From positions 1 through 34,780 of the forward strand of contig JANYKQ010000029.1 in NCBI GenBank assembly GCA_025358115.1: a DNA stretch of 34,780 nt. The letters run 5' to 3'. Positions 1 through 34,780 of this stretch are shown here, one piece after another; position 1 is the first letter of the stretch, and every line of letters begins with the position of its first letter. The notes under the pieces were generated by a model. It saw only the letters and a list, made by a program, of their open reading frames with translations. It was not told the DNA's origin and searched no databases. The DNA comes from Methanomicrobiales archaeon. Its GTDB lineage: Archaea > Halobacteriota > Methanomicrobia > Methanomicrobiales > Methanospirillaceae. Position numbers and translations under genes: made by a program.

Positions 1-525
1 ATTGGCGACTTCGATTTCAAACCGGGTGGTGCCGCCCTCACCGCGTACGGTGCGGCCTGCGCCGGTGCTGATTATATCAAGATCGGACTCACGTTTGACG
101 GCAAAGAAAAAGCCCGCGCAGTCATATCTGCGGTAGTAAAAGCCGTGAAAGACGAATTCCCGGAAAAATTTGTCGTGATTGCCGGGTACTCGGATTACGA
201 GCGAATGGGATCGATCTCCCCGTTTGACATGGCACCAATCGCAGCTGACGAAGGGGCCGACTATGTCATGGTCGATACCGGCATCAAGGACCGGCAGAGC
301 ACGTTTGCTTTCATGGATGAAGATGCGCTCCGCACCTTTACCGAACTGAACACAAAACTTGGCCTTAAGACAGCCCTTGCGGGGGCACTTAAGTTCGAGG
401 ATATCGATGCACTCAAGCGGATAAACCCGGATATTATCGGGGTACGCGGGATGGTCTGCGGGGGCGACCGGAACGCAACAATCCGTGAAGATTTAATTCA
501 TACCGCGCTTGCAAGAATCAGGTAA
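1..525 (+). CDS. mfnB: (5-formylfuran-3-yl)methyl phosphate synthase MfnB, 3' part
   Basis: The reading frame is open from the first base and ends with TAA at 523-525, leaving 174 residues of a protein normally about 235 long; the N-terminus lies outside the window. MfnB makes the furan precursor 4-(hydroxymethyl)-2-furancarboxaldehyde phosphate from two glyceraldehyde-3-phosphate molecules, the first committed step of methanofuran synthesis. Seen here are the family's KPG and AGADYIKIGL segments near the visible start and the C-terminal RGMVCGGDRN motif, all consistent with the TIM-barrel DUF556 family. The GTG at 145 is internal and is not the start. guaB follows after 12 bp, so the two may be co-transcribed. 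Methanofuran synthesis marks the host as a methanogen or close relative. Confidence 0.9.
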   Translation: MGDFDFKPGGAALTAYGAACAGADYIKIGLTFDGKEKARAVISAVVKAVKDEFPEKFVVIAGYSDYERMGSISPFDMAPIAADEGADYVMVDTGIKDRQSTFAFMDEDALRTFTELNTKLGLKTALAGALKFEDIDALKRINPDIIGVRGMVCGGDRNATIREDLIHTALARIR

Positions 526-537
526 TACAGGTGAACT

Positions 538-2007
538 ATGTACATTGAGAAACTGGACGTCCCGCTTTCATTAACCTTCGACGATGTGCTGCTCGCACCA
601 CAGGCTTCCTGGCTCGAACCATCTGAGGCAGACATTCGCTCGAAATTTTCCCGGAATATCGGTCTGAACCTCCCGCTTGTCTCTGCGGCAATGGATACCG
701 TAACAGAGTCCATGATGGCAATAGCATTGGCCCGCGAAGGGGGCATCGGGGTTCTTCACCGGAACATGACTCCTGAACACGAATTGCAGGAACTCATCGA
801 AGTCAAGCAGGCTGAAGAACTCATAGAACGCGACGTGCTCTACGTGGAAGAGCACGCCTCTGTTTCCGATGCCGAGCGGCTGATGCACCAGTACAGCATC
901 GGGGGTGTACCGGTGGTCAACCGGGGTCGCATTATCGGGATCGTCAGCCGACGGGACGTTCGCGCAATCGTTTCCAAACGCGGGGACGAGAATATCAAGA
1001 CCATCATGACCAAAAAACTGGTCACCGCCCCGGAAGATATCACCTCGGAAAAAGCGCTTGAGATAATGTATACCAACAAAGTCGAGCGCCTGCCGGTGGT
1101 CAATGAGAAAGGCAAGCTCATCGGCATCATAACGATGCAGGATATCCTGGAAAAACGCCAGTACCCCAATGCCACCCGGGATTCCAAAGGGAATCTCCGC
1201 GTGGCAGCGGCAGTCGGACCATTCGATTTTGCCCGGGCCGAACTGCTCGACCAGAACGGTGTCGACGCACTGGTGGTGGACTGTGCCCACGGGCATAACA
1301 TGAAAGTCGTAGCCGCCGTACAGGAGATCAAGGGCAGCGTAAAAGCCGATGTGATTGCGGGCAATATTGCCACATCCGAAGCGGCTGAGGCACTGGTCCG
1401 GGCAGGTGTGGATGGCATCAAGGTTGGTATCGGCCCGGGCTCGATCTGCACCACCCGTATCGTTGCAGGTACAGGGGTCCCCCAGATCACCGCGATCGCA
1501 CAGGTTGCTGATATCGCCCACCCGGCCGGAGTACCTGTTATTGCTGATGGGGGCGTGCGGTACTCGGGCGATGTGGCAAAGGCGATTGCGGCCGGTGCCG
1601 ACACCGTTATGATGGGCAGCATGTTTGCCGGTACGGATGAGGCACCGGGCAAAGTTATCACCATCAAAGGACGGCGCTACAAGCAGTATCGTGGCATGGG
1701 TTCACTGGGCGTAATGAGCAGCGGGCAGTCGAGCGACCGTTACTTCCAGAAGAAAGATATCGGGGCTACCAAGTTTGTTCCCGAAGGGGTGGAAGGCGTG
1801 ACCCCCTATGTCGGCCATGTCGGGGAAGTCATGTACCAGCTCGTGGGCGGGCTCAAATCAGCAATGGGCTACACGGGGTCAAAGACCATTGTGGATATGC
1901 ACAATAATGCAAAATTCGTCCGGATCACCAACGCAGGCATGACCGAGAGTCACCCGCACAACATCCTCATCACCGATGAAGCGCCGAACTACCGGCTCTT
2001 TGAATAA
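538..2007 (+). CDS. guaB: Inosine-5'-monophosphate dehydrogenase
   Basis: Converts IMP to XMP with NAD+, the committed step of GMP synthesis, in the cytoplasm. The 489-residue length is normal for full IMPDH. Residues 1-90 begin the catalytic barrel, two CBS domains occupy about 95-205, and the barrel resumes. The catalytic loop GPGSICTT puts the nucleophile at Cys304; the phosphate-binding ADGGV loop is near 336-340, the YRGMGSL flap segment near 384-390, and the SSGQSSDRY region near 394-402. The start ATG is preceded by AGGTGA (529-534) at suitable spacing. It follows mfnB closely and is followed by a T-rich stretch, so it probably ends that transcript. Confidence 0.97.
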
Positions 2008-2014
2008 TCAACCC

Positions 2015-2030
2015 TTGTTTTAATTTTTTT
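2015..2030 (+). terminator. T-rich terminator after guaB
   Basis: A run of T with one AA interruption starts 8 bp after the guaB stop codon. U-rich tracts of this kind terminate archaeal transcription without a hairpin. No strong stem precedes it. Confidence 0.55.
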
Positions 2031-2308
2031 TGGGCCACTCATATTGACCGGACATCCTGTTCGTCTTTCACTCGTGAAAATGATTTAAGGATCTTCTCAG
2101 GCAAAAAAAGTATCCAACGGATTTCTGGATTACGTCTGATTTTTTTGGAATCATAAAAAAAAGTTGATTCCGGAATGGTTTTTTCCCATACGGGTTAACG
2201 GGCTGCGATCTGCATATATAGATCGAGTGATAGTTCTGTATTACAGGATACCGATGGGGATTTTACAGAGTCCTTTGGGATCATGTCTTTGATTTTAAGG
2301 AGGGAAAA
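2031..2308 (+). promoter_or_regulatory. Promoter and 5' leader of the decarboxylase unit
   Basis: This stretch has no gene. A TATA box (CATATATA, 2213-2220) predicts transcription starting near 2243. A 7-bp inverted repeat GGAATCA/TGATTCC (2147-2153 and 2165-2171) separated by an A-rich loop lies about 40 bp upstream of the TATA box. The predicted leader then runs about 65 nt to a strong ribosome binding site AAGGAGGG (2297-2304). The first 100 bp are A/T-rich and otherwise featureless. Confidence 0.55.
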
Positions 2309-2401
2309 ATGTCAGAACCACCACGTATAATCGAATGTTCACATTTTTATTTGCGGATAAACGCTGAAAACCTCATGGTGATACCCGGGGAGTGCGCATG
2401 A
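2309..2401 (+). CDS. 30-residue leader ORF coupled to the decarboxylase
   Basis: A short ORF of 30 codons starts MSEPPRIIEC and ends PGECA. Its ATG follows the best Shine-Dalgarno sequence of this neighbourhood, AAGGAGGG, and its TGA (2399-2401) overlaps the decarboxylase ATG as ATGA. The same ATGA overlap links the decarboxylase to the antiporter, so translation of all three may be coupled. The peptide contains two arginines and two cysteines, is not clearly hydrophobic and matches no family I recognise. It could be a regulatory leader peptide or simply provide efficient ribosome loading. Function is inferred; the start, stop and ribosome binding site are seen directly. Confidence 0.5.
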   Translation: MSEPPRIIECSHFYLRINAENLMVIPGECA

Positions 2402-4707
2402 ACCCTGAAGAGTGTCTGAGGGTTGCCATCATCGATGATGCTCACAAGACCGATTCTCCCCAGGGGCGTGCGATCCAGCGGATCATCACGGGTCTTAAGG
2501 AATTTGGCATCCTTGTTGGCGAAGTTGCCTCGCCCGAAGATGCCCGGGCAGCCTTCTCGGCCCTTCCTGATATTGACTGTATCCTGATCAACTGGAACCT
2601 TGGTGGCGATACTCCTGAGAGACACGCGGTTACCGCAAAACTCATTGATGAGATACGCGAACGCAATGAAAAGATTCCCCTGTTCCTGATGGGCGAACCC
2701 ACCAACGCCCCGCCGACATCGCTGCCGTTAAAAACGGTCCGGGAGGTCAATGAATATATCTGGGTGATGGAAGATACCCCGGAATTTATTGCCGGGCGCA
2801 TATCGGCAGCAGCAAAACGGTACCGGGAGATCATCCTCCCCCCGTTCTTTAAGGAACTGGTAAAATTCTCAAAAGACTTCGAATACTCGTGGCACACTCC
2901 CGGGCATGCCGGGGGAACGGCCTTCCGCAAATCCCCGGCAGGGAGGGCATTTTTCAATTTCTTTGGCGAACAGCTCTTCCGGTCGGATCTTTCCATATCG
3001 GTCGGGGAACTGGGATCGCTCCTGGATCATTCCGGGCCGGTCGGCGAGGCGGAAAAATTCGCTGCCAAGGTATTTGGCGCGGATATGACCTATTTTGTCA
3101 CGAACGGTACGTCAACAGCCAACAAGATCGTCTTCTTTGGCCGGGTGAGCAAGGATGAGATCGTTCTCGTGGACCGCAACTGCCATAAATCGGCTGAACA
3201 CGCGCTGACCATGACGCACTCCGTTGCAATCTACATGATCCCGACCCGGAACCGGTACGGCATCATCGGGCCGATTCCCCCGGAAGAGATGACGCCAAAA
3301 GCGATCAAGGCAAAAATCGCCGCATGCCCGCTCTCAAAAACTGCCCGCAGCCCAAAGCCGGTGCATGCAATCATCACCAATTCAACCTATGACGGGCTCT
3401 GCTACCATGCCGTTCACGTTGAGGAGAACCTGGGAAAAAGCGTAGACAGCATTCACTTTGACGAAGCCTGGTACGGCTATGCCCGGTTCAACCCCATCTA
3501 CAAGGACCGGTTTGCCATGCGTGACGGGGCGCGGGACAAAAACGGGCCAACGGTCTTTGCCACCCAGTCCACCCACAAACTGCTCGCTGCACTCTCGCAG
3601 GCTTCCATGGTCCATGTGAGAAACGGAAGAATTCCCATTGAACACGGCCGGTTCAATGAAGGATTCATGATGCACAGCTCAACCTCCCCGCTCTACACCA
3701 TCATCGCCTCGCTCGATGTATCGTCCAAGATGATGGAGGGGGCATCCGGAAAGATGCTCACCACCGAATCCATTGAAGAGGCGATCCGTTTCCGGCGAAC
3801 CATGGCCCGGATCAAGAAGGAGATTGAGTCGGTTAAAGGAAAGAAGGACTGGTGGTTCCCGATGTGGCAGCCGGATACCGTCACCGATCCCAAAACCAAA
3901 AAGAAGATCGCCTTCCAGGATGCATCGCTCGACACCCTCCGCGACAATCCCTCCTGCTGGACGCTCCACCCGGGCGATATCTGGCACGGGTTTGACGGCC
4001 TGCCGGACAATTACTGCATGCTCGACCCGATCAAGGTCACCGTGCTCATGCCCGGCGTGAATGATGACGGGACGCTTGCCGGCTGGGGTATACCGGCTGC
4101 ACTGGTGGTCAAATTCCTCGATACCCGGGGGATCATCAATGAAAAGTCTGGCGATTATTCGATCCTCTTCCTCTTCTCCATGGGAATTACCAAAGGAAAA
4201 TGGGGTACGCTCGTCACGGAACTCTTCGAGTTCAAACGGCTCTATGACGAGAACACCCCCCTTGAAGAGGTCTTCCCGGACCTCACTACGGGATGCCCGG
4301 AACGCTATGCCGGTATGACCCTCAAAGGGCTGGCTGATGAGATGCACCGGTTTAAGAAGGATCATAAGATGTGCGACATTCTCCAGAAAGCCTATGCGGT
4401 CCTGCCGGAACCGGCCATAACCTACGCAGAAGCCTTTGAGAAACTGGTGCACAACGAAGTCGAACACACACCCATAGAAAAAGCCGGGAATCGCATCGTA
4501 GCAACGGGAATATTCCCGTATCCCCCGGGCATCCCCATCCTCGCTCCCGGTGAACGTACCGGAAAGCAGAACGGCCCGGTGCTCCAGTACCTGAAATCCT
4601 TACAGGATTTCGACAAACGCTTCCCCGGCTTCGAGCATGATACCCATGGGATCGAAAATGTCAAGGGAGAGTACATGATGTATTGCGTAAAGGAGAAGAA
4701 ACGATGA
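2398..4707 (+). CDS. PLP-dependent Orn/Lys/Arg decarboxylase (AdiA/CadA/SpeF fold)
   Basis: A 769-residue basic amino-acid decarboxylase of fold type I; it removes CO2 from arginine, lysine or ornithine, consuming a proton. Residues 8-130 form a receiver-like wing domain, about 160-480 the PLP domain, and the rest the C-terminal domains. Motifs seen: SWHTPGHAGGTAF near 165-177, NGTSTANK near 236-243, the cofactor-binding HFDEAWYG, and STHK with the Schiff-base lysine at about residue 394 (E. coli AdiA uses Lys386). I prefer ATG 2398 to GTG 2392, because GTG lies inside the GGGGAG ribosome binding site. Substrate cannot be read from sequence. Archaea usually make agmatine with a pyruvoyl-dependent arginine decarboxylase, so this bacterial-type enzyme beside an antiporter suggests an acid-resistance or polyamine role and possible transfer. 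Confidence 0.88.
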   Translation: MNPEECLRVAIIDDAHKTDSPQGRAIQRIITGLKEFGILVGEVASPEDARAAFSALPDIDCILINWNLGGDTPERHAVTAKLIDEIRERNEKIPLFLMGEPTNAPPTSLPLKTVREVNEYIWVMEDTPEFIAGRISAAAKRYREIILPPFFKELVKFSKDFEYSWHTPGHAGGTAFRKSPAGRAFFNFFGEQLFRSDLSISVGELGSLLDHSGPVGEAEKFAAKVFGADMTYFVTNGTSTANKIVFFGRVSKDEIVLVDRNCHKSAEHALTMTHSVAIYMIPTRNRYGIIGPIPPEEMTPKAIKAKIAACPLSKTARSPKPVHAIITNSTYDGLCYHAVHVEENLGKSVDSIHFDEAWYGYARFNPIYKDRFAMRDGARDKNGPTVFATQSTHKLLAALSQASMVHVRNGRIPIEHGRFNEGFMMHSSTSPLYTIIASLDVSSKMMEGASGKMLTTESIEEAIRFRRTMARIKKEIESVKGKKDWWFPMWQPDTVTDPKTKKKIAFQDASLDTLRDNPSCWTLHPGDIWHGFDGLPDNYCMLDPIKVTVLMPGVNDDGTLAGWGIPAALVVKFLDTRGIINEKSGDYSILFLFSMGITKGKWGTLVTELFEFKRLYDENTPLEEVFPDLTTGCPERYAGMTLKGLADEMHRFKKDHKMCDILQKAYAVLPEPAITYAEAFEKLVHNEVEHTPIEKAGNRIVATGIFPYPPGIPILAPGERTGKQNGPVLQYLKSLQDFDKRFPGFEHDTHGIENVKGEYMMYCVKEKKR

Positions 4708-6143
4708 GCGATGAAGCGACCGGCCAGAGTAATGGCCTCCCTTCAAAAAAAGTGCTGGGACTCTTTGCCCTTGCCATGATCAACGTGGCTGCGGTCCTGA
4801 GTATCAGGAATTTTCCGTCAATGGCAGTCTATGGCTGGTCATGTATCGGCTGGTATATCATGGGGGCCGTGATGTTCCTCATACCGATCTCGCTTGCCGG
4901 TGCAGAACTGGCAACGGGCTGGCCGGAAGGCGGCGGTGTCTATGCCTGGGTGAAACAGGCGTTTGGGGAGAAGGGCGGGTTTACCGCTCTCTTCTGCGAA
5001 TGGTCGAACAACCTTGTCTGGTTCCCGACCGTGCTTTCGTTCATTGCATCCACGCTCGCATTCGCCCTGACACCTGCACTTGCCAACAATCCGTGGTACA
5101 TGTTCAGCGTCATGATGATCGCCTTCTGGGGCACAACCGCCATTGCCTACTTTGGCGAGGAAGCTTCGACAAAGTTTGGCAATGTTGGCGTTATCCTGGG
5201 AAGCATCATCCCCGCCGTCCTGATTATCATGCTCGGCATGTGGTGGATGGGATCCGGGCAGGCAATTGTGCTGCCCCCCCTCACGCTCGAAGCAATGATG
5301 CCAACCATCAACTTCTCGACACTGCCGTTCTTTGCCACCATCGTGCTCCTGTTTGCGGGCATGGAGATGGCCGGGTTCCACGCGCTGGAGACAAAAAATC
5401 CCCAGAAGGATTTCCCCCGGGCAATGGCCCTGTCGGCAGTCATCATCGTGATCTGCACGGTGCTTGCAACGCTCGCAATTGCCATGGTCATTCCCGCAAG
5501 TCAGCTCAATCTGGCTTCCGGGGTCATGCAGGCGATCGAGTACTTCTTCAAGGCAGCCGGGGTGCCGTGGCTCGTAGCGCCGATGGCAGTACTGATCACG
5601 CTCGGAGGAGTTGTCTCGCTGGCAGCCTGGCTGATCGGCCCGGCCAAGGGTCTTGGCATTGTTGCAGAGGAAGGCAACATGCCCCCGCTCTTTGATCGGA
5701 CCAACAAGTACGGGGCACCGGTTGCAGTCCTCGTTATACAGGCCCTCATCGGCTCTCTCGTCTCCCTCCTCTATGTCTTCCTGCCTTCCGTCAACCAGGC
5801 ATACTGGATTCTCTCGGCAATGACCGTGGAACTGCTCTGTATTGTGTACGTCCTGGTCTTTGCTTCGGTGATCAAACTCCGGTACAGCCAGCCCAATACG
5901 CCACGGCCCTTTAAAATCCCCGGTGGCATGATCGGGATCTGGCTCGTGGGCGGGCTTGGCATATTCGGAACAGCGTTTGCATTTATTGTGGGCCTCATGC
6001 CCCCCTCGTACTTCACAACAAGTGGCTTTGTCTACGTGGGTTCGGTGCTGCTCGGTACGTTCCTGCTTGCGGTACCCCCGCTGGTATTCTTAAAATTCAA
6101 AAAGGCCAGCTGGCTTAAAAAACCGGCCGGGGGAGTGAGGTGA
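4704..6143 (+). CDS. APC-family amino acid antiporter, GadC-like
   Basis: A 479-residue inner-membrane transporter with about 12 hydrophobic segments. The N-terminal region (RNFPSMAVYGW, then AELATGWPEGGGVYAWVKQAF) closely resembles the glutamate:GABA antiporter branch of the APC superfamily, which exchanges an amino acid for its decarboxylation product. The start ATG follows AAAGGAGAAG and overlaps the decarboxylase stop as ATGA; an in-frame TTG at 4683 lies upstream of this site and is less likely. The operon pairing implies it imports the decarboxylase substrate and exports the amine, with net proton removal. The transported pair is not determined by sequence. Confidence 0.85.
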   Translation: MSDEATGQSNGLPSKKVLGLFALAMINVAAVLSIRNFPSMAVYGWSCIGWYIMGAVMFLIPISLAGAELATGWPEGGGVYAWVKQAFGEKGGFTALFCEWSNNLVWFPTVLSFIASTLAFALTPALANNPWYMFSVMMIAFWGTTAIAYFGEEASTKFGNVGVILGSIIPAVLIIMLGMWWMGSGQAIVLPPLTLEAMMPTINFSTLPFFATIVLLFAGMEMAGFHALETKNPQKDFPRAMALSAVIIVICTVLATLAIAMVIPASQLNLASGVMQAIEYFFKAAGVPWLVAPMAVLITLGGVVSLAAWLIGPAKGLGIVAEEGNMPPLFDRTNKYGAPVAVLVIQALIGSLVSLLYVFLPSVNQAYWILSAMTVELLCIVYVLVFASVIKLRYSQPNTPRPFKIPGGMIGIWLVGGLGIFGTAFAFIVGLMPPSYFTTSGFVYVGSVLLGTFLLAVPPLVFLKFKKASWLKKPAGGVR

Positions 6144-6190
6144 GTGATGATGAAAACAACTGATACCATCACCCGGAAAGGAGGCTTCTC

Positions 6191-6637
6191 ATGAGCACCT
6201 ATTCACGGCTGGAGATCGGGCTCTTCATATTCCTTGTCGTTGTGGTCCTGATGCCGTTTGTATTGATTTTGGGAATTGTGAATGTATCTCCGTACCATCA
6301 GGTCTCCGGAGAACCGGTGAACGAAGCCGCGCTGGCAACCGGAATTACCATAGTCAGTGTCAAAGATGCGAGCTGGAACCTGCCCGGAGCAATTGGTGGG
6401 AAAACCTATGTGCTCACGGACAGCAGCGGAGATACCGTGACCGTGGCAACGCAGTCCTTTGACAGCGCCGATTCCCGGGATGCAGCGGTCCGCATATACA
6501 ATGCCCAGTCTGTCGGGAAGGGCAAACCGGTGGGAAGCCTGGTTGTCCTTGGCCAGCACCTGGTCTATGTAACGCCTGCTCACAGCAGTATCCTTGAACG
6601 TCTTGCACCGGAACTGAAAAAGAGAATATCGCTGTAA
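6191..6637 (+). CDS. Small membrane-anchored protein of unknown function
   Basis: 148 residues. One strongly hydrophobic segment at about residues 9-31 (LFIFLVVVVLMPFVLILGIV) is followed by a polar domain of about 115 residues with no cysteine. The start has a good ribosome binding site (AAAGGAGG, 6177-6184). It begins 47 bp after the antiporter gene on the same strand and is followed by a hairpin terminator, so it probably belongs to the same transcript. I recognise no family. The topology suggests an N-terminal anchor with an exported domain. A 15-codon ORF (6147-6194) in the gap overlaps its ATG but is too short to call. Confidence 0.7.
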   Translation: MSTYSRLEIGLFIFLVVVVLMPFVLILGIVNVSPYHQVSGEPVNEAALATGITIVSVKDASWNLPGAIGGKTYVLTDSSGDTVTVATQSFDSADSRDAAVRIYNAQSVGKGKPVGSLVVLGQHLVYVTPAHSSILERLAPELKKRISL

Positions 6638-6664
6638 TGTGCCGGTGAGAGATGAGATGGATAG

Positions 6665-6702
6665 GAACTACCGGGCGAATCCGGAAGTTCTTCTTTTTTT
6701 TT
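6665..6702 (+). terminator. Hairpin plus T-run terminator
   Basis: GAACTACCGG (6665-6674) pairs with CCGGAAGTTC (6681-6690) with a single A-A mismatch and a 6-nt loop, followed immediately by a T-rich run to 6702. It closes the decarboxylase-antiporter transcription unit and looks like a bacterial-style intrinsic terminator. Confidence 0.65.
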
Positions 6703-6791
6703 GAACATATGACGGATAATCACTTTTTTTAAAAGAACAAAAATTGATCCGGTATTTCTGCTGGATGGAATCCCGGAGAATGTAACCTGCG

Positions 6792-6860
6792 GGTTCATTC
6801 AATGAACCTGTACGATTTTTGGATCTTATATCGGGAATGCACCCATAAGACAATACGAAC
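6792..6860 (+). promoter_or_regulatory. Promoter of the CAP-domain gene with a 17-bp palindrome
   Basis: A perfect palindrome, GGTTCATT-C-AATGAACC (6792-6808), lies 16 bp upstream of a TATA box (CTTATAT, 6825-6831). The TATA box is about 30 bp before the ATG at 6861, predicting a leaderless or nearly leaderless mRNA; no ribosome binding site is visible. The palindrome occupies the BRE-proximal upstream region and could bind an activator or repressor. Confidence 0.45.
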
Positions 6861-7391
6861 ATGTCCGACCAGTCCACCGCATCCCGCTTTCGCAGAAAGA
6901 AACTATATGTTCCGGGCACCAGCAGAAATAAGAAATATCTCACCGTTTTGCTCGTTGTCCTGTTCACAGCCCTGGCAGGGCTTGCATATATCGGGGTCAG
7001 TTCCGGTATCCTTGAGAAGGAAAACCCGGCAATACCCCAGCACCTGTTCCTGCGGATCAACAGCGAGCGACTTGCGCACAACCTTCCCCCCGTCCAGATC
7101 GATCGGAATCTCGCTGACCAGGCAGAGCGCAGGAGCCAGGAGATCCGCGGTTCCCCGCTGGCATACAGCCCTCTGGCCGGGCAAAACACTGGTGAAATTA
7201 CGGATGTTTTCCGTTACCCGAAGTTATCCTGGGCAGTATCCAGCATCAGTCTCGAACCCCCGCTCTTTGACACATGGATTGCAGAAGATGCAGACTTTCA
7301 GCGGGACATCCTGAACAGTGGCTATAGAAATATCGGGATTGGTATCGCAAGCGATGGTTACAATTATTATATTGTCACAAAATGGCAGTAA
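6861..7391 (+). CDS. Membrane-anchored CAP (SCP/PR1-like) domain protein
   Basis: 176 residues: a basic N-terminus (RFRRKK and later RNKK), one membrane segment at about 27-48, then a short CAP domain. The family pattern is visible as LRINSERLAHNLPPVQIDRNLADQAERRS, a GQN in place of the usual GEN near 115, a W in FDTWIAEDADFQRDIL, and the closing YRNIGIGIASDG...YYIVTKW strand. Archaeal and bacterial CAP proteins are secreted or surface-bound; their activity is usually unknown. The short length suggests a minimal single-domain version. No ribosome binding site is seen, fitting the leaderless promoter. It stands alone between a terminator and the next promoter. Confidence 0.75.
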   Translation: MSDQSTASRFRRKKLYVPGTSRNKKYLTVLLVVLFTALAGLAYIGVSSGILEKENPAIPQHLFLRINSERLAHNLPPVQIDRNLADQAERRSQEIRGSPLAYSPLAGQNTGEITDVFRYPKLSWAVSSISLEPPLFDTWIAEDADFQRDILNSGYRNIGIGIASDGYNYYIVTKWQ

Positions 7392-7411
7392 GGGACCATT
7401 TTTCCTTTCAT

Positions 7412-7454
7412 GTTATGGCACATCAGCCATAAATATTGCCATGACTAACATAAC
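7412..7454 (+). promoter_or_regulatory. Promoter of the HTH-Hsp20 pair with flanking inverted repeats
   Basis: GTTATGGCA (7412-7420) on the left is matched on the right by TGCCAT (7437-7442) and CATAAC (7449-7454), the two parts of its complement separated by 6 bp. The TATA box (CATAAATAT, 7428-7436) lies between the arms. A protein bound to these arms would cover the TATA box and the predicted start near 7457, which fits autorepression by the downstream winged-helix protein. This role is inferred. Confidence 0.4.
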
Positions 7455-7461
7455 GTAAACT

Positions 7462-8088
7462 ATGTACGATTCGGTTGAGGCTTCCCGTCTTTTGGATATT
7501 CTCGGGAACCGGAACAGGCGGCGCATCATTGAACTCCTCCGGCAGAAACCCTGTTTTGTAACCGAGATCTCCGATACGCTGGTTCTCTCGCCAAAGGCGG
7601 TGATCGATCACCTCCAGATGATGGAGCGCGAAGCGATCCTCTCCTGCGAGACGGATGATCGCCGACGGAAATATTACTATCTCGAAAATGACATCCTGAT
7701 CAATGTAAGCCTCAAACAGCTCAGGGTACCGGGCGAAGCTATAGGCGATGAGGACGAGACGCAGGAACGGCTTAAGAATTCCATTGCCATGCTCGGGCGC
7801 ATGATCCGGGCGCATGACCAGATCCTGGCAAACCTGGAGCAGGTCAACCATGACATAGAAACCCGGATTGCAGATATTGCCCGCAACCATAAAGATATAT
7901 TTTTGAGCGAGAGAGACTTTACCGTAATTATTGCACTCTCCCACCAGTCGCTCACGATGGAAGAACTCCACGAGGTGAGCCACCTGCTGCCCGAGGAACT
8001 CCTCCCGCTGCTCAAACGGTTCGAACGTGCAGGCATAGTGAAGAGAACAAAAAACCAGTTCACACTACGAGGAGTCCATGCAGAATAA
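7462..8088 (+). CDS. ArsR-type winged-helix transcriptional regulator
   Basis: 208 residues. The N-terminal 80 residues form a winged helix: DILGNRNRRRIIELLRQKPCFVTEI, recognition-helix region SPKAVIDHLQMME, and a wing with DDRRRKYYYL. A long helical segment (about 105-145) may dimerise. The last 60 residues (SLTMEELHEVSHLLPEELLPLLKRFERAGIVKR) resemble a second small winged helix. There is no obvious ArsR metal site. Its end overlaps the Hsp20-like gene by 11 bp, so the two are co-expressed and probably act together. Predicted transcription starts about 5 nt before the ATG. The ligand or signal is unknown. Confidence 0.82.
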   Translation: MYDSVEASRLLDILGNRNRRRIIELLRQKPCFVTEISDTLVLSPKAVIDHLQMMEREAILSCETDDRRRKYYYLENDILINVSLKQLRVPGEAIGDEDETQERLKNSIAMLGRMIRAHDQILANLEQVNHDIETRIADIARNHKDIFLSERDFTVIIALSHQSLTMEELHEVSHLLPEELLPLLKRFERAGIVKRTKNQFTLRGVHAE

Positions 8089-8503
8089 TCCAAACGGTCC
8101 CTATGATGATGTCTTCAAGAACCTTTCAAAGATTGTCGAAGATATCGTAAAAAACATGCCGGATGCACAGAATGCCCGGATCGTAGGATACACGATCATT
8201 ACCCGCAATGCAGATTCCGGGGACCCGGAGATCTTCTCGCCCGGTGCGATGGATGATGACGGGGGAATTCCCTACGAGATGCTGGAGTCCGATACGGAGG
8301 TCTTTATCACCGCAGAGATGCCCGCAGATCCAAAGAATGCGCCCTGGGCGGATATTGAGACGAACTGCGTGCGCATCATAGTCGATGACCAGACGTTAGC
8401 GATTCCGCTCGATCATCCGGTTGACCGGATCCACAGTTACTACCGGGTTCACCGGGGCGTCATGGATATCACGCTCAAGAAAGAACCCGTGGTAAATCAG
8501 TAA
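8078..8503 (+). CDS. Hsp20/alpha-crystallin-like protein
   Basis: 141 residues, starting at an ATG inside the end of the regulator gene behind GAGGAG. Residues about 70-135 look like a divergent alpha-crystallin domain: VFITAEMP, then a strand NCVRIIVDDQTLAIPL, and a closing RVHRGVMDITLKK that resembles the NGVLDIxLKK signature of small heat-shock proteins. The N-terminal half includes a conserved-looking IVGYTIITRNADSGDPEI segment. Small heat-shock proteins hold unfolding proteins; this divergent form may instead be a partner of the upstream regulator. A T-run at 8507-8514 follows. Family assignment is moderate because the domain is degenerate. Confidence 0.65.
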   Translation: MQNNPNGPYDDVFKNLSKIVEDIVKNMPDAQNARIVGYTIITRNADSGDPEIFSPGAMDDDGGIPYEMLESDTEVFITAEMPADPKNAPWADIETNCVRIIVDDQTLAIPLDHPVDRIHSYYRVHRGVMDITLKKEPVVNQ

Positions 8504-8703
8504 TTCTTTTTTTTCTCACATATGAGGACCCCTTACCCCTTGTCTTGCGAAAGACCGGGGACCCCCCCAATTGGTATCATCCCTGTCCAATCAGATCCTG
8601 TTATCAGCACGAAATTTTAAAATGCTTTTTTGAAAAACTGTAGGGAAATATTTGCGGTAAAAAAAAATTGGATGTGAAAGATGAGATCAAAAAATGATTG
8701 AGA
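8504..8703. other. Intergenic gap between convergent genes
   Basis: This gap holds the T-run terminator of the + strand pair (8507-8514) and, for the opposite strand, an A-run (8659-8667) that reads as a T-run downstream of the zinc-ribbon gene. I see no gene or RNA between them. Confidence 0.5.
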
Positions 8704-9639
8704 TTACCCGAGCTTCCAGACCCCAACTTCATTCCCGTTGAACTCAACTTCTGCATACGCCTTGTCCGGAGTCAGCGATGTGGGGACCTGATAAATGAGA
8801 TAGCCGTCAATCGCATTGCTCTTGCCCGGGTAAAGGTACGCCAGCTGGTTACCATGCGAGTACCCGTAATCCTCAACATATTCCGAACCGAAAAGTTTCG
8901 AGAAGTACTGGACCTCCTTTACTTCAACCGCGGTGGCTTTCTGATCCGAAGTTTTATCCGGAAGATAATGAGTCGGGTCTGGTGAATAAACCTGGCCATC
9001 ATAATGCACTATGACATTCTCTGAGGTTGGCGGCCAGACCCGGGTGTCACCTTTATTGAAAACATTCATGAAGACAAACAGGAATTTGTTGCCGGGTTTT
9101 GCCTTTTCAACATAAAATCTGTTATCCTTGTCATTGTGCCAAGCGTAGGTGTCATTCATCCAGACCCGGTAGATCGTAGCCTCGCTTGCAACCTTTCCCG
9201 AACCGAACGGAAACCCGTCTTTCAGGAGGAGGGCGTTGGGATAGGGATCAGGAGTCGGTGTCGGTATGGCAGTCGGTGCAGTAGTTGCAGGAGTCGATAC
9301 CGTAGCAGCACTATTCACTGAAGTAGTTACCGGAACACCCGTCCCTCCGGGGAGTGCTGCCGGGGAAGTGCCGGACATTTTTGGCAGAACAAAAATATAG
9401 GTTGCCACGGCCAGGATCAGCAGAATAATCACAACTCCTGCAATGATTTTGGGAGACGGTATCGCTTTTGATGTCCCTGCCGGAACGGGAGACGCCGGTA
9501 TTACAGGTGCCGCTGTTGGGGAGCTCACGGGCGGGGATGATGTCGGGAGCGGGTGTTCAACCGCCGCACCACAGCTCTCGCAGAATTTCACACCTTCATG
9601 GAGGACAGCCCCGCAGATAGTACAGAATTTTTGTCCCAT
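8704..9639 (-). CDS. Zinc-ribbon, single-pass membrane protein with exported DUF4352-like domain
   Basis: 311 residues. A zinc ribbon (C6-x2-C9 and C20-x2-C23) opens the protein, followed by a Pro/Ser/Thr/Ala-rich linker, one membrane helix at about 64-86, a second low-complexity Thr/Pro/Ala linker, and an exported domain of about 180 residues. The exported domain shares many short motifs with the adjacent upstream lipoprotein: WMNDTY, SPDPTHYLP, SEYVEDYGYSHG, NAIDGYLIY and the terminal WKLG. The shared domain looks like the immunoglobulin-like DUF4352 type found in archaeal surface proteins; that name is tentative. Function is unknown. Confidence 0.75.
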   Translation of the reverse strand: MGQKFCTICGAVLHEGVKFCESCGAAVEHPLPTSSPPVSSPTAAPVIPASPVPAGTSKAIPSPKIIAGVVIILLILAVATYIFVLPKMSGTSPAALPGGTGVPVTTSVNSAATVSTPATTAPTAIPTPTPDPYPNALLLKDGFPFGSGKVASEATIYRVWMNDTYAWHNDKDNRFYVEKAKPGNKFLFVFMNVFNKGDTRVWPPTSENVIVHYDGQVYSPDPTHYLPDKTSDQKATAVEVKEVQYFSKLFGSEYVEDYGYSHGNQLAYLYPGKSNAIDGYLIYQVPTSLTPDKAYAEVEFNGNEVGVWKLG

Positions 9640-9720
9640 ACCAATTACTTACCACGGAGACTAATAAAAAAATCGAAATGATATCACGACAAAAAACAGG
9701 ATAGTATGGTGGTGAAAAAA

Positions 9721-10455
9721 TTACCCGAGTTTCCAGATCGTTTCACGGGTTCCGGGACTTACCCTCCGGACATAGGCGTTTTCAGGTGTCAGATCTTCCG
9801 GTACTTCATAGATGATGTACCCGTCAACCGCGTTACTCTCACCGGGATTGACAAAATCCTGTTTCAATCCGTGCGAGTAGCCAAAGTCTTCGACATACTC
9901 GCTGTTGCCAAACTGTTTTTTGGAGAACTCAATCTCCGCCACACGGATCAGACGGGGAGATGAATCAGTATTTTTTGTCGGCAGAGCATGATTGGGGTCG
10001 GGTGAGAACATCGCACCATCGTACACCACGTAAATATTATTCTGTGATGGGATGGTAATGCGTTCCGTGCCAAGATCAATTATGGTAATGAAGATGAACA
10101 GGTATTTTTTACCGGAAGGGGCTTCCCGGGTTTCATAGGCATTATCCGCAGGATTGAACCAGCGGTACGTATCGTTGATCCAGGTACGGTACACGGTCAC
10201 TTCGGACTTTCGGTTCGTATCGGAAGCGAACGGATACATTGTCTTGAGCGGGAGTGCCTCAGGATACTGGCTGGTAGCGGGAGTGACCTGCTCTGTCACG
10301 TCCGGCACAGGTACGGGTGTGGGAACCTTAGTGGCTGTGGTGACAACGGTTATGGGCAGAGGGGGGGCTTCCTTTGCCGGTTCGGTTCCGACACACCCTG
10401 TAGCAAAAACCAGCAGGATAATGCAGCTGATGATCAGGAGGGGAGGATAGTTCAT
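9721..10455 (-). CDS. Surface lipoprotein paralogous to the downstream zinc-ribbon protein
   Basis: 244 residues with a lipoprotein signal peptide (hydrophobic core, then FATGC, lipidated Cys21), a Thr/Pro/Val linker, and a C-terminal domain of about 180 residues. The domain parallels the neighbour: WINDTY, SPDPNHALP, SEYVEDFGYSHG, NAVDGYIIY and WKLG at the end. The pair is evidently a tandem duplication whose membrane anchor was exchanged (lipid here, transmembrane helix there). A TATA box lies on the complement at about 10482-10489, roughly 30 bp before the ATG. Function is unknown. Confidence 0.78.
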   Translation of the reverse strand: MNYPPLLIISCIILLVFATGCVGTEPAKEAPPLPITVVTTATKVPTPVPVPDVTEQVTPATSQYPEALPLKTMYPFASDTNRKSEVTVYRTWINDTYRWFNPADNAYETREAPSGKKYLFIFITIIDLGTERITIPSQNNIYVVYDGAMFSPDPNHALPTKNTDSSPRLIRVAEIEFSKKQFGNSEYVEDFGYSHGLKQDFVNPGESNAVDGYIIYEVPEDLTPENAYVRRVSPGTRETIWKLG

Positions 10456-10560
10456 AGTTCATACTTACCCTTAGGATAAAAAAATATAATGGTACCAGAT
10501 TGAATTCACCGGTGGACCGGCCAGATATGATTCCGCAACCATCGTTACGCAATCAGGAAC

Positions 10561-10572
10561 CTTTAAAAAAAA
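10561..10572 (-). terminator. T-run terminator after nrdD
   Basis: Read on the minus strand, the nrdD stop codon is followed at once by a run of nine T. The region down to the next gene contains no continuation of the nrdD reading frame. Confidence 0.5.
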
Positions 10573-10573
10573 A

Positions 10574-12772
10574 TTAAACTTTCACCGGAATATCTTTCAC
10601 CGGGATATCCGTGGGAACCCAGTGGGTGATTGTTTTCTTACCGGGCTTCATCTCGTGGAATTGCTTCAAGGAGACCGTAATATCCCGGGTGAAGGCAAAG
10701 TACCCGATCTGGGTGGTGCGGCAGAGTTTCATGGCCATATCCATCAGTCCCCGGGGATCGGGGCGAGCCTCTCCCAACCAGATGTGGAAGATGTTGCCAC
10801 CGTCAACGATCGGGAAGAAAACATGTTCGATCTCCATGCGTTTGGGCAGGGAAACATCTGCGCCCGGTGCAACATGCGTACCGTTCGTGTAGTAGATCGG
10901 GAGATCCCGGGATTTGCCCAGCTGCTCGAGTCCCAGCTCAACATCGCCTTTGATTACCTTGACGGCGAAGTCGTGGTAGCGCCGGTCGAGAAGGTCTGCA
11001 ACCGCGAACCGCTGGCCGGTCGTCTCGGCCGGTGTGCGGGCGAGCGCAATGGTCATGTTGTTCTTCTTGCTGAGCTCGCGCCCATAGAGTTCCAGCTCGG
11101 TCATAGCACGAATGGCAAGCTTGAACGCTGCCTTGGATTCATGCAGCTGTTTACCCATATGGTGCTGCACCATCTCGTTGACACCGACAACTCCGATCGT
11201 GTACACAAGTCCTTCGAGATCAACCGCAATTGCTCCGCGCTCACCCGTGTTGGGATCCTTGGGGCGCTGCATGGCAAAGGGCATCCGCCCGTTCCCGCGG
11301 ATATTGTCCATCCAGCGGCGCTTGATCTTGAAGATCTCAACAGCCACATCCATGAGTTTCTTGAGCTCGGCAAAAAGCCGGGCATCATCACCCTCTGCAT
11401 TATAGGCAGCCCGCGGGCAGTTGACCGATACCACCTGCCAGGAGCCCATCGAGAAGTGCTTGCCTTCTTCAAAGTAGAGCTTCCGGTCAAAATCCGAATC
11501 TTCCTCTGCCACTGCCGAGAACTGGTAGGCGCAGCACTGGTAGCAGGAGATGCCCTTGCCCGCACCACGGTAAGCGGGAAGCTGGTTGTCATAATACGGT
11601 GTACCGAACTTGGATGCCAGTTCGAAGGTCATCAGGTATAGTTCCTGGTACGTGGGGAGATCCGGATGTTTCTTGTTGAACTCCTCGCGCTCGGTCATGA
11701 ACTCGGGTTCAATACTGATCTCGGGCTTGGGAAAGTTGAAAGGCTTACCCCAGTAGTCGCCCTCAAGCATCACTTCCATGGTTGCCTTGAAGAGCAGGCG
11801 GACCTCCCGTTCAAACTCGCCATAGGTCCGTTTCGGTGCGGATTTCCCGTCCCACACCTTTCCTTTATAGACACAGGGCTTGTCCTGCCAGAGAGAGGGG
11901 ACACCGGGGGTGAGCTGGATGGAAGAGAAGACGAGCTGGCCGCCCCGGGCTACCATCATCTGCGTCATCTCGTACACAAACATCTGCACCATCTGCTTGA
12001 TCTCGTCGTAGGGCATATCCTCGACAAAAGGCGAAAGGAATGTCAGGAAATTGTAGTAACCCTGCCCCCCGGCAAAATTTGTCTGGGCTGAACCCAGTGC
12101 CTTGACTGCATGAAGGATGGCAACCTCTGCCCGCTTTGCCGGGCCGGCAACAGAAGCTTTCGTACCGTTGCCATCCGGCATCAGACCATAGTAGAAGAAG
12201 TATCGCAGATCCCAATCCTGACAGAACGGGCGCGTGCCGAAATATTCGAGATCATGGATGTGCATCTCACCCGACAAGTGGTAATCGGCAAGATTGGGCG
12301 GGAGCTGGAGCAGGTACTGCTCTTTTGAAATTTTATCCGCCTTCTTCTTGTGGCTGGTCTCGGCATTCTCCTGGAGGTTCGCATTATCGTGCGCCTCAAA
12401 TCCCATGCCCACATCGATCATGTGGGCATCGTACACCGGGGTACCGACCCGGGTAGAGACATTCCGGTACTGTATCATGCCTTTTTCGAGCAGGGTGATA
12501 TTCACGATTTCCCGGATGAGGGGGCCGGACAGGGTCTTGAGCCCCATGCTCTTTATCTTGTTCTCCACATCCCGGGCAATTTCCTGCGCGGTGGCCAGGT
12601 CAGCACCTTTGTAGCCATAAAAGGTCTCGACAAGTTTGGTCTCTTCTACGATCTGGCGGACGATCCGGTTCCGGTCCCACTCAACGATATGCCCATCGCT
12701 TGTCCTTACCGGGGGGAGGGTCGGGGCATACTGGCCGAAGATAGTCTGCTGGCGGGTCTCATGATGGGGCAT
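10574..12772 (-). CDS. nrdD: Anaerobic (class III) ribonucleoside-triphosphate reductase, lacking the usual C-terminus
   Basis: Reduces ribonucleotides to deoxyribonucleotides by a glycyl-radical mechanism. The 732 residues include an N-terminal ATP-cone (about 20-110, starting VRTSDGHIVEWDRNRIVRQI) and the catalytic barrel with FCQDWDLRYFF, TNFAGGQGYYNF, active-site cysteines in GISCYQCCAYQF, and SVNCPRAAY. The protein ends after TQIGYFAFTRDITVS plus about 30 residues with no cysteine. I see neither the CxxC...CxxC zinc site nor the RxxGY glycyl-radical motif expected there, and no other frame of the following DNA supplies them. It overlaps the upstream glutaredoxin-like gene by one base (TGATG), which fits the redoxin-dependent subtype known from Methanosarcina. 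No nrdG activase is in the window. Confidence 0.9.
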   Translation of the reverse strand: MPHHETRQQTIFGQYAPTLPPVRTSDGHIVEWDRNRIVRQIVEETKLVETFYGYKGADLATAQEIARDVENKIKSMGLKTLSGPLIREIVNITLLEKGMIQYRNVSTRVGTPVYDAHMIDVGMGFEAHDNANLQENAETSHKKKADKISKEQYLLQLPPNLADYHLSGEMHIHDLEYFGTRPFCQDWDLRYFFYYGLMPDGNGTKASVAGPAKRAEVAILHAVKALGSAQTNFAGGQGYYNFLTFLSPFVEDMPYDEIKQMVQMFVYEMTQMMVARGGQLVFSSIQLTPGVPSLWQDKPCVYKGKVWDGKSAPKRTYGEFEREVRLLFKATMEVMLEGDYWGKPFNFPKPEISIEPEFMTEREEFNKKHPDLPTYQELYLMTFELASKFGTPYYDNQLPAYRGAGKGISCYQCCAYQFSAVAEEDSDFDRKLYFEEGKHFSMGSWQVVSVNCPRAAYNAEGDDARLFAELKKLMDVAVEIFKIKRRWMDNIRGNGRMPFAMQRPKDPNTGERGAIAVDLEGLVYTIGVVGVNEMVQHHMGKQLHESKAAFKLAIRAMTELELYGRELSKKNNMTIALARTPAETTGQRFAVADLLDRRYHDFAVKVIKGDVELGLEQLGKSRDLPIYYTNGTHVAPGADVSLPKRMEIEHVFFPIVDGGNIFHIWLGEARPDPRGLMDMAMKLCRTTQIGYFAFTRDITVSLKQFHEMKPGKKTITHWVPTDIPVKDIPVKV

Positions 12773-13041
12773 CAGTCACCCGCAATCAGCCTGGTAATAT
12801 GCACACCATCCAGTTTTCCTGTGGGAAAGAGATCCCCGGAGGTAAAGAAATCCTCGTTCTTCTGCAGGACGGGTGCTTCTGAGACAAAGACCCCGTTCAG
12901 CCGCAGCTCGGTGAGTGATTCCGCTGTTGAAAGATCGCGTTCAGTGAATGCATAACCACCCGTTTTTAAAAACCCTTTCAGGAGGTCGCAGTTCGGGCAA
13001 AACTCAAGCGTATATACAATCAATTGCGGATTTTTCGGCAT
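12772..13041 (-). CDS. nrdH: Glutaredoxin-like protein (NrdH-type electron donor)
   Basis: An 89-residue thioredoxin-fold protein with the redox motif C15-P-N-C18 after the first strand (LIVYTLEFCPNC). The middle (FTERDLSTAESLTELRLNGVFVSEAPVL) contains the expected strand and the cis-Pro region. It is translationally coupled to nrdD by TGATG, so it is the likely reductant of that enzyme. A nrdD-adjacent redoxin of this kind serves class III reductase in Methanosarcina barkeri, where it is itself reduced by a ferredoxin-dependent disulfide reductase. The start follows GAGGT at 7 nt; a T-rich TATA-like element lies near 13085-13095 on the complement. Confidence 0.8.
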   Translation of the reverse strand: MPKNPQLIVYTLEFCPNCDLLKGFLKTGGYAFTERDLSTAESLTELRLNGVFVSEAPVLQKNEDFFTSGDLFPTGKLDGVHITRLIAGD

Positions 13042-13191
13042 AAAAAATACCTCACTCTGTGATCTATGAGTATGACATTATGTGAATAAAAAAATCATGG
13101 TTCGTGCACACAGATTCTTAAAAAAAGTAAGAAGAAACCGGCTCAAAAAAGCGATCACCATTTGTAGAGGAATAGGATAATAATACCATCA

Positions 13192-13731
13192 ATGGTACGG
13201 GCATTTGTTGCACTCGAACTTTCTTCACAGATACGAGAGCAGCTGGCGGCGGCGCAGGATACACTGCGCGGGTGCCGGGCGCGGCTTGTGTTTGTGGAAC
13301 CGGCACTCATCCATATCACGGCCAAATTTTTAGGCGAGGTCCCGGACGAGAAGATCCCGGCAGTGATGGATGCACTTCGCACCGTCCGGGCTGTTCCCTT
13401 TGAAGTTACTGCGCACAAAATTACCGTGAACAACCCGTCACGCCCGCACACGGTCTGGTGCACGATCGATGACGACGGGGGATCCGGTCAGGTTTTCCGG
13501 CAGATCGAAGATGTACTTACTCCATTGGGTTTTGCCCGCGAGACCCGAGCGTTCACCCCCCATGCCACCGTAGCGCGGGTCAAATCTCACGACCCGTCGC
13601 TCTTTGCAGCGATCAGCCAGCTGAAGGACAGGAAATACGGGAACTGCAGGATCACCGGCCTGAAATTAAAGAAGAGCACCCTGACGCCCCGGGGACCCGT
13701 GTATGAGGACCTGCTGGAGGTTGCATGGTAG
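13192..13731 (+). CDS. thpR: RNA 2',3'-cyclic phosphodiesterase (2H family, ThpR/LigT)
   Basis: A 179-residue 2H phosphoesterase that opens 2',3'-cyclic phosphate ends of RNA to 2'-phosphates. Both catalytic motifs are seen: H41-I-T43 in ALIHITAKFLGEV and H124-A-T126 in FTPHATVARV. Length is normal. The stop overlaps the start of cca by 7 bp, the pairing seen in many archaea and consistent with a shared role at RNA 3' ends. No strong ribosome binding site precedes the ATG. Confidence 0.9.
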   Translation: MVRAFVALELSSQIREQLAAAQDTLRGCRARLVFVEPALIHITAKFLGEVPDEKIPAVMDALRTVRAVPFEVTAHKITVNNPSRPHTVWCTIDDDGGSGQVFRQIEDVLTPLGFARETRAFTPHATVARVKSHDPSLFAAISQLKDRKYGNCRITGLKLKKSTLTPRGPVYEDLLEVAW

Positions 13732-15089
13732 CCCGGCTGCCGCTTGAAGATGCGGTTCTTGCCACCCTCCGCCCGACACTCGCAGAGCGCGAGCATGTGT
13801 GCGGCATTGCCAAACGCCTGCTGGAAGCCATTGCCAAAAGCGGGAAAGCACAGGGCATGGTCGTGGGATCGATTGCCCGCCATACATGGGTACGGGGTGA
13901 CCGGGATCTCGATGTGTTCATGCTCTTTGATGTCGGCCTGTCCCGCGAACAGCTGGAAGAGGAGGGACTTGCCCTTGCACGAAAGATTGCACTGGAATTC
14001 TCGACATCGTTTCATGAAAAATATGCCGAGCACCCGTACATTAATGCCGTGATCGATGATGTGGACGTGGATCTCGTCCCCTGCTACAATGTGGACAGCG
14101 CAACCAGGATCCAGAGCGCCGTTGACCGCACCCCGTTTCACACGCGCTATATTACGGATAAGATCAACGGGTTAATCGATGACGTGCTCCTGCTCAAGAG
14201 GTTCACCAAAGCCGGGGGCATCTACGGCTCCGACCAGATGACCGAGGGATTCTCCGGGTATCTTTGCGAACTGCTGGTGCTCCACTATGGGGGGTTTACC
14301 CCGCTCCTTCAAGCCACGGCTGCTTGGCATCCGCATATGATTATTGACCCGGAACATCACGCGGCAAAAGAGTTTGACGAGCCCCTTGTCGTGATTGACC
14401 CGGTGGACCCCCGGCGCAATGTCGCAGCGGCAGTCTCGCTCGACCGCATGGTGGAGTTTGTGGAACTTGCCCTGGGGTATCTCGAAGCCCCCTCAGAAAA
14501 ATATTTCCTGGTCCCCGCTCCGCAGATGATAACGCAGGAAGAACTTGAGAACCTCCTGGCAAAACGGGGGACGGGCCTCTATGCGATCACGTTTGCCACG
14601 CCCCCCTATATTGAAGAGGTCATTGTCCCGCAGCTGAAGCGGAGTATGAGTGCCATTGTTGAGCATCTCGAGCGAAACGGGTTTGCGGTTCACCACGCCC
14701 ACTACACCATGGAAGAAGAGCGGTGCATGTTTCTTATGGAATTACTGGTGACAGAACTCCCCAATGTCCGCATACACACGGGACCGCCCCTCTGGAACCG
14801 GACCAATGCGGAAAAATTCCGGGAAAAGCATGTCGTCTCTCCATTACCCGGGCCTTATATCCATGAGGGGAAATATGAGATGGAAGTGCCCCGCGAATTT
14901 ACCCGGGTTGAGGATCTGTTAAAATCCGACAGCCTTTTACAGGTGCGGCTGGGGAAACATGTCCGGCAGGTGCTTGCAAACGGATGGGAATTACATATGG
15001 GAGCTGAATGCTGGCATGAGGATTTTGCACCATTCATAGCGGGTTTTTTTGACCGGTGCTCACCTTTGGTCCGGGTCAAGCGACCTTAA
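13725..15089 (+). CDS. cca: CCA-adding enzyme (archaeal class I tRNA nucleotidyltransferase)
   Basis: Adds or repairs the CCA 3' end of tRNAs without a nucleic-acid template. The 454-residue length matches archaeal enzymes. The nucleotidyltransferase signature GSIARHTWVRGDRDLDVF (about 48-65) supplies the catalytic aspartates D61 and D63, and DVDVDLVPCY near 110 supplies the third carboxylate. The middle region LLLKRFTKAGGIYGSDQMTEGFSGYLCELLVLHYGGF is the helical central domain typical of class I enzymes. GGAGG lies just before the ATG, which sits inside the end of thpR. Confidence 0.95.
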   Translation: MVARLPLEDAVLATLRPTLAEREHVCGIAKRLLEAIAKSGKAQGMVVGSIARHTWVRGDRDLDVFMLFDVGLSREQLEEEGLALARKIALEFSTSFHEKYAEHPYINAVIDDVDVDLVPCYNVDSATRIQSAVDRTPFHTRYITDKINGLIDDVLLLKRFTKAGGIYGSDQMTEGFSGYLCELLVLHYGGFTPLLQATAAWHPHMIIDPEHHAAKEFDEPLVVIDPVDPRRNVAAAVSLDRMVEFVELALGYLEAPSEKYFLVPAPQMITQEELENLLAKRGTGLYAITFATPPYIEEVIVPQLKRSMSAIVEHLERNGFAVHHAHYTMEEERCMFLMELLVTELPNVRIHTGPPLWNRTNAEKFREKHVVSPLPGPYIHEGKYEMEVPREFTRVEDLLKSDSLLQVRLGKHVRQVLANGWELHMGAECWHEDFAPFIAGFFDRCSPLVRVKRP

Positions 15090-15093
15090 TAAT

Positions 15094-15365
15094 AAGGGGT
15101 CTGGACCCTGAGGGCAAATAAGCCATTTACGGGCTCCTTTTGCCTTCCCGGTATACCGGCCAATACCGGAAAACCCCGCAAATCCCCTCTTTTCAGGTCC
15201 TGTAAAAAATAACCCCATATGGCGCTCTGTTTGCTAAAATACGGGAGGAAACGCACTCGCAGAATGGCCACCCCAGGGCATTAAATCGCCGCATTTTTCG
15301 CCACTTATATTAGCCCATTCTGACCCAGAAACCCTGCCGGAATGCGAATATGAGGGTTGTTTTTC
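15094..15365 (-). repeat. Dispersed non-coding element, copy A
   Basis: Read on the minus strand this stretch aligns over its whole length with 25060-25331 on the plus strand. The best-conserved parts are a 26-bp identical block (15159-15184 here, 25243-25268 there), the segment around ATTCGCATTCCGGCAG, and AAACAGAGCG. The distal end carries a small GGGTCcaGACCC hairpin where copy B has GGGGTttgACCCC. Open frames in the two copies are in different phases, so it is not protein coding. It sits between the convergent cca and FrhB-like genes. It may be a structured RNA, a 3'-end element or a decayed mobile sequence. Confidence 0.75.
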
Positions 15366-15507
15366 CGGAGTGCTGATTTTTTGGAGAAATCGGTAGTAAA
15401 AGACAGGGTACTTCGACGGAGATTTCAAAAAAGCGGACAATGATAACTGCCGGGCGATGTCGGGATTTTAATTCACCCGAACATACTCAGCAGACCGGAC
15501 AAAAAAT
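15366..15507. other. Intergenic gap beside repeat copy A
   Basis: About 140 bp between copy A and the end of the FrhB-like gene, A/T-rich. I see no gene. The part next to copy A resembles the flank of copy B only weakly. Confidence 0.4.
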
Positions 15508-16530
15508 TTATTTCCGGGAATTTTTCTTAATCTTAGCCGATGCCAGCTTCTCAATGGGAGCGGTATCGACACCCGGAGTCAGGGCCAGTTTCTGATTCTG
15601 CACAGCACTTTCAACAAACCCTTTACCTGTGGGGGTGCGGATGATCAGAGTCGTAGTTCCCGCAGGGCTTCCGATTGACCCGGCTGAAATATCAGATAAC
15701 ACCGCGGTGAGATCCGTGCAGTAATGGCAGCCCTTGCGAATGCAGGTCTCGAGTTCTGCGAGCGGCACGATGGTCGTGGTGCCATCGTGTTTGAGAATCT
15801 CGAGTTTTCCTTTTACATCCAGTTTTTTGATCTCGTGGGGTTCTAACTTGTAGTGAGTCTGGAGTTTTCCCTGTATGAGGGCTGCGTAATCAAAGGTCTC
15901 GGTGCAGAACAAACCGATGACCAGCCGAATTGCATCCCCGTACGGCTTGACCAGATCATTATCGCTCTCCCGCATGCGTGCCACGGCCTGCACTGCGCAG
16001 GGGACACCGATGACAGCGATCCGCCTGAACTTGCGTTCAACCACCGCGTACTTGAGGGCAGCGAGAAGCGGCACCCACCAGCTGTAGCGGCTGCCTGCCT
16101 GCTGGATGAGCACATCCGATTTTGTGATGATGACCGATGACGGTTTGAGTGTCCAGCGATCTTCGGTAACCGTTACGATCGCATCGATAAGACCCTGGTC
16201 CAGCGCATTGGCAAGGATGGCAGTGACTGCACCCCCGCTCTGTTTATGCGGGACTTCAAAACTGGATTTCGCACAGGCCAGTTCGAGATAGTTCCCGAGA
16301 GTCTCTGCCGGCTGTTCGCCAACCCGGGGGCAGACTGCATAACACGCACCGCAGGTTACGCTGTCAGTTGACTGTTTGCAGTACCCGTTGCTCTTGGGAG
16401 CAACGACCATCTCCCCTTCGTCAAAGGAGATCGCATCGGCCGGACAGACCGCCACACAGGCGCCGCATCCTGAACATTTTCCGCAATCCCAGACCTCGCT
16501 TTTCAAATCGAGATAATTTTTTTGTGCCAT
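15508..16530 (-). CDS. FrhB-type coenzyme F420 oxidoreductase subunit beside glutamate synthase
   Basis: 340 residues from the ATG at 16530, chosen because GGAG lies 8 nt before it; a GTG at 16539 would leave no ribosome binding site. N-terminal cysteines form two iron-sulfur sites: C16/C19/C22/C25/C29 and C51/C60/C63/C67. The rest is the FrhB/FdhB domain that binds FAD and coenzyme F420 (GGAVTAILANALDQG, IAVIGVPCAVQA, GLFCTETFDY, then CIRKGCHYCTDLTAVLSDIS). It is the last gene of the glutamate synthase operon, 6 bp after gltB3. A similar neighbourhood exists in Methanocaldococcus as I recall it. The likely job, inferred, is feeding electrons from F420H2 to glutamate synthase. Confidence 0.85.
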   Translation of the reverse strand: MAQKNYLDLKSEVWDCGKCSGCGACVAVCPADAISFDEGEMVVAPKSNGYCKQSTDSVTCGACYAVCPRVGEQPAETLGNYLELACAKSSFEVPHKQSGGAVTAILANALDQGLIDAIVTVTEDRWTLKPSSVIITKSDVLIQQAGSRYSWWVPLLAALKYAVVERKFRRIAVIGVPCAVQAVARMRESDNDLVKPYGDAIRLVIGLFCTETFDYAALIQGKLQTHYKLEPHEIKKLDVKGKLEILKHDGTTTIVPLAELETCIRKGCHYCTDLTAVLSDISAGSIGSPAGTTTLIIRTPTGKGFVESAVQNQKLALTPGVDTAPIEKLASAKIKKNSRK

Positions 16531-16535
16531 CGCTC

Positions 16536-17279
16536 TCACTCCAGGGTATACTTGCTCGCAAACGGCCGTGCGCTGATCGCCGCGATCCGCGTATAGTCAG
16601 CGGTAAGCAGAGGGGTTACATCGATCCCAAACGATTTGGCGAAATCCTCGATGATCGGGCGGATCATCGCTCTCTCATCTTCCGTGACTGGTGCCTGTTT
16701 CGTCCCGTTCCCGAGATAGAGTTTGTCAACCGGGCCCCGGACAAAGATTTCGCCGCCATGAATGCCACTGCCAACACCCTGTTCCGAGATCGGTTTCGTA
16801 TCCCCAAGCCCCAGCACAATGACGAGGCCCCCTGCCATGGATTCGCCCAGGAATGCCCGGGCACTGCCGCCAACTACGAGGATGGGGCGTTTCTCCCTAT
16901 ACTTCTTCATATGGATGCCACCACGGTACCCGATGTTATCCCGGACATACACCCTGCCGCCCCGCATGCTGTGGGCCACGGCATCGCCGGCGCTGCCATG
17001 GATGATCACCTTTCCCTTGTCCATGGTGTTGCCGGGCGCATGGTCCGCGTTACCGTGGACGATGATGGTCGGGCCGCTCATGAACATCGCAAGGTCTCCA
17101 CCCGGTACGCCATTCACGGTTATCGTGACATCGTCGCCTCTCAGGCCATCGCCGATGAATCTCTGGCCAAGGACATTGTTTAGGGTAATCTCCTTTACCC
17201 CTTCTGCAATGGCCTTTCGGATCTGCTGGTTCAGCGGGGTATAATGAATATTTTTTGCATCAATCGTGAGCGTGCTCAT
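16536..17279 (-). CDS. gltB3: Archaeal glutamate synthase, GXGXG (GltB3) subunit
   Basis: A 247-residue stand-alone version of the C-terminal GXGXG beta-helix domain of bacterial GltB. The repeating turns are visible: GQRFIGDGLRGDDVTITVNGVPGGDLA, GNADHAPGNTMDKGKVIIHGSAGDAVAHSMRGGRVYVRDNIGYRGG and GGLVIVLGLG. It has a structural role, helping hold the ammonia tunnel between the amidotransferase and synthase domains. It starts 2 bp after the gltB2 stop codon and is followed 6 bp later by the FrhB-like gene. Confidence 0.9.
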   Translation of the reverse strand: MSTLTIDAKNIHYTPLNQQIRKAIAEGVKEITLNNVLGQRFIGDGLRGDDVTITVNGVPGGDLAMFMSGPTIIVHGNADHAPGNTMDKGKVIIHGSAGDAVAHSMRGGRVYVRDNIGYRGGIHMKKYREKRPILVVGGSARAFLGESMAGGLVIVLGLGDTKPISEQGVGSGIHGGEIFVRGPVDKLYLGNGTKQAPVTEDERAMIRPIIEDFAKSFGIDVTPLLTADYTRIAAISARPFASKYTLE

Positions 17280-17281
17280 CT

Positions 17282-18793
17282 TCAGGCCCCCACGGTCTTC
17301 ACATCAAGGACATTGAGGAGACCCTCATCCAGCATGTAGCCCCGGAGCCGGTCGCGGTTGCCCCGCAGGCTCTCGATGCTGTTGATACCGGCTGCACCCA
17401 TCAGTTCAGCCAGTTCAAGGGTCCAGCCATGGATCAGGTTCTCGACCTGGACTGCATTGGTCTCGGGGTCCAGCCTCTTCGTCAGTTCAGGTCTCTGCGT
17501 GGCAATACCCCATGCGCATACACCCCGGTTGCAGGTCCCGCAGACCCGGCAGCCCATAGCAACAAGTGCTGACGTCCCGATGTAGACGGCATCGGCGCCG
17601 AGACAGATGATCTTTGCCACATCCGCACTTTGCCGGATGCCGCCGCTCGCGATGATGGACACTTCGTTCCGGATTCCCTGCTGCCGCAGCTTGGCATCAA
17701 CGCTGGCGATTGCCGCTTCTATCGGGATGCCAACATGGTCGCGGAAGACCACGGGTGCCGAACCGGTTCCCCCGCGGAAGCCGTCGATTACGACCGCATC
17801 TGCCCCGGAACGGGCTATCCCTGCAGCAATGGCTGCGGAGTTGTGGACGGCTGCGATCTTGACAAAGACCGGCTTTTTCCATTCGGTGGCTTCCTTGAGG
17901 CCGTGGACCAGCTGCTTGAGATCTTCGATACTGTAGATATCATGGTGGGGTGCCGGGCTTATCGCGTCGCTCCCCTCCGGGATCATCCGGGTGCAGGCAA
18001 CGTCGGCACAGACTTTCTCTCCGGGAAGGTGGCCCCCGATACCCGGTTTTGCGCCCTGGCCAATCTTGATCTCGATTGCTGCCCCACGTTCGAGATAGTC
18101 GATATCGACCCCGAACCTTCCTGAAGCTACCTGGACTATCATGTTCTTCTGGTAAGGGTAGAGTGACTGGTGAAGTCCGCCCTCGCCGGTGCCCATGAAC
18201 GTGCCGATGCGGTGGACCGCCCGTGCCATGGCCTGCTGGGCCGGCAGGCTGATCGCCCCGTAACTCATGTGCCCGATCATGATGGGAGTCTCGATCTGGA
18301 GGTTGGGAGTGAGTTTTGTGAGAAGTTCAACATCCCCTCCGGGCCGTTCCCTGATCGACAACGACGACGGCTTCTTGCCGATGTAGGTGCGCAGCTCCAT
18401 AGGCTCCCGTAAGGGGTCTATGCTCGGGTTTGTCACCTGGCAGGCATCAAGAACAAGACGGTCGAAGATGATCGGGTAGGGCAGGACATTGCCCATACCA
18501 CCGGAGATGATCTTGCCGGTCTTTGCCTGGTTGAAGACCGCCTCACGGATCTCGCGGGTCCATACGGGGTGGCTCCGGTAATCGCCGGGTTTCTCTTCGA
18601 GCTCGATCGCGTCCCTTGGGCAGAACGCAAGACACCGGTGGCAGGCAACGCAGTTTCGCGAGTTGATCCGGACAGTATCGCCTTCCCGGCGGTACACGCC
18701 ATATGAGCAGTTCTCGATGCAGCGCCCGCAGTTCATGCAGCGGTCCGGGTCAATCGTGACCCTGAACTTCAGGGGTGTACTGCCGATGCTCAT
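17282..18793 (-). CDS. gltB2: Archaeal glutamate synthase, FMN synthase (GltB2) subunit with ferredoxin domain
   Basis: 503 residues. An N-terminal 2x[4Fe-4S] ferredoxin domain (C19/C22/C25/C29 and C48/C51/C54/C58) precedes the FMN-binding glutamate synthase barrel, which converts 2-oxoglutarate and ammonia to glutamate. Seen are MSYGAISLPAQQAMA, GEGGLH, GQGAKPGIGGHLPGEKV, SPAPHHDIYSIEDL, GFRGGTGSAP, and the [3Fe-4S] cysteines in GCRVCGTCNRGVCAWGIATQ. The fused ferredoxin domain takes the place of the bacterial GltD subunit. ATGA overlaps the end of gltB1, so translation is coupled. Confidence 0.95.
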   Translation of the reverse strand: MSIGSTPLKFRVTIDPDRCMNCGRCIENCSYGVYRREGDTVRINSRNCVACHRCLAFCPRDAIELEEKPGDYRSHPVWTREIREAVFNQAKTGKIISGGMGNVLPYPIIFDRLVLDACQVTNPSIDPLREPMELRTYIGKKPSSLSIRERPGGDVELLTKLTPNLQIETPIMIGHMSYGAISLPAQQAMARAVHRIGTFMGTGEGGLHQSLYPYQKNMIVQVASGRFGVDIDYLERGAAIEIKIGQGAKPGIGGHLPGEKVCADVACTRMIPEGSDAISPAPHHDIYSIEDLKQLVHGLKEATEWKKPVFVKIAAVHNSAAIAAGIARSGADAVVIDGFRGGTGSAPVVFRDHVGIPIEAAIASVDAKLRQQGIRNEVSIIASGGIRQSADVAKIICLGADAVYIGTSALVAMGCRVCGTCNRGVCAWGIATQRPELTKRLDPETNAVQVENLIHGWTLELAELMGAAGINSIESLRGNRDRLRGYMLDEGLLNVLDVKTVGA

Positions 18794-19842
18794 GAGTACA
18801 GCCTCCCGATAACCGGTTCGCCTGCTTTGGGCATGGTAATATTGCCGACATCGGGGTCGATGCTTCTTATCGCCGCCTCCTCACTTGAGATGTAGAGGCG
18901 ATCCCCGGATTCACCGCTGACAAGGGGGCGGAGCTTGATCCGGTCGGTGAATCCCACCAGTGCATTTTCATTGGCTACACATATGGCGAACGGACCGTTC
19001 ATGAGTGCCGGGCCGTAAGCGAGACGTATGGCCCGGTTGAGTTCCTGCTCCTTGGGCGGCATCCGGTCAATCTCTTCCCAGAACGGGGGGGCAAGTGCCC
19101 GGACGGCTAATTTCTCTGACAAGCCATGTTTCCGTACCAGTAGATCTACAAGATAGGCGACTACTTCAGTGTCGGTATACATGGTGCATTTGTATCCGTA
19201 ACTTTCAATGTAGCGCCGGTTTGTACCGTAGGAGGTGATCTCCCCGTTGTGCACAACACTCCAGTTCAGGAGATTAAAAGGGTGTGCTCCCCCCCACCAT
19301 CCGGAAGTATTGGTCGGGTACCGGTTGTGGGCAAGCCAGAGATAGCCCTTGTAATCCTCGATCCGGTAGAAATTTGCCACTTCTTCGGGCCATCCGGCTG
19401 CTTTAAAGACTCCAAGGTTTTTTCCTGAAGAGAAGATCAGCGCACCGTTCTTTTCTGCGTTCACCTTCATGACCAGATGGGTGATGATGTCTTCATCCGG
19501 TGTTGTACTTTTTGGCATCAGGCTGCGGTCAGGACGGAAGAAATAGCGCCAGGGTGTGTGGACTTTGCGGAGGTTGGGCTGCTCATAGGTCTTGATCTGC
19601 TCATCGTGAACAATCGTTCCCCATTTCTCGAGCAGGTTATCGAGCGGTGCCTTGTTCTCACGGATATTGTCAAAGAATACATGCAGGGCATAGTAATCCT
19701 TGTAATCCGGATATATTCCATAGGCTACATAACCGGCACCCTCGCCGCTTCCCCGCTCATCCATCATAGCGAGCGAATCCCTGATCTTACCGCCATCCAT
19801 GAGCTGGCGGTTCCTGTCAATTACACCAATTATACCACACAT
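18790..19842 (-). CDS. gltB1: Archaeal glutamate synthase, class II glutamine amidotransferase (GltB1) subunit
   Basis: 350 residues starting MCGIIGV, so Cys2 is the N-terminal nucleophile after methionine removal; it releases ammonia from glutamine. Further class II features are LAHNRYPTN, HPFNLLNWSVVHNGEI and TDTEVVAYLVD. It is the first gene of the gltB1-gltB2-gltB3-frhB-like operon. A TATA box on the complement (AGTATAATGG, about 19864-19873) predicts a start of transcription near the ATG itself, hence a leaderless mRNA, and no clear ribosome binding site is seen. It is divergent from glnA. Confidence 0.92.
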   Translation of the reverse strand: MCGIIGVIDRNRQLMDGGKIRDSLAMMDERGSGEGAGYVAYGIYPDYKDYYALHVFFDNIRENKAPLDNLLEKWGTIVHDEQIKTYEQPNLRKVHTPWRYFFRPDRSLMPKSTTPDEDIITHLVMKVNAEKNGALIFSSGKNLGVFKAAGWPEEVANFYRIEDYKGYLWLAHNRYPTNTSGWWGGAHPFNLLNWSVVHNGEITSYGTNRRYIESYGYKCTMYTDTEVVAYLVDLLVRKHGLSEKLAVRALAPPFWEEIDRMPPKEQELNRAIRLAYGPALMNGPFAICVANENALVGFTDRIKLRPLVSGESGDRLYISSEEAAIRSIDPDVGNITMPKAGEPVIGRLYS

Positions 19843-19861
19843 ATTATCACAGTGAACGATG

Positions 19862-19945
19862 ATCCATTATACTGAGCATTTCTTGAAATGGTATCTGAGC
19901 ATTCGCTCAATAATGTAAGTAAAATAAATATAAATACGATTGGGT
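19862..19945. promoter_or_regulatory. Divergent gltB1 / glnA promoter region
   Basis: Contains the gltB1 TATA box (complement 19864-19873) and the glnA TATA box (about 19926-19936). Between them are a direct repeat CTGAGCATT (19872-19880 and 19895-19903, 23 bp apart), a CATTTC-TT-GAAATG inverted repeat (19877-19890), and TGAGC-ATTC-GCTCA. These could bind a regulator shared by both operons. No NrpR-type palindrome is present on the gltB1 side. Confidence 0.45.
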
Positions 19946-19959
19946 GGAACCTTTCTTCC
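19946..19959. promoter_or_regulatory. Predicted NrpR operator at glnA
   Basis: GGAA-CCTTTC-TTCC matches exactly the GGAA-N6-TTCC operator described for the nitrogen repressor NrpR in Methanococcus maripaludis. It starts about 10 bp after the TATA box and ends 3 bp before the glnA ATG, covering the expected transcription start. Under nitrogen sufficiency NrpR would block glnA transcription. Confidence 0.75.
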
Positions 19960-19962
19960 ATT

Positions 19963-21288
19963 ATGTCAGCAGACGTAACGAAGATGCTCAAGAAAATTGA
20001 AGCGGATGGTGTGAAATTCATCCGTCTCCAGTTCACGGATATCCAGGGGATGCCAAAAAACGTCTCTATCCCTACCATCCAGGCTGAGAAAGCGCTTACG
20101 GAAGGTATCTGGTTTGATGGATCATCTGTTGAAGGATTTGCGCGGATCGAAGAATCCGATATGATCTTAAAACCGGACCCGGCAACCTATGCAGTACTCC
20201 CATGGAGACCTCAGGAAGGTAAGGTCGCCCGCTTTATCTGCGATGTCCAGACATATGGCAACAAGCCTTTTGAGGGAGACCCCCGGTTTGTGCTGCGCAA
20301 GACATTAGCAGAAGCAGCAAAGATGGGATATACGTTCAATACCGGACCGGAACTTGAGTTTTTCCTGTTCAAGATGTACGATGGCATACCCACAACGGAG
20401 TTTGTAGATCATGGGGCCTACTTTGACCTCGCTCCCACCGACTCAGCAGAGGACGTTCGTCGCGATGTTGTTCTGGCACTCAGTGAGATGGGCTTTGAGA
20501 TTGAAGCATCCCACCACGAAGTGGCTGACAGCCAGCACGAGATTGATTTCAAATATGGCGATGCCCTCACCACTGCTGACCGTGTGATCACGTTCAAATT
20601 TGCAACCAAGTCGATTGCCCTGCAGTACGGCCTCCATGCGTCGTTCATGGCAAAGCCGATTGGGGGTATCAACGGCAGCGGTATGCACACACACGGCTCA
20701 CTCTCCAAGAATGGCAAGAATGCCTTCTTCGATCCCAATGCTGAACTGCAGCTCTCCGACACCTGTATGTACTACATTGGCGGTCTCTTAAAGCACGCAC
20801 GGGCAATCACGCGTGTTGCCAACCCGACCATCAACTCGTACAAGCGCCTCGTCCCCGGTTACGAAGCACCCTGCTACCTTGCCTGGAGTGCAGCCAACCG
20901 CTCTGCCCTTGTCCGCGTTCCCGCAGCCCGTGGCAACAGTACCCGTGCCGAGTTCCGCAGCCCGGACCCGATGTGCAACCCGTACCTCACCTTTGCCTGC
21001 ATGCTCGCAGCAGGAATGGACGGCATCAAGAACAAGATCATGCCACCGGAGTCAACCAACACAAACATCTACCACCTCAATGCGAAAGACCGCAAGCGGC
21101 TCAAAGTCGAGATGCTGCCGGCCAGCCTTGCGGAAGCTAACGCAGCGCTCCTCAAGGATGAGATCATCTGCAACACGCTCGGACCCCACATTGTGGAAAA
21201 CCTGACCCGTATCGCTGAGATGGAAACAGATGCCTTCCGGCTCGCAGTTCACCCGTGGGAACTCGACAGGTACCTGGCAACATACTAA
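19963..21288 (+). CDS. glnA: Glutamine synthetase type I (alpha)
   Basis: 441 residues. ATP-dependent synthesis of glutamine from glutamate and ammonium. Seen: WFDGSSVEGFARIEESDMILKPD near 45-67, the metal-binding GPELEFFLF, the ATP-binding NGSGMHTHGSL, NPTINSYKRLVPGYEAP, and the glutamate-binding NRSALVRVP and RAEFRSPDP. The adenylylation tyrosine segment of the bacterial beta type is absent, as usual for the alpha type. The upstream in-frame ATG at 19888 precedes the TATA box and operator, so it cannot be the start; ATG 19963 (MSADVTKML) fits the family. A T-run directly after the stop codon (about 21290-21297) likely terminates it. Confidence 0.95.
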   Translation: MSADVTKMLKKIEADGVKFIRLQFTDIQGMPKNVSIPTIQAEKALTEGIWFDGSSVEGFARIEESDMILKPDPATYAVLPWRPQEGKVARFICDVQTYGNKPFEGDPRFVLRKTLAEAAKMGYTFNTGPELEFFLFKMYDGIPTTEFVDHGAYFDLAPTDSAEDVRRDVVLALSEMGFEIEASHHEVADSQHEIDFKYGDALTTADRVITFKFATKSIALQYGLHASFMAKPIGGINGSGMHTHGSLSKNGKNAFFDPNAELQLSDTCMYYIGGLLKHARAITRVANPTINSYKRLVPGYEAPCYLAWSAANRSALVRVPAARGNSTRAEFRSPDPMCNPYLTFACMLAAGMDGIKNKIMPPESTNTNIYHLNAKDRKRLKVEMLPASLAEANAALLKDEIICNTLGPHIVENLTRIAEMETDAFRLAVHPWELDRYLATY

Positions 21289-21325
21289 TTTTTTTTGGAT
21301 CTCAAACATCAAATTTAAATACGTA

Positions 21326-21339
21326 GGAATGCAACTTCC
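21326..21339. promoter_or_regulatory. Predicted NrpR operator at amtB-glnK
   Basis: GGAA-TGCAAC-TTCC, a second exact GGAA-N6-TTCC palindrome, begins 4 bp after the TATA box AAATTTAAATAC (21311-21322). It covers the expected transcription start of the amtB-glnK operon. Confidence 0.75.
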
Positions 21340-21545
21340 TTCTTACAAAATTTAACCAAAAAGAGAGAACTGATCGCAATGACAACCTCAAATCCAGAAA
21401 AACCAAATTCCCCGGACTTTCTATCCGGTTTTAGTCTGGTGGAAGTCTCGACCGGTTCTCGTACAGGATCGAAAACCGGGATTATGGAGAGATACCTTAA
21501 TTGTCCCTCATGACAATGCAAATTTTATTTATGTAGGTGAAAAAA
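21340..21545 (+). promoter_or_regulatory. Long structured 5' leader of amtB-glnK
   Basis: About 200 nt lie between the predicted transcription start and the amtB ATG. CCGGA (21412-21416) can pair with TCCGG (21424-21428). CCGGTTTT (21425-21432) can pair instead with AAAACCGG (21472-21479). CCGGTT (21452-21457) competes for the same AACCGG. These mutually exclusive stems suggest RNA-level control. The amtB ribosome binding site AGGTGA is at 21535-21540. Confidence 0.45.
21379..21513 (+). CDS. Possible 44-codon ORF in the amtB leader
   Basis: An ATG-to-TGA frame of 44 codons (begins MTTSNPEKPNSPDF) lies inside the amtB leader. It has only a weak purine-rich stretch about 10-15 nt upstream, and its codons overlap the alternative hairpins, so it may be fortuitous. 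It matches no family I know. If translated, ribosome movement would change which leader hairpin forms. Confidence 0.25.
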   Translation: MTTSNPEKPNSPDFLSGFSLVEVSTGSRTGSKTGIMERYLNCPS

Positions 21546-23104
<1,559 letters not shown>

Positions 23105-23113
23105 GAAAAACCC

Positions 23114-23165
23114 AGAATCCGATCAAAACTTTTTCCCTAAAGCAGGAAAAGATTCTCCTTTTTTC
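23114..23165 (+). terminator. Hairpin terminator after glnK
   Basis: Nested stems AGAATC/GATTCT (23114-23119 with 23151-23156) and CTTTTTCC with GGAAAAG, followed by a T-rich tail. It ends the amtB-glnK transcript. Confidence 0.6.
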
Positions 23166-23235
23166 TGAACATCGACGAAATATCCGGTGCGATAAAATTT
23201 TCTTATTCAGAGTGAATCCAAGGTGCGTGAAAAAA

Positions 23236-23595
23236 TTATTGAAAATCCAGCAAAGCGTGTAATTTCATCTCTATATGCGGGGAAACCGGATAATGAGATG
23301 GAATAGTCAATGTGCCGGTATCCTGCTGTATTGCTTCTTCAAGATCATCTTCAGAAATACCTAGTTTCTCATGGTCCACAACTTCGTGGAAGAATATCTT
23401 ACCCCCGCCGGGCACTATCCGGCACAGGGACAGATATCCATCCCCAGCCCGGATATAATAATATGACGAACCAATCAATGATGACTGATAGTCCTGCAAC
23501 TGTTCCAGAATTGACAGATAGTCTGGTTCCGATGCATCCGGCATGACATACCGCGGCACGGGATCCACACTGCTCATTTTTTTTGCGCTTGGCAT
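23236..23595 (-). CDS. Unknown 119-residue protein, predicted nitrogen-regulated
   Basis: A small acidic soluble protein with no signal peptide, membrane segment or paired cysteines. It contains aromatic and glycine-rich stretches (SSYYYIRAGDGYLSL, IVPGGGKIFFHEVVDH) and an acidic helix (SEDDLEEAIQQD). I recognise no family. The start has AAAGGAGGGG upstream on the minus strand. Its promoter carries a TATA box (TTTATATTTA, complement about 23677-23688) followed at once by an exact NrpR-type operator. It lies between amtB-glnK and the nif-mod operon, so a role in nitrogen metabolism is likely; this is inference from regulation and position. Confidence 0.75.
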   Translation of the reverse strand: MPSAKKMSSVDPVPRYVMPDASEPDYLSILEQLQDYQSSLIGSSYYYIRAGDGYLSLCRIVPGGGKIFFHEVVDHEKLGISEDDLEEAIQQDTGTLTIPSHYPVSPHIEMKLHALLDFQ

Positions 23596-23662
23596 TTGCG
23601 TTCCCCTCCTTTCTTTCGCATCACCTTAAACCCGTACATATGATGCGGGCCTGAGGTACGAT

Positions 23663-23676
23663 GGAAGTATCCTTCC
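23663..23676. promoter_or_regulatory. Predicted NrpR operator at the 119-residue protein gene
   Basis: GGAA-GTATCC-TTCC, the third exact GGAA-N6-TTCC palindrome in the window. On the minus strand it directly follows the TATA box of the unknown gene, the same geometry as at amtB. The predicted transcript begins near 23660, leaving a leader of about 65 nt. Confidence 0.7.
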
Positions 23677-23772
23677 TAAATATAAATAGTTATCTATTAA
23701 TGTAGCAAAACAGAGTATACGCCAAGAGCAGATTGTTATTTAGTAGAATGGCAGACAGTTAATACTGCAATT

Positions 23773-24918
23773 ATGATCCCGTGGCTTAATTCTAATTTTA
23801 AAAATTTCAAACCCAATGCCAAAATCGCCCTCAACGCCACGCGGCACATGAATAAAGTAGAGCGGAAAAAATTATTCTCTCCGGACATTGAACCCATGCG
23901 CACTGCGGAGGGACGCTGGTTCGAAGCAATCGTATACGAAATGTTTCTGGAGATCTCCAAGGACTCAGACCGGATAAAATACCTCGCCATGAAAGGGGCT
24001 GATGCTCCCCAGCAGCGCGACAGTGTCCAGCTCGGCCAGAATGGCATTTTTTATTCAAAATATGGTGATATCACCGTCCGGGGAAATGGACAGGATCTTG
24101 CGGAGTTCGACCTGCTCCTCGTTGACTCGGACAACCATATTGCGTTTGCCGAAGTCGTCACATCCCCTGCGGACTTAAAAGAATTTGAAGCAGAGATTGA
24201 ATTCAAGAAAAAACTCCTGGGTTACCTCTACAACCAGAAGGTTACCCCGTTCCTTTTGGTCTCCTCCTTTGACCTCTCCAACTATTCTGTAGTCAAACGG
24301 TTGGCAAAGGACAAGACAAATGCAATCATTAACACCAGCTCATGCGAGCAGATTAAATCGCTGGTAAAACATTATCGTCCCCGCATCCTCTATAACAATC
24401 CCGATAATCACCCAAAACTGATCCGGGCAACAGATATCCCGACAAAAAATCCGTTTGATTATAAACGGTACCACGATGATGTACGCACCCAGTTTTTTGC
24501 AGAGATCACAAAAACAGGCGGAAAGAAAAACATGGCGATAACGAGCCAGACCGGGCAGATCGTTAAAAAAGTGTTATACGGAGGTCTCTTTCCCCCGGCA
24601 ATAAAAGCTCTCTGTGATTCCTATGGACTTTCCGTGAAAGGAAAGAAGATCGAATATGCAGAATTTTCAAAATATTATTCAAAGGCGATCATTGCTACCG
24701 ATCTTCCCGGGTTTGAGCTGATCATCTACCTGCGATCAAAACAGAAGAAAGAATATCACAAAATGGTACAGGTCAAAGATGGGCACTTCAAATTTGAACG
24801 TCCGACACCCCCAAAGGTGGGATTCTTCCTCTGGTTGGAAGCGATTCAGCCTTCACTTGGCACGAGGATTACCCTTCAGGTACTCGATACATTTTCCATA
24901 GGGGAACAGACGCGGTAG
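23773..24918 (+). CDS. Putative PD-(D/E)XK nuclease-like protein
   Basis: 381 residues, lysine-rich. Residues about 45-170 resemble a restriction-endonuclease fold: GRWFEAIVYEMF (E51), then LAEFDLLLVDSDNHIAFAEVVTS with D113 and E127, then a helix EIEFKKKLLGYLY and a strand VTPFLLVSS. The usual ExK lysine is replaced (E-V-V); Lys145-147 on the next helix could stand in, or the site may be inactive. The C-terminal 200 residues match nothing I recognise. No methyltransferase partner lies nearby. A weak TATA (TTATTTAG, about 23736-23743) suggests an almost leaderless transcript. The assignment rests on motif spacing only. Confidence 0.45.
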   Translation: MIPWLNSNFKNFKPNAKIALNATRHMNKVERKKLFSPDIEPMRTAEGRWFEAIVYEMFLEISKDSDRIKYLAMKGADAPQQRDSVQLGQNGIFYSKYGDITVRGNGQDLAEFDLLLVDSDNHIAFAEVVTSPADLKEFEAEIEFKKKLLGYLYNQKVTPFLLVSSFDLSNYSVVKRLAKDKTNAIINTSSCEQIKSLVKHYRPRILYNNPDNHPKLIRATDIPTKNPFDYKRYHDDVRTQFFAEITKTGGKKNMAITSQTGQIVKKVLYGGLFPPAIKALCDSYGLSVKGKKIEYAEFSKYYSKAIIATDLPGFELIIYLRSKQKKEYHKMVQVKDGHFKFERPTPPKVGFFLWLEAIQPSLGTRITLQVLDTFSIGEQTR

Positions 24919-25059
24919 ATAAGAACGATCTTATTTTTTGGATCATCGGCTTTGAGTGAATCTGGTTATTTGCCGGTAGGAAAATTCCATCTTACGGGGA
25001 TTCAATCATCTGATAAAACGGGTTTACCCGCATCTGGTCTTAAAAAAAAAGTCTCCCCT
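24919..25059. other. Intergenic gap upstream of repeat copy B
   Basis: Contains a T-rich stretch after the nuclease-like gene (24930-24937), a CGGGT-TT-ACCCG hairpin (25019-25030) and an A-run (25042-25050). I see no gene. The ORF that crosses this gap into copy B is discussed under rejected items. Confidence 0.4.
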
Positions 25060-25331
25060 AAAAAACAGACCCTCACATTCGCATTCCGGCAGCCTTCACG
25101 GGGTCCGTATGGGCTAAACAAAGTGGAGAAAAATACCTTGATTTACTACCCTTTGGCGGGTTTTAGGAGAGGCGGATTCCGCCATTGTTTTTACAAACAG
25201 AGCGATAATTAATCTTATTTTCCACAGGAACTGAAAATAGGAGATTTGCGGGGTTTTCCGGTATTGGCGGGGATAGTGGAAAGGGAAAATGAGCCCGTAT
25301 AGGTCTTATTTGACCTCTGGGGTTTGACCCC
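25060..25331 (+). repeat. Dispersed non-coding element, copy B
   Basis: The plus-strand partner of copy A, in opposite orientation 10 kb away and of about the same length. Shared segments in order: ACCCTCA and ATTCGCATTCCGGCAG, ATGGGCTAA, AAGTGG with GAAAAAT, AAACAGAGCG, CAGGA with CTGAAAA, the 26-bp identical block at 25243-25268, GAGCCCGTA, and CTTATTTG. It ends with the hairpin GGGGT-TTG-ACCCC. It lies between the convergent nuclease-like and modC genes. Confidence 0.75.
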
Positions 25332-25453
25332 ATGATTTCGGGGCCCCCAAAGAAAGATAAACGAGGGAGAAGATCATCTCAAATCACGGTCCAGGTAATC
25401 CTCCTCGCCACCGGATATTCGGTTACCCGAACGACAACCACGTCCCGTCCCTA
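25332..25453. other. Intergenic gap between repeat copy B and modC
   Basis: About 120 bp downstream of modC on its strand. A GGGGCCCCC palindromic patch lies near 25340. No gene or clear terminator is seen. Confidence 0.35.
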
Positions 25454-26197
25454 TCACCCGGTATTATCTTTCTCTTTCTTGCACGTCCCGATAAAGAACT
25501 GGTCGATGAACGGGTGCTTCCCTTTCTGTAAGATGGTATCCGCATCCCCACAGAGCACAATCTTTCCCTGCTCCATTAAGCAGATCCGGTCACCGAGCGC
25601 AATCGCGTCCCGGAGATCGTGGGTAACCATGATGGCGGGAACCTTTGCCGCAGCCAGGATCCCTTTGAGTTCCTGCCGTACCTGCACCTGTGTCCGGACA
25701 TCGAGCGCACTGAACGGTTCGTCGAGCAGGAGGCACTTCGGCTGCACCGCGAGCGCCCGGAGCAGGGCTACCCGCTGGCGCTGACCCCCGGACAGGCTGC
25801 CAGCTTTTTCTTCGCAGACCGGAAGCAGGTCGAGCGGCCCGGCAAGTTCCCGCACCCGGGCATCGATCGCATCGCGGGGGATGTGGCGGATGCGCAAGCC
25901 GTAGGCGATGTTATCGTATACGGTCATATGCGGGAAGAGGGCATAGTCCTGGAACACGTAGCCCGTACCACGGGATTCGGCAGGTATGCAGGTCCGGGTT
26001 GCCGTGTCCACAAATGTGTCCCCGCCAATCCGGATATGCCCGGTATCCGGCGCCATGAGCCCGGCAACAAGATTGAGGATCGTTGATTTCCCTGCACCGT
26101 TCTCACCAAGGAGAACGAGCGTCCCCCCCTCGGGCATGAGAATATTCACATCCAGCGTAAAATCCCGGAGCACTTTTTTCACCGCGATATCGATCAT
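25454..26197 (-). CDS. modC: Molybdate ABC transporter ATP-binding protein
   Basis: A 247-residue ABC ATPase: Walker A GENGAGKST (31-39), Q-loop VFQDYALF near 81-88, signature LSGGQRQRV (135-143), Walker B CLLLDEP near 155-161, and the switch histidine in IMVTHDLRDAI. It powers molybdate import with ModB and ModA. Bacterial ModC proteins are about 350 residues and carry a C-terminal molybdate-binding TOBE domain; here the protein stops after the nucleotide-binding domain. Its ATG overlaps the modB stop (ATGA). It is the last gene of the nif-mod operon. Confidence 0.88.
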   Translation of the reverse strand: MIDIAVKKVLRDFTLDVNILMPEGGTLVLLGENGAGKSTILNLVAGLMAPDTGHIRIGGDTFVDTATRTCIPAESRGTGYVFQDYALFPHMTVYDNIAYGLRIRHIPRDAIDARVRELAGPLDLLPVCEEKAGSLSGGQRQRVALLRALAVQPKCLLLDEPFSALDVRTQVQVRQELKGILAAAKVPAIMVTHDLRDAIALGDRICLMEQGKIVLCGDADTILQKGKHPFIDQFFIGTCKKEKDNTG

Positions 26198-27015
26198 GAA
26201 ACTGCCTCTTCTTTTTCTGTCAGGATTTTTATGACAATAATCACGGCAAACGAGATGATCACGAGGATCACCGCAAGTGCGAGCGAGGAATCCATGTCAC
26301 CCTGCAGGGCCCCGTAGATGGCAAGCGGCATGGTCTGCGTTTTGCCCTGCAGGTTCCCGGCGAACATGATCGTGGCCCCGAACTCCCCGAGCGCCCGGGC
26401 AAAGGTCATGACTGCCCCGGAAAGGATGCCGGTCATGGCAAGCGGAACGGTGACGGAAAAGAACGTTGTGAGCGGGGAAGCGCCGAGCGTCCGGGCCGCA
26501 TGTTCATATACGCGGTTAATCCCGGCAAAACTCGTCCGGGCCTGCCGGATGTAGAACGGCGAAGCAACAAAGACCTGCGCCATGATCACGGCAATGGTCG
26601 TAAACGCGATATCGATTCCCATCAGATTCAGGTACTGCCCGACAAGTCCCCGCCGCCCAAACGCCATGAGAAGCGCAAGGCCGGCAACCGCCGGGGGGAG
26701 CACAACCGGGAGGTCCGTGATCGTATCGATGATCTTCTTTCCCGGGTACTGGCAGCGGGCGTTGATATACGCGATCGGGGTTCCAAAACCAATTACGATC
26801 CCTGTGCTGATACTGGCAGTGAGGAGGCTTAAAAACAGGGCATCGAGTACCACCGGATCCTGCAATGAAACAAGCAGGAGTGCCGGGGGTACCCGGAGCA
26901 GGAGGGCTCCGAGTGGGATACCAATGAACAGGACCGCTATGATAACGAGAATGGCAACCAGGATACGGAGCGACAGATTTCCCCTCATACAGATCCGTTC
27001 GATCGTTATTGTCAT
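26194..27015 (-). CDS. modB: Molybdate ABC transporter permease
   Basis: A 273-residue inner-membrane permease with about 6 hydrophobic helices. The ModB-type core is seen in TPIAYINARCQYPGKKIIDTITDLPVVLPPAVAGLALLMAFGRRG, and the ABC-coupling EAA loop in YEHAARTLGASPLTTFFSVTVPLA. Followed by RALGEFGATIMFAGN, which is characteristic of molybdate/sulfate permeases. It lies 49 bp downstream of modA and overlaps modC by 4 bp. Confidence 0.92.
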   Translation of the reverse strand: MTITIERICMRGNLSLRILVAILVIIAVLFIGIPLGALLLRVPPALLLVSLQDPVVLDALFLSLLTASISTGIVIGFGTPIAYINARCQYPGKKIIDTITDLPVVLPPAVAGLALLMAFGRRGLVGQYLNLMGIDIAFTTIAVIMAQVFVASPFYIRQARTSFAGINRVYEHAARTLGASPLTTFFSVTVPLAMTGILSGAVMTFARALGEFGATIMFAGNLQGKTQTMPLAIYGALQGDMDSSLALAVILVIISFAVIIVIKILTEKEEAVS

Positions 27016-27064
27016 GTGAGTCCTGTTCCTTTTTTGTGCAGTTCCCGTGGAGTTCCGGTCCGGT

Positions 27065-27934
27065 TCAGCGGTCTGCCGGGACGAACCCGTACCGGGTTAA
27101 GATCGCGTTTCCCTCCGTTGAGGTGATAAACTGTGCAAACGCGGCTGCCTGATCTTTTGCCTTTGACTCCTGAACAATCCCCAGCGGGTAAACCGCGATA
27201 ACATTATATCGGTCCGGGATCGGGAGCAGGGTAACCAGCGCTTTGTCTCCCTCACTCACATCGGATGCGTACGCAATCCCTGCATCCGCTTCACCAACCC
27301 GGAGCTTTGCAACGAGCGCCGTTACTGCGGGATCCTCAGAGACCACATTTTTCATAACGGCATTACGGTATGCCGGCCCATAATCTGTATCATTAGCCAT
27401 TTTTCCGAGTACCTGCCGGGTATAATCCCCAAAGGGGACTTCCTTTGTCCCCATCACGAGCCGGATACCCGGTGTTGCGAGGTCCGAAAGGCCGGTAATA
27501 TTTACCCGGTTGTCTTTCGGAACGAGGACTGCAAGCTTGTTTTTCGTAAAAACCTTAACGGAATTGTTAACGATCAGTCCCTCGCCTTGCAGGGCCGTCA
27601 TATGTTTTGTGTTTGCAGACAGGAACAGGTCAGCATGCGCCCCCTGTTCGATCTGCGTACGAAGTGCCTGAGATCCGTCGAAGTTCAGGATGATCTTTGT
27701 ATCCGGGTGCCCCGCTGCGTAAGCTTTGGCGATATCCGTCATTGCCCCTGAAAGCGATGCTGCGGCAAATACCGTCAGTTCTTTTTTTTCTGGGAAGGGT
27801 GCAGGTCCAGCGGAGGTGCATCCCGCGACAAGGAGCAGGGCAAGGATCATAATCCATGCCGCAAGTGAGATACTATGATTTCCTGGTGTCACGAGGTTCC
27901 GCCTTTTGTTGTATCTTTTTTTTTGGAAATTCAC
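27065..27934 (-). CDS. modA: Molybdate-binding lipoprotein
   Basis: Periplasm-facing solute receptor of the Mod system. A lipoprotein signal peptide ends LLLVAGC. The mature domain shows ModA features: LTVFAAASLSGAMTDIAKAY, NFDGSQALRTQIEQGAHADLFLSA, a glycine-rich hinge, and DAGIAYASDV near the C-terminus. The start is uncertain. I prefer GTG 27934, which gives a basic n-region (QKKRYNKRR) and lies 8 bp after the preceding stop. GTG 27892 has a better AGGCGG ribosome site but no basic n-region. The ATG at 27988 would overlap the AnfO-like gene. Confidence 0.88.
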   Translation of the reverse strand: MNFQKKRYNKRRNLVTPGNHSISLAAWIMILALLLVAGCTSAGPAPFPEKKELTVFAAASLSGAMTDIAKAYAAGHPDTKIILNFDGSQALRTQIEQGAHADLFLSANTKHMTALQGEGLIVNNSVKVFTKNKLAVLVPKDNRVNITGLSDLATPGIRLVMGTKEVPFGDYTRQVLGKMANDTDYGPAYRNAVMKNVVSEDPAVTALVAKLRVGEADAGIAYASDVSEGDKALVTLLPIPDRYNVIAVYPLGIVQESKAKDQAAAFAQFITSTEGNAILTRYGFVPADR

Positions 27935-27942
27935 ATTCCCAC

Positions 27943-28602
27943 TCAGCAACCACAGGATCCCGAGGTCTTCGTCAACCGGACACTGCACTCATTGGGCCCG
28001 AGTTTTTCCGAACGCAGGGAAAAACCCCGGCACTCTGCATCCATCTCGATCCATGGCGGCACATGGTCGCATATGATCTCCAGTTCCCGGAACTGTCCCT
28101 CCCGGATGAACTGCTGGAGCACCTGCTTGCTGCTGAGGGCCGGGGATCTTCCCTGAATCTCCTTGATCGAGATGAAGAAACTGCCCGGCGCACGCTCGGC
28201 CGGTGCCGGAATTCCGGTAACTGCGACAGCTTCTGCTGCTACCCGCTCCTTCTCTTCATCTTCTAGGATAATTGCCAGGAAGTCCGCGGGTTTGCCCGAG
28301 ATCTCCCAGACACTGAACCCGGCTTTCTCCAGCTCAAAGTACAGGGCACCGCTTGCCGATCGTGCAACAAAGATCTTGCAACCGTTGAGGAACCCTATGA
28401 GTTCCGCCATCTTCGCCCGCAGCTCTTTGAGCCCCTTGTCCTGGTCAAGGGCAAATGCCATCTCCCGTACCGGCTCAAAGGAGCAGCCCTGTCGCTGGTA
28501 CACGACAACCGTCCCCGGTTCTGAAAGGGTGCTGCTGCACCCGTCTCTGCCAAGGATGGCGGCAATCTCCGGTCCCATCCTTCCCTCTCGTTTCTGGCAC
28601 AT
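27943..28602 (-). CDS. AnfO-like nitrogenase accessory protein
   Basis: 219 residues resembling the AnfO family first linked to the Fe-only nitrogenase. Recognisable parts: a beta-rich N-terminus (TLSEPGTVVVYQRQ, then FEPVREMAF), LRAKMAELIGFLNGCKIFVARSASG, FELEKAGFSVWEISG, and a C-terminal domain SSKQVLQQFIREGQFRELEIICDHVPPW ending in a Cys-rich GSCGC tail. The biochemical role of AnfO is not settled. Here it sits in a Mo-nitrogenase operon, between the ferredoxin and the molybdate transporter, where nifX is found in Methanococcus. ATG 28578 (MGPEIAAIL) is an alternative start and may align better with the family. Confidence 0.72.
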   Translation of the reverse strand: MCQKREGRMGPEIAAILGRDGCSSTLSEPGTVVVYQRQGCSFEPVREMAFALDQDKGLKELRAKMAELIGFLNGCKIFVARSASGALYFELEKAGFSVWEISGKPADFLAIILEDEEKERVAAEAVAVTGIPAPAERAPGSFFISIKEIQGRSPALSSKQVLQQFIREGQFRELEIICDHVPPWIEMDAECRGFSLRSEKLGPNECSVRLTKTSGSCGC

Positions 28603-28606
28603 GGAA

Positions 28607-28915
28607 CTAGATCACCAGTCTTTCGACTACGGCGCCTCCTTCGATATGGCTTTCAAGGATCTCTTCGACATCTGCCAGTGTGACCGACCCGTACCAGACA
28701 TTTTCGGGATACACCACGACAATGGGTCCCTTCTCGCAGATGCCGAAGCACCCGGTATTGGAGAGGAAGACATCGCCACCGATGCCCCGTTCCTCGATCC
28801 CTTCCATGAATTTCATCATGACATCGACTCCTTCCTTTGAGTGACAGAAGCCTTTCTGCTGGCCGTTGGGCCGTGAGCTTGAACAGACAAAAATATGGTG
28901 TGTTGGTTTTTGCAT
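28607..28915 (-). CDS. Thioredoxin-like [2Fe-2S] ferredoxin
   Basis: 102 residues from the ATG at 28915, which follows the nifN stop codon by one base (TGAGATG). Cysteines C11 and C24 (C-x12-C) near the N-terminus and C56 and C60 (C-x3-C, NTGCFGIC) match the thioredoxin-like [2Fe-2S] ferredoxins. HIFVCSS, GQQKGFC and the GPIVVVYPENVWYG segment are typical. In nif operons such proteins are thought to donate electrons or protect nitrogenase against oxygen; which applies here is not known. Confidence 0.88.
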   Translation of the reverse strand: MQKPTHHIFVCSSSRPNGQQKGFCHSKEGVDVMMKFMEGIEERGIGGDVFLSNTGCFGICEKGPIVVVYPENVWYGSVTLADVEEILESHIEGGAVVERLVI

Positions 28916-28916
28916 C

Positions 28917-30296
28917 TCAGGCACCTTCCCGGATACCCATCTCTTCTTTCCGCAGTTCGCGGTACGATTCGTATTTGGTCTCCAGCAGTGCGTTGGTGAA
29001 CCGGTCAAGGAATGCTAAAGTTCCCGTGTACCCGGCCGACAACACCCGCTGCCCCCCGGTCCGGTCATGGATGGGAAATCCCACCCGGATGACCGGGATG
29101 CCCCGGCGTTCGGTGAGGAATTTCCCCCCGGAGTGGCCGATAGCAATGTTTGCTTCAGCCTTGAAACCTGCCTCATCAATTGCGGCGAAGTCGGTCTCCT
29201 CAAGGATAACCGGCCGCTCGTCCGCATCGGCAAGGAACGTTGCCAGCAGCCCGGTGAGCCGGCTGCTCTTTGTTCCGCTTGCAATGACAACCGGGACGGC
29301 ACCATTCTCCACGCAGATGCTGGAGAATGCGTACACGAGTTCGGGCTCGCCGTACACGATCGGTCGTCCGTCCGCGTTGAACTTGTGGGAGTCCGCCATG
29401 CCGTCCAGCAGCCAGCCCCGTTCCCGTTCAAGAATGTCGGGCAGTGACCGGCCGCTCAGTTTTTCCAGGGTTTCGACAAGGCGGTCCATGTTCTGCAGGC
29501 CAATGGGCAGGGGCAGGTTGTGCAGTGGCACACCGTACTCCTGTTCGAGAAGCAGGCCGGGTGACAGATTGTCGGGGCAGGTGACGCCGAACTGGATGGT
29601 GGCTCTCGCTCCGGACATGCGGGCGATGTCCTCTGTTTTTGTCCCGCCGGGGGGAATTTTCTGGTACCGGCCTCCGTACGGGCGGTCGAGGGTCATCGAA
29701 TAATCCGGCAGCATCGTATACTCAAGCCCGAAGAGCCCGAGGATACGTTTGATCTCCCGGATATCCGCCGGGCTGATATGGGGGATGATCACGTTGATCC
29801 CCTGGTGCCGTTCGGTTGGTTGTGCATAGTACGCAACCAGTTGCCGGCTTGCAGCCCAGAATCCTTCCGTCTGCGTCCCGCTGTAACTCGGGGTGGCTAC
29901 CGGAATGATATCGACTGCTGTGATGCCCCGGTTCTGCCGGTAGGTCGCGACCAGCCGTTCGAGATCTTCTCCCATGGTTTCGGTCAGGCAGGTTGTCAGG
30001 ACGCCGATGACTTTTGGTGCGTAGACCCGGATGACATTGTCAAGCGCCTTGTGCAGGTTTGCCTCCCCGCCATAGATGGCCTGTTTCTCATTGAGGGCGG
30101 AGGATGCGATATCCACCGGTTCATTGTAATGCTCGACATTGGTCAGGCGCATGTAGGTGCTGCATCCCTGCGAGCCGTGCACGAGGACCATCGCGTTCTC
30201 TACTCCTTTGAAGACAACGACCCCGCCCAGCGGCATGCACTGCTGGCACTGGTTCTCGTTCACCTGTTTTACTTTTTGCGTGGCAACAGTTTCCAT
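28917..30296 (-). CDS. nifN: Nitrogenase cofactor scaffold subunit NifN
   Basis: With NifE it forms the scaffold on which the iron-molybdenum cofactor precursor matures. About 459 residues. Early cysteines C17, C20 and C45 (NQCQQCMPLGG, HGSQGCSTY) and LTTCLTETMGED follow the NifK-like pattern; the remainder matches the NifN branch, for example IIPVATPSYSGTQTEGFWAA and ILEETDFAAIDEAGFKAEANIAIGHSGG. ATG 30296 lies 8 nt after AGGAGG; ATG 30302, which overlaps the nifE stop as ATGA, is too close to that site but possible. The ferredoxin gene follows with one base between. Confidence 0.9.
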   Translation of the reverse strand: METVATQKVKQVNENQCQQCMPLGGVVVFKGVENAMVLVHGSQGCSTYMRLTNVEHYNEPVDIASSALNEKQAIYGGEANLHKALDNVIRVYAPKVIGVLTTCLTETMGEDLERLVATYRQNRGITAVDIIPVATPSYSGTQTEGFWAASRQLVAYYAQPTERHQGINVIIPHISPADIREIKRILGLFGLEYTMLPDYSMTLDRPYGGRYQKIPPGGTKTEDIARMSGARATIQFGVTCPDNLSPGLLLEQEYGVPLHNLPLPIGLQNMDRLVETLEKLSGRSLPDILERERGWLLDGMADSHKFNADGRPIVYGEPELVYAFSSICVENGAVPVVIASGTKSSRLTGLLATFLADADERPVILEETDFAAIDEAGFKAEANIAIGHSGGKFLTERRGIPVIRVGFPIHDRTGGQRVLSAGYTGTLAFLDRFTNALLETKYESYRELRKEEMGIREGA

Positions 30297-30298
30297 GC

Positions 30299-31678
30299 TC
30301 ATACCCTCCTGCCTGCTGCTTTTAACTGGTTCCAGACCGGCGTACACGTGGTGACATACACCTCGCGCGCAAACCGGACTGCCCCGTCGAATCCGGCCAG
30401 CCCGTCTTTCCGGTCATGGTTGTGGTCGACAAACCCGATGCCGAGTTTGTAGGCAAGGACCCGCTCCTTGACGCCGCCGGCCATCACATCGACATTCTTT
30501 TCCAGCAGGAATTTTTCGAGTTCGGCAGGGTTTGCATCATCGATGATGATCGTGCCCGGGTCGAGCAGGGTGCTCAGGTTGTCATACTCCTCTTTCTTCC
30601 CGGTCTGGGTGCCGGTGAGCACGATCTCCATGCCGAGTTCCTTGAGCTGGCGGATGATGGCAACAGCTTTGAAGGCCCCGCCCACGTAGATAGCAGCCCG
30701 TTTGCCGGCCAGTTTTTTCCGGTATTTCTGGAGGACCGGTTGTATCCGGGCCTGTTCGCGCTCGATGAGTGTTTCGGTCCTTCGGATCATCTCCGGATCT
30801 CCGTAGAACTGTGCGATCTTCCGCAGGCTTTCTGCTGTATTGGCAGCACCAAAGAAGTTTACATCCAGGTAGGAGGTGCCGAACTCCTGTTCAAGGCTCA
30901 TCGCCACCCAGTGCATGGAGCCGGTACACTGCACGAGATTCAGGCAGGCGCCCGGCGCCTGTTTAAGCGCTGCAACGGTCGAATCCCCGGTGAACGCGAC
31001 ATTGATCTCAATGCCGATCTCCCGGAGGTACCGCTCGACTACCCATTTTTCGCCGCCGAGATTGTACTCCCCCAGGAAATTGAGTTTCCGGGTTTTTTCT
31101 ACCGTCTCTCCCTCACGGGGTTTGATCAGCTGCATCAGGGCAATGGCTGCCGCCCGGTACCCGACCACCTTGTTGCCGGAGAGAAAACCGCTGGACTCGA
31201 CCGGGATCACATCGGTGGCATGTCGCTCGGATGCTGCTTTACAGACCGCGATGATGTCGTCGCCGATCATGCCCGAGACGCAGGTCGAGTACACGAAGAT
31301 TGCCGGGGGATGGTACTTGCCCACGATCTCGTCAATACAGGTGGCGAGTTTCTTCTCCCCGCCAAAGACCACGTCCCGCTCTTTCATGTCGGTCGAGAAG
31401 CTGTTCCGGTACATCTCGGAACCGCTGGAGAGGCTCCCCCGGATGTCCCATGTGTACGTGGCACACCCGATGGGGCCGTGGACAAGATGGGCTGCATCGG
31501 TGACCGGGTTTAAGACCACCCGGGCACCGCAGAAGACGCAGGCCCGCTGGCTGACGGAGCCGGCCAGGCTGTCGTCAGCACAGTGGATACTGCTCTTGCT
31601 CTTTCCCGTGGTCAGGATGAAGTTCTGGCGTTCGCTGATACATGCCGATCCTTCGGCGGTTACTGAGCTGGTATCCAT
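30299..31678 (-). CDS. nifE: Nitrogenase cofactor scaffold subunit NifE
   Basis: A 459-residue partner of NifN. Cluster-ligand cysteines C47 (QRACVFCGA), C72 (GPIGCATYTWDIRG) and C133 (VYSTCVSGMIGDD) have the spacing of the NifE family, close to that of NifD. LNFLGEYNLGGEKWVVERYLREIG and FTGDSTVAALKQAPGACLNLVQC mark it as a NifD/NifE paralogue. The FeMo-cofactor-ligating histidine region of NifD is replaced by GFVDHNHDRKDGLAGFDGAVRFAREV, ending TTCTPVWNQLK. GGAGGTG precedes the start; nifK ends 23 bp upstream. Confidence 0.93.
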   Translation of the reverse strand: MDTSSVTAEGSACISERQNFILTTGKSKSSIHCADDSLAGSVSQRACVFCGARVVLNPVTDAAHLVHGPIGCATYTWDIRGSLSSGSEMYRNSFSTDMKERDVVFGGEKKLATCIDEIVGKYHPPAIFVYSTCVSGMIGDDIIAVCKAASERHATDVIPVESSGFLSGNKVVGYRAAAIALMQLIKPREGETVEKTRKLNFLGEYNLGGEKWVVERYLREIGIEINVAFTGDSTVAALKQAPGACLNLVQCTGSMHWVAMSLEQEFGTSYLDVNFFGAANTAESLRKIAQFYGDPEMIRRTETLIEREQARIQPVLQKYRKKLAGKRAAIYVGGAFKAVAIIRQLKELGMEIVLTGTQTGKKEEYDNLSTLLDPGTIIIDDANPAELEKFLLEKNVDVMAGGVKERVLAYKLGIGFVDHNHDRKDGLAGFDGAVRFAREVYVTTCTPVWNQLKAAGRRV

Positions 31679-31701
31679 GTTTCACCTCCGGGCATTACCC
31701 G

Positions 31702-33069
31702 TTATAACACAAGTTCGAAATCTTCATCCAGGCAGTCGCGGTCCCGGCGTTCCAGGAGGGCATTGCTGATCTGTTCGATCAGGCGCAGGCATCCCCGGTA
31801 GCCTACCACCGGCATGAGCGGGTGGACGGCCCGGTCCAGGATCGGGAATCCGAAGCGGACGAACGGGACATCCTCGGCACGGGCAATGTACTTCCCGTAC
31901 GAGGTGCCGATCAGGAGATCAACCGGGGCTTCTTTGATCCACTGCTGAAGTTCGAAGAGGTCACCTTCCGCTTTTACTCTTGAACCGGTAATTCCTGCCT
32001 CTTCGAGCATCTTCCTTATCTCTGCTTCAAAGGCTTTGCCGGGCGTGCCCGTGAGGACATACACCGGGATCATGCCCATTGCGAGCAGGAACTCGGTGAG
32101 CGCGATGACGTGGTCGGGGTCGCCGAATACGGCCACACGTTTTCCCTGGTAATGGAAGTGCGTGTCAATCAGGGTATCGACGACCTGACCGCGTTCGAGC
32201 GTGAGGGACGCGGGGATCTCAACGCCGAACCAGTCTTTCACTGCCATGATGAAATCGTCCGTTGCTTTGATGCCGATGGGCAGTTTTAACGGAATGCCGG
32301 TGACACCGCATTTGTCCTGCAGCACTTCGGCCGCATCGTGCGAGGCGAAGGAGCCGAGTGCGAGCGTGACTTCCGAGTTGCCGGCATCGCGGATCTCGGC
32401 AACTGTGGCCCCGCCATCCGGATACATCTGGTATTTGCTGGTCAGGGGGGTGTCGAGCACATTGGACGTGTCCGGGAACATGATCATGTTGACGCCAAGC
32501 GCATCCACGATCCGGCGGATCTCCCGCATGTCGCCGGGATTGACAAAGCCCGGCAGGACGTTCATCTGCGATTTCTTTGTGGCTCCGTCAGACTGGGCGA
32601 GATACGAGACCATGGCTTTGCACATGCCGGAGAACCCGGTGATGTGGGAGCCATGGTAGCTCGGGGTGTTGACGTGAATGACTGATTTTCCTTCCGGGAT
32701 ATCTGCGGTTTTGATGATATTGGGGAGATCGTCTCCGATAGTCTCGCTCAGGCAGGTGGTATGGACCGCCATGATCTCGGGATTGTAGATTGCAAAGACG
32801 TTCTTGATGGACGTCTTTAGGTTTGCAGCCCCGCCAAAGACCGAGGCGCCTTCGGTAAAGGAACTCGATGACGCGAGCACCGGGTCCCGGAAATGCCGGG
32901 TGAGGTGCATGCGGTGGTACGCACAGCAGCCCTGCGAGCCGTGGCTGTGAGGCAGGCAGCCATGAATGCCGAGCGCGGCATACATGGCGCCGAGCGGTTG
33001 GCAGGTTTTTGCCGGGTTGATCTTCCCGGTCGTGTGTTCAACCGGGGTTTCCGGTATGCATTCAAGCAT
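31702..33069 (-). CDS. nifK: Nitrogenase molybdenum-iron protein beta chain
   Basis: Forms the MoFe protein with NifD and shares the P-cluster. From the ATG at 33069, P-cluster cysteines are C23 (KTCQPLGAMYAALG), C48 (HGSQGCCAYHR) and C106 (HTTCLSETIGDD), with spacings of 25 and 58 residues identical to those of Azotobacter NifK. The length of 455 is shorter than Azotobacter, as expected for the archaeal and clostridial type without the N-terminal extension. ATG 33069 overlaps the end of nifD by 8 bp and has GGAG about 9 nt before it; GTG 33078 would have no ribosome site. Confidence 0.95.
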   Translation of the reverse strand: MLECIPETPVEHTTGKINPAKTCQPLGAMYAALGIHGCLPHSHGSQGCCAYHRMHLTRHFRDPVLASSSSFTEGASVFGGAANLKTSIKNVFAIYNPEIMAVHTTCLSETIGDDLPNIIKTADIPEGKSVIHVNTPSYHGSHITGFSGMCKAMVSYLAQSDGATKKSQMNVLPGFVNPGDMREIRRIVDALGVNMIMFPDTSNVLDTPLTSKYQMYPDGGATVAEIRDAGNSEVTLALGSFASHDAAEVLQDKCGVTGIPLKLPIGIKATDDFIMAVKDWFGVEIPASLTLERGQVVDTLIDTHFHYQGKRVAVFGDPDHVIALTEFLLAMGMIPVYVLTGTPGKAFEAEIRKMLEEAGITGSRVKAEGDLFELQQWIKEAPVDLLIGTSYGKYIARAEDVPFVRFGFPILDRAVHPLMPVVGYRGCLRLIEQISNALLERRDRDCLDEDFELVL

Positions 33070-34687
33070 GGGTTTCACTCCGTGGTTCTTCTGTGGTCTC
33101 CCAGGGGGGAGTGATCAGTTTCCATGCGGGGGGGGTCAGGGCGTTGACCACGTCCCGGGCAAAGTTCAGCGCACCATTGTAGCCAGCGTATGGGCCGCTG
33201 TAATCGTAGGCATGCAGCTGTTTGGAAGCAACGCCCATCTTGTGGACAATGTACTTGTCCCTGACTCCCGAGAGGAACAGGTCGGGTTTTGCCGTCCGGA
33301 TCAATACCTCGACTTCGTGGTGGTTGGCGTCGTCGATGATGACCTGCCCGTCTTTCATGTTCGGATAGATGCCCTCGTAGTAGTTGAGCGGCACTGCTTT
33401 TTTGAGTTCATCGAACTTCTCTTTGGACATATTCAGGTGGACATGGGCTTCCCGGTACATTTTTTCATCGGCCACGAGATGCAGCTCGGGAATATTTTTC
33501 GAGTCCGCATCGCTTTTAATCGTGGGAATGACCTGGCGGCCTTCGTAGTCGTCCCGGTGGGCGAACTCGTAGCCGGCAATGATCATCTCCATGCCGAGGT
33601 CGCGGAGCAGGTACTGGTAGTGGTGGCTTCGTGAGCCGCCGACGATCGCAAACGCGGTCTTGCCTTTGAGCATCTTGCTGTACTGCTCAAGGACCGGTGC
33701 TATCCGTGCGGTCTCCCGCTCGATGACCACTTCAGTCTGTTTCACGAGTTCCTCTTCCCCGAAACACTGTGCCATCTGGCGCAGTGACTGGCTCGTGGAG
33801 TCTATCCCGATGAAGTTGACTTTCAGCCATGGCGTCCCGTATTTCGTCTCCATCATCTCGGCGATGTAGTTGATCGAGCGGTGGCACTGCACGAGGTTGA
33901 GGTCTGCGAGGTGCAGGTTTTTGATGTCAAGGTAACTGGAGTCCCCGGTCAACACGCAGTTGACCGTGTATCCGATCTCTTTTAAGATCCGTTCCAGTTC
34001 CCACCCGTCGCCTCCGATGTTGTACTCCCCGAGCAGGTTGATGACATGTTTCCCGATTTTCCTTTCAGTGCCGGTACCAATAACTTTCTCCATCAGGTTG
34101 TTGTTCGCGATATGGTGTCCTGCCGACTGGCTGACTCCTTTGTAACCCTCGCAGTTGTACGCGAGCACCTGGATCCCGTGGCGTTCTTCGGCGGCTTTTG
34201 CCACTGCGTTGATATCATCGCCGATAAGCCCCACCGGGCAGGTGGCGCAGATGTTGATCCCACGGGGGTGGAATGCTGCCACAACCTCGTCGATCATCCT
34301 GGCAAGTTTCTTCTCTCCGCCAAAGACGATGTCGGGTTCCTGCATGTCGGTGATGAAGCAAAGCTGGGTGAAGATCTTGTCTTTTGGGGTGGTGTCGTCA
34401 GCCCTGGCTTTGTTGCGCCGGGTTCCCCAGCTGTAGTACCCGCATCCGACCGGGCCGTGGGTGATGGTGATCATGTCCTTGATTGGGCCGACTACCACAC
34501 CTTTGCACCCGGCATATGCACAGCCCCGCTGCGATATGATGCCGGGAATCGTCCGGGTGTTCGCCTCGATCTGCGGACAGCATGCAGCCGCCTCATCTTT
34601 TACCACGAGATGCTTCTTCCGGTTTTTCTTTACCAGGTCCGGGTAGGGTACGAGCATCGCCTCTAGTGTGCTATCAATTTCTGCCAT
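33062..34687 (-). CDS. nifD: Nitrogenase molybdenum-iron protein alpha chain
   Basis: Carries the FeMo cofactor where N2 is reduced. 541 residues. P-cluster cysteines C56, C82 and C147, cofactor ligands C268 (LVQCHRSINYIAEMMETKYG) and H492 (HAYDYSGPYAGYNGA). Intervals between the first four match Azotobacter NifD (62, 88, 154, 275) almost exactly. A segment at about 392-447, rich in charged and histidine residues, is the insertion seen in Clostridium-type NifD. These point to the Mo enzyme of the methanogen/clostridial group. A strong AAGGAGG precedes the ATG. Confidence 0.96.
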   Translation of the reverse strand: MAEIDSTLEAMLVPYPDLVKKNRKKHLVVKDEAAACCPQIEANTRTIPGIISQRGCAYAGCKGVVVGPIKDMITITHGPVGCGYYSWGTRRNKARADDTTPKDKIFTQLCFITDMQEPDIVFGGEKKLARMIDEVVAAFHPRGINICATCPVGLIGDDINAVAKAAEERHGIQVLAYNCEGYKGVSQSAGHHIANNNLMEKVIGTGTERKIGKHVINLLGEYNIGGDGWELERILKEIGYTVNCVLTGDSSYLDIKNLHLADLNLVQCHRSINYIAEMMETKYGTPWLKVNFIGIDSTSQSLRQMAQCFGEEELVKQTEVVIERETARIAPVLEQYSKMLKGKTAFAIVGGSRSHHYQYLLRDLGMEMIIAGYEFAHRDDYEGRQVIPTIKSDADSKNIPELHLVADEKMYREAHVHLNMSKEKFDELKKAVPLNYYEGIYPNMKDGQVIIDDANHHEVEVLIRTAKPDLFLSGVRDKYIVHKMGVASKQLHAYDYSGPYAGYNGALNFARDVVNALTPPAWKLITPPWETTEEPRSETHA

Positions 34688-34706
34688 TTTTTATGTGCCT
34701 CCTTCC

Positions 34707-34780
34707 TTACCAGATTGCTGCATCTCCTGCTTCACCGGTGCGCACGCGGACTGCATCGGATACCGGCAGGACAAAGATGG
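34707..34780 (-). CDS. nifI2: PII-like nitrogenase regulator NifI2, 3' end only
   Basis: The last 23 codons of an ORF that enters from the right edge. They read IFVLPVSDAVRVRTGEAGD and end AAIW, the C-terminal strand of a PII protein and similar to [16 protein letters not shown] in GlnK of this window. Directly upstream of nifD this position is held in methanogens by nifI2, which with NifI1 inhibits nitrogenase when ammonium appears. The stop lies 19 bp before the nifD start. Confidence 0.85.
   Translation of the reverse strand, partial: IFVLPVSDAVRVRTGEAGDAAIW

Follow-up and report, generated by a model that had tools for sequence, protein, structure and literature searches.

In Methanococcus maripaludis, the operator consensus of the nitrogen regulator NrpR is GGAAN6TTCC, and the regulon reported for it includes nif, glnA, glnK-amtB, two molybdate transporters and a Na+-alanine symporter (PMC2723118). 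The action of NrpR and its release by 2-oxoglutarate are documented as well (PMC2723118, PMC11957540), and a TATA box together with an NrpR operator has been found to precede the nif operons of another methanogen (PMC8809328). Two small proteins of Methanosarcina mazei are also on record: sP36 (61 aa) connects GlnK1 with AmtB1 at ammonium upshift and has reported homologues in Methanosarcinia, Halobacteria and some bacteria (PMC10714827), and sP26 (23 aa) is a partner of GlnA1 (PMC11957540). According to the authors of the sP36 study, GlnD is encoded by no archaeal genome (PMC10714827).

Members of the Methanomicrobiales are important methane makers in wetlands and digesters. The window, i.e. 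the whole stretch of DNA analysed here, comprises 34,780 nucleotides of a contig from a Methanomicrobiales archaeon (GCA_025358115.1, JANYKQ010000029.1) and contains a small gene that we refer to as X119 (Table 1). A previous sequence-only reading of the window had placed this gene between amtB-glnK and the nif-mod operon; the placement is right, with the addition that a 381-aa gene intervenes on the nif-mod side. On the gene strand, the X119 promoter reads ACTATTTATATTTA-GGAAGGATACTTCC-ATCGTACC. The TATA box followed by GGAA-GTATCC-TTCC that had been noticed there is indeed present, the latter being the GGAAGGATACTTCC palindrome as it appears on the plus strand, and so is the same composite arrangement of TATA box and operator at amtB. 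The transcription start was placed by the general rule that it lies about 25 nt from the TATA box. The bare GGAAN6TTCC pattern is found at 3 sites in the window (glnA, amtB and X119) against 0.84 expected, and at least 3 sites were reached in 3 of 100 shuffles of the window; by itself, the pattern is only mildly unusual there.

Table 1. Coordinates of X119, its predicted control elements and neighbouring features in the window.
Feature	Position	Strand	Remarks
operator-like palindrome before glnA, GGAACCTTTCTTCC	19946..19959	+	TATA-like box farther off than at amtB and X119
NrpR operator (predicted) of amtB, GGAATGCAACTTCC	21326..21339	+	pattern search
amtB	21546..22760	+	named in the sequence-only reading; relatives aligned
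glnK (PII, PF00543)	22775..23104	+	convergent to X119; Pfam match
X119	23236..23595	-	119-codon ORF, stop codon included; acidic protein; undescribed family
Shine-Dalgarno-like GGAGGGG before the X119 ATG at 23595	23603..23609	-	sequence read directly
leader hairpin of X119	23624..23656	-	CCU/AGG as outer stem, 23650-23644 pairing with 23636-23630 as inner stem; homologues show compensatory changes
inferred transcription start of X119	23657	-	~25 nt from TATA-box centre
NrpR operator (predicted) of X119, GGAAGGATACTTCC	23663..23676	-	fits GGAAN6TTCC; between TATA box and inferred transcription start
TATA-like box of X119, TTTATATT	23679..23686	-	sequence read directly
381-aa gene between X119 and mod/nif genes	23773-24918	+	divergent from X119

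Comparison of X119 with an 89% identical homologue (L110) yields dN 0.061 and dS 0.885 (dN/dS ~0.07), indicating that X119 is a real protein gene under purifying selection. The part common to its homologues is a domain of ~93 residues, in which K88 is the single invariant column across 39 diverse members, while seven more columns, R36, E48, D61 and S82 among them, are at least 90% kept; such residues could form a binding or catalytic site. The computed pI and charge of the X119 protein are 4.64 and -10, and acidity extends to its relatives: the net charge ranges from -2.8 to -10.1 in 19/19 members of the structure alignment A3 (the window plus 18 of the 20 loci of the genome-collection scan described below, L115 having been dropped because its listed match exceeds the protein in length and L129 for being only 50 residues long), and the domain charge is negative in 60 of 61 homologues. 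The sequence-only reading had recognized no family for the protein, and this is borne out, as a Pfam search with X119 returns nothing at E up to 1, PF00543 included, and the X119 family is without a match in NCBIfam, PHROGs and PADLOC. When the 39 domain members were compared with Pfam, 8 weak families emerged (best E 0.068), each matched by 1-3 members and PF00543 not being one of them. A search of X119 against PDB sequences gave nothing above chance, and its predicted structure model, laid out as helix-three strands-helix, matched none of the solved folds clearly. Judging from these comparisons, X119 is a member of an undescribed family defined by a ~93-aa domain and found in Methanomicrobiales; the gene is described in none of the titles and opening lines of abstracts listed by literature searches on NrpR in Methanoregula and Methanomicrobiales, NrpR operators, comparative-genomic NrpR regulons and small proteins with GlnK.

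Protein-level matches to X119 were detected in 61 of 232 Methanomicrobiales genomes, some of them weak or broken (in G189, for example, 34 residues with one stop). Among 392 sampled genomes from the phylum, all 23 with a match belong to the Methanomicrobiales. Scanning a genome collection of 84,980 species yielded 20 loci, titled Methanoregula, Methanoregulaceae or Methanomicrobiales, and scanning viral contigs yielded zero homologues, both scans being seeded by short conserved peptides, which miss distant members. The working set consists of 61 homologue loci (the window and L050-L109) and represents 56 genomes; five further carriers, whose hits are weak, were left out. In the genus, X119 is missing from 4 of 14 nifH-bearing and 11 of 25 other genomes and is therefore not essential to nitrogen control.

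The proximity of the nif-mod genes, ~2-11 kb from X119 in the window, would be in line with a nitrogenase or nif accessory protein, and a nitrogenase partner was among the roles put forward in the sequence-only reading. However, a full-length-scoring nifH is present in 13 of 61 X119 carriers versus 26 of 171 non-carriers (Fisher p=0.32), where a nifH call is a match above 440 bits, according to our own reading of a score gap from ~440 to 400 bits (56/232 genomes clear the curated cut-off of 394 bits), and nifH genes that are broken or partial in fragmented genomes are uncounted. The same holds within the genus (10/24 carriers versus 4/15 non-carriers, p=0.50). X119 does not follow nifH, which makes such a role most improbable. 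Of the two associations that the earlier reading had suggested looking for among homologues, the one with nif genes is thus not seen, whereas the one with the operator is, as set out below. At the end of the nif cluster, a 133-aa ORF (28607-29008, minus strand) displays weak similarity to thioredoxin-like [2Fe-2S] ferredoxins (E 2e-4, below the Pfam cut-off).

Genome-wide, the bare GGAAN6TTCC pattern says little, as it occurs 92 times in the genome of the window against 62 times for the reversed pattern. Conversely, the composite of an A/T-rich box spaced as at X119 and the palindrome has only 3 matches in the 2.26 Mb of this genome (reversed control 0), and these are located at amtB, at a second amtB and at X119. 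The second amtB lies on another contig and has its own TATA box and operator GGAATACACCTTCC (G000:C57:10096-10121; L202:1109-1122); it is 68% identical to the first, the alignment beginning ~125 nt behind its operator site. Across seven genomes the composite gives 26 matches, versus 3 for the reversed pattern. Position and tblastn place 13 of them before amtB (7), the second amtB (2) or X119 (4), and one adjoins a PII-like gene in G192; the 12 that are left without explanation may be due to chance. In G176, G193 and G194 the composite is missing at X119, the sites there having 1 or 2 mismatches.

At the homologue loci, we recorded operators located within 265 nt and preceded by at least 11 A/T in 14 bases, and used as controls 466 further ORFs (minimum length 100 aa) from the same loci, with known nitrogen genes set aside. 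Such a TATA-adjacent operator is perfect at 27 of the 61 loci, has at most one mismatch at 40 and at most two at 47, versus 1, 10 and 34 of the 466 control ORFs; the contrast is descriptive and not a p-value, given that homologues were measured from the domain start and controls from the ORF start, and that the homologues are related. Homologues lacking the palindrome would have spoken against the regulon assignment of the sequence-only reading; the palindrome is instead conserved among them beyond chance. When 420 nt of upstream sequence were scanned at 16 loci, L065, L067, L069 and L096 gained perfect sites lying at the 265-nt limit or past it, in the last three of which they are preceded by an A/T-rich box. 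The operator (at most one mismatch) also accompanies homologues without amtB or glnK within 6 kb (L052, L053, L074, L081, L085), and other genera have relatives that carry it in perfect form (L066, L090, L091, L093-L095, L098-L101, L103, L104, L106). Homologues without an operator of their own at this level include the co-operonic paralogues L054, L056 and L058 as well as L092, which lies behind amtB-glnK; further cases are L059, L060, L063, L064, L068 and L109. The sole control ORF with a perfect TATA-adjacent operator encodes a 556-aa product (L077:8924-10594, minus strand), which, judging by its sequence, may be a glutamate-synthase-type protein; ORFs of about this length adjoin X119 in L056 and L076.

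The NRD domain of NrpR (PF01995) was found in all 31 genomes examined, with two matches in 29 of them. In the relatives, one kind of NRD protein carries a winged helix ahead of the NRD and the other consists of the NRD alone; Pfam recognized HTH_12 + NRD in L213, the one such protein scanned. These HTH-bearing and HTH-less forms, found in Methanoregula relatives, differ from what is described for M. maripaludis and resemble the NrpRI/NrpRII pair of Methanosarcina. As regards the presence of NrpR in the genome of the window, which the sequence-only reading had presupposed, an NRD gene is there, but the one NRD protein seen is HTH-less, and an HTH-bearing one was not seen in this genome, which is 70% complete. 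Because the operator is kept in homologues at different genomic places and NRD genes are present in 31/31 genomes, X119 very probably belongs to the NrpR regulon, and the original proposal is thereby strongly supported. Repression of X119 by NrpR, with release by 2-oxoglutarate, appears very likely in view of the position of the operator, its conservation and its neighbours. The regulon of M. maripaludis has the operator consensus and the targets glnA and amtB/glnK in common with the present one, whereas the targets listed for it include no X119-like protein (PMC2723118). In G161, the X119 homologue (L081:9408-9686) lies ~2.5 kb from an NRD-family (NrpR) gene (L046).

A gltS-gltPurF / glnA-(amtB)-amtB-glnK-X119 block recurs in g1 and g8, two genera of the family. 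Globally, amtB or glnK lies within 6 kb of X119 at 29 of 61 loci, the nearest being encoded opposite to X119 in 17 cases and on its own strand in 12, and neither is that close at the remaining 32; among the 34 loci that extend at least 3 kb to each side, the corresponding numbers are 19 and 15. Two of the 29 (L092, L096) come from a second family of the order and have X119 and glnK on one strand. In L054, L056 and L058, an apparent amtB-PII operon closes with an X119 paralogue, whose start lies 11-12 nt behind the preceding PII-like gene; in L056, a ~0.6 kb gap separates glnK from the next PII-like gene. Members of the PII/GlnK family thus repeatedly adjoin X119, which itself has no PF00543 match. 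Four divergent PII-like genes stand in a row between amtB and the X119 paralogue in L054 (2595-4186) and L058 (1075-2715), and divergent PII-like pairs adjoin a second type of amtB in L071 and L073.

Linkage to glnK/amtB favours a regulator or inhibitor acting in ammonium assimilation. As X119 has neither a PII match nor a clear solved fold, its putative partner has to be assigned from the genomic neighbourhood alone. By analogy with known systems, we suggest, at about an even chance, that X119 may be an NrpR-regulon partner protein of the GlnK(PII)/AmtB/GlnA ammonium machinery in Methanoregula and its relatives; that GlnK or AmtB, not GlnA, would be its direct target is a more tentative proposition. 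X119 might alternatively target GlnA directly, as a small protein that activates or inhibits it, comparable to sP26 of M. mazei or to the cyanobacterial inactivating factors. Small-protein partners of archaeal glutamine synthetase are on record (PMC11957540), glnA shares the block in many loci and an operator-like palindrome precedes it; nevertheless, the nearest and co-operonic neighbours of X119 are mostly glnK or PII-like genes rather than glnA, and with the PDB sequence search empty as well, we consider action on GlnA unlikely. The 32 loci without amtB or glnK within 6 kb, the absence of a known fold and the kept residues K88, R36, E48, D61 and S82 could also be explained by a nitrogen-starvation protein that is merely in the regulon and has a task unrelated to PII, Amt or glutamine synthetase (a small enzyme, storage or stress). 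This explanation is rendered doubtful by the co-operonic paralogues and by the linkage to amtB/glnK, which recurs on both strands and in two families within the order.

Seen as a partner of the ammonium machinery, X119 would resemble sP36 in being a small, soluble protein that is produced under nitrogen limitation and linked to GlnK/AmtB in an archaeon lacking GlnD, all of this being predicted from sequence on the side of X119; the negatively charged surface of sP36, proposed to suit AmtB, also has a parallel in the acidity of X119 (PMC10714827). The two differ in length (61 versus 119 aa), and X119 was found only in Methanomicrobiales. X119 could fill the place of sP36 in this order and work like it. 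With sP26, X119 shares a proposed modulation of methanogen nitrogen assimilation, but sP26 is far shorter and has GlnA1 as its target (PMC11957540).

A functional pair of X119 and the divergently encoded 381-aa protein was also considered and ruled out, since 209 of the 232 Methanomicrobiales genomes contain the latter, compared with 61 for X119. The 381-aa protein has no Pfam match above cut-off and no NCBIfam family; PADLOC returned a weak match to a CARF-PDDEXK model (E 0.009). In many relatives, a AAATAACAATCTGC-like element (written on the strand of X119) recurs in the promoter of this gene.

The leader of X119, from the inferred start to the ATG, is 62 nt long. Where the hairpin is expected, 23 of 27 Methanoregula-group leaders are predicted to form a stem of 5 bp or more, whereas shuffled sequences reach a mean of 9 and at most 16 of 27 (300 rounds). 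From these 27, 19 leaders were cut to the hairpin and 15 kept for alignment A6, four with indels (L052, L071, L078, L086) being dropped. In the 15 aligned leaders 90.7% of cells pair, and the covariation score is 0.549 versus 0.247 in shuffled alignments (0/500 as high), while slid controls do not exceed 0.142; as the leaders are related, shuffle controls overstate their independence. Both sides have changed in 6 of the 10 pairs, a number not above control (shuffled mean 4.7; reached by 100/500 shuffles, and by 95/500 for the 24-sequence alignment). The 24 leaders aligned with the model score 0.359 versus 0.167, again with 0/500 shuffles as high, in an alignment that leans to structure. The covariance model R1 recovered the four dropped leaders plus five from outside the 19 (L062, L074, L075, L079, L085) and missed L051, L053, L084 and L089.

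In genome searches, for which 150 of 296-450 first candidates per genome were scored, the X119 leader was the best R1 match in 8/8 carrier genomes (E 3e-14 to 0.04), nothing better than E 0.067 was obtained in 4/4 non-carriers, and the genome of the window had one non-leader match at E 0.02. All 24 R1 matches in 37 fetched loci are X119 leaders. The idea of a widespread RNA element finds no support, convincing matches being confined to X119 across 12 genomes and 37 loci. RNAalifold returned no structure for the plain alignments A4 and A5, the hairpin becoming visible on shorter segments, and whole-leader free-energy z-scores are modest (mean -1.4, n=42). In 14 leaders of a distant group, stems are little above shuffles (mean 5.4 vs 4.5), with at least 5 bp in 11/14 (shuffles average 6, at most 10), and we accordingly claim the hairpin for the Methanoregula group only. 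Rfam 15, applied to 21200-24000 with E up to 5, gave one match, snoZ103 on the plus strand at 23143-23250 (E 0.39, below cut-off), which is not over the leader; on eight further loci, only a tRNA reached the gathering score.

On the simplest reading, the message would begin at the foot of the hairpin, which would then be an RNA-protecting 5'-terminal stem. In several predicted folds, the stretch just upstream pairs with the ribosome-binding site, and the leader may control translation. The confinement of convincing hairpins to X119 would also fit a protein that binds nucleic acid and autoregulates its own message through the leader, the more so as the helix-three strands-helix layout of the model is also used by some RNA-binding domains. 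X119 is acidic, however, an RNA-binding fold does not stand out, and the arms of the hairpin vary freely, so that its shape rather than its letters would need to be read; we regard autoregulation as very unlikely.

Our best explanation, which takes the operator, its conservation, the genomic linkage, the protein family and the leader hairpin from the sequence and adds an inferred transcription start, hairpin role and binding partner, retains X119 as a partner of the ammonium machinery. With ample ammonium, NrpR bound to GGAAN6TTCC between TATA box and start would block RNA polymerase; under nitrogen starvation, rising 2-oxoglutarate would release NrpR, leading to joint production of amtB, the second amtB, probably glnA, and X119. 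The X119 mRNA would start with a small hairpin, possibly protecting the message or tuning its translation. The soluble, acidic protein would act post-translationally, most likely by binding GlnK (or a GlnK-AmtB or GlnK-GlnA complex), and would set the speed at which transport or glutamine synthesis is shut down once ammonium is back, as proposed for sP36. X119 would then be made in starvation only and be bound to GlnK or AmtB at upshift. It represents a concrete, conserved candidate for Methanomicrobiales, sP36 having been reported from Methanosarcinia and Halobacteria (PMC10714827), and the undescribed protein family and the covarying leader hairpin would be additions to the methanogen nitrogen regulon. 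A bolder version, which we hold to be quite unlikely, is that X119 represents a new kind of PII/Amt gate with its own fold, whose synthesis is controlled at two levels, through NrpR on the DNA and through a private hairpin where the message is inferred to begin, the amtB-PII-PII-PII-PII-X119 operons of some genomes forming a larger nitrogen-sensing array; X119 would in that case do in Methanomicrobiales the job of GlnD-driven uridylylation in bacteria and of sP36 in Methanosarcina.

The amtB leader of the window contains a hairpin as well, CCGGACTTTCTATCCGG (21412-21428, plus strand), for which Rfam gave no match. The pattern CCGGACTTNNNATCCGG, with varying loop letters, is present in 11 of 14 amtB leaders. 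Searching 8 genomes returned 11 occurrences, distributed over 7 of them, and 0 for the reversed control; by position, seven occurrences are in amtB leaders, one in G140 is without identification and three are elsewhere. These three, CCGGACTTAAGATCCGG in G192, G193 and G195, lie in what was read as a tRNA anticodon arm, which the amtB hairpin resembles.
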